A program made the translations under genes and the position numbers. 51,130 nucleotides of DNA, from assembly GCF_000787815.1 (NCBI RefSeq), contig NZ_BBPO01000031.1:1-51130 (forward strand). The letters are read 5' to 3'. Positions 1-51,130 of the stretch are shown in pieces. Numbering within the stretch: the first letter of the stretch is position 1; every line of letters begins with the position of its first letter. The notes beneath the pieces were generated by a model. The model saw nothing but the letters and a program-made list of their open reading frames with translations, had not been told where the DNA came from and searched no databases. This stretch comes from Streptacidiphilus neutrinimicus (GTDB lineage: Bacteria; Actinomycetota; Actinomycetes; Streptomycetales; Streptomycetaceae).

Positions 1-629
1 CCCTCGGGCTGGCGGTCGCGGCGCTGGCGGCGGCGGCCGGGTGCGCCGGGGGGCTCACCACCGACCATCCCGTCGCCGGAGCTGCCGCGCCGGGCTCGAC
101 CGCCCAGTCGGCCGGCTCCGCCCCGGTCTCCGTCCCGACGGCGGCCGTCCCGATGGCCGCCTCGGCACCGGAGCGCCTGGCCATCCCGGCGATCGGCGTG
201 GACACCTCGCTGCTGCGCCTGGGTCTCGCCGCGGACGGCACCGTCCAGGTCCCGCCGATCGCGGCCGATGCGCCGGCCGGCTGGTACGACGGCTCGGTCA
301 CTCCGGGCGAGCGCGGTTCCTCGGTGGTCCTCGGGCACGTCACCGTCGGCCGGTACGGCGACGGCGTCTTCCTGCGGCTGGGCCACCTGGCCGCCGGGGA
401 CCGCATCGAGGTCACCCGCGCGGACGGCACCACCGCCGACTTCACCGTCACCTCCACGCACCGCTACGCCAAGTCGTCCTTCCCCGACCAGCAGGTCTAC
501 GGCCCGAGCCCGCAGCCGGTGCTGAACCTGGTCACCTGCGCGGGGGCCCCGAACACGGCCACCCACACCTATCCGGACAACCTCGTCGTCAGCGCCGTCC
601 TGACCGGCTCCACCGGTCACGGCGGCTGA
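1..629 (+). CDS. Class F-like sortase, lipoprotein-type N-terminus, 5' end outside window
   Basis: The reading frame is open from base 3, so the start lies left of the window; 208 residues are visible. The first residues form a hydrophobic stretch ending in LAAAAGCAGG, which looks like a lipobox, followed by an Ala/Ser/Pro-rich linker and then a sortase domain (RLAIPAIGVD, VVLGHVTVG, LVTCAG). The His of VVLGH and the Cys of LVTCAG fit the sortase active site. Class F sortases are small actinobacterial cysteine transpeptidases whose substrates are often unknown. The odd point is that no arginine occurs anywhere after the Cys: the usual basic position reads YPDNLVV (Pro codon at 573-575). Activity may therefore be altered or lost. 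The family call is firm; function is uncertain. Confidence 0.85.
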   Translation, partial: LGLAVAALAAAAGCAGGLTTDHPVAGAAAPGSTAQSAGSAPVSVPTAAVPMAASAPERLAIPAIGVDTSLLRLGLAADGTVQVPPIAADAPAGWYDGSVTPGERGSSVVLGHVTVGRYGDGVFLRLGHLAAGDRIEVTRADGTTADFTVTSTHRYAKSSFPDQQVYGPSPQPVLNLVTCAGAPNTATHTYPDNLVVSAVLTGSTGHGG

Positions 630-647
630 CGCCCGGGAGACCCTGCC

Positions 648-1076
648 ATGCGCCACCACCGTCCGCTGCGCCCGTGCGGCGCGTTCGCGTCGCACCGCCT
701 CGCCTTCCAGGCGCGGCCCTGCCGGGGCCTGCCGCGCCGCCCCGCCTGCTGCCCGGTCCTGCACCTGGCGGGGGAGCTCGACTTCGCGGCCGTGCCGGCG
801 CTCCTCCTCGCCGTCGCCCGCGCCCTGGAGCTGCCGCGCGGCGGTCACGCGGGGCGGGGCCTGGTGCTGGACCTGGGTGCGCTCACGTTCTGCGACGCCG
901 CCGGGCTGACCGGCCTGCTGCAGGCCCGGGGCATGGCCGACGCCGTCGGCGTGCCCGTCCTGCTGGCGGCGCCGCCGCGCAAGGTGGCCCGCATCCTCGG
1001 GGTCTGCGATCTGCGGCGGTCCCTCCCGCTCCACCCCTCGACGCCGGGACGGCGCCGCCCCTGCTTCGCGCGGTGA
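648..1076 (+). CDS. STAS-domain protein (anti-sigma factor antagonist-like), degenerate phospho-site
   Basis: This 142-aa protein has a basic N-terminal extension of about 35 residues and then a STAS-like fold (VLHLAGELDFAAVPALL, then LVLDLGALTFCDAAGLTGL). In anti-sigma antagonists of the SpoIIAA/RsbV type the second motif normally reads D-S-S/T-G, with the Ser phosphorylated by the partner anti-sigma kinase. Here it reads CDAAG, so the phosphorylatable residue is absent and the protein cannot be switched off in the usual way. The start is supported by GGGAGA about 8 nt upstream. It lies 18 bp behind the sortase. It could be a constitutively binding antagonist or simply an STAS relative with another role. 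Confidence 0.72.
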   Translation: MRHHRPLRPCGAFASHRLAFQARPCRGLPRRPACCPVLHLAGELDFAAVPALLLAVARALELPRGGHAGRGLVLDLGALTFCDAAGLTGLLQARGMADAVGVPVLLAAPPRKVARILGVCDLRRSLPLHPSTPGRRRPCFAR

Positions 1077-1107
1077 GCGTCACCTCCCGGGCGAAGCAGG
1101 GGCGGCG
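1053..1107. terminator. Bidirectional hairpin terminator between convergent genes
   Basis: A perfect 17-bp stem pairs 1053-1069 with 1091-1107, and inside the loop GGTGA/TCACC (1072-1076/1080-1084) can form a further short stem. It overlaps the end of the STAS gene and precedes the stop of the convergent gene at 1119. No T-run follows, as is usual in streptomycetes. Confidence 0.7.
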
Positions 1108-1118
1108 GCGCGGGGCCG

Positions 1119-1472
1119 TCAGGTCTCCAGCACCTCGTCGAGCCCGACGGGGTCGGCCTGCCCGGTGCCCTCGCTGACCACCAGCGGCGGGAGCGCGCTC
1201 TCCTCCGTGATGCCGGGGGTGCCCTTCGCGAACCCCAGGTATCCGGCCGAGCGCATCACGGGCTGGCGCAGGACCGCCTCGTAGCGGCCGAGCACCTGGT
1301 CCTCCTCGTTGACGAGCAGGAGCGTGGCAGGCATCGCGTGGCCTCCGCTGACCCTGAGCACGGGGATGCCGGCCCGGTAGCTGAGGGAGAGGATGCCGAT
1401 CTGGTCGAGGGTCACACCGGTGGCCGGGGCCAGGATGGCGCCGCTGTCCGGGACCGCGTGTTCGCTGCTCAT
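1119..1472 (-). CDS. Hypothetical protein, 117 aa
   Basis: I do not recognise a family. The start at 1472 (MSSEHAVPD) is chosen because a good ribosome binding site, GGAAGG, lies about 6 nt upstream; a longer frame upstream lacks one. The protein is small, acidic and has no membrane segment or signal peptide. Its middle (GILSLSYRAGIPVLRVSGG) and the stretch LLLVNEEDQVLGRYEAVLRQ suggest a small beta-rich fold. It is transcribed divergently from the CYTH-CHAD gene and converges on the STAS gene across a shared terminator. Codon use is like its neighbours, so it is probably a real gene. Confidence 0.6.
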   Translation of the reverse strand: MSSEHAVPDSGAILAPATGVTLDQIGILSLSYRAGIPVLRVSGGHAMPATLLLVNEEDQVLGRYEAVLRQPVMRSAGYLGFAKGTPGITEESALPPLVVSEGTGQADPVGLDEVLET

Positions 1473-1603
1473 GACGCACCTTCCGCTTCGTGCCGGTCCT
1501 GTGGGCTCCGGCGCGCTTGCCCCTTCTGCGCGTGCTGACACGCGGCAGGTCCGGCTCCGCCGGTCCGGTGCGTAGCGCGCGGCGCCCGGGGCAGACGCCG
1601 TCC

Positions 1604-3127
1604 ATGCCCAGCAACGCACACACCGAGCACGAGATCACCTTCGACGGGGTCCCGGCCGGGGACCTGACGGCCACCCGACCCGCGGCCGTCGCGCGAGCCG
1701 AAGCGGGCGACACCGAGATCCTCGACGCGGTCTACTTCGACACCCCCGACCACCGCCTGCTCAGGCGAGGAGTCACCCTGCGCCGCCGCGCCGGCGGCCA
1801 CGACGCGGGCTGGCACCTCAAGCTCCCCGGCGAGCACGGAGGACGCCGCGAGATCGGGCGTCCGCTGCGCGACGGAGGGACCGAGGAGGAGATCCCCCAG
1901 GAGCTGTCGGCCCTGGCCTGCGCCTACGCGCGCGGCGGGCCTCTGGAACCCGTGGCCCATCTGCTGACCCATCGGCGCAGGGTGCTCTGGCTCGACGCGA
2001 AGGAACGCCCGTTGGCCGAGCTGGCCGCCGACCACGTGGCCGCCCGCGTCCTGGACGGCGCCGGGACCGGAACCGGGACGCCCGCGCAGCCCGAGCTGAG
2101 CACCTGGGACGAGACCGAGGTGGAGCTCGTCGACGGCGACGCGAAGCTCCTGGACGCCGCGGCGCGGAAGCTGACCGAGCGGGGCCTCCATCCCGCCGAC
2201 CGAGGCGTCAAGCTGGCCCGGGCCCTGCGCGCCGCCGGACTGGACGTCGAGCCGCCGCGGCGCACCGATGTCACGGGGGCGGGCAGGACGGCCGAGGCAG
2301 TCGTCGCGGCCCTGAGGCAGCACGCGAGGCGCCTGATCGCCCTGGATCCGGACGTCCGGCTCGACGAGCCCGACGCCGTGCACCAGATGCGCGTCACGGC
2401 CCGCACGTTGCGCAGCCTGCTGCGCGCCTGCGCCCCACTCTTCGACACCCGGCGCAGCGATGAACTGGCCGCGGACCTCCGCTGGCTCGGGCACGAGCTC
2501 GGCGGCTACCGCGACCCGGAGGCGCTGCGGGAGCGGCTCGTCGGCCAGGCCCGTGAACTGCCCGCCGACTGCGGCCCCCGGGCGGCCGAACGTAAGCTGC
2601 GCAAGCTGCTCGACCGCCGCTGCCGCCGCGCCCACCGCCACCTGATGACCGTGATGTCGTCGCCTCGCTACTTCGCACTGCTGGACCGGCTGGAGGAGTT
2701 CACCGCCGACCCGCCTCTGCGCCCGGGCAAGCGCGCCGGGCGCGGCCGCGCCAAGAGCTTCCTGCGCCACGAGGCGCGGCGGACCGAGCGGCGGCTGCGC
2801 AAGGCGCTGCGACAGCCCGTGGGCGAGGAACAGGACGAGGCGCTGCACCGCGCCCGCAAGGCGGCCAAGCGGACGCGCTACCTCGCCGGAGCCCTGGAGC
2901 CGGTCGTCGGCGCGAAGGCGGAGCGTCTGGAGGCCCGGCACAAGAAGATCCACAAGCGGCTCGGAGCCCACCAGGACGCGCGCGGCGCCGAGCAGGCCCT
3001 GGGCGAGCTGGCGCGCCTCGACGGAACCCGGCCGGGCGAGGCCTTCGCCTTCGGCGTCCTGCGGGCCCGTCAGCGCGACGCCTCCCCGGCCCACATCGCC
3101 GCCGCCCGCCGCGCCGCGGGCCTTTGA
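1604..3127 (+). CDS. CYTH and CHAD domain-containing protein
   Basis: This is a 507-aa protein with an N-terminal CYTH domain (about residues 1-200; HEITF, then YFDTPDHRLLRRGVTLRRR and WHLKLPG) and a C-terminal CHAD domain (about 230-500; VHQMRVTARTLRSLL, later LHRARKAAKRTRYL). CYTH enzymes act on triphosphate groups, and CHAD domains are His-rich helical domains that bind polyphosphate, so a role in inorganic polyphosphate or triphosphate metabolism is expected in the cytoplasm. The CYTH signature ExExK is degenerate here: the motif reads EHEIT, with Thr in place of Lys, so catalysis may be weak or absent. The start at 1604 begins the conserved domain almost at once; a longer frame from 1490 would add 38 low-quality residues. 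Confidence 0.88.
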   Translation: MPSNAHTEHEITFDGVPAGDLTATRPAAVARAEAGDTEILDAVYFDTPDHRLLRRGVTLRRRAGGHDAGWHLKLPGEHGGRREIGRPLRDGGTEEEIPQELSALACAYARGGPLEPVAHLLTHRRRVLWLDAKERPLAELAADHVAARVLDGAGTGTGTPAQPELSTWDETEVELVDGDAKLLDAAARKLTERGLHPADRGVKLARALRAAGLDVEPPRRTDVTGAGRTAEAVVAALRQHARRLIALDPDVRLDEPDAVHQMRVTARTLRSLLRACAPLFDTRRSDELAADLRWLGHELGGYRDPEALRERLVGQARELPADCGPRAAERKLRKLLDRRCRRAHRHLMTVMSSPRYFALLDRLEEFTADPPLRPGKRAGRGRAKSFLRHEARRTERRLRKALRQPVGEEQDEALHRARKAAKRTRYLAGALEPVVGAKAERLEARHKKIHKRLGAHQDARGAEQALGELARLDGTRPGEAFAFGVLRARQRDASPAHIAAARRAAGL

Positions 3128-3146
3128 GCCACGCTGACGGACGGAG

Positions 3147-4127
3147 CTACGGCGCCTTGGACTCCACGCGGCCGAACGCGTCCGGGGCGGCTGACAGCGC
3201 GTCGCACGCCTTCTGCCAGGCGGGGTCGGCGGGGTCGAGCGCGGTGCGAAGGTAGGCCCAGGTCAGATGCCGGACGGCGGTGACGCGGGCGGGGTTCTCG
3301 TCGGTGGTCTCGGCGACGTCGTAGCCGGAGACGCCGCCGAGGCCGTGTTCGGCGCCGAACAGGGTGAGCAGGGTCTTGGGGGCGGGGGAGAGGTGGTAGG
3401 GGTCCGTGTGCCAGGAGGGGCCGCGGACCGTCAGGTGGGGCGAGGCGTCGGCGTCTCCGGCGACCACGAGGGCGGGCGTGGTCATCGTCGAGAAGTCGAT
3501 GGTGGAGAAGAACCCGTAGTGCTCGATCACGAACTCGGTCAGCGCGTCGCCGCCCCGGCCGGGCGCGGCGAGCAGCACGCCCGCCTTGACGCGCGGCTCC
3601 TTCAGGTCCACTTCCTCGCCGGTTCGGGGGTCGGTCAGCCGGGCTCCGAGCAGCATGCTCGCGGTGTGGCCGCCCATCGAGTGGCCGGCCACGGCCACCC
3701 TGTCACGGTCCAGGCGGCCGCGGAGCTGCGGAACGGTCGCCTCGATCGTGTCGAGCCCGTCGAGCACGCGGGTCATGTCCTCGGCGCGGGAGCGCCAGTA
3801 CAGCGGCGCCTCCGGGTCGTCGGGGTCCAGCCGCAGCGTGCGCGAGCTGAGGTGGGTGGGCTGGATCACGGCGAAGCCGTGCGCCGCCCAGAAGTCGGCG
3901 AGCGGCGCGTAGCCGTCCAGCGAGGAGAGGTGGTTCGACGGGCCGTGTCCGTGTGAGAGGAGCACGATCGGCAGATCGCCGCCGCTCGTCGGCGCGGAGA
4001 CGCGGACCTGCAGGTCGACGGCCCGGCCGGGGGCGGGCAGGGTCACCGGGGCGACCGAGAGGACGGGGGCGGGCGCGCCGAGGGCGGCGGCCGCGTAGGT
4101 CGGTGCGTTGGTCGGTGTCGTGGTCAT
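3147..4127 (-). CDS. Alpha/beta hydrolase (chlorophyllase/PAF-acetylhydrolase-like)
   Basis: This 326-aa protein has an alpha/beta-hydrolase core: LPIVLLSHGHGPS holds the oxyanion-hole region, AVAGHSMGGHTAS is the GxSxG nucleophile elbow with Ser, ALVVAGDADASP fits the acid strand, and FGAEHGLGG carries the catalytic His. No signal peptide is seen, so it should act in the cytoplasm on a small ester or lipid-like substrate. The start at 4127 (MTTTPTNAP) begins the protein proper; the 47 residues upstream in frame lie over the promoter. It is divergent from a TetR gene, and its promoter carries two matching palindromic sites, so it is very likely the target of that repressor. Confidence 0.85.
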   Translation of the reverse strand: MTTTPTNAPTYAAAALGAPAPVLSVAPVTLPAPGRAVDLQVRVSAPTSGGDLPIVLLSHGHGPSNHLSSLDGYAPLADFWAAHGFAVIQPTHLSSRTLRLDPDDPEAPLYWRSRAEDMTRVLDGLDTIEATVPQLRGRLDRDRVAVAGHSMGGHTASMLLGARLTDPRTGEEVDLKEPRVKAGVLLAAPGRGGDALTEFVIEHYGFFSTIDFSTMTTPALVVAGDADASPHLTVRGPSWHTDPYHLSPAPKTLLTLFGAEHGLGGVSGYDVAETTDENPARVTAVRHLTWAYLRTALDPADPAWQKACDALSAAPDAFGRVESKAP

Positions 4128-4221
4128 GGGGAGTGTTTCCCTTCCGGAGGCCCTGCCACGGACCTCGACGGGCGGTGGCGGACGCGAGGGACAGGAACGC
4201 CGCGCTCGGCTAGTCTCTAAG

Positions 4222-4259
4222 CGGAGCGTCGTTCCGAAACTATACGGATCAGCGTTCCG
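4222..4259. promoter_or_regulatory. Two TetR operator-like 15-bp imperfect palindromes
   Basis: Sites at 4222-4236 and 4245-4259 share the form CGGA-N4-CGTTCCG, an imperfect palindrome whose ideal would be CGGAACG-N-CGTTCCG. They lie 23 bp apart, roughly two helical turns, one at the transcription start and one between the -10 and -35 of the hydrolase promoter. Binding there would block that promoter and probably also affect the divergent TetR gene. Confidence 0.6.
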
Positions 4260-4268
4260 TTTCGTCAA
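4239..4268 (-). promoter_or_regulatory. Promoter of the alpha/beta hydrolase gene
   Basis: Read on the minus strand this is TTGACG (4268-4263), an 18-nt spacer and TATAGT (4244-4239), close to the housekeeping consensus. Transcription would start near 4232, giving a leader of roughly 105 nt before the start at 4127. The TetR operator pair covers the spacer and the start site. Confidence 0.65.
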
Positions 4269-4293
4269 CGGCTACGCAGTCAACGGCTACGCA
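4264..4293 (+). repeat. Two tandem copies of a 15-bp unit
   Basis: The unit GTCAACGGCTACGCA occurs exactly twice, at 4264-4278 and 4279-4293, just before the TetR ribosome binding site. The first copy overlaps the -35 of the divergent hydrolase promoter. It may be a recent slippage duplication; a regulatory role is possible but not shown. Confidence 0.8.
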
Positions 4294-4311
4294 ACGGAGA
4301 AGGGGAGTGCG

Positions 4312-4917
4312 GTGTCGGCAGCAGAGCAGCCCGCGTCGGTGGCGGCACGAGGCAAGCGCGCCGACGCGCTGCGCAACCAGCAGACGCTGCTGGCCGCCGC
4401 CGCGGAGGTGTTCGTCGCCTCGGGCGTCGACGCGCCCATCCGCCAGATCGCGGCCAAGGCGGGCGTCGGCATCGGCACCATCTACCGGCACTTCCCGACC
4501 CGGGCGGACCTCGTGGTCGCCGTCTACCGCCACCAGGTCGAGGCCTGCGCCGAGGCCGGACCGGCGCTGCTGGCCCAGGCCGGCTCGCCGCTGGCGGCGC
4601 TTCGCCAGTGGGTGGACCTCTTCGTGGACTTCCTGGTCACCAAGCACGGGCTGGCGAACGCGCTCCAGTCCGACAGCGGCGGCTTCGAGGCCCTGCACGC
4701 CTACTTCCTCGACCGCCTCGTCCCTGTCTGCGGCCGGCTCCTCGACGCGGCCGAGCAGGCGGGCGAGATCACGCCGGGCGTCCGGCCCTACGAGCTCATG
4801 CGCGGCATCGGCAACCTCTGCGTCGGGCGTGACGGCGACCCCGCCTACGATCCGCGCCGCCTGGTCGGGCTGCTCCTGCGGGGGCTTCAGCAGGAGCAGC
4901 CCGACGGGCTCAGCTGA
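4312..4917 (+). CDS. TetR family transcriptional regulator
   Basis: This 201-aa protein has a TetR N-terminal helix-turn-helix (about residues 20-65; RNQQTLLAAAAEVFVASG, then IAAKAGVGIGTIYRHFPTRADLV) and a helical C-terminal ligand domain of the kind that follows in SCO1712/TetR_C33-like regulators. The GTG at 4312 is preferred because GGAGAAGGGG lies just upstream; a longer frame from 4108 runs through the promoter and operators. It is divergent from the hydrolase gene, and the intergenic DNA carries two matching palindromes, so local repression plus autoregulation is the simplest model. Its last 8 bp overlap the convergent GH5 gene. Confidence 0.9.
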   Translation: MSAAEQPASVAARGKRADALRNQQTLLAAAAEVFVASGVDAPIRQIAAKAGVGIGTIYRHFPTRADLVVAVYRHQVEACAEAGPALLAQAGSPLAALRQWVDLFVDFLVTKHGLANALQSDSGGFEALHAYFLDRLVPVCGRLLDAAEQAGEITPGVRPYELMRGIGNLCVGRDGDPAYDPRRLVGLLLRGLQQEQPDGLS

Positions 4918-6889
4918 GCGGTCGGCAGAGCAGCGCGTCCGGAACGCCTCCGTCGTTCCAGTTCCAGGTGTACGCGACGCCCGCGACGTACTCGTTGTCG
5001 GCGCACTGGCCCTTGTAGTAGCCGGGGGCCCAGTCGCTGGCGGTGGAGCCGCCGCTCGACGGGCGGTTGTCGCCGTGGTCGAACCAGACGTCGTGCCCCG
5101 TGGTCGGCAGCGGCGTGGCCGAGGGCGCGCACAGCAGCGCGGCCATGGCGTTGTTGTTGACGCTGTAGCCCGCCGCGAAGGTGTTGTCGGGGCACTGAAG
5201 CTTGCTGTAACCCGAGGCCCAGTCCCCCTCGGTGACATAGCGTTCGTCGGTGACCACCGTCCAGGCGCCGGACGCCTTGGCGGGCTCGTTCGCGTCGGTG
5301 CACAGGCCGCGGCTGTCGCTGCGGCCGAGCGCGACCAGGCGTTCGGTGTCGGGGCAGTCGCCCTTGCGGTTGCCGTAGGACCAGTCGGGCTGCGCCAGCA
5401 TGGTCGCGGAGACGTCGTAGTCGGCGTGGTCGAGGTCCAGCATGTTCCAGTGGTTCGCCTGGGGGACCTGGCCGGTGTGGCTCGGCGCGTCGACCAGCGC
5501 GTTCCAGTCCGCGGCGCGCCAGTCGCCGCCGTCCTCGATGCCCTGGCGGACGCCGCTCGCGGAGTAGGACAGCAGCGACCAGTTGTCCTGCTGGTCGCCG
5601 TTCGCGTCGGTGTAGCCGATCAGCGGCCAGACGGCGAAGTCGGTGTCGTTCTGCTCCAGGATGTTCGTGAAGTTGTCGAACCAGGCCTGTTCCTTGCTGT
5701 CGGTCGAGCCGCGCCCGGCGGCGCCGAACTCGCTGACCCACACCGGCGCGGTGAAGTGCTGGCCGGACTGGGTGACGAACAGGGCTTCGGAGTTGACCGC
5801 CTGGGCCAGCTGCGCGGGGGTCAGGTCCTCGTAGCGCGGGTCGCTGGTGGCGCCGAGGCCGCTTGCGGCACCGGAGTTGGCGGGACCGGTGTAGGCGTAG
5901 AAGTGGGCCGAGTAGACGAGCTTGCCCGAATCGATCAGGGTGTTGGAGAGGTTCGCGACCGGCGTCAGCATCGGACGTCCGTGCGGCAGCCCGTTGAGCG
6001 GGATGCCGTACCAGTTGATGCCCTCCATGATGACGAGCATGTCCGGGTCGGCCTGGAGGATCTTGTTGCCGGCGTCCTCGAAGGCGGCGTACTCGTCGTG
6101 GTCGTCGTACCAGCCCCAGTTGGGGTCGTCGGTGATGTCACGCCGGACCTCGTTGCGCAGGTCCGCGCCGACCACGCGCTTGTTCGCCTGGTAGCGGTTC
6201 ACCATGAACAGCCAGTCGGCCTCCCACTGGGCGGTGGTCTGACCGCTGTTCCAGCGCTCGTTGCCGTCCACGCCGCAGCACCAGCGGTAGGTGGTGGTGT
6301 GGTTGTTCAGGATCACCGCGAAGCCGTCGGCGGTGAGCGCTGCGACGACCGCGTCGTAGACCTGCAGTGGGGTGTCGCCGCGCAGTTGGGGGTTGGCCGC
6401 CACGGCCGCGTCGGGCACGGTGGAGGTGTCGTGGACCAGCGCGTCGGCGAACGGCAGCCGGATCGCGTCCAGGCCGAGGGAGTGGTAGTCCGCGAGGATC
6501 TGCGAGAGCGGCGCCCGGTCCAGCCCCAGCGGGACGTCGTAGGACACCTCGCCGTGCTCGTTGTTCGCCGGGTCGGTCGCGTCGCCGCTGCCCAGGTAGT
6601 GGCCCTGGGCGCCGTCCCAGTTCCCGGCCTTGAGCTTGAACCGGTTCCCTTTCGCGTCGACGATGTACCGCCCCCTGGTGCTGAGCGGCCCCGTCCAGGA
6701 GGCCGCCAACTGCGGCCCGGTCAGCGCGACCGGCGGGGCGGCCGCAGCCGTCGAGGCGAAGGCGGCGGCCTCCGCGTCTGCCGCGGGCGCGGGGACCGCC
6801 GCGGCCAACAGGCCTGCTGCGGCCAGCGCGACGGGCGTCACCAGGGCGACGGCCCGGGCGACGACCGACGGGCGACGGGTCGATGTCAT
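4910..6889 (-). CDS. Secreted glycoside hydrolase family 5 (cellulase-like) with C-terminal Cys repeats
   Basis: This 659-aa protein begins with a Sec-type signal (basic start, hydrophobic 12-32, cleavage near APAADA). Residues about 70-470 form a GH5 TIM barrel: IRLPFADALV, VILNNHTTT, DLRNEV with the likely acid/base Glu247, and WVSEFG with the likely nucleophile Glu387. It would cleave beta-1,4-glucan or a related polysaccharide outside the cell. The C-terminal third carries three similar units (about 502-530, 557-587, 619-655), each with a DWxxGxxKxxC start and a later Leu-Cys. I do not recognise this module. The start has a strong ribosome binding site (GGGAGGG). Confidence 0.88.
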   Translation of the reverse strand: MTSTRRPSVVARAVALVTPVALAAAGLLAAAVPAPAADAEAAAFASTAAAAPPVALTGPQLAASWTGPLSTRGRYIVDAKGNRFKLKAGNWDGAQGHYLGSGDATDPANNEHGEVSYDVPLGLDRAPLSQILADYHSLGLDAIRLPFADALVHDTSTVPDAAVAANPQLRGDTPLQVYDAVVAALTADGFAVILNNHTTTYRWCCGVDGNERWNSGQTTAQWEADWLFMVNRYQANKRVVGADLRNEVRRDITDDPNWGWYDDHDEYAAFEDAGNKILQADPDMLVIMEGINWYGIPLNGLPHGRPMLTPVANLSNTLIDSGKLVYSAHFYAYTGPANSGAASGLGATSDPRYEDLTPAQLAQAVNSEALFVTQSGQHFTAPVWVSEFGAAGRGSTDSKEQAWFDNFTNILEQNDTDFAVWPLIGYTDANGDQQDNWSLLSYSASGVRQGIEDGGDWRAADWNALVDAPSHTGQVPQANHWNMLDLDHADYDVSATMLAQPDWSYGNRKGDCPDTERLVALGRSDSRGLCTDANEPAKASGAWTVVTDERYVTEGDWASGYSKLQCPDNTFAAGYSVNNNAMAALLCAPSATPLPTTGHDVWFDHGDNRPSSGGSTASDWAPGYYKGQCADNEYVAGVAYTWNWNDGGVPDALLCRPLS

Positions 6890-7068
6890 GAAGTTGCCCT
6901 CCCAGGCTGAGGATTGGGGAGAGGAGGGTGCCGGTGACGGTGGTGTGTGCCGGGCTTGGCGCCCGCTGTCACGGAGGCTCCCCGAGAGGGCATGCGCCCG
7001 TCAAGAAGGGCGGCGAACGGTGCGGGTCCTCACCCGCTGAACGCGGAGCGCGATGGTCGACGCAGGGG

Positions 7069-7533
7069 TCAGTACTCACCCTTGATCACGAAGAAGGAGC
7101 CGCGGATCTCGCCCGCGAGCTTCGACTTCTGACGGGCGAACTTGAAGCGCGTCGCGAGCTCCTCGGGGACGTCCATGCCCTGCGAGAGCTTGAACCCCAC
7201 GGCGCGCTTCTTCCCCTCCTCGACGCCGTACATCACGTTCACCGCCAGGCCGGACTCGTAGAACACGTAGGCCATCCGCAGGCCGTCGACCTCGAAGGAG
7301 GACACCTCCAGCGGGCGGGAGGAGAGGACGATGTCGCGCTCCTCGGACAGCACCCGGTTCACGTAGGCGAGCACCTCCGGCGCCTCGTCCGCGGGGCTGA
7401 CGGTGAACACGTGGTCGTACTTGTTCCTGTAGTAGCGCGCCTCGTTCGCGCGCAGCCCTGCCAGCGCCTCCGCGACCGGGGACGACTCCAGGCCGACGGT
7501 GGACACGTTCACGAAGTCGACGGCGTAGGGCAT
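7069..7533 (-). CDS. Hypothetical protein, 154 aa
   Basis: No family is recognised. The protein is soluble and mixed alpha/beta, opens with MPYAVDFVNVSTVGLESSP and ends in a basic stretch (FKFARQKSKLAGEIRGSFF). A Tyr/Arg-rich segment (RANEARYYRNKYDHVFTVSP) precedes the likely core. The start at 7533 has GGAG about 5 nt upstream. The next upstream sequence on the same strand is a decayed NlpC/P60 fragment, so this gene may once have been part of a larger unit. The lower density of Arg and Ala compared with shadow frames supports it being real. Confidence 0.62.
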   Translation of the reverse strand: MPYAVDFVNVSTVGLESSPVAEALAGLRANEARYYRNKYDHVFTVSPADEAPEVLAYVNRVLSEERDIVLSSRPLEVSSFEVDGLRMAYVFYESGLAVNVMYGVEEGKKRAVGFKLSQGMDVPEELATRFKFARQKSKLAGEIRGSFFVIKGEY

Positions 7534-7879
7534 GCGCTCTCCTGACGGCGGTGGCCGGATCGGACGTCATCCCAGCTTGCAGGCACTGCGGCACCCGCGC
7601 CAGCGCCGGGGCCACGTAGACGCCGGCGTGGTGCGCGGACGACCTGCCGGCGCCGAAGAAGACCAGGTCACCGGGGACCGGAGATGCGGGTCGAGCGCGG
7701 AGAACGGCCGCCCGATCGCCCCGGCTGGTCGGGCGGCCGGAGCGAGAGGCGGTGCCAGGGACACCCCACGCGCCGCAGCGCGCATCTGTCAGCACGACAG
7801 CCGGGTTCTGGGAAGGCCGCCGCCGCCCCAGAAGTCTGACCAGCGGGTGGGGACGTCTCCGGTCCCGGGCGTCCGCCGG
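7534..7879. other. Gene-poor stretch holding an NlpC/P60 remnant
   Basis: This 346-bp stretch between two minus-strand genes has no intact reading frame that I can support. The only recognisable content is the short NlpC/P60 fragment on the minus strand around 7580-7699. Confidence 0.6.
7580..7699 (-). pseudogene. NlpC/P60 peptidoglycan hydrolase fragment
   Basis: On the minus strand the translated stretch contains PGDLVFFGAG followed by HHAGVYVAP, the central GDLVFF...HVGIY block of NlpC/P60 cell-wall endopeptidases with its catalytic His region. The Cys-containing half upstream and the rest of the fold downstream are missing, and the frame runs into unrelated sequence. It is a decayed remnant of a cell-wall hydrolase gene. 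Confidence 0.6.
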
Positions 7880-8773
7880 CTACTCCGAGGCGCGGCCGTG
7901 GTCGCCCGCGCCGGTGGAGGATTCGGCGAAGAGCGGCAGGCCGGGAATGCTCTCCAGGTCGGACAGGACGAGTTCGCGGTCCTCGGCCTCGGCGATGTCG
8001 TCCGCGGCGGCCAGGGCCTGCTCGGCCCAGGCGCGGGCCTGGGCCTTGTCGCCGCCGACCGCGGCGGCGCGGGCGAGCGCCTCGTAGGCGAAGGCCAGGT
8101 CCCAGTCCCCGATCCCGTTCTCCCGGCAGATGTCCAGGCAGCGCCGGGCGTGGTGCAGCGCCGGTTCGGCCCGTCCGAGCACGGCGTAGACGCGGGAGCA
8201 CTGCCACTCGCCCCGGCCGCGGTGGACGGCCTCACCGACCTGTCCCCAGTGGTGGCGCGAGGCGTGGGCCATGTGGAGCATCCGGTCGTCGTCCTCCACC
8301 GATCGGTCCTCCTGCTCCAGCAGCCGCCAGACGCCGTTGAACAGGTCGACGGCGAGCTTCCGCTGGTCCGGGGAGATGGTGCCGCTGTCGGGCTGGTCGC
8401 CGCTCATGGTGACGGTGATCCCTTCGTCGATGAGGTGGTCGGTGCGGTGGAGGGCACCGCGGGTCCGGTCCAGTCGGGCCTGGAGCCGTCGGCGGTGCTG
8501 CGTCAGGACGCGCTCGGTGACCGTCGCCTGGTCGCCGCCCGCGGCCAGGCAGGCGCGGACCTGTTCCAGCGGGAGGTCTACCGCGCGCAGCGTCTGGATC
8601 AGCCGGGCGGCGGCGACCTGTTCGGGCCGGTAGTAGCGGTAGCCGGTCCCGGGGTCGACGGCCGCGGGCTCCAGCAGGCCCACCCGGTCGTAGTGCCGCA
8701 GGGCCTTCGTCGTCAGGCCGGTCTGACGGGCCAACCGGCCGATCGTGACCAGCCGGTCCGTTCTCTCGTTCAC
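7880..8773 (-). CDS. MerR family regulator with helical repeat C-terminal domain
   Basis: This 297-aa protein has a MerR helix-turn-helix (about residues 6-75; VTIGRLARQTGLTTKALRHYDRVGLL, then GYRYYRPEQVAAARLIQTLR), a coiled-coil dimer helix (about 80-125), and a C-terminal domain of about 160 residues with paired helices resembling tetratricopeptide repeats (AEPALHHARRCLDICRENG, AFAYEALARAAAVGGDKAQARAWAEQAL). The C-terminal part is probably the sensor; the ligand is unknown. The GTG start at 8773 has no ribosome binding site and falls at the predicted transcription start, so the mRNA is probably leaderless. A perfect palindrome in the 19-bp promoter spacer points to autoregulation. An internal ATG could make the C-terminal domain alone. 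Confidence 0.87.
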   Translation of the reverse strand: MNERTDRLVTIGRLARQTGLTTKALRHYDRVGLLEPAAVDPGTGYRYYRPEQVAAARLIQTLRAVDLPLEQVRACLAAGGDQATVTERVLTQHRRRLQARLDRTRGALHRTDHLIDEGITVTMSGDQPDSGTISPDQRKLAVDLFNGVWRLLEQEDRSVEDDDRMLHMAHASRHHWGQVGEAVHRGRGEWQCSRVYAVLGRAEPALHHARRCLDICRENGIGDWDLAFAYEALARAAAVGGDKAQARAWAEQALAAADDIAEAEDRELVLSDLESIPGLPLFAESSTGAGDHGRASE

Positions 8774-8780
8774 GGCCCCG

Positions 8781-8811
8781 AATCTAGAACCTTGCCCCAC
8801 GGCAAGCTCAA
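8781..8811 (-). promoter_or_regulatory. MerR-type promoter: 19-bp spacer with palindromic operator
   Basis: On the minus strand TTGAGC (8811-8806) and TAGATT (8786-8781) are separated by 19 nt, the over-long spacing typical of MerR-activated promoters. A perfect inverted repeat CTTGCC-N4-GGCAAG (8806-8791) fills the spacer. The expected transcription start coincides with the GTG at 8773. Confidence 0.8.
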
Positions 8812-8821
8812 GCCCCGCCGA

Positions 8822-8890
8822 CCGGGCCCCTCTCGCGGGCCGGGCCCCTCTCGCGGGCTGGGCCGTGCCGGGCCGAGCCGGGCCGTGCCG
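8822..8890. repeat. Short tandem repeats: 2 x 18 bp and 3 x 10 bp
   Basis: An 18-bp unit (CCGGGCCCCTCTCGCGGG) occurs twice back to back at 8822-8839 and 8840-8857. It is followed by three copies of GGCCGTGCCG (8861-8890, the middle one with one change). It lies just upstream of the MerR promoter in non-coding DNA and looks like slippage expansion. Confidence 0.8.
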
Positions 8891-9160
8891 ACGCCGCCGT
8901 CCGGCCGCCGCGACCCTCGCCCGCGGCGCGCCGGACACCCGTCGCCTCCGGGTCGCTGCGCTCCCCTGCGCCGCAGCACCCGTGCGACGGCGTGCTTGAG
9001 CGGCTCCCGCGCCGTCCGGGGGGTTGTGCGCGGGAGCGCTCCCAAGAGGATCCCCTGCCTCCGCCCACCCTGTCCAGACGGCGTCCGCGCCTCCTCGGCG
9101 ACGGTCACCCCGGCGGGCAGGGTCTCGGACAGGGGTGGACCTGTCCCCGGGTGAGGGCCG
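8891..9160. other. Intergenic region between MerR gene and amidohydrolase
   Basis: With the MerR promoter and tandem repeats, the region from 8774 to 9160 is a 387-bp gap. This part holds the CebR-like box at 9031-9044 and a small hairpin, GGACAG/CTGTCC at 9127-9132 and 9141-9146, just ahead of the amidohydrolase. I see no convincing gene or clear -10/-35 pair for the plus strand. Confidence 0.5.
9031..9044. promoter_or_regulatory. CebR-like operator box
   Basis: The sequence CGGGAGCGCTCCCA matches 13 of 14 positions of the Streptomyces CebR operator (TGGGAGCGCTCCCA), which controls cello-oligosaccharide use; its core is a perfect 12-bp palindrome. It lies about 117 bp before the amidohydrolase start and about 258 bp from the MerR start. 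No ceb genes are visible beside it. Confidence 0.45.
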
Positions 9161-10111
9161 ATGGTGGGCGGTATGAGTGATCACCGCGTGCCTCCGAGCG
9201 ATCCCGCCGGCTCCGTCGACGACACCCCGACCTGGCGTGCGGAGGCCGCCGAGGTGCGGCGCTTCTGGGGCCGGCTCGGTCTTCCTGGGCTGGTCGACGT
9301 CCACACGCACTTCATGCCCGAGCGCGTCCTGCACAAGGTGTGGGAGTACTTCGACACGCAGGGCCCGCTGATCGGCGGGGTCGCGTGGCCGATCGCCTAC
9401 CGGGCCGCGGAGGCGGAACGCGCGGCCGTGCTGCGGCAGTTCGGCGTGCGGGCCTTCACCTCGATGTTGTACCCGCACAAGCCCGGCATGGCCCGGTGGC
9501 TGAACGCGTGGGCGGCCGACTTCGCCGCCCGGACGCCCGACTGCCTGCACACCGCCACCCTGTACCCCGAGCCGGGCGTGGAGACCTACGTCCGCGAGGC
9601 CGTCGAGGCCGGCGCGCGCGTCTTCAAGGCGCACGTCCAGGTGGGGGCCTACGACCCGGCCGACGAACTCCTGCGGCCCGCGTGGGGTCTGCTGGCCCAG
9701 GCCGGGATTCCCGTGGTGATCCACTGCGGCTCCGGGCCCGCGCCCGGCAAGCACACCGGCCCCGAGCCGATCGCACGGATGCTGGAGCGCAGTCCGACGC
9801 TGCGGCTGGTCATCGCGCACCTCGGCATGCCCGAGTACGAGGACTTCCTCGACCTGGCCGAGCGGTTCGAGGAGGTGCGGCTGGACACGACGATGGCCTT
9901 CACCGACTTCGCCGAGCGGCTGATGCCCTTCCCGCGCCGGGCCCTGCCGCGCCTCGCGGCGCTCGGTGACCGCGTGCTGCTCGGCTCCGACTTCCCCAAC
10001 ATCCCCTACCCGTACCTGGACCAGCTGCACGCCCTGGAACGCCTCGGCCTCGGGGACGACTGGCTGCGGGCCGTGTGCCACGACAACGCAGCCCGACTGT
10101 TCGGACTGTGA
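9161..10111 (+). CDS. Amidohydrolase family metal-dependent hydrolase (ACMSD-like)
   Basis: This 316-aa protein is a TIM-barrel amidohydrolase of the PF04909 type. The metal-binding DVHTHF motif lies near residue 48, further metal ligands fit VIHCGSGPAPGKHTGP and LVIAHLGMPEYEDF, and the C-terminal Asp fits VLLGSDFPNIPY. Members hydrolyse or decarboxylate small cyclic or aromatic compounds; the substrate here cannot be told. Two starts are possible, 9161 (after GTGAGGG) or 9173. It stands alone on the plus strand behind a CebR-like box and converges on the DUF1992 gene. Confidence 0.85.
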   Translation: MVGGMSDHRVPPSDPAGSVDDTPTWRAEAAEVRRFWGRLGLPGLVDVHTHFMPERVLHKVWEYFDTQGPLIGGVAWPIAYRAAEAERAAVLRQFGVRAFTSMLYPHKPGMARWLNAWAADFAARTPDCLHTATLYPEPGVETYVREAVEAGARVFKAHVQVGAYDPADELLRPAWGLLAQAGIPVVIHCGSGPAPGKHTGPEPIARMLERSPTLRLVIAHLGMPEYEDFLDLAERFEEVRLDTTMAFTDFAERLMPFPRRALPRLAALGDRVLLGSDFPNIPYPYLDQLHALERLGLGDDWLRAVCHDNAARLFGL

Positions 10112-10151
10112 CCCGGGCGGCGGGGGCGGGGATCCCGGGCGGCCGGCGGGC

Positions 10152-10640
10152 TCAGGCGGCGCGTCGCCGCAGCAGACGCCGCAGGAGACCGCGCCGGCGG
10201 GCGCTCTCCGCCACCGGCGGGGCCGGCGGTTCCTCCGTCGGGGACGGACGGCGGCTGCGCCAGTCGTCGACGACGTCCTCGACGTCGTAGGGGACCAGGT
10301 TGAGCGGGGGACCCTCGGTCGGCCCGCGCAGCGACCTGCGGATCTTCTCGTTGATGTCCAGCACGATCCGCCGCACGTCCGCCTCGGTCGGGGCGGTGGC
10401 GGCGGCGGTGAGCTCGTCCTCCGCCTCCTTGCGCAGGGCGAGGGTGGGCGGCAGGAAGGAGAGCCCCTCCCGCGCGAGCTTCTGTCTGACCCACCACAGC
10501 TCGTCGTAGGGCTCGTCGAGGTCGGGCAGGGGCTCACCGGACCCCGGCAGGTTCTCGAACTCGCCGCGTTCCTGCGCCTCCCGGATCTGCTGGTCGACCC
10601 AGGACTCGAAACTGACGCCCGCCGGCTTGCGTTCGGTCAT
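10152..10640 (-). CDS. DUF1992 (DnaJ homologue subfamily C member 28-type) protein
   Basis: This 162-aa protein carries the DUF1992 signature near its start: WVDQQIREAQERGEFENLPGSG followed by PLPDLDEPYDELWWVRQKL. Such proteins resemble the conserved domain of animal DNAJC28 and have no settled function. The C-terminus is strongly basic (RRRGLLRRLLRRRAA). It is the last gene of a minus-strand run that begins with the GMC oxidoreductase, and its start lies 1 bp from the end of the 83-aa gene, so the two are translationally linked. Confidence 0.82.
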   Translation of the reverse strand: MTERKPAGVSFESWVDQQIREAQERGEFENLPGSGEPLPDLDEPYDELWWVRQKLAREGLSFLPPTLALRKEAEDELTAAATAPTEADVRRIVLDINEKIRRSLRGPTEGPPLNLVPYDVEDVVDDWRSRRPSPTEEPPAPPVAESARRRGLLRRLLRRRAA

Positions 10641-10641
10641 G

Positions 10642-10893
10642 CTACGAGCCTCGCATGATCCGCGCGACGGACAGAGGGTCTTCGCCGAGTTCGACCAGGC
10701 GTTCCGCGAGCCTGCGGTTCTCGGCGTCCTTGGTGTTGTCCAGCTCCGCGATGTTGGCGAGCGCGGCGTTCGCGCCCTCGTCCGCACCGTGCTGGAACAC
10801 CCGGCGCAGCAGGTCGTCCGCGGTGGCCCGGGTCAGGCCCGGGGCCAGCCGCAGCAGCTCGTCCGTGTACAGGTCGACGGGATGCGGTTCCAT
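10642..10893 (-). CDS. Hypothetical small protein, 83 aa
   Basis: The 83-residue product (MEPHPVDLYTDELLRLAPG...) is acidic and predicted helical, with no transmembrane segment and no family that I recognise. It sits between the glucose-6-phosphate dehydrogenase gene (15 bp upstream) and the DUF1992 gene (1 bp downstream) and is clearly part of that operon. The start is unusual: GGAGG ends only 1 nt before the ATG at 10893, so either the ribosome uses a poor spacing or translation is coupled to the upstream gene. Confidence 0.7.
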   Translation of the reverse strand: MEPHPVDLYTDELLRLAPGLTRATADDLLRRVFQHGADEGANAALANIAELDNTKDAENRRLAERLVELGEDPLSVARIMRGS

Positions 10894-10908
10894 GCCTCCA
10901 TGGTCCGC

Positions 10909-12285
10909 TCAGGCGGACGGATCGTGCCAGGCGTCGCCCTCGGGAAGCAGCGCGTCCGCCTGCTTCGGGCCCCAGGTGCCGCGCGCGTACGGGTGGACGG
11001 GGGCCACGTTGCCGAGGATCGGGTCCACGACGCGCCAGGCGGCCTCGACGGTGTCCTCGCGGGCGAACAGCCAGCGGTCGCCGTCCAGGGCGGCCCCGAT
11101 GAGGCGGTCGTAGGGGCGCATGTCGGAGCCGGGGATCTCGCTGAAGGAGAGCTCCTCGTGCTTCGCCTCCCAGGCCCCGCCGGGAGCCTTGCCCGCCAGG
11201 GTCAGGCCGACCTGCGTCTCGGGCCAGACCCGGAAGCGGAGGCTGTTGGCGGCGGGGGTGGGCCGCAGCCCGAAGACGTCGTGCGGGGCGGCGCGGAAGT
11301 GCAGGGTCACCTCGGTGGCCGTGACGGGCATGCACTTGCCGGCGCGGATGAGGATCGGCACGTCCGCCCAGCGCCAGGAGTCGGCCGCGAGCCGTACGGC
11401 GGCGAAGGTCTCGGTGGTCGAGCCCGGCGCGACGCCCTCGACGTCGAGGTAGCCCTCGTACTGGCCGCGCACGATGTGCTCGGGGTCGAGCGGACGCAGC
11501 GAGTTGACGACGTTGGACTTCGCGTCCCGCCACGACTCCAGCCCGCGTCCGGCGGGCGGTTCGGCCAGCACGGTGGCGAGGACCTGGAGCATGTGGTTCT
11601 GCACGACGTCCCGGACGGCTCCGGTGCGGTCGTAGAACCGGCCGCGGTCGGAGACGTCGAACGCCTCCGCCATGGTGATCTGGACGCTGCGGACGTGGGT
11701 GCGGTTCAGCAGCGGCTCGATCACCGAGTTGGCGAACCGGGCGAAGAGCACGTTCTCCACCGGGTCGAGGCCGAGCCAGTGGTCGACCCGGTAGATGGCG
11801 TCCTCGGGGAAGTACTGGTGCAGGGTGTCGTTGAGCGCCCGGGCGCTGGCCAGGTCGGTGCCGAACGGCTTCTCGACCATGACGCGGGCGCCCTCCGCGC
11901 GGCCCGCGCCGGCGATGCCCTGGGCGATCCGGCCGAACAGCGGCGGAGGCACCTCCAGGTAGTACAGGGCCTGCCGGCCGTCGCCCATCTCCTGCGCCAT
12001 GGCCGCGTAGGTCGCGTCGTCGTCGAGGTCGCCGTCGACGTAGCGCAGCAGCCCCAGCATCCTGGTCGCCGCCGGAGTGGTCGGGTCCATGCCGTTGAGC
12101 TTCAGCGAGGCCTCGGCGTAGTCGCGGAACTGCGGCAGGCCCCAACCGCTCTTGGCCACGCCGATGACGGGCCGGTCGAGCACGCCGCGCTCCACGAGAC
12201 CGACCAGCGCCGGGAAGGTCTCCAGCTTGGCCAGGTCGCCGGTGGCGCCGAAGATGACCAGCGCGTCCATCTGGTTGCTTGCCAT
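10909..12285 (-). CDS. zwf: Glucose-6-phosphate dehydrogenase family protein, divergent
   Basis: This 458-aa protein belongs to the Zwf family, which oxidises glucose 6-phosphate to 6-phosphogluconolactone with NAD(P)+. It has the N-terminal nucleotide fold (VIFGATGDLAK), the EKPFGTD motif and the active-site block. That block reads RVDHWLGLDPVEN, whereas canonical enzymes have RIDHYLGKE: the substrate-binding Lys is Leu here. The protein is also somewhat shorter than usual housekeeping enzymes (about 490-510 aa). It follows a GMC oxidoreductase gene by 16 bp with a good ribosome binding site (AGGAGGG). It is likely a specialised paralogue of the housekeeping Zwf, perhaps with a different sugar substrate. 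Confidence 0.85.
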   Translation of the reverse strand: MASNQMDALVIFGATGDLAKLETFPALVGLVERGVLDRPVIGVAKSGWGLPQFRDYAEASLKLNGMDPTTPAATRMLGLLRYVDGDLDDDATYAAMAQEMGDGRQALYYLEVPPPLFGRIAQGIAGAGRAEGARVMVEKPFGTDLASARALNDTLHQYFPEDAIYRVDHWLGLDPVENVLFARFANSVIEPLLNRTHVRSVQITMAEAFDVSDRGRFYDRTGAVRDVVQNHMLQVLATVLAEPPAGRGLESWRDAKSNVVNSLRPLDPEHIVRGQYEGYLDVEGVAPGSTTETFAAVRLAADSWRWADVPILIRAGKCMPVTATEVTLHFRAAPHDVFGLRPTPAANSLRFRVWPETQVGLTLAGKAPGGAWEAKHEELSFSEIPGSDMRPYDRLIGAALDGDRWLFAREDTVEAAWRVVDPILGNVAPVHPYARGTWGPKQADALLPEGDAWHDPSA

Positions 12286-12301
12286 GTCATGACCCTCCTG
12301 T

Positions 12302-13882
12302 TCAGCCGAGGCGCTGGGCGATGTGGTCGCCGACGCGCAGGGCGTTGGCGATGGCCGTCAGCGACGGGTTCACCGCGCCGATGCTGGGGAAGAAACTGGT
12401 GTCCACGACGTAGAGGTTGTCCAGGTCGTGGGCCTTGCAGGTGACGTCCAGGGCGGAGGACGCGGGGTCCGTGCCGAACCGCACGGTCCCGGCCTGGTGG
12501 GCGGTGGCCCCGATGGGCATCCCCTTGTGCAGGTAGATGCTGTGCGGCAGCAGGTGGTGCTCGTGCATGCCGAGGCGTCCGAGCATGCCCTGGAGCTGGT
12601 GGCGCAGTCGGTTCAGCCCGGCGATGTTGTTCTTCTCGTCCAGGGCGAGGTGGATGTTGTCGTCCTTGTCGAGCGTCACGCGGCTGGAGGCGAGCGGCAG
12701 GTCCTCCCCGCAGAGCCAGAAGTCGACCGCGTGGTGGGCGAGCACCTCGAACGGCATGTCGGGGGAGACCGCGCCGGCCCAGCGCGGGGCCTCGCCGTGG
12801 ATCTGGTCGGCGTCGGACTTGCCCAGCATCTGGATGCCGCCCATGGGGAACTCCCAGTCGTCCCCGGCCAGGTACCAGTCGTGCAGGGCGAGCGTCTTCT
12901 GGAAGGCGGTCGGGTTGGGCTCCTTCGAGACCGCCATCAGTGCCAGGTTGTTGTGCCGCATGTAGTGGCGGCCCACCGTGTCGGAGCTGTTCGCCAGCCC
13001 GGCGGGGTGCGTGTCGCTGGCGGAGCGCAGCAGCAGCACGGCGGAGTTCACCGCGCCGCAGGAGACCACGACGATGTCGCCGGCGAAGGTGCGGCTGTCG
13101 CCGCCGTCCATGCGGGCGACCACGCCGGTGACCGTGCGGCCAGACGGGTCCGTCTCCAGCCGGCGCACGTCGGCGCCGGTGACCAGCTCGACGTTGGCGT
13201 GCCGCAGGGCCGGGTCGACGCAGCGGACCTGGGCGTCGGACTTCGCGCCCAGCAGGCACGGGAACCCGTCCACGCGGTCGCAGCGGATGCAGGCGCTGTC
13301 GTGCGTGGCGGCTCCCCGCTCGTCCTGGGTGAGGTTCACGCCGATAGGCAGGTGGAACGGGTGCAGGCCCTGCTTCTCCAGGTCGTCGCTGAGCTGCTGG
13401 ATCCGCGGCTCGTGGGCCACCGGGGGATAGGCGTACTGGGCGCCGGCGAAGCCCTCCGTCGGGTCCTCGCCGTGCCGGCCGTGGACGAGGTAGAGGTGCT
13501 CGGCCTGGGTGTAGTAGGGCTCCAGGTCCTCGTACCGGATCGGCCAGGCGGGGGAGATCCCGTCGTGGTGGCGCAGTTCGCCGAAGTCCTCGGGGCGCAG
13601 CCGGAACAGGGCCGCGCCGTAGAACTTGGTGTTCCCGCCGACGTAGTAGTTGACCTCCGGCGGGAAGGCGTTGCCGTCCTTGTCGTACCAGTACTCCGGG
13701 GCCCGGTACTTTCCCTTGACGAAGACCGCGGTCGAGTCCCAGTTGTCCCGTTCACGGGGCAGGTAGCCGCCGCGCTCCAGGATCAGGACCCGTTTTCCGG
13801 TGGACGCCAGCCGGTGGGCGAGTGTGCCGCCGCCCGCGCCGCTGCCGATCACGATGACGTCGTAGTGCTCGTTGTCAGCCAA
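12302..13882 (-). CDS. GMC family FAD-dependent oxidoreductase
   Basis: This 526-aa flavoprotein has the FAD-binding VIVIGSGAGGGTLAH motif at residues 9-23, the ILERGG strand, a GGNTKFYGAALFR block, and the GMC C-terminal block with the catalytic region ATAHQAGTVRFG and VNPSLTAIANA. GMC enzymes oxidise alcohols or sugars. A Cys pair and a further Cys (CIRCDRVDGFPC) lie in the middle and could bind a metal or cluster, as in some sugar dehydrogenase relatives. The start is TTG at 13882, set by GAGGAG about 6 nt upstream. It heads the operon with the Zwf-like gene, suggesting joint sugar oxidation. Confidence 0.87.
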   Translation of the reverse strand: MADNEHYDVIVIGSGAGGGTLAHRLASTGKRVLILERGGYLPRERDNWDSTAVFVKGKYRAPEYWYDKDGNAFPPEVNYYVGGNTKFYGAALFRLRPEDFGELRHHDGISPAWPIRYEDLEPYYTQAEHLYLVHGRHGEDPTEGFAGAQYAYPPVAHEPRIQQLSDDLEKQGLHPFHLPIGVNLTQDERGAATHDSACIRCDRVDGFPCLLGAKSDAQVRCVDPALRHANVELVTGADVRRLETDPSGRTVTGVVARMDGGDSRTFAGDIVVVSCGAVNSAVLLLRSASDTHPAGLANSSDTVGRHYMRHNNLALMAVSKEPNPTAFQKTLALHDWYLAGDDWEFPMGGIQMLGKSDADQIHGEAPRWAGAVSPDMPFEVLAHHAVDFWLCGEDLPLASSRVTLDKDDNIHLALDEKNNIAGLNRLRHQLQGMLGRLGMHEHHLLPHSIYLHKGMPIGATAHQAGTVRFGTDPASSALDVTCKAHDLDNLYVVDTSFFPSIGAVNPSLTAIANALRVGDHIAQRLG

Positions 13883-14087
13883 GTGGACTCCTCACACGCA
13901 CCGGCTGCCACGCTATAGCGAGTGCCGTTCCGGTGCGACCGCACACCACAGGGATCGAATGGGCGTTCGCATGCGGCCGATCGGCTGAGGCCCGGCATGT
14001 TGCCCTGCCGCCGCCCGATCCGCGTGATTCACTCGCGGAGAAAAGTGGTCGCGCATGCGCAGAGACATCCAGGCGGCGGGGAGCACG

Positions 14088-15473
14088 GTGAGTCAACTCG
14101 ACCTTGCACGGCTCCAGTTCGCCATGACCTCGATCTATCACTTCCTGTTCGTCCCGGTCACCGTGGGCCTCGGCTTCCTCACCGCGCTGCTCCAGACCGC
14201 CTGGCACCGCACCGGCCTGGTCGACTACCTGCGGCTCACCCGCTTCTTCGGCATCCTGCTGCTGATCAACGTCGCGGTGGGCGTGGTGACCGGCCTGGTG
14301 CAGGAGTTCCAGTTCGGCATGGACTGGTCCGTCTACTCCCGCACCGTGGGGGACGTCTTCGGCGCGCCGCTCGCCATGGAGGGGCTGGCCGCGTTCTTCC
14401 TGGAGTCGACCTTCCTCGGGCTGTGGGTGTTCGGGTGGGACCGGCTGTCCCGGCGCGTCCACCTCGCCGCCATCTGGGCCGTGGCTCTCGGCGGAGCGCT
14501 CTCGGCGGCGTTCATCATGGCGGCCAACTCCTGGATGCAGCACCCGGTCGGATACGCCGTCAATCCCACGACGGGCCGCCCGCAGCTGAACGACGTGTGG
14601 AAGCTGTTCACCAACCCCGTCTTCCTGCGGGGCTACCTGCACGTGCTGCTCGCGTCCGTGGTGACCGGGGCCGTCGTCATGCTCGCGGTCTCCGCCTGGC
14701 AGCTGCGCAAGGGGCGGGCGCCGCTGGTGTTCCACGCCTCGGCCCGGCTGTCCCTGGTCGTCCTGGTGCCGACGATCCTGGTGGCGATGCTGGTCGGCAG
14801 CGAACTCGGCGTCACCGAGGGCAAGTACCAGCCGATGAAGATCGCCGGCGCCGAGGCCCAGTGGACCACCTGTCAGCCCTGCTCCTTCTCGCTCATCCAG
14901 GTCGGCGGCGGGAAGAACGACCAGACGCCGACGAAGATCATCGAGGTGCCGCACCTGCTCTCGCTGCTGGCCACCAACCACTGGAACGGCAAGGTCCTCG
15001 GCCTCGACACGGTGAACAGCCAGTACCAGGCGCAGTACGGCCCGGGGGACTACGTCCCGAACATCTTCATCCAGTACTGGTCGATGCGGGTGATGGCCTA
15101 CCTCGCCGTGGTGGTGCTGCTCGTGGGCCTGTGGGGGCTGTGGCTGCTGCTGCGCAGGAGACTCAGCACGGCGAAGGCCTTCCAGCGGGTGGCGACCTGG
15201 CTGGTCGTCCTGCCGTTCCTGATGAACACCGCCGGCTGGCTGCTCACCGAGAGCGGCCGCCAGCCCTGGATCGTGCAGGGCCTCCAGCTCACCCGCAACG
15301 GCGTGTCGCCGTCGATCAGCACCACCACCGTGGCGATCAGCATCATCGTCTTCTTCGTCCTGTACGCGGCGCTGGCCGTCGTCGAGATCGTGCTGATGGC
15401 CCGCTACGCCCGCCGGGAGCCCGCCGCCGCACCGCCGACCAGCGAGGTCCCGCAGCCGGCCCCCGCCTACTGA
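14088..15473 (+). CDS. cydA: Cytochrome bd ubiquinol/menaquinol oxidase subunit I
   Basis: This 461-aa membrane protein is the quinol-binding, heme-bearing subunit of cytochrome bd, a high-affinity terminal oxidase. It shows LDLARLQFAMTSIYHFLF with the N-terminal heme ligand His18, EGLAAFFLESTFLGLW with conserved glutamates, several hydrophobic helices, a short Q-loop region, and the signature GRQPW near the C-terminus. The GTG at 14088 is preferred: GGGGAG lies 4-5 nt upstream and the protein then starts right at the conserved LDLAR; an ATG at 14055 would add 11 residues. It is followed by cydB 31 bp downstream. Confidence 0.93.
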   Translation: MSQLDLARLQFAMTSIYHFLFVPVTVGLGFLTALLQTAWHRTGLVDYLRLTRFFGILLLINVAVGVVTGLVQEFQFGMDWSVYSRTVGDVFGAPLAMEGLAAFFLESTFLGLWVFGWDRLSRRVHLAAIWAVALGGALSAAFIMAANSWMQHPVGYAVNPTTGRPQLNDVWKLFTNPVFLRGYLHVLLASVVTGAVVMLAVSAWQLRKGRAPLVFHASARLSLVVLVPTILVAMLVGSELGVTEGKYQPMKIAGAEAQWTTCQPCSFSLIQVGGGKNDQTPTKIIEVPHLLSLLATNHWNGKVLGLDTVNSQYQAQYGPGDYVPNIFIQYWSMRVMAYLAVVVLLVGLWGLWLLLRRRLSTAKAFQRVATWLVVLPFLMNTAGWLLTESGRQPWIVQGLQLTRNGVSPSISTTTVAISIIVFFVLYAALAVVEIVLMARYARREPAAAPPTSEVPQPAPAY

Positions 15474-15504
15474 CACCCCGACACCGCACCCACGAGGTCG
15501 CACG

Positions 15505-16524
15505 ATGGCGCTCGCCACCTTCTGGTTCATCCTCACGGCCGTGCTGTGGACCGGCTTCTTCGTCCTGGAGGGCTTCGACCTCGGGGTCGGCCTGCTGCAC
15601 ACCGTGGTGGCCAGGGACGAGCCGGGCCGACGCGCCGCGATCGGCACGATCGGACCGCTGTGGGACGGCAACGAGGTGTGGCTGATCGTCGCCGCCGCGG
15701 CCATGTTCGCCGCCTTCCCCGGCTGGTATGCCACCCTGTTCTCCGGCTACTACCTGGTGCTGGTCGTGATCCTGGTCGGGCTCATCCTGCGCGGGGTCTC
15801 CTTCGAGTTCCGCGACAAGGTCGAGCGCTCCGGCTGGCGCAGGACCTGGGAGGCCACGCTCACCGTCGGCAGCCTGCTGGTCCCGTTCTTCCTCGGCGTC
15901 ATGCTGGGCGGCATGCTGCACGGCATCCCGGTCGGCCAGAACCAGGAGTTCTCCGGCTCGTTCGCCGACCTGTTCTCCGGGTACGCCGTCTTCACCGGAG
16001 TGACGCTGGTGCTGCTCTGCCTGCTGCACGGCGCGGTCTTCCTCGCGCTGCGGACCACCGGCACCGTCCGCGGCCGGGCCCGGCTGCTGGCCCGGCGCAT
16101 CGCCCCGGTCACCGCCCTGGCCGTGCTCGCGTTCCTGCCGTGGACCCACTCCACCGCCGGCAAGGGCGTGCTGCCGAGCATCATGCAGCTGATCGCGGTC
16201 CTCTTCGTGCTCGCCGCCGCCTGGCTGGTGACGGCCGGTCACGAGGGCTGGGCCTTCACGGCCACCACCTTCACCATCGCCACCTGTGTGCTGTCGGTCT
16301 TCGTCGACCTCTACCCGCGCCTCGTCGTGTCCAGTACGAACCCCGCGTACGACATCACCGTCGGCAACGCGGCCTCGGGGAACTACGCGCTCAAGGTCAT
16401 GTCCGTGGTGGCGATCGTGCTGTTCCCGGTGGTGCTGGCCTACCAGGGCTGGACCTACCGTGTCTTCTGGCGCCGCGTCTCGGCCGATCACTACGGCGGC
16501 CGTGTCGCCCGGCCCTCGGAGTGA
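15505..16524 (+). CDS. cydB: Cytochrome bd oxidase subunit II
   Basis: This 339-aa protein has the typical CydB start (FWFILTAVLWTGFFVLEGFDLGVG), the conserved GPLWDGNEVWLI motif, and about eight or nine transmembrane helices. It pairs with CydA to form the terminal oxidase that reduces oxygen to water without proton pumping, useful at low oxygen. GAGGT precedes the ATG. The exporter genes cydC/cydD, often next to cydAB in actinobacteria, are not present downstream; instead a convergent cyclase gene ends 10 bp away. Confidence 0.93.
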   Translation: MALATFWFILTAVLWTGFFVLEGFDLGVGLLHTVVARDEPGRRAAIGTIGPLWDGNEVWLIVAAAAMFAAFPGWYATLFSGYYLVLVVILVGLILRGVSFEFRDKVERSGWRRTWEATLTVGSLLVPFFLGVMLGGMLHGIPVGQNQEFSGSFADLFSGYAVFTGVTLVLLCLLHGAVFLALRTTGTVRGRARLLARRIAPVTALAVLAFLPWTHSTAGKGVLPSIMQLIAVLFVLAAAWLVTAGHEGWAFTATTFTIATCVLSVFVDLYPRLVVSSTNPAYDITVGNAASGNYALKVMSVVAIVLFPVVLAYQGWTYRVFWRRVSADHYGGRVARPSE

Positions 16525-16534
16525 GCGTCCGCCG

Positions 16535-17482
16535 TCACAGCACCGCGACGGGATTGACCGGGCAGCCGGTGCCGCCGCGCAGCCGCAGCGGAGCGACCAC
16601 GCACAGGAACGACCAGCGGCCCTCGGCCGCGCACAGCGGCGCCAACTCCTCGAACTGCAGGTAGTCGAGCAGGGGCAGCCCCAGGTCGTGGATCGCGAGC
16701 ACGTGGACGGGGAAGCCGACCCCGTCGACCGGGCTCGGGGCGCAGTCGTTGTTGCTGTCGCTCCCGAGGACGGCGATCCGCCGCTCGGCCAGCAGAGTCA
16801 CCGCCGCCGGGTGAAGACCGGCGCGGCTCTCGGAGGCGTCCCACGGGCCGAGCTCGTGCCGGCGGCGACGGTGCCCGACCCGCACGAACAGCAGGTCCCC
16901 CGGGCCGAACCGCACTCCCTGCGCCTCCTCGGCGGCCAGCAGGTCGTCGGCCGTCACGACCTCGCCCGGCTCGAGCCACGGCACGCCCCGCACGGCCGGG
17001 ATGTCGAGCAGGACCCCCCGGCCCACGATCCCGGCCTCGGCCGCGGTGACCGAGAGCGCGCCGGCCCCCGCGTCCGTCAGCGTGTCCGCCGAGACGCCCC
17101 CGTACAGGGTGCCCTCGTAGACCACGTGGCACAGCGCGTCGAAGTGGCTGTCGACGTCGCCGTGCACGTTCATCTCGATCCGGTCGCGGGCGAACTCCAG
17201 CCCCTGTCCGCGCATCCGGCCCGCGACCGCGCCGGTCATCGGATGCCGGGCCGGATCCGGGTTCCCCGGGCCCGGCTCCGTCGCCACGGGCGCGCCGAGC
17301 CCCACATGACGCCCCGTCCGCACCTCCCTCACGGCGGCGAGCACGCGCTCCGCCGTGAGGTGCTCCAGAGCGCCGCGCGCCGGGCTCCCGGCCGGGGCGA
17401 GCCGGTGCACCTGCCGCCGCAGCTCCTCGAAGGCGGCGAGGTCCAGGCGCGGGCCTCCGGCGCCGGGCGCGGATCCGTCCAT
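16535..17482 (-). CDS. Cyclase family protein (kynurenine formamidase-like fold)
   Basis: This 315-aa protein belongs to the PF04199 cyclase/formamidase-like family of metal-dependent hydrolases. The metal motif is seen as HGDVDSHFDALCH near the middle, and the C-terminal region has GVGFPVHVLAIHDLGLPLLDYL. Members hydrolyse formylkynurenine or isatin, or act in polyketide and other secondary pathways. The start has GGAAGGA upstream. It lies 35 bp behind the UbiA prenyltransferase gene on the same strand and shares an intergenic region with the type III PKS operon, so a role in tailoring that product is possible. Confidence 0.82.
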   Translation of the reverse strand: MDGSAPGAGGPRLDLAAFEELRRQVHRLAPAGSPARGALEHLTAERVLAAVREVRTGRHVGLGAPVATEPGPGNPDPARHPMTGAVAGRMRGQGLEFARDRIEMNVHGDVDSHFDALCHVVYEGTLYGGVSADTLTDAGAGALSVTAAEAGIVGRGVLLDIPAVRGVPWLEPGEVVTADDLLAAEEAQGVRFGPGDLLFVRVGHRRRRHELGPWDASESRAGLHPAAVTLLAERRIAVLGSDSNNDCAPSPVDGVGFPVHVLAIHDLGLPLLDYLQFEELAPLCAAEGRWSFLCVVAPLRLRGGTGCPVNPVAVL

Positions 17483-17517
17483 GATCTGGTCCTTCCCGTG
17501 GTGCGGAGGCCCCGCCC

Positions 17518-18372
17518 TCAGCGCAGGGCGGCGCCGCGCAGGAGCAGCAGGGCGAGGTCGAGGGCGCTGAGGCCGATGGTGAGCAGGAACGGCAGGCGGC
17601 TGTCCGCGCGCCGCGCGCGGGGGAGGGCGGCGGCCGCCGTCAGCGCGGCGGCGAGGGCCAAGCCCGTCCACCCCAGCGCGCCCGGCGGGCCGGGCGGCCC
17701 GAGGGCCAGCAGGAGGGACGCGCCCAGCAGCGCGAGCGCGGCGAGGGCCCGGCTGCGGGCGGCGCCCAGGCGGTGGGGGAGCCCGCGGATGCCGTCGGCG
17801 AGGTCGGCGTCGATGTCCGGCAGCACGTTGGTGAGGTGAGCGCCGACTCCGAGCAGCGCGGCGGCGGCGAGCAGCCAGGCAGGCGGCCACGGGTGGCCCG
17901 GCAGACCGAGGGTGACGAAGGCCGGCAGCAGACCGAAGGCGAGCGCGTACGGGAGCCAGGACCAACGAGTCCGCTTGAGGACCGCGTTGTAGGCGAGCGC
18001 CGAGGCCACCCCCGTCAGGTGTGCGGCCCCCGCCGTCGGCCCGGAGGCGAGCGAGAGCGGCACACAGGCGACACCCGCCCCGCAGGCCGCGGCGCGCGCC
18101 GTGGAGGTGGTCAGCGCCCCGGCGGCCAGCGGCTTGTCGCGGCGTCCCGCCGCGATGTCGCGCCGCACGTCGATGACGTCGTTGCTCCACCCGACGCAGA
18201 GCTGACCGGCGAGGACGGCGAGGCCCACCAGCAGGCACCCGGCCGGACCGCGGCCGACGGCGACGGCCAGCGCGGTCGCCATGCCGGTCACCGCGAACGC
18301 CGGCGCGGGATGCGCGGCCGACACCAGGCCGCCCGGCACCCCGCCCCCTCGCTCGATCGCTTCCACGGGCAC
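17518..18372 (-). CDS. UbiA family prenyltransferase
   Basis: This 284-aa integral membrane protein has about eight or nine hydrophobic helices. The first Asp-rich motif, NDVIDVRRD (Asn64-Asp72), binds the prenyl diphosphate through magnesium, and the second, DIDADLADG, lies near residue 197. UbiA enzymes attach isoprenoid chains to aromatic or other acceptors in the membrane. The start codon is GTG at 18372 behind a G-rich stretch. It is divergent from a type III PKS operon, so its acceptor may be the phenolic polyketide, giving a meroterpenoid-like product; alternatively it serves quinone or lipid metabolism. Confidence 0.86.
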   Translation of the reverse strand: MPVEAIERGGGVPGGLVSAAHPAPAFAVTGMATALAVAVGRGPAGCLLVGLAVLAGQLCVGWSNDVIDVRRDIAAGRRDKPLAAGALTTSTARAAACGAGVACVPLSLASGPTAGAAHLTGVASALAYNAVLKRTRWSWLPYALAFGLLPAFVTLGLPGHPWPPAWLLAAAALLGVGAHLTNVLPDIDADLADGIRGLPHRLGAARSRALAALALLGASLLLALGPPGPPGALGWTGLALAAALTAAAALPRARRADSRLPFLLTIGLSALDLALLLLRGAALR

Positions 18373-18534
18373 CCCCCGATGCTAGGCCCCTGCCCGCCGG
18401 GCCCAGCACCGCCGCGCCGCTCGGCCGGCACGTGGCGGACAGGCGCGCCCTGACACGGCGTCCGACGGGGGTCAGCCACGCGCGGGGAGGCGGGCATGGT
18501 GGGATCCGGGCCGGGTGAGGCCTACGATGGCCGA

Positions 18535-19596
18535 ATGACCCGGATTGTCGCGGTTCAGGGGGCCTTGCCGCCGAATTGGTACCCGCAGGGTGAGATCACT
18601 CGTATGGTGGGCTCGGCGTGTCGGCTGCCGCGTGGGGACCGGGAGGTCCTGGAGCGGGTCCACGCCTCGTCCGGGGTGACGGGGCGTCACCTCGTGCTGC
18701 CGATCGACGAGTACGCCGGCCTGGACGGGTTCGGCGCGCGCAACGACGCGTTCGTGCACGGGGCGCTGGACCTCGGTCGCGACGCGATCCAGGGCGCGCT
18801 GGACCAGGCGGGGCTGCACGCCCGGGACGTCGACCTGGTCGTCTCCACCTCGGTGACCGGCATCGCCGCGCCCTCGCTGGAGGCGCGGCTGGCCGCGAGC
18901 CTTGGCCTGCGGCCGGACGTGAAGCGGGTACCGGTCTTCGGCCTGGGCTGTGTCGCGGGGGCCGCGGGCCTGGCGCGGCTGCACGACTACCTGACCGGCC
19001 ATCCCGAGGAGACGGCGCTGCTGCTCTCCGTCGAGCTGTGCTCCCTCACGCTGCAACGGGCCGACGCCTCCATGCAGAACCTGGTCGCGGGCGCGCTGTT
19101 CGGCGACGGCGCGGCCGCCGCCCTGGCTGTCGGCTCCCGCCGGGACGGCGTCCCCCCGGACGGGCCCGAGATCGTCGCCACCCGCAGCCACCTCTTCCCC
19201 GGCACGGAGGAACTGCTCGGCTGGACCATCGGCGACACCGGCTTCCACATCATGCTCGGCTCCGACCTGCCCGACCTGGTGCGCGGTCAGCTCGGGCCCG
19301 TCGTGCACGGCTTCCTCGCCGACCACGAGATCAAGGCGGGCGACGTGACGGCCTGGGTCTGCCACCCTGGCGGCCCGAAGGTGCTCGACGCGGTGCGCGA
19401 CGCCGTGGATCTGCCCGCGCGGGCCCTGGAGCTGACCTGGCGCTCCCTCGCCGAGGTCGGCAACCTGTCCTCCGCCTCCGTGCTGCACATCCTGCGGGAC
19501 ACCCTCGCGCTGCGGCCGCCGCCCCCGGGCACGCCGGGGCTGCTGCTCGCGATGGGGCCCGGATTCTGCGTCGAACTCGTCCTCCTGCGCTGGTAG
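18535..19596 (+). CDS. Type III polyketide synthase (alkylresorcinol synthase-like)
   Basis: This 353-aa protein is a chalcone/stilbene-synthase-like enzyme. The catalytic triad is visible: Cys139 in VFGLGCVAGAAG, His277 in WVCHPGG, and Asn310 in VGNLSS. Such enzymes extend an acyl starter with malonyl-CoA and cyclise the chain to a resorcinol, pyrone or similar phenol. The next genes encode an ICMT-type methyltransferase and an FAD oxygenase, the same order as srsABC of Streptomyces griseus, which makes methylated phenolic lipids, so an SrsA-like role is likely. The ATG at 18535 starts the conserved region; a GTG at 18496 is an alternative. Confidence 0.9.
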   Translation: MTRIVAVQGALPPNWYPQGEITRMVGSACRLPRGDREVLERVHASSGVTGRHLVLPIDEYAGLDGFGARNDAFVHGALDLGRDAIQGALDQAGLHARDVDLVVSTSVTGIAAPSLEARLAASLGLRPDVKRVPVFGLGCVAGAAGLARLHDYLTGHPEETALLLSVELCSLTLQRADASMQNLVAGALFGDGAAAALAVGSRRDGVPPDGPEIVATRSHLFPGTEELLGWTIGDTGFHIMLGSDLPDLVRGQLGPVVHGFLADHEIKAGDVTAWVCHPGGPKVLDAVRDAVDLPARALELTWRSLAEVGNLSSASVLHILRDTLALRPPPPGTPGLLLAMGPGFCVELVLLRW

Positions 19597-19602
19597 CCGC
19601 CG

Positions 19603-19641
19603 ATGAACGCCGTGAACGCCGTGACGCCGGGAGCGCCGTGA
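19603..19641 (+). CDS. Possible 12-aa leader peptide overlapping the methyltransferase start
   Basis: ATG at 19603 opens a 12-codon frame (MNAVNAVTPGAP) whose stop TGA overlaps the GTG start of the methyltransferase as GTGA at 19638-19641. The DNA is built of near-repeats of GAACGCCGT. It lacks a clear ribosome binding site, so it may be chance; if translated, it would couple the PKS and methyltransferase genes. Confidence 0.25.
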   Translation: MNAVNAVTPGAP

Positions 19642-20177
19642 ACACCGTGAGAGCCGTGAACCCGTACACCGTCCTGGTCCTGCTGGTCGCCCTGGAGCGG
19701 CTGGCCGAGCTCGTGACCGCCCAGCGGCATGCCCGCTGGAGCCGCGCGCGCGGCGGCGTCGAGCGGGGCGCCGGGCACTACCCCGTGATGGTCGCCCTGC
19801 ACACGGGCCTGCTGGCCGGCTGCCTGCTGGAGACCGGGCTGCTGCACCGGCCCTTCGTGCCCTGGCTGGGCTGGCCCGCCCTCGCCGTCGCGCTGGCGGC
19901 CCAGGCGCTGCGGTGGTGGTGCATCACCACGCTCGGGCCGCGCTGGAACACCCGGGTCATCGTGGTCCCGGGGCTGCCCCTGGTGGACCGCGGGCCCTAC
20001 CGGTGGCTGCGGCACCCCAACTACCTCGCCGTGGTCCTCGAAGGCCTCGCGCTGCCGCTGGTCCACGGCAACTGGATCACCGCAGCGGTGTTCACCCTGC
20101 TCAACTGGCCGCTGCTGGTCACCCGGGTCCGCTGCGAGAACACCGCGCTGGCTCTGGGCCTGGCGACGGCAGGGTGA
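19638..20177 (+). CDS. Isoprenylcysteine carboxyl methyltransferase-type O-methyltransferase (SrsB-like)
   Basis: This 179-aa membrane protein has about four or five hydrophobic segments and the ICMT/PEMT signature GPYRWLRHPNYLAVVLEG, which forms part of the S-adenosylmethionine site. In the srs phenolic-lipid pathway a protein of this type methylates the hydroxyl of the alkylresorcinol made by the type III PKS; the same role is inferred here from gene order. Several GTG codons are clustered at the start; the one at 19638 has GGGAG 5 nt upstream. Its stop overlaps the start of the next gene as GTGA. Confidence 0.85.
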   Translation: MNTVRAVNPYTVLVLLVALERLAELVTAQRHARWSRARGGVERGAGHYPVMVALHTGLLAGCLLETGLLHRPFVPWLGWPALAVALAAQALRWWCITTLGPRWNTRVIVVPGLPLVDRGPYRWLRHPNYLAVVLEGLALPLVHGNWITAAVFTLLNWPLLVTRVRCENTALALGLATAG

Positions 20178-21187
20178 TCGACCTCCTGGTGGCCGGGGGC
20201 GGTCCGGCCGGGCTCGCCACCGCCATCCACGCCGCGCTCTCCGGTCTGGACGTGGTCGTGGCCGAGCCCCGCCCGGGCCCGATCGACAAAGCGTGCGGCG
20301 AGGGGCTCATGCCCGGCGGCGCGGCCGCCCTCAGCGCGCTCGGCGTCCAGGTCGACGGGCGGCCGCTGCGCGGCATCCGCTACCTCGACGAGGTACGGCG
20401 GGCCGAGGCGCGCTTCCACGGCGCGCCGGGCCTGGGCGTGCGGCGCACCGACCTGCACGCCGCGCTCGCGCGACGGGCCGGGCAGCTGGGCGTCCGGGTG
20501 CTGCCGCTCCGCGTGGACGGCGTGCGCCAGGAGGGCGACCGCGTGCGCGCCGCCGGGCTCGAGGCCCGCTACCTCGCCGCCGCCGACGGCCTCCACTCGC
20601 CGACCAGGCGCGCGCTCGGTCTGGACCGGCCGGTGCTCGGCCCTCGCCGTCACGGGCTGCGCCGCCACTTCGCCGTCGCCCCCTGGTCCGACTGCGTCGA
20701 GGTGCACTGGTCCGAGCACGCCGAGGCCTATGTGACGCCGCTGGCGCCCGCGTTGGTCGGTGTCGCCGTGCTGACCGCCGGACGCGGCTCCTTCGAGGAG
20801 CACCTCGCGTCCTTTCCGGCGCTCGACGAGCGGCTGCGCGGGGCCGCCGCCGGGCCGGTCCGGGGAGCGGGGCCGATGCGGCAGCGCGCGCGGACGCGGG
20901 TAGCCGGCCGGGTGCTGCTGGTGGGCGACGCGGCCGGGTACGTCGACGCGTTGACGGGGGAGGGCCTGTCGCTGGCCTTGTCCGGCGCGGCCGCCCTGGT
21001 GGCCTGCGTCCACGCGGGCCGACCCGACGCGTACGAGCGCGCGTGGCGTCGGGTCACCCGTCGCCATCGCGCGCTCACGCAGGCGCTGCTGTGGACCCGT
21101 CAGCGGTCGGCGCTCGCACCGTTCGTGGTCCCGGCCGCGGCCCGCCTGCCCTTCGTCTTTACCGGGCTGGTCAACGGGCTCGCCTGA
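20174..21187 (+). CDS. FAD-dependent oxidoreductase/monooxygenase (SrsC-like)
   Basis: This 337-aa flavoprotein opens with VIDLLVAGGGPAGLATAIHAAL, the dinucleotide-binding motif, and later has RVLLVGDAAGYVDALTGEG, the GD motif that binds FAD ribityl and phosphate. It resembles geranylgeranyl-reductase-like and para-hydroxybenzoate-hydroxylase-fold enzymes. In the srs pathway the third enzyme hydroxylates the methylated resorcinol to a hydroquinone, and the position of this gene fits that job. Its GTG start overlaps the methyltransferase stop by 4 nt, so translation is coupled. A hairpin follows. Confidence 0.86.
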   Translation: MIDLLVAGGGPAGLATAIHAALSGLDVVVAEPRPGPIDKACGEGLMPGGAAALSALGVQVDGRPLRGIRYLDEVRRAEARFHGAPGLGVRRTDLHAALARRAGQLGVRVLPLRVDGVRQEGDRVRAAGLEARYLAAADGLHSPTRRALGLDRPVLGPRRHGLRRHFAVAPWSDCVEVHWSEHAEAYVTPLAPALVGVAVLTAGRGSFEEHLASFPALDERLRGAAAGPVRGAGPMRQRARTRVAGRVLLVGDAAGYVDALTGEGLSLALSGAAALVACVHAGRPDAYERAWRRVTRRHRALTQALLWTRQRSALAPFVVPAAARLPFVFTGLVNGLA

Positions 21188-21197
21188 GCTCCGGCTC

Positions 21198-21213
21198 CGC
21201 CGAGACGTCGGCG
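21198..21213. terminator. Short hairpin between convergent genes
   Basis: A perfect 6-bp stem CGCCGA/TCGGCG encloses a GACG loop in the 28-bp gap between the FAD oxidoreductase stop and the convergent 118-aa gene. It probably ends transcription from both sides. There is no T-run. Confidence 0.5.
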
Positions 21214-21215
21214 CG

Positions 21216-21572
21216 TCAGGCCCAGCGGTAGTCGCTGACCTCGCCGTCGGCGACGGTGACGACGCCGTGCGGGGTGTCGTCCCGCTGCCAGACGGTGTAG
21301 CGGCCCACGGGGAGCGGGGTGAGCACGGCCGCGTACACGGTGCGGTCCGGGAGGTGGCGCGGGCGGACGGCCGCGTGGGTGCGCTGCTCCGGCCGGCCCT
21401 CGGGGCTGGCGTGGATCTCCAGCCCGTCGTCGGCGTCGGAGGCGTGGATGACCAGGGCTCCCGTCCCCGCGCCGATGTCGAGGAGGACGCTGCCCTCGTG
21501 GGACGGCGCGGGCAGGGGAGCGTGCTGGTGGGGCAGTTCGGCGTGGTGCTCGCGGAGGTCGGGGTGGGTCAT
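21216..21572 (-). CDS. Hypothetical protein, 118 aa, in DUF4331 operon
   Basis: No named family is recognised. The protein is soluble and beta-rich: GSVLLDIGAGTGALVIHA, then DDGLEIHAS, TVYAAVLTPLPVGRYTVW and GVVTVADGEVSDYRW, which suggests a compact sandwich fold. A His-rich N-terminus (HPDLREHHAELPHQH) could bind metal. It is the last gene of a minus-strand group after the DUF4331 gene (80 bp upstream) and the Tat-exported small protein. The start ATG at 21572 has GGAG upstream. Confidence 0.65.
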   Translation of the reverse strand: MTHPDLREHHAELPHQHAPLPAPSHEGSVLLDIGAGTGALVIHASDADDGLEIHASPEGRPEQRTHAAVRPRHLPDRTVYAAVLTPLPVGRYTVWQRDDTPHGVVTVADGEVSDYRWA

Positions 21573-21652
21573 GACCGGCTCCTTCGGGGGCGGGTCGGCT
21601 CCGGTGCCCGGACGGTGGTCGCCCGGGCACCGGAGCGGATGCGGCCGTGGGA

Positions 21653-23047
21653 TCAGGAGGCGGGGTGGTGGTACCCGTCGTACGGCACGCCCAGGTACGG
21701 GAAGTGGTCCAGGTAGGGGGTGCCGGGCGAGTGGTTGTCGAGCCCGTCGGTGATCTCACCGGCCGCCGCGTCGGGGTGGTACGAGGGGTCGACGAGCGCG
21801 TAGGTCAGGCCCGCGATCGCGCGCAGCTCGACGGTGACGACGTCGTCGAAGACCCGGCGCCCGTTGGGGAATCCGGCCGGGTCGCCGCCGATCAGGCCGA
21901 GGATGTTCGGGCGGCGCGTGGGCGGGATCGCGACGTTGAGGCGCAACATGTCGGCCTCGGTGCTGCCGGTGAAGTTCTGGAATCCGGGGACGATGCCCTT
22001 GGGGATGCCGGTGAGCAGGATGGCGAGCAGGTCGGTCCGGGGCTTGCCGGACGCGTCCAGCGCCGCCAGGTGCGGGAACACCCCCGGGTAGAGCACCGGC
22101 AGCAGCCCCGCGAGCTCGGGCTTGGCCACGTAGGAGGCGAACCGCTTGTCGTCCGACGGGGGCAGGGCGTTCCACTCGTCCTTGCGGGACATCGGGATCA
22201 GGACCTCGTTGACCAGCGGGTTGCCGAGGCGCGAGACTTGGACGAAGGGCCCCGACTCGCAGTCCTCGCCGCTGCCCCGCTCGATGATGCGCGAGGCGCG
22301 GCGGCTCGCGGTGGTCCACACGCCGATGACCGCGCGCGGGTCCTCGACGTCCCTGCCGTGCCAGCCGTGGCGGGTCAGCTCCTCGACGGGGACCCGCAGA
22401 GCGATGCTGTGGACGTTGAGCTCCTTGGTGGTGTTCACCCCGGGCTGGTTCGGCAGGCCCTGCTGCTTGGCGAAGACCTGGAGCGACTGGAAGGGCCGCA
22501 GGTCGGCGAGGTCGAAGATGGACCCGAGGTCGACGTAGAAGCCCTCCGCGCGCTGGCCGGCGAAGACCCTGCGGTTGCCGCCCAGGCGGTGCACGGCTTC
22601 GCGGGCGAGCTTGGGGTAGTCCGGCGTCGACAGCGGGCCGATGTTGCACGGCGGGCACATCAGGTCCTTGCCCAGCACGGTGCTGCGCCCGCCGGCCTCG
22701 ACCCGGGTGACCGTGTAGGTCTGGAAGCGGTTCCAGCTCGGCGAGTCCAGGGACGTGATCTGGCCGGTGTTGTAGAGGAAGGTGTTCCGGTCGCGCAGGT
22801 GGGTGGTGAAGCGGAACTGGTAGGTGACGTCCGCGCGCGCGTCACCGTCGTTGTCGATGTGGATCTCGTACAGCACGTCGTCGCCGAACTCGTAGAAGTT
22901 CGGGCCGCCCGCCGGGTTCTGGAGCGGGATGTAGTTGGCGATCAGCGTCACGGTGTCGCGGTCGTCGGGGCTGACGAACGCGTACAGGTCGGTGCTGTCG
23001 GCGACCGGGTCTTTGGCGATCTCGGGTGCTTCGCGGTGGGAGGACAA
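21653..23047 (-). CDS. DUF4331 family protein
   Basis: This 464-aa protein is a typical DUF4331 member: SSHREAPEIAKDPVADSTDLYAFVSPD at the start, NFYEFGDDVLYEIHIDND, FVGQRAEGF-like FAGQRAEGFYVDLG and a conserved C-terminal end with GFPNGRRVFDDVV. The family is widespread in actinobacteria and other bacteria but has no established function. No signal peptide precedes the first motif, although the adjacent small protein has a Tat signal. It has three Cys that include CPPCNIGP, a possible redox or metal pair. It sits 98 bp behind the Tat-protein gene. Confidence 0.88.
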   Translation of the reverse strand: MSSHREAPEIAKDPVADSTDLYAFVSPDDRDTVTLIANYIPLQNPAGGPNFYEFGDDVLYEIHIDNDGDARADVTYQFRFTTHLRDRNTFLYNTGQITSLDSPSWNRFQTYTVTRVEAGGRSTVLGKDLMCPPCNIGPLSTPDYPKLAREAVHRLGGNRRVFAGQRAEGFYVDLGSIFDLADLRPFQSLQVFAKQQGLPNQPGVNTTKELNVHSIALRVPVEELTRHGWHGRDVEDPRAVIGVWTTASRRASRIIERGSGEDCESGPFVQVSRLGNPLVNEVLIPMSRKDEWNALPPSDDKRFASYVAKPELAGLLPVLYPGVFPHLAALDASGKPRTDLLAILLTGIPKGIVPGFQNFTGSTEADMLRLNVAIPPTRRPNILGLIGGDPAGFPNGRRVFDDVVTVELRAIAGLTYALVDPSYHPDAAAGEITDGLDNHSPGTPYLDHFPYLGVPYDGYHHPAS

Positions 23048-23145
23048 GCCGTACCTCGCAGACGGGGTGAGGGGACCTCAGGACAGGGGGGTTCCGGGCC
23101 GGGGCCCACGGGGGAGGCCCCGGCGCTGGGAGGGTGGAGCCGGAG

Positions 23146-23487
23146 TCAGTGCGCGGCGCGCAGCAGCTCGGCGACGAGCTTCTGGTCGCGGACCCGGCGG
23201 TGCTGGTGGCCGTGGAAGATGTCGATCTCGCCGGTGCGGGCGTCGACGACCCGGACCACGAAGGGCTCGTCACTCCGGGGCGCGCTCGGTGCGTCCGGCG
23301 TTCCGCGATGGGGCCGCGCTGCCGGGTACGGCCGTGGCGCCGCCTCGGCGCTGCCGGCCAGGGCGCCGTCCAGGGCCAGTCCCGCCGCGACGGTGGCGGC
23401 ACCGGCCACGGTGGCGTGCTGGATCAGGCGTCGGCGTGAGAGGGGTGACGGTTCGCCAGGCTGACCGGCATCGAGGGTTTCGGGCAT
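23146..23487 (-). CDS. Tat-exported small protein next to DUF4331
   Basis: This 113-aa protein begins with a twin-arginine signal (SRRRLIQHATVAGAATVAAGLAL, cleavage near GSAEA). The mature part is about 65 residues, Pro/Arg-rich at first and ending in VRVVDARTGEIDIFHGHQHRRV and LVAELLRAA. I do not recognise a named family. The start at 23487 is set by GGAGG about 8 nt upstream. As the first gene of the DUF4331 group it may deliver or anchor a cofactor-bearing partner outside the membrane, but that is guesswork. Confidence 0.7.
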   Translation of the reverse strand: MPETLDAGQPGEPSPLSRRRLIQHATVAGAATVAAGLALDGALAGSAEAAPRPYPAARPHRGTPDAPSAPRSDEPFVVRVVDARTGEIDIFHGHQHRRVRDQKLVAELLRAAH

Positions 23488-23788
23488 GCGCAGTCCTCCG
23501 AAGGGACAGGGAGCGGGAAGCCGCGCTCGCCGGGCTCCGCGCCGACCCGCCGGCATCAGCGAACAGCCGAGCCTCGCGAGGGGGCAGGCCGAGCGGGTGG
23601 GAGAGGGATGCCGACGAGACGGCGACGGTCGCTCGCAGTCAAGCCCCGCGGTCACCGAGAGTCAAGCACCGCATACGCACCGAAACCGCGGCCGGGAGTC
23701 GGAGAATGCGGCGGAAGGCCAGCTCAGGGACCCTCCGGCGCTGCCGACCGGGTGAATTGACGGACACGCGACGGGTCGGCCGCCGTGT
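23488..23788. other. Intergenic region upstream of the DUF4331 operon
   Basis: This 301-bp gap between the Tat-protein gene and the alditol oxidase stop has no gene that I can support. It contains the pair of 18-bp direct repeats at 23627-23667, which may be the operon's regulatory region. Confidence 0.5.
23627..23667 (-). repeat. Two direct repeats GGTC-N6-AGTCAAGC
   Basis: The pattern occurs at 23627-23644 and 23650-23667, 23 bp apart. On the minus strand each reads GCTTGACT-N6-GACC, so each contains a TTGACT -35-like word pointing to the Tat-protein/DUF4331 operon, 140-180 bp before its start. It may be a double activator site or paired -35 elements; no clear -10 was found. Confidence 0.5.
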
Positions 23789-25063
23789 TCACGGCCGGGG
23801 GAAGGCCGCCGCGACGAAGTCGTTGCGGAACGCGCCGCGCGGATCGAGCTCCGTCATGAGGCGGCGGAAGTCCTCGCCCCGCTGGTGGAGCGCGCCGACG
23901 GCCTCGGGGGCGAGCGCGAAGAGCTTGCCCCAGTGCGGGCGGGCGCCCAGCGGCAGCAACTCCCGCTCGATCAGGGCGATCGCCTGCCGCACCGCCTCGA
24001 AGGCCGGGCGCCAGGTGCAGTGGACGGCGACGCAGTCGCGGCCGTGAGCGGGGCTGAGCCACAGCTCGTCCGCCGCCACGGTGCGGATCTCGGAGGTCAG
24101 CAGCAGCGGTGTGATCCGCGGCCCGAGCCCGCGCATCGCCGCGACGGCCGCGGGCGCCGCCTCGCGCGGCAGCAGGAGCTCCGACTGGAGCTCCTCTCCG
24201 ACGCTGGGGGTGAAGTCCGGCCGGAAGTGCGGCAGCCGCTCGTGCCAGGGGCCGGCCAGGCCGAGCTGTGCGGTGCAGTGCACCGGGCAGAGCCCGGGCA
24301 CCGGGTGCCGGGGACCGTCGGCGAGGCGGCCGTCCATCCAGCGCGCGCCCAGGTGCGCGCCGCCCTCGCGATCGGTGCGGCGCTTGACCCACACGCTCGC
24401 GGTGTCCCCGCCCCAGTCGGTGAACGCGCTCACGCTGTAGGCCGCGCCGAAGACCTCGTCGAACCGCGCGGCGATCCGGTCCAGCGGCACGTCGTCGTAG
24501 ACCCACTGGGCCACCTCGAAGGCTGGCTCGACCGCGAGGGTGAGGCCGACGACGGCGCCCAGCGCGCCCAGGGCGACCACCGATCCCGCGAAGCGGTCCT
24601 GGTCCTTCTCGCGGTCGACCGTGAGCGGTTCCCCGTCCGAGGTGACCAACCGCAGTGCCGTCACCGCCGAGGCGAGGCTCTGGAGGCCGTTCCCCGAGCC
24701 GTGCGTCCCGGTGGCGCACGAGCCGGCGACTGAGATGTGCGGCAGCGAGGCCAGGTTGGCGAGCGCGAGGCCGCGCGCCTGGAGCTCCCGGGCGAGTTCG
24801 GCGTAGCGGATCGAGCCGGTGACGGTGACGGACCGCCGGTCGGCGGAGACCTCCACGCCGCGCGGCAGGTCGTCCAGCACGAGCAGGTCGCCGCGGGTGT
24901 CCGCCACGCGGTTGAAGGAGTGGCCGCTGCCCAGCACCTTGACCTGCTCGGCCCCCGCGACGAGCCGGCCGACCTCCTCGACCGTTCGCGGCCGGTGGAC
25001 GCGGGCCGCCTCGAACTCGACGTTGCCTGCCCAGTTGTGCACGGATGCGCCTTTCTCGGTCAA
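23789..25063 (-). CDS. aldO: Alditol oxidase (FAD-linked, AldO-like)
   Basis: This 424-aa protein closely resembles Streptomyces alditol oxidase AldO, which oxidises xylitol and sorbitol to the aldose while reducing oxygen to peroxide. It starts with NWAGNVEFEA, has VLGSGHSFN with His48 at the position that binds FAD covalently, SLPHISVAGSCATGTHGSG in the FAD domain, and the C-terminal ARPHWGKLFAL of the aldonolactone-oxidase family. It follows the LacI gene on the same strand by 68 bp, and a TTCGAAA word lies just before it, so it is likely part of the xylose/xylitol regulon of this locus. Confidence 0.9.
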   Translation of the reverse strand: MTEKGASVHNWAGNVEFEAARVHRPRTVEEVGRLVAGAEQVKVLGSGHSFNRVADTRGDLLVLDDLPRGVEVSADRRSVTVTGSIRYAELARELQARGLALANLASLPHISVAGSCATGTHGSGNGLQSLASAVTALRLVTSDGEPLTVDREKDQDRFAGSVVALGALGAVVGLTLAVEPAFEVAQWVYDDVPLDRIAARFDEVFGAAYSVSAFTDWGGDTASVWVKRRTDREGGAHLGARWMDGRLADGPRHPVPGLCPVHCTAQLGLAGPWHERLPHFRPDFTPSVGEELQSELLLPREAAPAAVAAMRGLGPRITPLLLTSEIRTVAADELWLSPAHGRDCVAVHCTWRPAFEAVRQAIALIERELLPLGARPHWGKLFALAPEAVGALHQRGEDFRRLMTELDPRGAFRNDFVAAAFPRP

Positions 25064-25077
25064 CCCTGCGATACTCG

Positions 25078-25096
25078 TTCGAAAGTTGCGAAACGC
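25078..25096. promoter_or_regulatory. Possible LacI (BxlR-like) site before aldO
   Basis: TTCGAAAGTTGCGAAACG upstream of the alditol oxidase has two CGAAA words and shares TTCGAAA with the sites at 26083-26096 and 26328-26341. Published BxlR sites contain CGAA/TTCG words. The assignment rests on this similarity alone. Confidence 0.35.
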
Positions 25097-25110
25097 TGCG
25101 TCAGTTCCCG

Positions 25111-25150
25111 GTCAGCCCTCGTCGGTCCTCGTCAGCCCTCGTCAGCCCTC
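25111..25150. repeat. Four tandem 10-bp units across the lacI stop codon
   Basis: GTCAGCCCTC occurs at 25111-25120, 25131-25140 and 25141-25150, with a two-base variant at 25121-25130. The stop codon of the regulator lies inside the third unit, so loss or gain of a unit would alter the protein's last residues. Confidence 0.8.
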
Positions 25151-26151
25151 GGCGGAGGGGCCGTGCTGCTGCGCTCGACCAGGGTGGTTGCCAGGTCGAC
25201 GCGCAGGGTGGCGGGCTGGTGGCCGCGGGAGAGGTCGATCACCATGCGCGCGGCCACCTCGGCCATCTCGGTCAGCGGCTGGCGCACGGTGGTGAGCGGC
25301 GGGCCGACCCAGCGGGCGACGGGCAGGTCGTCGAAGCCGACGACGCTGAGATCCTCCGGTATCCGCAGGCCCAACTCCCGTGCGGCCTCGTACAGTCCGA
25401 GTGCCTGCAGGTCGTTCCCGGTGAAGATCGCGGTGGGCCGGTCCGGCAGGCGCAGCAGCTCCAGGCCCTCCCGGTAGCCGGACTCGTGGTGGAAGTCGCC
25501 CTCGCGGATCAGCGCGGGGACGACCGTGACGCCGGCCGTCTCCAGCGCGGCCCGGTACCCGTCGATCCGGGCGCGGCTGCACATCATCGGCCGCGGTCCG
25601 GCGATCATGCCGATCCGGCGGTGGCCGAGGTCGAGCAGGTGGCGGGTGGCGGCGAGGCCGCCGTTCCAGTTGGTCGTGCCGACCGCGGGCACGTCCTGGC
25701 CCGGGTCCCCGGCCGGGTCCATCACCACGAAGGGGATGTCGCGGCTGGTCAGCTGCGCCTGCTGGGCCTGGTCCAGCCCGGACAGCACCAGGACCACGCC
25801 GATCGGGCGGCGCGAGAGCACGCCGTCCGTCCACGACTGCCCGAGGCTCAACCGCCCGGCGGACTCCGACAGGACGACGTTCATCCCCTCCTCGCGGACG
25901 ACGTTCTCGACCCCCCGGATGACCTCCATCGCCCAGGCGCTCTCCAGCTCGTGGAAGACGAGCTCGAGCAGCGGGCTTGACGGGGCGCTGCTGCCTCGTC
26001 GCCGCTGGTAGCCATGCTGGTGGAGCAGCTCCTCCACCCGCTCGCGGGTGGCCGGCGCCACGTCCGCCCGGCCGTTGAGGACCTTCGAAACAGTCGGTGT
26101 GGACACCCCCGCCTCACGCGCGATCTCGGCGAGTGTCGCCGCTCTGGTCAC
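25132..26151 (-). CDS. bxlR: LacI family regulator of the xylo-oligosaccharide locus (BxlR-like)
   Basis: This 339-aa protein has a LacI helix-turn-helix (about 4-50; ATLAEIAREAGVSTPTVSKVLNGRADV) and a periplasmic-binding-protein-like sugar domain (about 60-325; ELVFHELESAWAMEVIRGVE, VGFDDLPVARWVGPPLTTVRQP). The phrase ELVFHELESAWAMEVIRG is typical of Streptomyces xylose/xylobiose regulators. The GTG at 26151 is set by AGGAGGGG 3 nt upstream. It is divergent from the ABC-transporter/xylosidase operon and probably represses it until xylobiose or xylose binds. A copy of the putative operator lies within its own first codons. Confidence 0.85.
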   Translation of the reverse strand: MTRAATLAEIAREAGVSTPTVSKVLNGRADVAPATRERVEELLHQHGYQRRRGSSAPSSPLLELVFHELESAWAMEVIRGVENVVREEGMNVVLSESAGRLSLGQSWTDGVLSRRPIGVVLVLSGLDQAQQAQLTSRDIPFVVMDPAGDPGQDVPAVGTTNWNGGLAATRHLLDLGHRRIGMIAGPRPMMCSRARIDGYRAALETAGVTVVPALIREGDFHHESGYREGLELLRLPDRPTAIFTGNDLQALGLYEAARELGLRIPEDLSVVGFDDLPVARWVGPPLTTVRQPLTEMAEVAARMVIDLSRGHQPATLRVDLATTLVERSSTAPPPRADEG

Positions 26152-26277
26152 GAGCCCCTCCTGTGCCGCCTGGTGTGCGAAGTCCGCGGTGAAGTCCGGT
26201 GTCGTCGGGACCCCACGGACGGATGCTAGCTGGTCGGAAGGCCGAGCGGTACGTCCGAACCCACAGCTTCCAGACCC

Positions 26278-26306
26278 TTGACGCTGGTCGACGCTCCGCC
26301 TAAGTT
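26278..26306 (+). promoter_or_regulatory. Promoter of the xylo-oligosaccharide operon
   Basis: TTGACG (26278-26283) and TAAGTT (26301-26306) are separated by 17 bp, a good vegetative promoter. Transcription should start near 26313, leaving a leader of about 44 nt before the binding-protein start at 26357. Confidence 0.65.
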
Positions 26307-26327
26307 TCCCACAACATTCGGCAATCT

Positions 26328-26341
26328 CTTCGAAACAATCG
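26328..26341. promoter_or_regulatory. Putative LacI operator in the 5' leader of bxlE
   Basis: CTTCGAAACAATCG lies just downstream of the predicted transcription start. A 13-of-14 match, CTTCGAAACAGTCG, lies at 26083-26096 inside the divergent regulator gene, 245 bp away, so a repression loop is conceivable. Confidence 0.45.
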
Positions 26342-26356
26342 ACGGAGTGGCAGGCC

Positions 26357-27691
26357 ATGGGTTCTCTTCGTGTCAGCGTTCGCAACAGAGCGTCCCGTAA
26401 CAGATTCGCCGCCCTCGCGGCGACGACCGCGCTGGTAGTCGGTCTGACCGCCGCGTGCGGGTCCGGCGGAGGATCCGGCTCCGCGTCCGCCGACTCGGGC
26501 ACGATCCACGTCCTGGTCTACGGCGACGCCGGCAACACCGTCGAGAAGCAGATCGTCGACACCTTCAACAAGACCTCGAAGGTCAAGGCGGTGCTGGACA
26601 CCATCCCCGGCGCCGACTACCAGTCCAAGCTCAACACGATCATCAACACCCCGCAGGCCCCGGACATCTTCTTCAACTGGGGCGGCGGCAGCATCGCGCC
26701 GTACGTCAAGGACAACCTGCTGCTCCCGCTGGACAGCATGATCGCCAAGGATCCGGGGCTGAAGAACAACTTCCTCCCGTCCGTGTTCAACACCGCGGTG
26801 ATCGACGGCCACTCCTACGGCGTCCCGATGCGCGGCACTCAGCCCGTGCTGCTCTTCGACAACAAGCAGGTCCTCGCGAGCGCCGGCCTCAGCGCCCCGC
26901 AGACCTGGGACGACCTGATCAACGACGTCAAGGTGCTCAAGGCCAAGGGGCTCACGCCGATCGCGCTCGGCGGCGGCGACCAGTGGCCCACCCAGATGTG
27001 GTTCGAGTACGTCTACGACCGGGTCGCCGGGCCGGGCCTGTTCGAGAAGGCGCTCGCCGGGGACAAGAGCGCGTGGTCCAGCGCGGACAGCGTCAAGGCC
27101 CTCGGCATGCTCAAGCAGCTGATCGACGCCGGAGCCTTCGGCAGCAACTTCGACTCGGTGAAGTTCACCGACGGCGGGTCCCCGGCGCTGTTGGCCAAGG
27201 GCAAGTCCGCCTTCGAGCTGATGGGCTCGTGGGAGTACTCCACCCAGCAGTCCGGCAATCCGGACTTCGCCAAGAACGACCTCGGCTACAGCGCCTTCCC
27301 GAGCGTCAGCGGCGGCAAGGGCGACCCGAACGACGTCGTCGGCAACACCAACAACTTCTACTCCGTGCTGAAGAAGACCCAGCACCCCGACGCCGTCGCG
27401 GCCTTCCTCAAGCTCATGTACTCCGACGAGTTCGTGAAGGCCCAGCTGGGCATCGGCAACCTGCCGACCACCACCAACACGGCGAACTTCCTGGCCACCT
27501 CCGCCAGCCCCGCCTACTCGCAGTTCCAGTTCAACCTGGTCAAGGCGGCGCCCTCGTTCCAGCTGTCCTGGGACCAGGCCTACCCGCCGGCGGCGACCAC
27601 CACCATCCACACCGCCGTCCAGGAGTTCTTCGACGGCAAGATCGACACGAACGGCTTCATCGCGCAGATGCAGTCGCTGAGCAACTCCTGA
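26357..27691 (+). CDS. bxlE: Xylobiose-type ABC transporter substrate-binding lipoprotein
   Basis: This 444-aa protein has a lipoprotein signal (ALVVGLTAACG, lipid-bearing Cys34) and a cluster B extracellular sugar-binding fold: TIHVLVYGDAGNTVEKQIVDTF at the start, DIFFNWGGGSIAPYV, and GDQWPTQMWFEYVYDRVAG in the middle. It should bind xylobiose or related xylo-oligosaccharides outside the membrane and hand them to the two permeases. It is the first gene of the operon, behind a good promoter and a LacI-like site. The identity rests on similarity to Streptomyces BxlE and on the gene order with two permeases and a GH3 xylosidase. Confidence 0.88.
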   Translation: MGSLRVSVRNRASRNRFAALAATTALVVGLTAACGSGGGSGSASADSGTIHVLVYGDAGNTVEKQIVDTFNKTSKVKAVLDTIPGADYQSKLNTIINTPQAPDIFFNWGGGSIAPYVKDNLLLPLDSMIAKDPGLKNNFLPSVFNTAVIDGHSYGVPMRGTQPVLLFDNKQVLASAGLSAPQTWDDLINDVKVLKAKGLTPIALGGGDQWPTQMWFEYVYDRVAGPGLFEKALAGDKSAWSSADSVKALGMLKQLIDAGAFGSNFDSVKFTDGGSPALLAKGKSAFELMGSWEYSTQQSGNPDFAKNDLGYSAFPSVSGGKGDPNDVVGNTNNFYSVLKKTQHPDAVAAFLKLMYSDEFVKAQLGIGNLPTTTNTANFLATSASPAYSQFQFNLVKAAPSFQLSWDQAYPPAATTTIHTAVQEFFDGKIDTNGFIAQMQSLSNS

Positions 27692-27702
27692 GCGGCCGGA
27701 CG

Positions 27703-28638
27703 ATGAGTGCACTCTCCTTCACGACCGAGCTCGGCCGGCGCCGCCTCAAGGCGCGCCGGCCCGGCGTCGGGGCGACCCGCCCAGGCTTCGCCTGGGCGGT
27801 GCCCGCCACCGTCTTCTTCCTGCTGTTCGCCATCCTCCCGCTGGTGCTCGTCGCCGTGCTCTCCTTCACCAGCTGGGACGGCATCACCTCGCCGCACTTC
27901 AACGGGCTGGCGAACTGGACCAAGCTGTTCGACGACCCGGTGATGACCCAGAGCATCTGGCTCACCCTGGTGCTGACCGTGCTCGGCGTGGTCACCCAGA
28001 CGCCGATCAGCATCCTGCTGGGCGTCTGGGCCGCCGGGCACCAGCGCAACCGGGCCGTGCTGTCGGCGATCTTCTTCGTTCCGCTGCTGCTCTCCGCGAC
28101 TGCGGTCTCGGTGCTGTGGCGCGCCCTGCTCGACCCCAACTTCGGCCTCCCGGGCCAGCTGCCCTGGCTGTTCGGCAACGGCAACCTGCTCGGCAGCCAG
28201 GCCGGTTCGATCGCGGTGCTGACCTTCGTCGGCATGTGGCAGTTCACGCCGCTGCACGCGCTGCTCTACCAGGGCGGCGCCCGTGCCGTCCCGCAGGTGC
28301 TCTATCAGGCCGCAGCGATCGACGGGGCGGGAACGGTCCGGCAGTTCTTCCACATCACCCTGCCGCAGCTGCGCAACACCATGATCACCTCGGTGATCCT
28401 CATGGTGGTCGGCGGCCTCACCACCTTCGACACGGTCCTCATCCTCACCCAGGGCGGGCCGGGCACCGACACCACCGTCAGCGCCTACTACATGTACGAG
28501 CAGGGCTTCAAGAACTTCGACTTCGGCGCCGGCTCGGCCATCGCCCTGGTCCTGGTCGTCGTCGCCACGCTCATCTCGCTGGCCGTGGTCCGGATCTCCG
28601 GCTACGACAAGATGCGCAGCACGGCGGAGGGCATCTGA
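27703..28638 (+). CDS. bxlF: Sugar ABC transporter permease 1 (MalF-type)
   Basis: This 311-aa protein has six transmembrane helices and the EAA loop as QAAAIDGAGTVRQFFHITLPQL about 80 residues from the end. It begins after an N-terminal basic segment (RRRLKARRPG), followed by the first helix FAWAVPATVFFLLFAILPL. As a CUT1 permease it forms the import channel with the second permease and needs an external ATPase, usually MsiK in streptomycetes. It starts 11 bp after the binding-protein gene and its stop overlaps the next start in TGATG. Confidence 0.92.
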   Translation: MSALSFTTELGRRRLKARRPGVGATRPGFAWAVPATVFFLLFAILPLVLVAVLSFTSWDGITSPHFNGLANWTKLFDDPVMTQSIWLTLVLTVLGVVTQTPISILLGVWAAGHQRNRAVLSAIFFVPLLLSATAVSVLWRALLDPNFGLPGQLPWLFGNGNLLGSQAGSIAVLTFVGMWQFTPLHALLYQGGARAVPQVLYQAAAIDGAGTVRQFFHITLPQLRNTMITSVILMVVGGLTTFDTVLILTQGGPGTDTTVSAYYMYEQGFKNFDFGAGSAIALVLVVVATLISLAVVRISGYDKMRSTAEGI

Positions 28639-29471
28639 TGCGGCAGCGCCCCAACGCCCAACGCCCCAACTACCTCGCCGGGCTCGGCTCCCTGGTCTGG
28701 CTCGCGCTGGTCGGCCTGCCGCTGTACGTGCTGCTGATATCGACCCTGCGCACCACCTCGAACTACTCGACCCAGGGTCCGCTGAGCTTCCCCTCGCAGC
28801 TGACGCTGAGCAACTACCTCAGCGCCTTCGACAACGGGTTCGGCCAGGACTTCCTCAACACCCTGATCGTCACCGTCAGCGTCGTCGGCATCGTGCTGCT
28901 GGTGGTCCCGCCGCTCGCCTACGCGATCGTGCGCGCCAAGGGACGGACCATCAGCGTCGTCTTCCGGGTGTTCCTGCTCGGACTCGCCGTCCCCGCGCAG
29001 GCGGTGATCGTGCCGATGTTCTACGTGATCAGCAAGGCCGGTCTCTACGACCACCTGATCGGCGTCATCCTGCCCACGGCCGCGTTCTCCATGCCCGTGT
29101 GCACGCTCGTGCTGACCGGCGCGATGCGCGACATCACCCCCGACCTCTACGAGGCGATGGCCATCGACGGCGCTTCTCCGTGGCGGGTCTTCCGGCAGCT
29201 GGTCCTGCCGCTGTCCAAGGGCGGGCTCTCGTCCATCGTCGTCTTCTCGGCCCTCCAGGCCTGGAACGGCTTCCTCTTCCCCCTGATCCTCACCCAGTCG
29301 GACTCCACCAAGGTCATCACCCTTGGTCTGTACAACTTCCAGACCGAGCACGGCGTCGACGTCCCCGGCCTGCTCAGCGCCGTGGTGCTGTCGATGCTCC
29401 CCATCTTCGTCGTCTACCTGTTCGCCCGTCGCGCCCTCGTCCAGGGGCTCATGGGGGTCGGAGGAAAGTGA
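28638..29471 (+). CDS. bxlG: Sugar ABC transporter permease 2 (MalG-type)
   Basis: This 277-aa protein has six transmembrane helices and the EAA motif EAMAIDGASPWRVFRQLVLPLSK. The start ATG overlaps the stop of permease 1 by one base (TGATG) and its own stop overlaps the GTG of the xylosidase as GTGA, so the three genes are translationally coupled. It is the second half of the membrane channel for the xylo-oligosaccharide importer. Confidence 0.92.
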   Translation: MRQRPNAQRPNYLAGLGSLVWLALVGLPLYVLLISTLRTTSNYSTQGPLSFPSQLTLSNYLSAFDNGFGQDFLNTLIVTVSVVGIVLLVVPPLAYAIVRAKGRTISVVFRVFLLGLAVPAQAVIVPMFYVISKAGLYDHLIGVILPTAAFSMPVCTLVLTGAMRDITPDLYEAMAIDGASPWRVFRQLVLPLSKGGLSSIVVFSALQAWNGFLFPLILTQSDSTKVITLGLYNFQTEHGVDVPGLLSAVVLSMLPIFVVYLFARRALVQGLMGVGGK

Positions 29472-31888
29472 CCGTCAACATGAACCCCGCCGTCCGGACC
29501 GAGCCCGTCGCCCCCGTCTGGCAGGACGTCACCCTCGACCCCGGGGCGAGGGCCGACGCGCTGGTCGCGGCGATGACCCTGCCCGAGAAGACGGCCCAGC
29601 TCGTCGGCGTCTGGGTGGGCGCCTCCGACGAGGGCGGCGAGGTCGCCCCGCACCAGCACGAGATGGAGGAGCCGCCCGACCTGGACGAGCTGCTGCCGCA
29701 CGGCCTGGGCCAGCTGACCCGCCCCTTCGGCACCGCACCCGTGGACGCCGCCCTCGGCGCCCTCTCGCTCGCCCGCTCCCAGCAGCGCATCGCCGCGGCC
29801 AACCGCTTCGGCATACCCGCGCTCGCCCACGAGGAGTGCCTGGCCGGCTTCGCGGCCTGGGGCGCCACCGCCTACCCCGTCCCGCTGTCCTGGGGAGCGG
29901 CCTTCAATCCCGAGCTGGTGCGCACCATGGCCGCCGCCATCGGCGCCGACATGCGCGCCGTCGGGGTTCACCAGGGCCTGGCCCCGGTGCTCGACGTCGT
30001 GCGCGACGCCCGCTGGGGTCGCGTCGAGGAGACCATCGGGGAGGACCCCTACCTCGTCGGCACCCTGGCGACCGCCTACGTGCAGGGCCTGGAGTCGGCC
30101 GGGATCGTCGCCACGCTCAAGCACTTCGCCGGGTACTCCGCCTCCCGGGCCGGACGCAACCTCGCACCCGTCACCATGGGCGCGCGCGAGCGCGCCGACG
30201 TGATCCTGCCGCCGTTCGAGATGGCCGTGCGCGAGGGCCGCCCGCGCTCGGTCATGCACGCCTACACCGACACCGACGGCATCCCCTCGGCCGCCGACAG
30301 GGACCTGCTCACCGGCCTGCTCCGGGACACCTGGGGCTTCGACGGCACCGTCGTCGCCGACTACTTCGGCATCGCCTTCCTCAAGCTGCTGCACGGAGTC
30401 GCCGGGAGCTGGGAGGAGGCCGCGGGGCTCGCCCTCGCCAGTGGCGTCGACGTCGAGCTGCCGACCGTCAAGACCTTCGGCCGCCCGCTGCTCGACGCCG
30501 TGGAGGCGGGCGTGGTCCCCGAGGAGCTGGTCGACCGCGCGCTGCGCCGGGTCCTGGTCCAGAAGGCCGAGCTCGGGCTGCTCGACCCCGACTGGAACCC
30601 CGTTCCCCGGGCGCTCGCCGGAGCCGACCTGGACGCGCCGGAGGCGCTGCGCGGCAGCGTCGACCTGGACCGCCCCGCCAACCGGCGTCTGGCCCGCGAA
30701 CTGGCGGAGCAGGCCGTCGTGCTGCTGCGCAACGACGGCACACTGCCGCTCGGCCGGCCCGCCCGCATCGCGCTGATCGGGCCCAACGCCGAGGCGCCGA
30801 CGGCCGTGCTCGGCTGCTACGCCTTCCCCGTGCACGTCGGCGGGCAGCACCCCGAGGTGCCGGTCGGCATCGAACTGCCCACGCTGCGCCAGGCGTTGGC
30901 GGCGGAGTTCCCCGATGCGGAGATCACCGCCGCGACCGGCGCGACGGTCGACGGCGACAGCACCGAGGGCTTCGCCGAGGCGGTCGCGGCGGCGCGCGCC
31001 GCCGACGTCGTGGTGCTCGCGCTGGGCGACCGGGCCGGTCTGTTCGGGCGCGGCACCAGCGGTGAGGGCTGCGACGCCGAGTCGCTGCAACTCCCCGGCG
31101 TGCAGGAGCAGTTGCTCGACGCGCTGCTGGACGCGGGCACCCCTTTGGTGCTCGTCATGCTGGCGGGTCGCCCCTACGCGCTGGGCCGTGCCGAGACGCG
31201 GGCGGCCGCGATCGTGCAGTCCTTCTTCCCCGGTGAGGCCGGGACGGAGGCGATCGCGGGCGTGCTCAGCGGGCGGGTGAACCCCTCCGGGCGGCTGCCG
31301 GTCAGCGTGCCGCGCCGCAAGGGCGTCCAGCCCTCCACCTACCTGGCCGCCCGCCTCGCACAGGCCAGCGACGTGTCCAGCACCGACACCAGCCCCGCCT
31401 ACGGATTCGGCCACGGCCTCGGCTACACGCGCTTCGAGTGGTCCGCGCTCGACGTCGCCGTCGCCGAGACCGGCACCGACGGCGCCTTCCGGCTCGCCTT
31501 CGAGGTCCGCAACACCGGCGAGCGTGCCGGCTGCGAGGTGGTGCAGTTCTACCTGCATGACCCGGTGGCCTCCGTCGTGCAGCCGGTCCAGCGCCTGGTC
31601 GGCTACCGGCGCCTCCCACTGGAGGCGGGGGAGGGCTGCCGCGTCCTGCTGGAGCTGCCCGCGGACCTCGCCGCCTTCACCGGACGCGAGGGCCGCCGCA
31701 TCGTCGAGCCGGGCGAGCTGGAGCTGCGGATCTCCGCCAGCAGCACCGACCACCGCCTGACGGTCCCGCTGCGGCTGACCGGCCCGGTCCGGCAGGTCGA
31801 CCACACCCGGCGCCTCCACCCCGTCATCACCGTCGACGCCGTCGACGACGCCGCTGCCGTCGACGGCAACGCCGTCGGGCGCGGCTGA
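29468..31888 (+). CDS. bxlA: Glycoside hydrolase family 3 beta-xylosidase
   Basis: This 806-aa protein lacks a signal peptide and so acts in the cytoplasm on imported xylobiose. The GH3 N-terminal domain shows APVLDVVRDARWGRVEETIGEDPYL, LKHFAGYSASRAGRN and VVADYFG with the likely nucleophile Asp298; the second domain has VALGDRAGLFGRGTSGEG-like VLALGDRAGLFGRG and the C-terminal fibronectin-like domain follows. GLALASGVDVELPTVKTFG is typical of xylosidases rather than glucosidases. The GTG at 29468 overlaps the permease stop and has GGAGGAAA before it; an ATG at 29480 is an alternative. Confidence 0.9.
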   Translation: MTVNMNPAVRTEPVAPVWQDVTLDPGARADALVAAMTLPEKTAQLVGVWVGASDEGGEVAPHQHEMEEPPDLDELLPHGLGQLTRPFGTAPVDAALGALSLARSQQRIAAANRFGIPALAHEECLAGFAAWGATAYPVPLSWGAAFNPELVRTMAAAIGADMRAVGVHQGLAPVLDVVRDARWGRVEETIGEDPYLVGTLATAYVQGLESAGIVATLKHFAGYSASRAGRNLAPVTMGARERADVILPPFEMAVREGRPRSVMHAYTDTDGIPSAADRDLLTGLLRDTWGFDGTVVADYFGIAFLKLLHGVAGSWEEAAGLALASGVDVELPTVKTFGRPLLDAVEAGVVPEELVDRALRRVLVQKAELGLLDPDWNPVPRALAGADLDAPEALRGSVDLDRPANRRLARELAEQAVVLLRNDGTLPLGRPARIALIGPNAEAPTAVLGCYAFPVHVGGQHPEVPVGIELPTLRQALAAEFPDAEITAATGATVDGDSTEGFAEAVAAARAADVVVLALGDRAGLFGRGTSGEGCDAESLQLPGVQEQLLDALLDAGTPLVLVMLAGRPYALGRAETRAAAIVQSFFPGEAGTEAIAGVLSGRVNPSGRLPVSVPRRKGVQPSTYLAARLAQASDVSSTDTSPAYGFGHGLGYTRFEWSALDVAVAETGTDGAFRLAFEVRNTGERAGCEVVQFYLHDPVASVVQPVQRLVGYRRLPLEAGEGCRVLLELPADLAAFTGREGRRIVEPGELELRISASSTDHRLTVPLRLTGPVRQVDHTRRLHPVITVDAVDDAAAVDGNAVGRG

Positions 31889-31906
31889 GGTACTGGGAGG
31901 TCGCAC

Positions 31907-32875
31907 GTGCACACGGACCTGTCCGAGGCCGAACTGCGGCGCTACCGCAGCGCGCAGACCGAACCGGACGACTTCGACGCCTTCTGGGAGCAGACCCTCG
32001 CCGAGGCCCGCTCGTTCGGCGGCGAGGTGCTGCTGACGCCGGTCGGCACCGGACTGAGCACGGTCGACACCTTCGACGTCACCTTCCCCGGCTTCGGCGG
32101 GGAGCCGGTCAAAGCCTGGCTGCGCGCGCCGCGCGGGGCGAGGGGACCGCTCCCCGCCGTCGTCCAGTACGTCGGCTACGGCGGCGGCCGCGGGCACGAG
32201 CTGGAGAACCTGCTCTGGGCGTCCGCCGGATACGCCCACCTGGTGATGGACACGCGCGGGCAGGGCTCGGGCTGGAGCCGGGGCGCGACCCCCGACTCTG
32301 GCCCGGCCGGGCCGCAGGTCCCCGGGGTGATGACCCGGGGCATCGGCACGCCGCGGACCTACTACTACCGGCGTCTGATCACCGACGCGGTCCGGGCCGT
32401 GGACGCCGTCCGCCGCCTAAACCCCGTCGATCCCGAGCGGATCGCCCTGGCCGGGCAGAGCCAGGGCGGCGGCCTGGCTCTCGCCGTCGCCGCTCTCGCC
32501 CCCGGCATCGCGGCGCTGGTCGCCCACGTGCCGTTCCTGTGCGACTTCCCCCGAGGCGTGGTGGTCACCGACGCCGCCCCGTTCCGCGAGATCGCGGACT
32601 ACCTCTCGGTCCACCGCGACCAGGAGGAGGCCGTGCTGCGGACGCTCTCCTACGTCGACGGCGTCAACTTCGCGCGCAGGGCGACCGCCCCGGCGCGGTT
32701 CTCGGCGGCGCTGATGGACGCGATCGTCCCGCCGTCCACCGTCTTCGGCGCGTACCACGCGTACGCCGGGCCGAAGGAGATCGCCGTCTGGCGCTACAAC
32801 GGGCACGAGGCGGGCGGCCCTGACGACGACCGGCGCGCCCTCGACCTCCTCGCCGGCCTGTTGCTACGCGCGTAG
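31907..32875 (+). CDS. Acetylxylan esterase/cephalosporin deacetylase-type (CE7) esterase
   Basis: This 322-aa cytoplasmic protein has the CE7 signature: DFDAFWEQTLAEA near the start, GYAHLVMDTRGQGSGWS, and the nucleophile elbow AGQSQGGGLAL with Ser185. The acid and base fit LMDAIVPPST and NGHEAGG. CE7 enzymes remove acetyl groups from short xylo-oligosaccharides inside the cell, which allows the GH3 enzyme upstream to finish hydrolysis. GTG start with GGGAGG 6 nt upstream, 18 bp after the xylosidase stop. Confidence 0.9.
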   Translation: MHTDLSEAELRRYRSAQTEPDDFDAFWEQTLAEARSFGGEVLLTPVGTGLSTVDTFDVTFPGFGGEPVKAWLRAPRGARGPLPAVVQYVGYGGGRGHELENLLWASAGYAHLVMDTRGQGSGWSRGATPDSGPAGPQVPGVMTRGIGTPRTYYYRRLITDAVRAVDAVRRLNPVDPERIALAGQSQGGGLALAVAALAPGIAALVAHVPFLCDFPRGVVVTDAAPFREIADYLSVHRDQEEAVLRTLSYVDGVNFARRATAPARFSAALMDAIVPPSTVFGAYHAYAGPKEIAVWRYNGHEAGGPDDDRRALDLLAGLLLRA

Positions 32876-33008
32876 GGCGGCGCCTCGCGTGTCTTCCCCG
32901 TGAACGGTGGGTGCCCGGCTGCTGACGCGGACGCGACGCGGGCGGCGGCTGCTTGTAGAAGTGCCGAACACTACAGGATATCTGACACAGCGAGATGTAG
33001 CCTACCTC

Positions 33009-33028
33009 GTCGGTAACTTGTCACCGAC
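33009..33028. promoter_or_regulatory. 20-bp imperfect palindrome before the second ABC operon
   Basis: GTCGGT at 33009-33014 pairs with ACCGAC at 33023-33028, and 8 of 10 positions of the 20-bp element are symmetric. It lies 41 bp before the GTG of the first permease and is a candidate regulator site. No regulator gene sits next to this operon. Confidence 0.45.
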
Positions 33029-33069
33029 CGTTGGTTTTGAGGACACCTTCGCTCGCGACAGTTCCGGCC

Positions 33070-34026
33070 GTGACCGCAACGACCACGGCTCGGCCGGCCC
33101 TCGCGACCGGCGGCCGCCGCCCCCGCCGCCGGGCTCCCGCCCGAGACTTCCGCACCACCCGTTGGGGCTGGGCCTACTCCGCCCCGGCAGTGCTGATCTT
33201 CGCCGCCTTCGTCATCGTGCCGACCGGCTACACCTTCTACGTGTCGCTGTGGAAGTGGAACGCCCTCAACCCGGCCATGTCCGTCTACCGGGGCCTGGGC
33301 AACTACCAGCGGCTCTTCGACGCCACGCAGCCGACGTTCCTGTCCAGCCTGTGGCACTCGCTGTACTTCAGCGGGGCGATGGTGGTCGGCGGGACCGCGC
33401 TCTCACTGGCGCTGGCGCTGCTGCTGCAACGCGGCGGGGCCCTGCTCAACGCCTCCCGCGTGGCCCTGTTCCTGCCGCACGCCACACCGATGATCGCGAC
33501 CTCGATGATCTGGGTCTGGATCTTCAACCCGCGCTTCGGCCTGGCCGACTGGATGCTGCACAGCCTGCACCTGCCGACCTCGCAGTGGCTGCAGTCCTCG
33601 ACCTCCGCGATGCCGGCCGTGATCGTCTACAGCCTCTGGCACGAGGTCGGGTTCACCACGGTGGTGTTCCTGGGCGGACTTGCCGTGCTGCCCAACGAAC
33701 TCAGCGAGGCGGCCCGCATGGACGGCTGCTCGGCCTGGCAGGAGTTCTGGCACATCACCTGGCACCAGCTGCGGCCGGTCACCGTCTTCGTCGTCGCGAT
33801 CACCGCGATCACCTCGCTCCAGGCGTTCACGCAGTTCTACCAACTCTCCGACGGCGGACCGGTCTACGCCACGACCACGCTCAGCTACCTGGTCTACCAG
33901 GAGGCGTTCGTGCTGAGCGACACCGGCTACGGCGCCGCGCTGGCGGTCGTCCTGTTCGCCGTCACGGTCTTCTTCACCCTCGTCCGGCGCCGCACCGCCA
34001 CCGGGGCGGACTCCGCGCTCACCTGA
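33070..34026 (+). CDS. ABC transporter permease 1 of second sugar-type importer
   Basis: This 318-aa protein has a basic Thr/Arg-rich N-terminus, six transmembrane helices (first WAYSAPAVLIFAAFVIVPTGYTFYVSL) and an EAA motif (SEAARMDGCSAWQEFWHITWHQL). It is a UgpA/MalF-type CUT1 permease. The GTG at 33070 is chosen; a TTG at 33031 would add 13 residues and abut the palindrome. Neither has a clear ribosome binding site, so translation may be weak or leaderless. The order permease - binding protein - permease is uncommon. Confidence 0.87.
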   Translation: MTATTTARPALATGGRRPRRRAPARDFRTTRWGWAYSAPAVLIFAAFVIVPTGYTFYVSLWKWNALNPAMSVYRGLGNYQRLFDATQPTFLSSLWHSLYFSGAMVVGGTALSLALALLLQRGGALLNASRVALFLPHATPMIATSMIWVWIFNPRFGLADWMLHSLHLPTSQWLQSSTSAMPAVIVYSLWHEVGFTTVVFLGGLAVLPNELSEAARMDGCSAWQEFWHITWHQLRPVTVFVVAITAITSLQAFTQFYQLSDGGPVYATTTLSYLVYQEAFVLSDTGYGAALAVVLFAVTVFFTLVRRRTATGADSALT

Positions 34027-34077
34027 GACAGCGTCACCCTCACCGTCCACCGCACACAAGACAAGAACGGAACCACC

Positions 34078-35394
34078 ATGCGTTACCGCATCGCCGCCGT
34101 CGCCTCGCTCGCGGCCCTCAGCCTGTCCGCCTGCGCCGGCGGCGGTACGCCCGCCACCACGACCACGGCTCCGGCCGCGTCGGGCCAGGAGCTGGCCGTC
34201 CCCACCAAGCCGGTGACCATCACCTTCGAGGAGGCCATGACCATCGGCACCCTCAAGCCGGCCATGGAGAAGCTGGTCTCCGACTTCCAGGCCAAGTACC
34301 CGAACATCACGGTCAAGCTCCAGGGCGACCCGGACTACGCGACCATGTACACCAAGGAGAAGGCCGAGGTCCAGGCGGGTAACGCGCCGACCATGGGCCA
34401 GGCCTACGAGAGCTGGGCGTCCTACTTCCAGTCCGGCGGCGCGCTCACCCCGATCAGCGAGCTGGCCGGCACCGACACCCCCACGGAGATGTCGACCTTC
34501 TACAAGGGCGTCCAGAAGGACCTCGCCCTGGGTGACGGCAAGACCTGGATGTGGCCCTTCAACAAGAGCGTCCTGATCCTGTTCTCCAACGCCGACATGC
34601 TCAAGGCCGACGGCCAGGCCGCGCCGAAGACCTGGGACGACTACGCCTCGGTGATGAAGGCGGTCTCCAAGAACGGCGTCACCGGCTCCACCATCGACCC
34701 GGGCTCGGCCACCGCCGCCGCCTTCGGGACCCAGTGGTTCGAGATCCTGGACAAGTCCAACGGCGGCACGCTGTACGACGCCGACGGCACCCCGCACCTG
34801 AACGACGCCGGCGCGGTCACGGCCCTCACCTACCTGAAGTCGCTCAAGGACGCGGGCGCCCTCGCCACCGGAAAGAACTACCCGGGCGAGACGGCGCTCG
34901 GCGCCAAGAAGGGCGCGTTCGACATCTCCTCGGCGGCCGGCTACGGCTTCGAGAAGGCGACCGTCGGCGGCAAGTTCAACCTCGGCATCTCCGCCCTCCC
35001 GGCGGGCCCGGCCGGTCCGGTCAACGAGCTGACCGGCACCAACATCGTGGTCTTCAAGAACGCCAGCACCGACCAGAAGGCCGCGGCCTGGGCGTTCCTG
35101 AAGTTCATCACCAGCCCCGCCGAGCAGGCCGGCTGGGCCTCCACCTCCGGCTACCTGCCGGTGACCGCGCAGGCCCTGCCGCTGATGCAGGACTTCGTCG
35201 CCAAGAACCCCTACGAGACCGCCGCCGTCTCCGAGCTCGACACCGCCTTCGCCCTGCCGCCCCACAGCTGGATCTTCAAGTGCCAGGGCTACGAGGCCAC
35301 CGCGATCCAGGACGTGCTGGACAACGGGGCGGCGCCCACCGCGGCCCTCGGTACCGCGCAGACCGCCTGCACCGCCGCGAAGGCCCAGGGCTGA
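34078..35394 (+). CDS. Extracellular solute-binding lipoprotein of second importer (UgpB-like)
   Basis: This 438-aa protein has a lipoprotein signal (ALSLSACAGG, lipid Cys19) and a family-1 binding-protein fold: VTITFEEAMTIGTLKPAMEKLVSDF, QAGNAPTMGQAYESWASYFQSGG, and a C-terminal half with AWAFLKFITSPAEQAGWASTSGYLP. This layout, and the QAYES/ASYFQ region, recall UgpB-type proteins that bind glycerol-3-phosphate or glycerophosphodiesters, but the sugar-versus-phosphoester question cannot be settled from sequence alone. It lies between the two permease genes. Confidence 0.87.
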   Translation: MRYRIAAVASLAALSLSACAGGGTPATTTTAPAASGQELAVPTKPVTITFEEAMTIGTLKPAMEKLVSDFQAKYPNITVKLQGDPDYATMYTKEKAEVQAGNAPTMGQAYESWASYFQSGGALTPISELAGTDTPTEMSTFYKGVQKDLALGDGKTWMWPFNKSVLILFSNADMLKADGQAAPKTWDDYASVMKAVSKNGVTGSTIDPGSATAAAFGTQWFEILDKSNGGTLYDADGTPHLNDAGAVTALTYLKSLKDAGALATGKNYPGETALGAKKGAFDISSAAGYGFEKATVGGKFNLGISALPAGPAGPVNELTGTNIVVFKNASTDQKAAAWAFLKFITSPAEQAGWASTSGYLPVTAQALPLMQDFVAKNPYETAAVSELDTAFALPPHSWIFKCQGYEATAIQDVLDNGAAPTAALGTAQTACTAAKAQG

Positions 35395-35398
35395 AACG

Positions 35399-36277
35399 AT
35401 GACCACCGCCTCCTCACGGGGGATCCGGTCCGTCATCAAGACCGGCCGCGCCGGGCGTCTCGCCCGGCGCGCGCTGGCGCTGCTGATCGGTGCCGCGTTC
35501 GTCTTCCCCTTCTACTGGACCGTCGTCATCTCGCTGGGCCGCCCCGGGGAGTTCAGCGACTTCCCGCCCGTGCTGCTGCCCCACTGGGACTGGTCCAACT
35601 GGGCCCGCGCCTGGCATGCGGCGCCCTGGGTCCGGCTGTTCGGCAACACCGTGCTGATCGCCTCCAGCACCGTCCTGCTCTGCCTGGCCACCTCGCTGCT
35701 GGCCGGTTTCGCCTTCGGCGTGCTGCGCTTCCCCGGTCGCAAGTTCCTGACCATGCTGGTGCTGGCGGTGTTGATGATGCCGGGCACCGTGCTGATCATC
35801 CCGGACTACGTCCTGGCCAGCGACCTGCACCTGCTGAACACCTACTGGATCCAGATCATCCCCTGGGGCGCCAGCGTCTTCGGCATCTTCCTGGTCCGCC
35901 AGTTCTTCCTGGCGATCCCTCAGGAGATCCTCGACGCCGCGGCACTGGACGGGGCGTCCCGACTGCGGGTGCTGTGGTCGATCGGCATCCCGATGGTGCG
36001 GCCGGCGCTGGTCATCATCGCCGTCAACGTGTTCCTCGGGTCGTGGAACTCCTTCCTGTGGCCGGTCATCATGACCAGCAGCAGCATGGACTCCTCCAGC
36101 ACCGTCCAGCCGGTCGAGGTCGGGCTGTCCACCTTCGCCTCCGCCGAGGGCACGGACTTCCCGGGGCTCGCGGCGGCGGTCACCTTCACCACCCTTCCCG
36201 TGATGGCGTTCTTCCTGGTGCTGCAGCGGCAGTTCATCCGAGGCGCCCTGTCCGCAGCCGGAGGCGTCCGTGGGTGA
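35399..36277 (+). CDS. ABC transporter permease 2 of second importer
   Basis: This 292-aa protein has six transmembrane helices and the EAA loop as LDAAALDGASRLRVLWSIGIPMV, typical of UgpE/MalG permeases. It starts 4 bp after the binding-protein stop, and its last 8 bp overlap the start of the HAD phosphatase gene. No ATPase gene is present in the operon, so a shared ATPase is presumed. Confidence 0.9.
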   Translation: MTTASSRGIRSVIKTGRAGRLARRALALLIGAAFVFPFYWTVVISLGRPGEFSDFPPVLLPHWDWSNWARAWHAAPWVRLFGNTVLIASSTVLLCLATSLLAGFAFGVLRFPGRKFLTMLVLAVLMMPGTVLIIPDYVLASDLHLLNTYWIQIIPWGASVFGIFLVRQFFLAIPQEILDAAALDGASRLRVLWSIGIPMVRPALVIIAVNVFLGSWNSFLWPVIMTSSSMDSSSTVQPVEVGLSTFASAEGTDFPGLAAAVTFTTLPVMAFFLVLQRQFIRGALSAAGGVRG

Positions 36278-37037
36278 CCCGAACCTGACCGTGCCCCACA
36301 CCATGCCCATCCTGGTCAGCGACTTCGACGGCACGGTGTACCGCGGCGACGGCCCCGTGCGCTTCTACGCACGGCGTGTCGCGGCCAACCTGCCGAGCGA
36401 GCGCGCCACTTCATTCCTCGACACCTTCGAGCGCTTCCTGGTCGAGGGCGTCGCCGCCGCGGACGCCGCCGCCGATCCGGCCGAGGCGAAGGCGCTGCGG
36501 GAGGCGCAGGACGGCTGGGGCCTGGTGCAGGCGCTGGCCGCCGACCTCGGGCTCGGCGACGCGGTGACGCAGCAGGCGTTCCTCGACAGCCGGATCCACA
36601 TGCTCGACGACGCCTGCGCGCTGGAGGTCGTCGAGCCGTTGGTGGAGCTCTTCGCCGAACTGCGCGGCGACGTGCGGATCGTGCTGGCCACCAACAGCCC
36701 GGCGGAGGGCCTGGCGCCGCTGCTCGACCGCATGGGTCTCGCCGACGCCTTCGACGAGGTCGTCGCGGGCGCCGGAAAGCCGGTGGGCCTGCGGGCCTGG
36801 ATGGCCGCCGCGCTCGACGGCGGGCGCAGCGCCTCGGCGCTGTTCTCGCTCGGCGACCACTACCGCAACGAGATCGAACCGGCGGTCGCCCTCGGCGCCG
36901 CCACCGGATACATCGACCGCTTCGGTCGCGCCGACGGCCCCGCCACCGCCGCGGCCGCGCGCGTCGAGGACCTTCTGCCCGCCGTCACGTCCTGGGCCCT
37001 GTCCCAGACCGCCGACCGGGCACACGCACCGATCTAG
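36270..37037 (+). CDS. HAD superfamily phosphatase-like hydrolase
   Basis: This 255-aa protein has the HAD motif I as LVSDFDGTVYRGD, motif II as IVLATNSPAEG, a motif III Lys in GAGKP, and motif IV as FSLGDHYRNEIEP. HAD enzymes of this size remove phosphate from small molecules. The GTG at 36270 has GGAGG 5 nt upstream and overlaps the permease stop by 8 nt, so it is firmly part of the ABC operon. It probably dephosphorylates the imported compound or a metabolite derived from it. Confidence 0.88.
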   Translation: MGDPNLTVPHTMPILVSDFDGTVYRGDGPVRFYARRVAANLPSERATSFLDTFERFLVEGVAAADAAADPAEAKALREAQDGWGLVQALAADLGLGDAVTQQAFLDSRIHMLDDACALEVVEPLVELFAELRGDVRIVLATNSPAEGLAPLLDRMGLADAFDEVVAGAGKPVGLRAWMAAALDGGRSASALFSLGDHYRNEIEPAVALGAATGYIDRFGRADGPATAAAARVEDLLPAVTSWALSQTADRAHAPI

Positions 37038-37040
37038 ACA

Positions 37041-38333
37041 GTGAGCACACATCAACTCATGACAACTGTGGAATTCTGGGGCGGCGTAGGCCTCATCGGC
37101 TCCAGCAAGATCCTCGTCACCGAGGGCTCGCACCGGGTCCTGCTCGACTTCGGCACGGACATCCCCCGTGAGGCCGACCTGTTCCGCCCCCCGGTCGCGC
37201 CGCGCACGGGCCGCGAGCTGGCCCACCGCCTCCGCGTCGGCGCGGCCCCCCGCATCGCGGGCGTGTACGACCCGGCCCAGCTGGACGCCGGCGACGCGCT
37301 CGGGGCGGCCGGCCCCGACACCGAGGTCTTCATCTCCCACGGCCACATCGACCACTGCGGCCTGGCCGGCTTCGTGGACCCGCGCATCCCGGTCCACGCG
37401 TCCCCGGCGACGATCGCCCTGCTGACCGCGCTGTCGGCGGCCGGCGACGGCCTGCCCGGCGGCGACCCGGCCTGGCAGCCGCTGCCGGACGAGACGCCCG
37501 TGCGGGTCGGGCCGATGGCGGTGGAGCGGATCACCGTCGACCACGACACCCCGGGGGCCAGCGGCTACCTGGTCACCACCGGGGACGGCGTCCTCGCCTT
37601 CACCGGCGACATCCGCTTCCACGGCCGTAACCCCGAGCGCTCCTGGCACTTCGCCGAGCGTGCCGCGGGCTGCGACATGCTCGTCACCGAGGGCACCGCC
37701 CTGGGCCTGGGCCTCCCGCCCGGCCCCCCGCGCACCGAGGACGACGTCCGCGCCGACTTCGCGGCCGCGCTCGCCGCCGCCGACCGCGACCTCGTGCTGC
37801 TCGCGCTCTACCCGCGCGACCTCGAGCGCGTCACCGAGTTCCTCGAGGTCGCGGCGGCGGCCGGCCGCCGCATCGTCTGGGGCGACCGCACCGCCGCGTT
37901 CCTGCGCGAGGCGGGCGTGCCCGAGGTCCTGCCCTGGTCCTCCGTCGGCCTCGACGCGCTGCGCGCCGAGCCGGGCGCCTTCGTCTACCAGCCGGACCTC
38001 GGCGACCTGAGCGCCATCGCCGACCTCGGCGACCTCCCGCTCGGCCCGAAGACGGTCTGGCTCCACGCCAACGGCGAACCCCTCGGGCCCTTCGAGTCCC
38101 GCTGGGAGCTCTTCACCGAGTGGCTCACCGCCCTGGACGTCCCCCTGCTGCGCATCGGTTCCTTCGGCCACGCCACCGCCGACGACCTGCATGCCTTCGT
38201 CCACCGCGTCGCCCCGAAGGTCCTCGTCCCCATCCACACACAGGCCCCGGACCTCCTCCACCCCCTGCCCCCGACCCACCGGATGATCCCGGACTACGCG
38301 GTCCCTTACCGCCTCGACGGCAGCCGGGCCTGA
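37041..38333 (+). CDS. MBL-fold metallohydrolase with RNase J/beta-CASP-like motifs
   Basis: This 430-aa protein has the metallo-beta-lactamase signature SHGHIDHCG (residues 99-107), a second strand DHDTPGASGYLV, then FTGDIRFHGRNPERSW, and C-terminal SFGHATADDLHAFVHRVAPKVLVPIHTQAPDLL. The GDIRFHG and SGHA...PIH motif set is that of beta-CASP nucleases such as RNase J, so an RNA- or phosphodiester-hydrolysing role is suggested, although here it follows an ABC importer and a HAD phosphatase. It starts 3 bp after the HAD stop with GTG (ATG at 37059 possible). A strong terminator follows. Confidence 0.82.
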   Translation: MSTHQLMTTVEFWGGVGLIGSSKILVTEGSHRVLLDFGTDIPREADLFRPPVAPRTGRELAHRLRVGAAPRIAGVYDPAQLDAGDALGAAGPDTEVFISHGHIDHCGLAGFVDPRIPVHASPATIALLTALSAAGDGLPGGDPAWQPLPDETPVRVGPMAVERITVDHDTPGASGYLVTTGDGVLAFTGDIRFHGRNPERSWHFAERAAGCDMLVTEGTALGLGLPPGPPRTEDDVRADFAAALAAADRDLVLLALYPRDLERVTEFLEVAAAAGRRIVWGDRTAAFLREAGVPEVLPWSSVGLDALRAEPGAFVYQPDLGDLSAIADLGDLPLGPKTVWLHANGEPLGPFESRWELFTEWLTALDVPLLRIGSFGHATADDLHAFVHRVAPKVLVPIHTQAPDLLHPLPPTHRMIPDYAVPYRLDGSRA

Positions 38334-38367
38334 CCGGGGCGCCCACCGACGCCGCCACAACCGGGAC

Positions 38368-38402
38368 GCAGAGGGGCCCCCGAGGTCGAGGGGTCCTTCT
38401 GC
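38368..38402 (+). terminator. Terminator after the second ABC operon
   Basis: A 13-bp stem with two G-U wobbles (38368-38380 with 38390-38402) encloses a 9-nt loop, 35 bp after the MBL stop. It has the GCAGAGGGG...CCTTCTGC shape common in streptomycete terminators. Confidence 0.75.
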
Positions 38403-38526
38403 TGTGGGGAGCCGGATCGACGGGCCGAGCCCCTCTGCCGCACGGTCGAACCAGCCGGCAGCCGCGTTCCCCGCTCTCGCGGTGCTCCGTTTCCACGGAT
38501 TCTCCGTCTCCGACCGCCGGTCGGCG

Positions 38527-38847
38527 GTCCTCCTCGCCTCGGCGAAGGAGCACTACGAACGCACCGGGGACCCGCGTGAGGCGCTGGTCGGCGCGCTCGC
38601 GCACTCCGGCCGGGTGATCTTCGCGGCGGCCGCGGTCATGGTCGCGGTGTTCTTCACCTTCGCCCTGTCGGGCCCGCTGCCGCCCAAGGAGATGGGCGTC
38701 GTGCTGGGCGTCGCGGTGCTGCTGGACGCCGCCCTGGTCCGCCTGGTCCTGCTGCCGGTCCTGCTCCGGCTCACCGGCCGGGCCGCGTGGCACACCCCCG
38801 CCTGGCTGGACCGCGTCCTGCCCAGGATCAGCTTCTCCCACGGCTGA
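38527..38847 (+). pseudogene. C-terminal fragment of an MMPL family transporter
   Basis: The translated stretch ASAKEHYERTGDPREALVGAL is followed by two hydrophobic helices and ends in WLDRVLPRISFSHG, which is the last helix pair and C-terminus of MMPL-type RND exporters. The upstream eight or more helices are missing, and the sequence before about 38530 is unrelated. It is a truncated remnant, probably left by a deletion ending here. Confidence 0.72.
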
Positions 38848-38994
38848 GCGAGCCGCCGCGAGTCGCCGCAGGTGGGCGCGCGGCCGACAATGGACCGCAG
38901 ATGTTCCTGCCCCGCCCGGGCGTCGTCGGCCCCTCTCCGGCCGGTTGCCCGGGCTGTCCCCGGACGACGACGAAGGCGACGACGAAGGGGTGCC
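38848..38994. other. Gap between MMPL remnant and GNAT-AAA gene
   Basis: Together with the terminator and the MMPL remnant, the stretch 38334-38994 has no intact gene. This last part contains only the 12-bp tandem repeat that forms the GNAT-AAA ribosome binding site. Confidence 0.5.
38965..38988 (+). repeat. Two tandem 12-bp units ending in a ribosome-binding motif
   Basis: CGACGACGAAGG occurs at 38965-38976 and 38977-38988. Each ends in AAGG, and the second copy provides the ribosome binding site of the GNAT-AAA gene, so the region carries a duplicated Shine-Dalgarno-like word. Confidence 0.7.
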
Positions 38995-40275
38995 GTGACG
39001 GTCTGGCGCTTGCGTGACTTCCACGACGACGACCTCGACCGGGCCATCCAGCTCTGGGACCAGGGCCGTCAGGCCGACCTGTCCCAGCCGGTGTTCCCGG
39101 TGTCGGAGGTCATGGGCGCCGCCCGAGGCAGCCAACCCGCGGTGGTGGCCGTCGTGGGGGAGGAGCTGGTGGGCATCGTGGTGGCGCGGGCGGAGGGCGA
39201 CCGCGCGTGGATCCTGCTGGTCGCGCTCTCCGGCGCGTGGCGCAACCGCGGGCTGGGCAGCGCCTTGATCGCCGAGGTCGAGCGGCGGCTGCGCGCCTCG
39301 GACGTGCGCCGGATCAGCGCGCTGCTGTCGCCGGGCGCCACCGGCACGGCTGCGCTGCAGCACTCGGGGTACCGGCGGATCGAGGGGCTGGAGTACTACG
39401 AGAAGGTCGAGCATCTCGCCTCCGGGGACGCCGGGCTGCTCGCCGAGCTGGGCGGCCGGTTCCTGCCCCGCGGCCTGTGGGATCAGCTGGCGGGCATGCG
39501 GGAGGCCAAGGAGACGATCGAGAAGCGGATCGTGCTCCCACTGGCCGAGCCCGAGGTCGCCGAGCGCTACGGCGTCCGGCCGCCCAAGGCGGTGATCCTG
39601 TTCGGCCCGCCCGGCACCGGCAAGACCAGCTTCGCGAAGGCGGTCGCCTCGCGGCTCGGGTGGCCGTTCGTGGAACTCTTCCCCTCCCGCCTGGCGGCCC
39701 GCGTCGACGGCGGCCTGGCGGCCTCCCTGCGCGACGTCTTCGCCGACCTGGCCGAACTGGACAGCGTGCTGTTGTTCATCGACGAGGTCGAGGAGATCGC
39801 CGCCGCCCGCTCGGGCCGGGCGGTCGAGGCGGGTCACGGCGTCACCAACGAGCTGCTGAAGCTGATCCCGGCCTTCCGCGACCACGACGACCGGCTGCTG
39901 GTCTGCGCGACCAACTCGCTGCGCACCCTGGACCCGGCGTTCCTGCGGCCGGGGCGGTTCGACTACCTGATCCCCGTCGGACCGCCGGACGCCGGCGCGC
40001 GGCTGGCCATCTGGCGCCGCTACCTGGGCCCGGCGGCCGAGACCGTCGACCTGGACCGCCTGGTCGAGGCGACCGACATGTTCACCCCGGCCGACATCGA
40101 GTACGCCGCCCGCAAGGGCGCCCAGCAGGCCTTCGAACGCGAACTCACTCACCGCGCCGGTGAGCCCGCCGGCACCGCCGACTTCCTCTCCGCGATCGCC
40201 GACATCCGGCCCACGCTGACCGACCACGCCCTCACCAGCTTCCGTGAGGACATCGACCACCACGTGCGCATCTGA
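38995..40275 (+). CDS. GNAT acetyltransferase - AAA+ ATPase fusion protein
   Basis: This 426-aa protein joins two domains. Residues 1-140 form a GNAT N-acetyltransferase (LLVALSGAWRNRGLGSALIAEV, with the acetyl-CoA motif NRGLGS at 84-89). Residues 155-425 form an AAA+ ATPase of the FtsH/katanin type: Walker A GPPGTGKT (204-211), Walker B VLLFIDE (258-264), sensor Asn307, and LRPGRFD (317-323) with the arginine finger. The GTG at 38995 has AAGGGG upstream. It could be a remodelling ATPase that regulates or is regulated by acetylation. It stands alone, with remnants on either side. Confidence 0.88.
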   Translation: MTVWRLRDFHDDDLDRAIQLWDQGRQADLSQPVFPVSEVMGAARGSQPAVVAVVGEELVGIVVARAEGDRAWILLVALSGAWRNRGLGSALIAEVERRLRASDVRRISALLSPGATGTAALQHSGYRRIEGLEYYEKVEHLASGDAGLLAELGGRFLPRGLWDQLAGMREAKETIEKRIVLPLAEPEVAERYGVRPPKAVILFGPPGTGKTSFAKAVASRLGWPFVELFPSRLAARVDGGLAASLRDVFADLAELDSVLLFIDEVEEIAAARSGRAVEAGHGVTNELLKLIPAFRDHDDRLLVCATNSLRTLDPAFLRPGRFDYLIPVGPPDAGARLAIWRRYLGPAAETVDLDRLVEATDMFTPADIEYAARKGAQQAFERELTHRAGEPAGTADFLSAIADIRPTLTDHALTSFREDIDHHVRI

Positions 40276-40687
40276 CCGGCGCGGCAGCGGCTCGGGCAAC
40301 GGACCGCCTCAACGACCGTCGCCGCCGAGGCGGAGCGCGCGTCAGCGCGGCCAGCGGCTCGCGAGTTCGGCCCGGGTTCGCGGACCGCTGCTCGCGGCAG
40401 CTGAGCGAGCTCGGCGTGCGCGCGCCCGCCGCCGGAACGGGAGGTGCGCGGGGCGACGAGGACGGCGACGGCGCGACCGTGCGCGTCGCTCCGACCGCTC
40501 CCGCCACCCTGACCGACCAGCAGTACCGCATCGCCTGGCTCGCGGCGGAGTGCATGACGAACCAGCAGATCGCGCGTGCCGTCTTCGTGAGCGCCAAGAC
40601 GGTCGAGTACCACCTGGGAACGTCTTCGCGAAGCTCGGCATCCCGTCACGCCGTCAGCTCCGCGCGGGACTCGACGCCCTGCTGTGA
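40276..40687 (+). pseudogene. LuxR family regulator C-terminal fragment with frameshift
   Basis: The sequence codes for ATLTDQQYRIAWLAAECMTN, then QQIARAVFVSAKTVEYHLG in one frame and NVFAKLGIPSRRQLRAGLDALL in the next, which together make a complete LuxR helix-turn-helix. The break is at about 40618, where one base is missing between HLG and NVFAKL (the DNA reads ggaac where gg-N-aac is expected). Only about 130 C-terminal residues are present; the N-terminal ATPase or sensor part is absent. The boundary on the left is approximate. Confidence 0.72.
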
Positions 40688-40757
40688 GCTCGCGCCGTCA
40701 CCGTTTGAGTCGGGGCGCGGCGGGTCAGACGTCCCTTGTCCGGGTGGACGGGTCGCA

Positions 40758-40795
40758 GAGGGCCCCCGCGCACCGGCTCGTGCACGGGGGCCCTC
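40758..40795. terminator. Strong bidirectional hairpin terminator
   Basis: A perfect 11-bp stem pairs GAGGGCCCCCG (40758-40768) with CGGGGGCCCTC (40785-40795), and inside it GCAC/GTGC extends the helix. It lies between the LuxR remnant and the convergent SDR gene. Confidence 0.8.
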
Positions 40796-40802
40796 GCCCG
40801 CC

Positions 40803-41684
40803 TCAGGCCTGGATGTTCTCCAGGTCGTCGAGCAGGCCCGGGTGTGCCGGCTGCCAGCCGAGCGCGGCGCGGGTGCGGGCGCTGGAGGCGGGCTGGTCGG
40901 TCGCGAAGATCGGGCCGAGCGCGCCGAAGCTCTCCTGCGGCACCGACTCCACAGGCAGGCCCAGCCGTCGCCCGATCACCGCGGCGATGTCGCGCACCGC
41001 GTCGCCCTCGTCGGCGACGGCCTGCCACGAGCTCCCGGCCGGCGCCTGCTCCAGGGCGAGCCGGAACAGCACGGCGGCGTCCCGCGCGTGGACGGCGGGC
41101 CAGCGCTGCGCGCCGTCCCCGGGGTAGCCGGCGACGCCGGTGCGCCGGGCGATGTCCGCGAGCAGACCGGCGAACCCGCCCCGGCCCTCGTCGTGGACGG
41201 TACGCGGCAACCGCACCGCCGAACTGCGCACGCCCTGGGCGGCGAGCCCGAGGACGTGGTTCACCGACCGGCTGCGGCCGCCGACCGGGCCGTCGGTCGG
41301 CAGCGGGTCGTCCTCGGTGGAGGCGCGCCCCGCCACATGGGGCGTGCCCGACACGGTGACGAGCGGGCGGTCGGTCCCGACGAGGGCGTCCCCGAGCGCC
41401 GCGAGGGCGGCGCCCTCCTCGGCGATGCCCCGGGCGAGCGCCTCGGGCGAGCTGAAGTCGTTGCTGAAGGCGAGATGGACGACGCCGTCCGCCCGCTCGG
41501 CGCCGGCGCGCAGCACGTCGAGGTCGGTGAGGCTGCCGCGGAGCGCCTCCGCCCCGGCGGCCTCGGCCTGCGCCGCAGACGCGTCGGAGCGGGCGAGGGC
41601 GGTGACCGAGTGGCCGGCGGAGAGCAGCTCGGCGACGACGGCCGAGCCGATCAGGCCCGTTCCGCCGGTGATGAAGACGCGCAT
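40803..41684 (-). CDS. NAD(P)-dependent SDR/epimerase-like protein
   Basis: This 293-aa protein is an atypical extended SDR with the nucleotide motif VFITGGTGLIGSAVV at residues 3-17. The strand VVHLAFSNDF and the region RSSAVRLPRTVHDEGRGGF match the family often annotated as NAD-dependent epimerase/dehydratase. The usual YxxxK catalytic pair is not visible, as in other atypical SDRs, so it may be a reductase-like or regulatory (NmrA-like) protein. The start at 41684 has GGAG upstream. It is divergent from a TetR gene and probably its regulatory target. Confidence 0.85.
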   Translation of the reverse strand: MRVFITGGTGLIGSAVVAELLSAGHSVTALARSDASAAQAEAAGAEALRGSLTDLDVLRAGAERADGVVHLAFSNDFSSPEALARGIAEEGAALAALGDALVGTDRPLVTVSGTPHVAGRASTEDDPLPTDGPVGGRSRSVNHVLGLAAQGVRSSAVRLPRTVHDEGRGGFAGLLADIARRTGVAGYPGDGAQRWPAVHARDAAVLFRLALEQAPAGSSWQAVADEGDAVRDIAAVIGRRLGLPVESVPQESFGALGPIFATDQPASSARTRAALGWQPAHPGLLDDLENIQA

Positions 41685-41700
41685 GGCGAGCTCCAAGCAG

Positions 41701-41754
41701 TGATGCGACTGGTGTCCCATCACCATAGCCCATGATGCGACACATGTCGCATCA
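41701..41754. promoter_or_regulatory. Two 22-bp TetR operators
   Basis: The site at 41733-41754 is a perfect palindrome of 10-bp arms (TGATGCGACA / TGTCGCATCA) with a CA spacer. A second site at 41701-41722 matches it at 18 of 22 positions. They lie 32 bp apart between the divergent SDR and TetR genes. Confidence 0.82.
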
Positions 41755-41756
41755 CC

Positions 41757-41762
41757 TAGAAT
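41757..41762 (+). promoter_or_regulatory. -10 element of the TetR gene (leaderless transcript)
   Basis: TAGAAT at 41757-41762 matches the streptomycete -10 consensus and ends 6 bp before the ATG at 41769, so transcription should begin at the start codon. No ribosome binding site precedes that ATG. The strong operator fills the spacer just upstream. Confidence 0.6.
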
Positions 41763-41768
41763 GGCGTC

Positions 41769-42350
41769 ATGCCGAGATGGAAGCCGGACGCGCGACAGCG
41801 TCTGGTCGTGGCGGCGCTCGGTCTCTTCGCCGAGCAGGGCTACGACGAGACGACGGTCGCCCAGATCGCCGAACGCGCGGAACTGACGCGCAGCACGTTC
41901 TTCCGCCACTTCGCGGACAAGCGGGAGATCCTCACCGCGGGCCAGCAGGCCCTGAGCCGCCTGCTGGCCGAGGGCATCGACGCCGCCCCCGCGGACGCGA
42001 CCCCCATGACCGCCGTGGCGGCCGGACTTGAGCGCGCGTCAGGGGAGATGACCTCCTTCAACCGCTCGCTCGGCCCGCTGCTGCACGCGGCGATCGAGGC
42101 CAACGAGGAGCTGCGCGGACGCGAGGCGATGAAGAGCGCCGGTATGGCCGCCGCGATGGTCGAGGCGCTCAGGCGCCGGGACGTCGCCGAGCCCACCGCC
42201 CAGGTGGCCGCCGAACTGGGTGTGCTCGCGTTCCGGCTCGGCTACACCCGCTGGGCGGACCCCGCCCGCGACGAGGACCCCGGTGAGCTCGCCGTCCACA
42301 CCCGCGCCGCCTTCGACGAACTGCGCGCGGCGGTCACGGACCTGCGGTAG
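41769..42350 (+). CDS. TetR family transcriptional regulator, leaderless
   Basis: This 193-aa protein has a TetR helix-turn-helix (about residues 8-55; LVVAALGLFAEQGYDETTVAQIAERAELTRSTFFRHFADK) and a helical C-terminal domain of about 130 residues. It is divergent from the SDR gene, and two 22-bp operators between them cover its own promoter, so it should repress both genes. The mRNA is probably leaderless: TAGAAT lies 6 bp from the ATG and there is no ribosome binding site. Confidence 0.92.
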   Translation: MPRWKPDARQRLVVAALGLFAEQGYDETTVAQIAERAELTRSTFFRHFADKREILTAGQQALSRLLAEGIDAAPADATPMTAVAAGLERASGEMTSFNRSLGPLLHAAIEANEELRGREAMKSAGMAAAMVEALRRRDVAEPTAQVAAELGVLAFRLGYTRWADPARDEDPGELAVHTRAAFDELRAAVTDLR

Positions 42351-42454
42351 GCCTCAGGGCCGGTCGACGAGGGCGACCCGGACGCTTCCGCCGGCGCCCG
42401 CCTGTCGGATGATAGGGAGCGCGAGGTGGGACAGCGGACGTGAGGGGCGGCGCA

Positions 42455-43762
42455 GTGGCAGACAGCGAATCGATCGGGTCGGAACCTCGACGCGACGACC
42501 AGGGGGGACGGGAGACCGTGGTGGCGCTCGCCCCGCCCCAGGCCGAGGCCCCGCCCGAGGCCGAGGCCCCGCCCGCGCCGGGCCCCGAGGAGAGCGCGAC
42601 GCCCCGGCGGTCCATGCGCCGGCGCCTCGCGGTCGTCGTGCTGATCCTGGTGATCCTCTGCCTCCCGACGTGGTGGACCCTCCTCGCCTCCGGAGTCGAC
42701 TGGCCCTGGCCGGTCCTCGCCGTCGGCACGGCGGCCCTGGCGGCCTGGGCGGTCTCCTTCCCCTTCCTCATGATCGCGGGCCACGGACCACGGCGGGCCG
42801 ACCGGGCCGCACGCGTCGCGGACACCTCCCTCGGGGTCGTCTGGGTCCTGTTCACCTGGTCGGTGCTGGGCGGGCTGGTGCAGCTCGCGCTGACCGGGCT
42901 GGACGTCGGCGGCGTCGACCGGGCCAGGATCGTGGCCGGTGCCGTCGCCACCGTCTCGGCGGGGCTGCTGGGCTGGGGACACTACGAGGCCATGCGTGTG
43001 CCCCGGGTGCGGCGGCTGGACGTCCACCTGCCGCGGCTCGGCGCGGGCCTGGACGGGACCCGGGTCGTCGTCCTGGCCGACACCCACTACGGGCCGATCG
43101 ACCGGGCGGGCTGGTCGGCGCGGGTCGCCGACGCGGTCAACGCGCTCGACGCGGACGTCGTGGTCCATGCCGGCGACATCGCCGACGGCACGCCCGCCCA
43201 GCGCCGGGAGCAGTCCGCGCCGCTCGGAACGATCCGGTCCCGTCTGGCCAAGGTCTACGTGACGGGCAACCACGAGTACGGCGGGGAGGCCCAGGGCTGG
43301 CTGGACCGCATGGCGGACCTGGGCTGGGAGGCGCTGCACAACCGGCACGTCGTGGTGGAGCGCGACGGGGACGCCCTCGTCCTCGCGGGCGTGGACGACG
43401 TGACCGCGGAGTCCTCCGGCGAGGCCGGGCACCGGGCGAACCTGAGCGGCGCGCTCGCGGGGGCGGACCCGGACCGGCCGGTGCTGCTCGTGGCCCACCA
43501 GCCGAAGTTCGTCCCCCAGGCCGAGGCAGCCGGCATCGACCTGCAGATCTCCGGGCACACCCACGGCGGCCAGATCTGGCCGTTCAACTTCCTCGTCCGG
43601 ATCGACCAGCCGGTCGTCCAGGGCCTGAGCCGGCACGGACAGCGGACCCAGCTCTACACCAGTCGGGGCACCGGCTTCTGGGGGCCGCCGTTCCGGGTCT
43701 TCGCGCCGAGCGAGATCACGCTGCTGACGCTGCGCTCGGGCGGCGCGCCGGCGACCGCGTAG
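42455..43762 (+). CDS. Membrane metallophosphoesterase
   Basis: This protein of about 435 aa has a disordered Pro/Ala/Glu-rich N-terminus (EAPPEAEAPPAPGPEE repeats), four hydrophobic helices (VVVLILVILCLPTWWTLL and following), and a C-terminal calcineurin-like phosphoesterase domain with all the metal motifs: LADTHYG, AGDIADG, GNHEYGG and GHTHGGQIW. It belongs to the YkuE/YaeI-like group that may act on UDP-sugars or phospholipids at the membrane. The GTG at 42455 with GAGGGG 7 nt upstream is chosen; a GTG at 42440 would add five residues. Confidence 0.87.
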   Translation: MADSESIGSEPRRDDQGGRETVVALAPPQAEAPPEAEAPPAPGPEESATPRRSMRRRLAVVVLILVILCLPTWWTLLASGVDWPWPVLAVGTAALAAWAVSFPFLMIAGHGPRRADRAARVADTSLGVVWVLFTWSVLGGLVQLALTGLDVGGVDRARIVAGAVATVSAGLLGWGHYEAMRVPRVRRLDVHLPRLGAGLDGTRVVVLADTHYGPIDRAGWSARVADAVNALDADVVVHAGDIADGTPAQRREQSAPLGTIRSRLAKVYVTGNHEYGGEAQGWLDRMADLGWEALHNRHVVVERDGDALVLAGVDDVTAESSGEAGHRANLSGALAGADPDRPVLLVAHQPKFVPQAEAAGIDLQISGHTHGGQIWPFNFLVRIDQPVVQGLSRHGQRTQLYTSRGTGFWGPPFRVFAPSEITLLTLRSGGAPATA

Positions 43763-43851
43763 CGCCGCAGCCGGGCGGTCTGGACCGATGCCGCCGCGTG
43801 GGGCACTGTGCTCGGGGCACGTGCCGCCGCGTCTGCGTCTGGAAGGACGTC

Positions 43852-45042
43852 ATGCTCCCCGAGACCACCGACACCACGGACACCACCGACACCACCGACA
43901 CCACGCACACCCCCACGGCTCTGCTGGCCCGCCTCGTCGCGATCGACTCCGTCAATCCGGACCTCGTCCCCGGCGGGGCGGGCGAGAGCGCGATCGCCGA
44001 CTACTGCGGCGGGTGGCTGGCCGACCGCGGGTTCGAACTGCACCGGCTGGAGCAGCGCCCCGGTCGGCCCTCCCTGGTGGCGATCGCCCGCGGCACCGGC
44101 GGCGGCCGGTCCCTCATGCTCAACGGCCACCTCGACACCGTCAGCCTCGCCGGCTACGACGGCGACCCGCTCGACCCGCGGGTCCGCGACGGGCGGATGC
44201 ACGGCCGCGGCGCCTTCGACATGAAGGGCGGCCTCGCGGCCATGATGGTGGCCGCCGCGCGCGCCACCGCCGCCGGTCCGCTGCGCGGCGACGTCGTCCT
44301 CGCCTGCGTCGCCGACGAGGAACACGCCAGCTTCGGCACCGAGGAGGTGCTGGAGTCCTTCACCGCCGACGCGGCCGTCGTCGTCGAACCGAGCCACCTC
44401 GAAGTCACCCTCGCCCACAAGGGCTTCGCCTGGTTCGACGTCGACATCGCCGGGCGCGCGGCCCACGGATCCCGTCCCGAGCTCGGCGTCGACGCCATCG
44501 CGAAGGCCGGACACTTCCTGGTCGCGCTGGAGGAACTGGGCCGCCGCCTCGCGAAGGGCCCGGCGCACCGCCTCCTGGGCACCGGGACCGTGCACGCCTC
44601 CGTCATCCGCGGCGGCGAGGAGCCCTCCACCTACCCGGCGCACTGCCGCATCACCCTGGAACGCCGCACCGTCCCCGGCGAGGACGCCGACACCGTCGAA
44701 CGCGAGCTGACCGAGGTCCTCGACGACCTGGCGGCCATCGTCCCCGACTTCGCCTACCGGCTCACCCGCGGCCTGCACCGCGAGCCCTTCGAGGCCGACC
44801 CGGAAGCACTCGTCGTCCGCACCCTCACCCGCCACGCCGCCCGCTGCCTCGGCCACCCGCCCACCGTGCGCGCGGAGCCCTTCTGGACCGACTGCGCGCT
44901 CCTGGCGCGCGCGGGCATCCCCTGCCTCCTCTTCGGGGTCGACGGCGCCGGCGCGCACGCGTCCACCGAGTACGTCGACCTCGCCTCGCTGGACCGCCTC
45001 ACCGACATCCTGACCGCCACCATCGAGGACTTCTGCTGCTGA
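43852..45042 (+). CDS. M20 family metallopeptidase (ArgE/DapE/ACY1-like)
   Basis: This 396-aa protein has the M20 zinc motifs: MLNGHLDTV, GRGAFDMKGGLAAM, and ADEEHASFGTEE with the catalytic Glu, plus the dimerisation domain (about 180-290; AHKGFAWFDVDIAGRAAHG). It hydrolyses N-acyl amino acids or dipeptides such as acetylornithine or succinyl-diaminopimelate; the exact substrate is unclear. The N-terminus has an unusual repeat ETTDTTDTTDTTDTTHT coded by 9-bp DNA repeats. The start has GGAAGGA upstream. Confidence 0.88.
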   Translation: MLPETTDTTDTTDTTDTTHTPTALLARLVAIDSVNPDLVPGGAGESAIADYCGGWLADRGFELHRLEQRPGRPSLVAIARGTGGGRSLMLNGHLDTVSLAGYDGDPLDPRVRDGRMHGRGAFDMKGGLAAMMVAAARATAAGPLRGDVVLACVADEEHASFGTEEVLESFTADAAVVVEPSHLEVTLAHKGFAWFDVDIAGRAAHGSRPELGVDAIAKAGHFLVALEELGRRLAKGPAHRLLGTGTVHASVIRGGEEPSTYPAHCRITLERRTVPGEDADTVERELTEVLDDLAAIVPDFAYRLTRGLHREPFEADPEALVVRTLTRHAARCLGHPPTVRAEPFWTDCALLARAGIPCLLFGVDGAGAHASTEYVDLASLDRLTDILTATIEDFCC

Positions 45043-45045
45043 GAC

Positions 45046-45059
45046 CCGGGACCGCCCGG
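45046..45059 (+). terminator. Weak hairpin after the M20 peptidase
   Basis: CCGGG and CCCGG pair around an ACCG loop 4 bp after the stop codon. The stem is only 5 bp, so the terminator call is tentative. Confidence 0.3.
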
Positions 45060-45184
45060 TTGGGGTGACCGCGGCGCCTCCGACTGGCTGGGGCCGACCA
45101 GGCGGTATACACCTGAGCCAGGGGCGCCGCTTTCGGGCAGGGCGTCTCGCGGGGTCAGCCTGCCGGCGGCGGAAGGTGGCGGAT

Positions 45185-47251
45185 GTGAGCGGCGGTGAGG
45201 CTCTCGACGACGCCGATGGCGCGGCGGAGGCGCTGCTGGACGTCCTGTTCCAGCAGTCGCCCGTCGGGCTGCACCTGCTCGACACCGACCTGCGCGTCCT
45301 GCGCGTCAACATCGCCAGCCCGGCCATGCGGGCCGTCCGCGAGGAGGACCTCGTCGGGCGTCCGCTGACGGACGCCTACGGCCTCGCCGACGCGCGCGAG
45401 ATCGAGGAGCGGGTCAGGGCGGTCCTGGACGGCGGTGAGCCGCTGGTGAACCAGGTCGTGCGGGCCTGGACCGTGGACGAGCCCGAGCGCGAGCGGACGT
45501 ACTCCCTGTCCGCCTTCCGGCTCCAGGACCGCGGCGGCAACGTCTTCGCCGTCGCGCTCCAGATGGTGGACGTCACCGAGCGGGAGAGGGCTCGGCTGCG
45601 GCTGCGGGTCCTGGCCAGGGCCCGGGAGCGGGTAGGGCGGACGCTGGACGTGCTCGCCACCTGCCGTGAGCTCGCGGACGTCCTGGTGCCCGACATCGCG
45701 GACACGGTCACCGTGGACGTCGTCGACGCGGTGATCCACGGTGACGAGCCGGCGCCCGCCGATCTCGTGGCGAGCACCCCCCTGCGGCGGGCGGCGTTCC
45801 GCACCGTCGCGGAGGGGTACGCACCCCTGTACCCGGTCGGCACGGTCTACGACATTCCGGGGCCGACCCCTTACACCCAGGCCCTGTCGGACCTGCGGCC
45901 CCGGACCGTGCCGCTGCTCGACGACCCGGCGTGGATCGCCTCCGACCCGGCCCGGGTGAAGTCCCTCCGGGAGCTCGGGGCCCACTCGATGCTCGTTGCG
46001 CCGCTGACCCTGCACGGTTCGGTGCTCGGTCTGGTCACGGTCTACCGCCACGACCCCTCGGACGGTTTCGGCGACGACGACACCGCGCTGCTGCTCGAGG
46101 TGGCCGACCACGCCGCCCTGTGCATCGACAACGCCCGCCGCTACTCGCGTGAACACGCCCTGGCGGCCACGCTGCAGCGCTACCTCCTGCCTCCGCGACG
46201 CATCTCGCGCACCGCCCTGGACGTCGCCCCGGCCTCCCCGATCCCCCCGGGCGGCGGCCAGTGGACGGACGTCATCGGCCTGCCCGGCGCCCGTACCGCC
46301 CTGGTCGTCGGGAACGTCGCCGGGCAGGGCATCGCCGCCACCACGGCGATGGGGCAGCTGCGCACCGTCATCCGCGCCCTCGCGGGCTTCGACCTGGGCC
46401 CCGACGAACTGCTGGCGCGCCTGCACGACACCACGCTGGTGCTGGCGGGCGAGGTGGCCGCGCTGCCCGTCACCGACCCGCTGCACGCACAGCCGCTGCG
46501 CGCGGACTGCCTGGTCGCCGTCTACGACCCGCTCTCCCGCCGCTGCACCGTGGCCCGGTCCGGCTCCGCCGGACTGGTGATCGCCCACCCGGACGGCACC
46601 ACGGAAAGCCCCGAGATTCCCGCCGGGCCTCCGCTCGGGGAGCCCGACCAGTCGCCTTTCGGCGCCGTCACCGTGGAGATCCCGGATGACGCGGTGCTGG
46701 CCCTGTCCACGCTCGCCAACGACGCCCCCGAGCGCGTCCACGGCCCGCGCGTGATCACCGAGGCGCTGAGCCGACCCCGACGACCGCTGCAGGAACTGTG
46801 CGACGAGATCGTCTACACCCTCCCGCCGACCGGCTCGACGGTCGACGTGACCTTCCTCCTCGCCCGCACCAAGCCCTTCCCGGCCGACCAGGTCGCCGGC
46901 TGGCGCCTGGACGCCGAACCGGGAGCGGTCGCGGTCGCCCGGCGCCACGTCCGCGACCGGCTCGCCGCCTGGGACGCGGACGAGGAGCGGGCCTTCGCCG
47001 CCGAACTGATCGTCAGCGAGCTGGTCACCAACGCCGTCCGCCACGCGCGCGCCCCGATCGAGCTGCGCCTGATCATGGACGGCACGCTCACCTGCGAGGT
47101 CCGCGACGCCAGCCTCGCCGCGCCGCATCTGCGCCACGCCCGCACCGTCGACGAGGGCGGCCGGGGGCTGTTCATCGTGGGGCGGCTCTCCCAGGACTGG
47201 GGCACCCGCTACACCCGCGACGGCAAGACCATCTGGGCCGAACTGGCCTGA
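45185..47251 (+). CDS. PAS-GAF-SpoIIE-HATPase regulator with degenerate phosphatase domain
   Basis: This 688-aa protein has a PAS domain (about 15-130; LLDVLFQQSPVGLHLLDTD), a GAF domain (about 150-320), a PP2C/SpoIIE-like domain (about 330-562) and a C-terminal anti-sigma-type HATPase (about 575-685; SELVTNAVRHA with Asn616, DEGGRGLFIV). Active SpoIIE domains have GGDWYD, VGDVxGHG and a TDG motif; here these read GGGQWTD (356-362), VGNVAGQG (375-382) and STLAND. Only the last Asp motif (DVTFLLAR) is kept, so phosphatase activity is probably lost. The GTG at 45185 has GGAAGGTGG upstream. It probably acts in a sigma-factor partner-switching network. Confidence 0.87.
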   Translation: MSGGEALDDADGAAEALLDVLFQQSPVGLHLLDTDLRVLRVNIASPAMRAVREEDLVGRPLTDAYGLADAREIEERVRAVLDGGEPLVNQVVRAWTVDEPERERTYSLSAFRLQDRGGNVFAVALQMVDVTERERARLRLRVLARARERVGRTLDVLATCRELADVLVPDIADTVTVDVVDAVIHGDEPAPADLVASTPLRRAAFRTVAEGYAPLYPVGTVYDIPGPTPYTQALSDLRPRTVPLLDDPAWIASDPARVKSLRELGAHSMLVAPLTLHGSVLGLVTVYRHDPSDGFGDDDTALLLEVADHAALCIDNARRYSREHALAATLQRYLLPPRRISRTALDVAPASPIPPGGGQWTDVIGLPGARTALVVGNVAGQGIAATTAMGQLRTVIRALAGFDLGPDELLARLHDTTLVLAGEVAALPVTDPLHAQPLRADCLVAVYDPLSRRCTVARSGSAGLVIAHPDGTTESPEIPAGPPLGEPDQSPFGAVTVEIPDDAVLALSTLANDAPERVHGPRVITEALSRPRRPLQELCDEIVYTLPPTGSTVDVTFLLARTKPFPADQVAGWRLDAEPGAVAVARRHVRDRLAAWDADEERAFAAELIVSELVTNAVRHARAPIELRLIMDGTLTCEVRDASLAAPHLRHARTVDEGGRGLFIVGRLSQDWGTRYTRDGKTIWAELA

Positions 47252-47268
47252 CGACCGGCGCGCCGGGG

Positions 47269-50200
47269 TCAGCCCGCGGTGAGCCGTCGGGCCTCCGCGG
47301 CGGCGGTCGACAGGCGCGGCAGCGGATCCGGCCGGTCAAGCCGCCCGTCGCTCCGCAGCAGCGAGAGGTACTGCCGGCGCGGCATCAGCACCGCTCCCAG
47401 GGAGCGGACATGGGGGCTGTCGCGCTGGGCGTCCAGGAGCTCGCCGCCCGCCTCGGCGAAGCGCCGGGCCAGGTCGGCGACGGCGACCGCACCGGAGCCC
47501 GGGCGGGCGCCGAACATCGAGTCCATGCTGAAGACGCGGCCGACCCGCACGCCGAAGACCCCGCCGACCAGCTGGTCGCCCTCCCAGACCTCCGCGCTGT
47601 GGGCCAGGCCCCGCGCGTGCAGCACCAGCAGGCAGTCCATCAGTTCGTCGGTGAGCCAGAGGGGTTGGCGTCCCGTCCGGCAGGCGTGCAGGACCTGCTC
47701 GAAGGCCCGGTCGGCGCTGGTGGTCCAGCGCAGTCGATGGTTCAGGCTGCGCGCGAGCCTGCGGCTGAGGTGGACCTCGGAGACGGGGATCACCGGCCGT
47801 GGGTCGGGCGACCACCAGGCGACGGCCCAGGGGTCGTCGCCCTGCCCGATCACGGGGATCCGCCCGGCGCGCACCTCGCCGCCGTAGGCGGCCCGCGCCG
47901 TCTCGCGGATGCGGTCGTCGGCCGCGGGCATCGGATAGGCGCCCGCGACGTACGCCGCCTGGACCTCGTCGGGGGCGAGGCTGCCCCCGAAGGCGACCGG
48001 GGCGTCCGCGGGGGCGTGGGAGAGGTCGAGCGCGGGCCAGGAGGCGCCCCGCCGTGCCGGGCCCGAGGCGTTCCGGGGCGGGCGGGAGAGAAAGCCCTCG
48101 CCTTCGAGGGCGTCCACGTAGCGGCCGAGCATCCGCGGGTCCACCGGGGGGATGCTCAGACCGCTGTCGGCCAGGGCGGCCTCCATGTGGTCCCGGCTGA
48201 ACCGAGGGAAGACGCTCTGCAGGTACATCTCGCTGACGCTCATGTCGGCGTGGTTGCAGCGGTCGACGAAGAGGGGCACGAAGGGGGTCACCGGATGGGC
48301 CGGGTGCTCGGCCGCGAAGCGGATCAGCGCGCCCACCCACTCGGGGTAGGGGACGTCGCGGACGGCCCACCCCCGCGTCCGCAGGCTGTCGCGCAGCACG
48401 TCCACCAGCGCGGGGCGGGGGTTGGTCAGGTGGTAGACGCCCCCGGGGCGGGGGACGGCGGTGGAGATGTGGTGGACCGCGCGGGCGAAGCAGTCGGCCG
48501 GGAGCAGGTCCAGCGGCAGGTCCACGGCGGGGCACAGACCGGAGTCGGCCACGAACCTGACGAGGGCGCAGATCTCCGTCCCGGTGTTGAGCACGCCGGT
48601 GCTCAGCGGGCCGGTGACGTCCTGGAGCCGGTAGACGCTGACCGGGACGCCCGCCGCGGCGGCATGCTGCAGCAGCAGCTCCGCCACCCACTTGGACTCG
48701 ACGTATCCGACCGAGAGGTAGTCGGCGTGGGCCAAGGGGGTGCGCTCGGTGACCGACCTGACGCCCGCGGCTCCGTACCCGGCCATCACCGCCAGGCTGG
48801 AGGTGTGGTGGAGCGGGACGGACCGGCGCGCGGCCAGCTCGACCAGCGCCCGCACGGAGCCCACGTTCACGGCCCTCAGGTCCTGGTAGGGGTAGATGAA
48901 GTTGACCTGGGCGCCGAAGTGGTAGATGAGGTCGAGGTCGTTTTCCAGCGCGGCGGCGATCTCCGGGGCGAGCCCGAGCCCCGGCGCGGCGAGGTCGCCG
49001 ACGGTCGGCAGGATCCGGTCCCGGCGCCGGTCGGCGGCGAGGTCCCGGCGCAGGTAGCGCAGGTGGGCCGCGCGCAGCCGCTCGAAGGCCTGGGCCGGGT
49101 CGGCGGCGCGCACCAGGCAGTGGATCCGGGCTCCGGTGCGCTGCAGGAGTTCGTCGAGCATGTGCGCGCCGCACAGCCCGGTCGCCCCGGTGAGCAGGAT
49201 GTCCTTCGGCCGGTGCGGGTTCGGCTCCGGGCCGCGGGTCCCGACGGCGGTGAGGCTCAGCGCCGCCTCGGCGGTGAAGTCGACCGGTGGCTGGTCGGCG
49301 CCGGTCAGCCGGCCACGCCGGGCCAGCATCGCCTGCTCGGTGAAGGCGGCGAGGGTGGGACGGCGCAGCAGCGCGCGGGAGAGCTCGCGCACCTCGGTGA
49401 TGTCGATGCCGAAGATGACGCGGGCCCGCGCCAGCATCTCCATGGCGAGCAGCGAGTTGCCGCCCAGGTGGAAGAAGTCGTCGTCCTGGCGGACGTGTCC
49501 GACACCGAGGATCTGCGACCACAGGTGCGCCATGGCGGCGTGCGGGCGAAGCGGCGCCGCCGGAGCGGCCGGGAGCGACCCGGCCGGCGGACGGAGGGCC
49601 TGCGGTGCGACCGACTGCGGTGCGGCCGCCTGCGCGTCGTGCGGAACAGCAGCCCCGGCGGGAAGCGCGGCGCGGCCGGACGCGGGGGCGACGTCGGAGC
49701 GGGCCGGCGGCCGGCCGCGGGCCAGGGCCCGGCGGTCGATCTTCCCGTGCGGCGTGACGGGCAGGTTCTCCACGGCGGTGAACGAGGCGGGCATCATGTA
49801 GCCGGGCAGGGCCCGGGCGAGCGCGCGGCGCAGCTGGTCCGCCGTCTCGCCGTCGGGCGCGGCGTCCGGCGCGGGGCGGTAGAACGCGGCCAGCTGCTGG
49901 TCCAGTTGGTCGCGCCGGTCGCGCTGCCGCGCCACGACGACGACGTCGTCGACGGCCGGGTGGGCCCGCAGCACGGCCTCGATCTCCGCGGGGTCGATCC
50001 GGTGACCGAGGATCTTGATCTGGTCGTCGACGCGGCCGACCACCGACAGCGTCCCGTCCGGCTCCAGCACCCCGATGTCGCCGGTGCGGTACATCCGGCC
50101 CCCAGGGGCGTCGGCGAGCGGGTCCGGCAGGAACTCCTCCGCCGTCCGGTCGGGCTGCCGCCAGATGCCCTCGGCCAGATGGTCGCCGCCGATGTAGACC

Positions 50201-51130
50201 TGGCCCCGTTCGCCGGGCGGCACCGGTCGCAGCGCCGGGTCGAGCAGGTGGACGCGGGTGCCCCGGAGGGGGCGGCCCACCGGGGCCGGGGCGCTGTCGT
50301 CCGCCGAGGCGGCCCATGCGCCGAGGTCGCAGGTGGTTGAGGTGATCGTGGTCTCGGTCAGCCCGTAGGCGTTGACCAGCCTGGCGCCCGGGGCGTGCTC
50401 CAGCCAGCCGCGGCAGTCCTTGGCCCGTACGATCTCGCCGCCGACGACCACCAGCCGCAGCGTGTCGAGCGCGTACCGGCCGGCCCCGAGCAGGCTGAGG
50501 AGCTGGCGGGAGTAGGCGGGCGTGAGGTCGAGCGTGGAGACGCGGTGCCGGGCGACGGCGTCCAGCACTTCGGTGGGGGCCCAGGGCGGCCCGCCGGTCA
50601 GGACGGTGGTGGCCCCGGTGATCAGGGGGCCGAAGATCTGCTCGAGCGAGGTGTCGAAGCTGATCGCGGCCAGGTGCACGGCCCGGTCCCCGGGATGCCA
50701 GCCGTACCAGGCGGCGGACGCCGCCAGGGAGCCGGCCAGGGAGCGGTGGGTGACCGCGATGCCCTTGGGCGCGCCGGTGGTGCCGGAGGTGTAGATCAGG
50801 TAGGCGATGTCGTCCGGGTCGGGCTCGTCCGGCCGTGGCCGCTCCCACGGTCCCTCGGCCGGGCGGCCCGCGCCGGTCACCTCGTCGACCGGGACGACCG
50901 CCGCGGTCGCGGCCCCGCGACCGGAGCCCTCGGGCCCCGCCGTCGCGGCGGCCTCGCACAGCCGCCGGTGGTCCTCCCCGGTGACCACCAGCCGGGCCCG
51001 CGCGTCGCCCAGCAGGTGGGCCAGGCGGGCGGGGGGCATCGCTGGATCGAGCGGCAGGAGCGTCGCCCCGGTGCGCAGGATGGCGAGCAGGCAGACCACC
51101 AGATCGGCGGTGCGGTCCAGGCAGACCGCC
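47269..51130 (-). CDS. NRPS-like A-PCP-thioester reductase fused to an Aat (Leu/Phe-tRNA transferase) domain, 5' partial
   Basis: The frame is open to the right edge, so the start is missing; positions count from the GTG at 51099. An adenylation domain (A3 YTSGTTGAPKG 103-113, A5 NAYGLTETT 243-251, A8 GRVDDQIKILGHRI 355-368, A10 Lys453) is followed by a Pro/Ala-rich linker (460-520), a carrier domain (FHLGGNSLLA, Ser549), a thioester-reductase domain (GATGLCG 638-644; YVESK 799-803) and, from about 1034 to the end (47272-48000), a leucyl/phenylalanyl-tRNA-protein transferase domain. There the Aat features are visible: AWWSPDPRPV, LWLTDEL with Trp1148, SMDSMFG, LLDAQ with Asp1223 and Gln1225, and SLGAVLMPRRQYL. 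It should activate one amino acid, add another from aminoacyl-tRNA and release an aldehyde. Confidence 0.9.
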   Translation of the reverse strand, partial: AVCLDRTADLVVCLLAILRTGATLLPLDPAMPPARLAHLLGDARARLVVTGEDHRRLCEAAATAGPEGSGRGAATAAVVPVDEVTGAGRPAEGPWERPRPDEPDPDDIAYLIYTSGTTGAPKGIAVTHRSLAGSLAASAAWYGWHPGDRAVHLAAISFDTSLEQIFGPLITGATTVLTGGPPWAPTEVLDAVARHRVSTLDLTPAYSRQLLSLLGAGRYALDTLRLVVVGGEIVRAKDCRGWLEHAPGARLVNAYGLTETTITSTTCDLGAWAASADDSAPAPVGRPLRGTRVHLLDPALRPVPPGERGQVYIGGDHLAEGIWRQPDRTAEEFLPDPLADAPGGRMYRTGDIGVLEPDGTLSVVGRVDDQIKILGHRIDPAEIEAVLRAHPAVDDVVVVARQRDRRDQLDQQLAAFYRPAPDAAPDGETADQLRRALARALPGYMMPASFTAVENLPVTPHGKIDRRALARGRPPARSDVAPASGRAALPAGAAVPHDAQAAAPQSVAPQALRPPAGSLPAAPAAPLRPHAAMAHLWSQILGVGHVRQDDDFFHLGGNSLLAMEMLARARVIFGIDITEVRELSRALLRRPTLAAFTEQAMLARRGRLTGADQPPVDFTAEAALSLTAVGTRGPEPNPHRPKDILLTGATGLCGAHMLDELLQRTGARIHCLVRAADPAQAFERLRAAHLRYLRRDLAADRRRDRILPTVGDLAAPGLGLAPEIAAALENDLDLIYHFGAQVNFIYPYQDLRAVNVGSVRALVELAARRSVPLHHTSSLAVMAGYGAAGVRSVTERTPLAHADYLSVGYVESKWVAELLLQHAAAAGVPVSVYRLQDVTGPLSTGVLNTGTEICALVRFVADSGLCPAVDLPLDLLPADCFARAVHHISTAVPRPGGVYHLTNPRPALVDVLRDSLRTRGWAVRDVPYPEWVGALIRFAAEHPAHPVTPFVPLFVDRCNHADMSVSEMYLQSVFPRFSRDHMEAALADSGLSIPPVDPRMLGRYVDALEGEGFLSRPPRNASGPARRGASWPALDLSHAPADAPVAFGGSLAPDEVQAAYVAGAYPMPAADDRIRETARAAYGGEVRAGRIPVIGQGDDPWAVAWWSPDPRPVIPVSEVHLSRRLARSLNHRLRWTTSADRAFEQVLHACRTGRQPLWLTDELMDCLLVLHARGLAHSAEVWEGDQLVGGVFGVRVGRVFSMDSMFGARPGSGAVAVADLARRFAEAGGELLDAQRDSPHVRSLGAVLMPRRQYLSLLRSDGRLDRPDPLPRLSTAAAEARRLTAG

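Follow-up and report, generated by a model that had tools for sequence, protein, structure and literature searches.

What would be made by a single protein that joins a nonribosomal peptide synthetase (NRPS) ending in a thioester reductase to a domain resembling leucyl/phenylalanyl-tRNA-protein transferase (LFT, or Aat)? The question is raised by a gene at one end of the DNA analyzed here, the first 51,130 nucleotides of contig NZ_BBPO01000031.1 of Streptacidiphilus neutrinimicus (the window). The explanation we favor, and consider reasonably probable as a whole, is a one-protein, C-domain-less dipeptide synthetase that would yield an uncapped aldehyde and work with a neighboring GGDEF-EAL enzyme.

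Inside the window, the fused gene occupies 47269..51129 on the minus strand as one frame that is open at the window end. This frame matches Pfam profiles in the order AMP-binding, AMP-binding_C, PP-binding, NAD_binding_4, and Leu_Phe_trans, with a single adenylation (A) domain, a single peptidyl carrier protein (PCP) domain, and no C domain among the matches (Table 1). The one-frame fusion of adenylation, carrier, thioester-reductase (R), and Aat-like domains proposed in the first-pass annotation is thereby borne out. The full gene exceeds the window: the contig has 91,009 bases, and a run of Ns lies directly after the window's last base. Past this run, the same strand encodes an MbtH domain (39.2 bits; cut-off 27) as well as the N-terminal portion of the A domain. 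A GTG start and a length of 1276 residues are artefacts of the window end, the real start being beyond the N run, likely at contig position 51836; the full protein likely has about 1,430 residues, provided the N run is nominal. Read from the sequence, the full architecture is MbtH-A-PCP-R-LFT in one protein. The Tyr and Lys of the R-domain YxxxK motif are invariant across an alignment of six fusions.

Table 1. Features of the fused gene inside the window, in window coordinates.
Feature	Position	Strand	Basis and remarks
Adenylation domain	49741..51129	-	AMP-binding (1e-68) and AMP-binding_C; first ~50 residues and MbtH domain lie past the window end
Peptidyl carrier protein domain	49393..49527	-	PP-binding (4.9e-8); serine of the GGNS motif kept, read from sequence
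Thioester reductase (R) domain	48088..49200	-	NCBIfam TIGR01746, Thioester-redct (4.7e-74), NAD_binding_4 (1.9e-48); TGATGLCG and YxxxK kept
Variable linker, R to LFT	47995..48087	-	Length varies and conservation is poor in the alignment of six fusions
LFT/Aat domain, PF03588	47383..47826	-	Leu_Phe_trans profile and fold match
Asp-Ala-Gln, the Asp-x-Gln active-site pair (E. coli D186/Q188)	47425..47433	-	Alignment of LFT sequences

Loci that combine A-PCP-R with an LFT fall into two sub-types. Among 63 named loci with both NRPS and LFT parts, 13 carry the acyltransferase of the livipeptin system (livipeptin-type); 12 of these also carry its other partners, and a c-di-GMP gene is present in none. 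Another 48, including the set's four fused loci, have a GGDEF-EAL gene within 2 kb (GGDEF-EAL-type), and the livipeptin acyltransferase is represented there by one weak match (41% identity, locus L203). The MbtH domain occurs in 47/48 GGDEF-EAL-type versus 0/13 livipeptin-type loci, and a branch with a support of 99 parts the two types in the tree. The window's gene is of the GGDEF-EAL sub-type and therefore belongs to no livipeptin cluster. The division itself seems new: searches of the literature on livipeptin, LFT, NRPS, and c-di-GMP turned up no earlier description of two sub-types.

Of the alternatives, a fused livipeptin-type protease-inhibitor pathway survives best, though we hold it unlikely; it would make an acyl-Leu/Phe-argininal, with the acyltransferase encoded elsewhere and the GGDEF-EAL protein a mere regulator. 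This pathway shares the A-PCP-R plus LFT core and the adenylation code pattern. Read by hand at the GrsA code positions, the code is D-T-E-D-V-V-A-I-T-K; codes with D-T-E-D are found in 43/44 split GGDEF-EAL-type, 5/5 fused, and 12/13 livipeptin-type genes, the thirteenth being gapped there. The A domain would load a basic amino acid, probably Arg, a specificity read from these ten residues. The main text of Aguilar et al. 2023 (PMC10548850) groups livipeptin-type enzymes with those of Streptacidiphilus in a single clade and gives Arg as the prediction for the clade's NRPS genes. Against the livipeptin-type pathway stand the distributions of the acyltransferase and MbtH domain and the branch that parts the types, as well as the surroundings of the fused gene. 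Its scanned neighbors (SpoIIE phosphatase, M20 peptidase, GGDEF-EAL, and B12-related genes) include no livipeptin N-acyltransferase, O-methyltransferase, or butyryl/acyl-CoA dehydrogenase, and an Actinopolyspora relative of the livipeptin acyltransferase has no match in the S. neutrinimicus genome, an empty result that alone shows little.

The first-pass annotation had likened the locus to livipeptin and expected a protease inhibitor. The likeness holds for the core, whose domain identities fit an aminoacyl-tRNA transferase replacing the C domain and a reductive release, but it fails for the three missing partners and for the MbtH domain and GGDEF-EAL neighbor that are present instead. A capped protease inhibitor is less likely here because the partner genes are missing and because, in the main text of Aguilar et al., inhibitory activity arose only from three-gene combinations including the acyltransferase (PMC10548850). 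An N-capping enzyme may come from another family or place.

The identity of the C-terminal domain, also proposed earlier, is confirmed by profile, alignment, and predicted fold. The window frame matches Leu_Phe_trans at 6.7e-41 (140 bits; cut-off 22.7), and the fused gene (144.3 bits) is the sole PF03588 match in a search of the S. neutrinimicus genome. Sequences of crystallized E. coli Aat are matched at an E of about 8e-33 by the last 253 residues, whose AlphaFold model has a mean pLDDT of 92.9. Foldseek aligned this model with nine Aat chains at E 5.5e-21 or better (best 9.2e-22; TM 0.70–0.81), an outcome that speaks against a non-Aat fold. The active-site Asp is present in 57/57 and the Gln in 54/57 LFT sequences compared, and the expected Trp (E. 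coli W111) is retained in the window's domain. The Asp at the place of E. coli Glu156, to which attention had been drawn, is indeed there; it is nothing special, being shared by 56 of the 57 LFT sequences read. All six fusions depart from E. coli at the places of W49 (M or I), M144 (V), L170 (V), and F173 (L) and may therefore use another donor amino acid. The catalytic pair, the predicted fold, and the lack of a second PF03588 protein would suit an LFT domain in its old role, with the fused protein marking cellular proteins for degradation by adding Leu/Phe while its NRPS part acts separately. We regard this as very improbable: the 59 loci read include 45 split and 6 fused ones in which the LFT adjoins A-PCP-R, several of its residues are unlike E. 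coli, and the split Streptomyces lividans system, in the main text of PMC10548850, requires NRPS and LFT together for activity.

The fused frame, sought in other genomes as had been suggested, is found in six genes of five genomes of one genus, Streptacidiphilus: the window's gene and five others, at 62–88% identity, in four other genomes. Since the frame is kept in six genes, a sequencing error at the R-LFT junction is rejected, and its recurrence speaks against a frameshift or misassembly there. A decaying remnant or misassembly, with a break hidden at the junction or in the N-terminal gap, is barely credible: an N run interrupts the A domain in the assembly and a related split locus (L112) looks broken, but the active-site motifs are intact, the frame recurs as described, and in S. 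anmyonensis (L142) MbtH, A, PCP, R, and LFT all lie within one 1,480-residue gene call. According to the tree, the fusion arose once. It was not found beyond the genus in the rows of matches that were read for 394 family genomes (11 of 76 rows, with open frames shorter than 400 residues and thus too short for a fusion, were left out), in a 396-genome phylum sample with at most three candidates scored per genome, or in 80 named loci. Plasmids searched for a copy like that of S. lividans gave 37 records, all below 60% identity, with Streptomyces absent among the ten genus names shown.

The GGDEF-EAL gene lies upstream of the fused gene on the same strand, outside the window (contig 51888 to 55025 or 55061). 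Across the 48 GGDEF-EAL loci, this neighbor is on the same strand as the synthetase in 25 and divergent in 23, while the outer neighbors vary, the 48 upstream genes belonging to 32 families and the 44 downstream genes to 27. A strong GGDEF-EAL copy is present in 62 genomes, 61 of which also have PF03588, and both occur in 61/394 family genomes sampled; four genomes have an additional close copy away from the LFT. By assigned gene starts, the overlap in two split Streptacidiphilus loci is 4 bases between GGDEF-EAL and NRPS and 11 between NRPS and LFT. No extra conserved partner downstream of the LFT was found among 57 family loci, where a beta-lactamase-like family (11/57) and a family without a Pfam match (10/57) occur. 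The sensor region of the GGDEF-EAL protein is modeled (mean pLDDT 80.7) as about ten long helices followed by a mixed alpha/beta part; no ligand is suggested for it because its best PDB match, a GAF domain, reaches only E 0.042, with none at 0.001. We infer, from a gene linkage that does not by itself demonstrate it, a functional coupling of the synthetase to c-di-GMP.

In the synthetase that we favor, the MbtH domain would assist the A domain, and a basic amino acid, probably Arg, would be loaded onto the carrier. The LFT domain would then take Leu or Phe from an aminoacyl-tRNA and join it to the residue on the carrier at its free amine, this residue substituting for the protein N-terminal Arg/Lys as the LFT acceptor; a direct hand-off inside the fused polypeptide is plausible from its architecture. 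The R domain would free the dipeptide as an aldehyde, likely uncapped since no livipeptin-type acyltransferase lies beside the fused gene. Such a Leu/Phe-(basic amino acid) aldehyde would probably cyclise to a dihydropyrazinone or pyrazinone; argininals can cyclise via the guanidine too. No product of a GGDEF-EAL-type locus is known to us. The adjacent GGDEF-EAL enzyme would act jointly with the synthetase, tying product synthesis or perception to c-di-GMP, a switch for Streptomyces development. More speculatively, and in our view improbably, the GGDEF-EAL sub-type might be a signaling module in which the product level reports charged-tRNA status and the membrane GGDEF-EAL protein senses the product and sets c-di-GMP. 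The Streptacidiphilus fusion would then pack the entire synthesis into one protein. Should the GGDEF-EAL type indeed make the uncapped product, a small peptide would stand next to a c-di-GMP enzyme in a sizeable minority of the family. The division into two sub-types lends itself to testing, and the one-protein forms suit biochemical work, since with them the question of interaction in trans does not arise.

How does the fused protein compare with known systems? It belongs to PF03588 by profile and resembles E. coli Aat (PDB 2z3k, 2cxa, 2dps) in predicted fold, Asp-x-Gln, and W111, but its LFT is part of an NRPS and differs at E156 and the four altered places. The fused form is not new, although the first-pass annotation took it to be undescribed: Aguilar et al. 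2023 marked fusions of the same kind, L/F transferase with C-domain-less NRPS, by asterisks in Fig. 2B, in a clade in which six Streptacidiphilus entries are counted (PMC10548850). Unlike here, the association with MbtH and GGDEF-EAL is absent from the main text of that account, as are the words MbtH, GGDEF, and diguanylate. By model and Pfam, the GGDEF-EAL neighbor resembles Streptomyces CdgC/CdgF-type 10TM-PAS-PAC-GGDEF-EAL proteins in architecture; 'peptide synth' does not occur in the text of PMC6205966 on those proteins. By its domains, the fused protein fits the C-minus NRPS plus L/F-transferase (tRUE) systems, with A, PCP, and R but no C domain and, in the same polypeptide, an LFT with catalytic residues. 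The livipeptin system (S. lividans 66 Sli0883-0887), whose tRNA dependence was demonstrated with RNase according to the main text of PMC10548850, likewise pairs A-PCP-R without a C domain with an L/F-transferase homologue for tRNA-dependent amide formation and reductive release, steps that are predicted here; the window's NRPS and LFT, in contrast, share a single polypeptide that also has an MbtH domain, next to a GGDEF-EAL gene. AusA-type synthetases (aureusimine/phevalin), as presented in passages of PMC12153313, have two modules and a C domain, both lacking in the fused protein, and use no aminoacyl-tRNA, yet they also release by an R domain a dipeptide aldehyde that becomes a pyrazinone, as may happen here. 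An uncapped dipeptide aldehyde or pyrazinone, if that is what the GGDEF-EAL type yields, would mean that a class made by AusA with a two-module NRPS can also be reached by a tRNA-dependent route.

The minus-strand frame that crosses the window end carries AMP-binding, AMP-binding_C, PP-binding, thioester reductase and Leu_Phe_trans domains, in this order and all above cut-off (Pfam, NCBIfam), and no condensation domain was found in the fused gene with Pfam. The first-pass annotation had read adenylation (A), carrier (PCP), thioester reductase (R) and Aat-like transferase (LFT, PF03588) domains in a single frame, and both the domain order and an Aat fold match bear this out. The frame is open at the window end; the contig has 91,009 bases, of which the window takes the initial 51,130, and belongs to a genome of 8.4 Mb and 184 contigs, where the fused gene is the sole PF03588 match. 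Directly after the last base of the window lie 258 Ns, and a 17-base string is common to both flanks of the run, which suggests a nominal scaffold gap. Past the Ns, the same strand holds an A-domain start and an MbtH domain (39.2 bits against a cut-off of 27). A GGDEF-EAL gene ends just upstream, so about 51 bases would separate the two genes.

Features of the fused locus and its surroundings on contig C154
Feature	Position	Strand
Fused gene, part within the window	47269-51129	minus
Start of the MbtH/A part of the fused gene, by our reading of the sequence	51836	minus
End of the GGDEF-EAL gene	51888	minus
B12-related genes adjoining the module, beyond the window: CbiZ, CbiJ/CobK, tetrapyrrole methylase, FecCD-type ABC transporter set, methylmalonyl-CoA mutase	55418-64241	

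By sequence, the LFT domain aligns with crystal chains of E. coli Aat (about 8e-33). A fold search with its AlphaFold model (mean pLDDT 92.9) ranks nine Aat chains first, all with E values of at most 5.5e-21; the next matches, no stronger than 3.7e-5, are FemX, aminoacyl-tRNA-dependent peptide synthases and GNAT proteins. The structure prediction proposed in the annotation thus returned the Aat fold. The residues singled out there are present and conserved across 57 family LFT sequences: Asp186 (57/57), Gln188 (54/57), Trp111 (57/57) and Asp at the position of E. coli Glu156 (56/57). The E. coli Aat residues W49, M144, L170 and F173, which have assigned roles there, are changed in all six fusions.

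PF03588 occurs in 68 of 394 family genomes (76 match rows). Fifty-nine rows were classified with their flanks: six are fused, 45 are split, with A-PCP-R upstream of LFT on the same strand, and eight have no R domain nearby. The fusion is absent from four more genomes (six rows); the last 11 rows, all with frames under 400 aa, stand outside the classification. By automated genus grouping, all six fusions belong to Streptacidiphilus, where 14 sampled genomes include five with fusions (two copies in one) and two with split pairs; carriers include S. melanogenes (two copies), S. anmyonensis and S. pinicola. The proposed search for the same domain order elsewhere therefore succeeded within the genus, with six genes in five genomes, and found none outside it among the rows classified. 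A tree built by a quick method on the R plus LFT sequences of 67 loci places the six fusions together with support 99 and the two Streptacidiphilus split pairs next to them (support 92); we infer from it that the fusion arose once. Compared with the window over R-LFT, the S. melanogenes copies L141 and L144 show 88% and 62% identity, and a separate GGDEF-EAL gene accompanies each of them.

The loci fall into two sub-types. A named-genome scan with the aligned fusion took the best 80 of 108 relatives, of which 63 had both R and LFT; 17 lacked one or both by gene calls and were dropped. Among these best relatives, a GGDEF-EAL gene lies no more than 2 kb from the NRPS in 48 of 63 loci (four fused); another 13 contain the livipeptin acyltransferase but no such gene, 12 of these 13 also having an O-methyltransferase and an acyl-CoA dehydrogenase, and two have neither partner (L169, with a GGDEF-EAL fragment, and L211, at a contig edge). 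L203, one of the 48, has an additional weak (41%) acyltransferase match. The window's fusion and a further fused locus (L044), outside the 63, likewise adjoin a GGDEF-EAL gene. Within the same set, a profile derived from the same sequences places an MbtH domain ahead of A in 47 of 48 GGDEF-EAL-type genes and in 0 of 13 livipeptin-type genes; the Pfam MbtH model concurs in all four cases examined, with a domain in the window's gene, L203 and L050 and none in L190. In the R plus LFT tree, the two types are divided by a branch with support 99, the livipeptin-type loci falling to one side. The A-domain code D-T-E-D is found in 43/44 split GGDEF-EAL-type, 5/5 fused and 12/13 livipeptin-type genes, the thirteenth being gapped; since the pattern is alike, the acceptor amino acid is probably common to both.

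The window's GGDEF-EAL neighbour (~1,045 aa) begins, in a predicted model, with roughly ten long helices, taken as putative membrane helices, and a part weakly like a GAF domain, followed by PAS, GGDEF and EAL (Pfam). Its architecture is of the kind described for S. venezuelae CdgC and CdgF in excerpts of PMC6205966. Hand-written patterns counted over the 48 GGDEF-EAL proteins gave GGDEF, the inhibitory RxxD site and EAL in 48 each, DDFGTGYSSL and NxSP in 46 each, LK(I/L)D in 45 and EGVE in 23. The linkage to the NRPS persists through inversion and change of context, because both orientations occur (same strand in 25 loci, divergent in 23) and the genes flanking the module are varied, with 32 families among 48 upstream and 27 among 44 downstream.

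Strong GGDEF-EAL copies, by a threshold chosen after the match list was known, occur in 62 of 394 family genomes, 61 of which have PF03588 (Fisher p 2e-62, relatedness ignored); the exception is G130, whose copy sits on a contig of 3.6 kb. Seven PF03588 genomes have no strong copy, G164 among them; G012 is livipeptin-type, and in G017, G074, G131, G231 and G244 no R domain lies close to the LFT genes. Counter to the link, four genomes carry an additional, closely related copy (58-60% identity) at a distance from LFT (L096, L097, L098, L099). Many other family genomes contain weaker relatives, mostly at 35-50% identity.

Several loci differ in context. A run of similarly sized genes adjoins the extra copy in L096, L097 and L099, comprising response regulator, HEAT-repeat, glycosyltransferase and histidine kinase genes (Pfam) in L097. 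L102, L103, L104, L105 and L109 have longer GGDEF-EAL relatives (~1,490-1,600 aa) with a C-terminal extension and a ~250-425 aa gene directly after. L112 (G083:C1:238500-257500) is a GGDEF-EAL-type locus apparently broken, with LFT in two pieces and the A domain missing from the gene call. A separate LFT type, 38-42% identical to that of the window and with no R domain close by, occurs in L086, L087, L093 and L095 and may be one more way in which aminoacyl-tRNA serves peptide synthesis; in L086, L087 and L093 it precedes a ~950 aa protein, ATPase-like by eye, a few genes from a large NRPS-cluster gene. LFTs at 45-46% identity in L068, L082 and L089 share one conserved context: two genes off, on the opposite strand, is a gene of ~1,105 aa grouped with the NRPS genes by clustering. 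The A-PCP-R genes of L204, L206 and L212 have no LFT match at the locus, and condensation there may fall to another partner or to a divergent LFT; each is closely followed by two ~400 aa genes, which in L204 come after a gene of 241 aa.

In the proposed chemistry, the A domain would load a basic amino acid, LFT would transfer Leu or Phe from tRNA onto its free amine, and R would release the product as an aldehyde. The acceptor of E. coli Aat is an N-terminal Arg or Lys, so carrier-bound Arg would suit the LFT domain. If no acyltransferase caps it, the dipeptide aldehyde could form an imine by ring closure and then oxidise to a pyrazinone.

The fused form had been thought undescribed, a view overtaken by PMC10548850, whose consulted sections report a 33-member natural-product clade of L/F-transferase homologues, six from Streptacidiphilus, including 'potentially translational fusions' to C-minus NRPS genes. 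The interest is therefore the new sub-type rather than the fusion. According to the same sections, the split S. lividans system requires three genes (NRPS, LFT and N-acyltransferase), formation of its protease-inhibiting fraction is RNase-sensitive, and the livipeptin structure is unsolved. The partner genes of Actinopolyspora xinjiangensis, by Pfam a GNAT (barely above cut-off), an O-methyltransferase and an acyl-CoA dehydrogenase, agree with the published livipeptin gene list. In excerpts of PMC10979478, a Boc-protected dipeptide aldehyde inhibited cathepsin L, which the other compounds tested did not. On this basis, the product would be a capped inhibitor in the livipeptin type and a different compound, conjecturally a signal, in the GGDEF-EAL type. 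The pyrazinone route proposed for the uncapped product is modelled on AusA, whose dipeptide aldehyde, in the part of PMC12153313 consulted, closes to an imine and oxidises to a pyrazinone.
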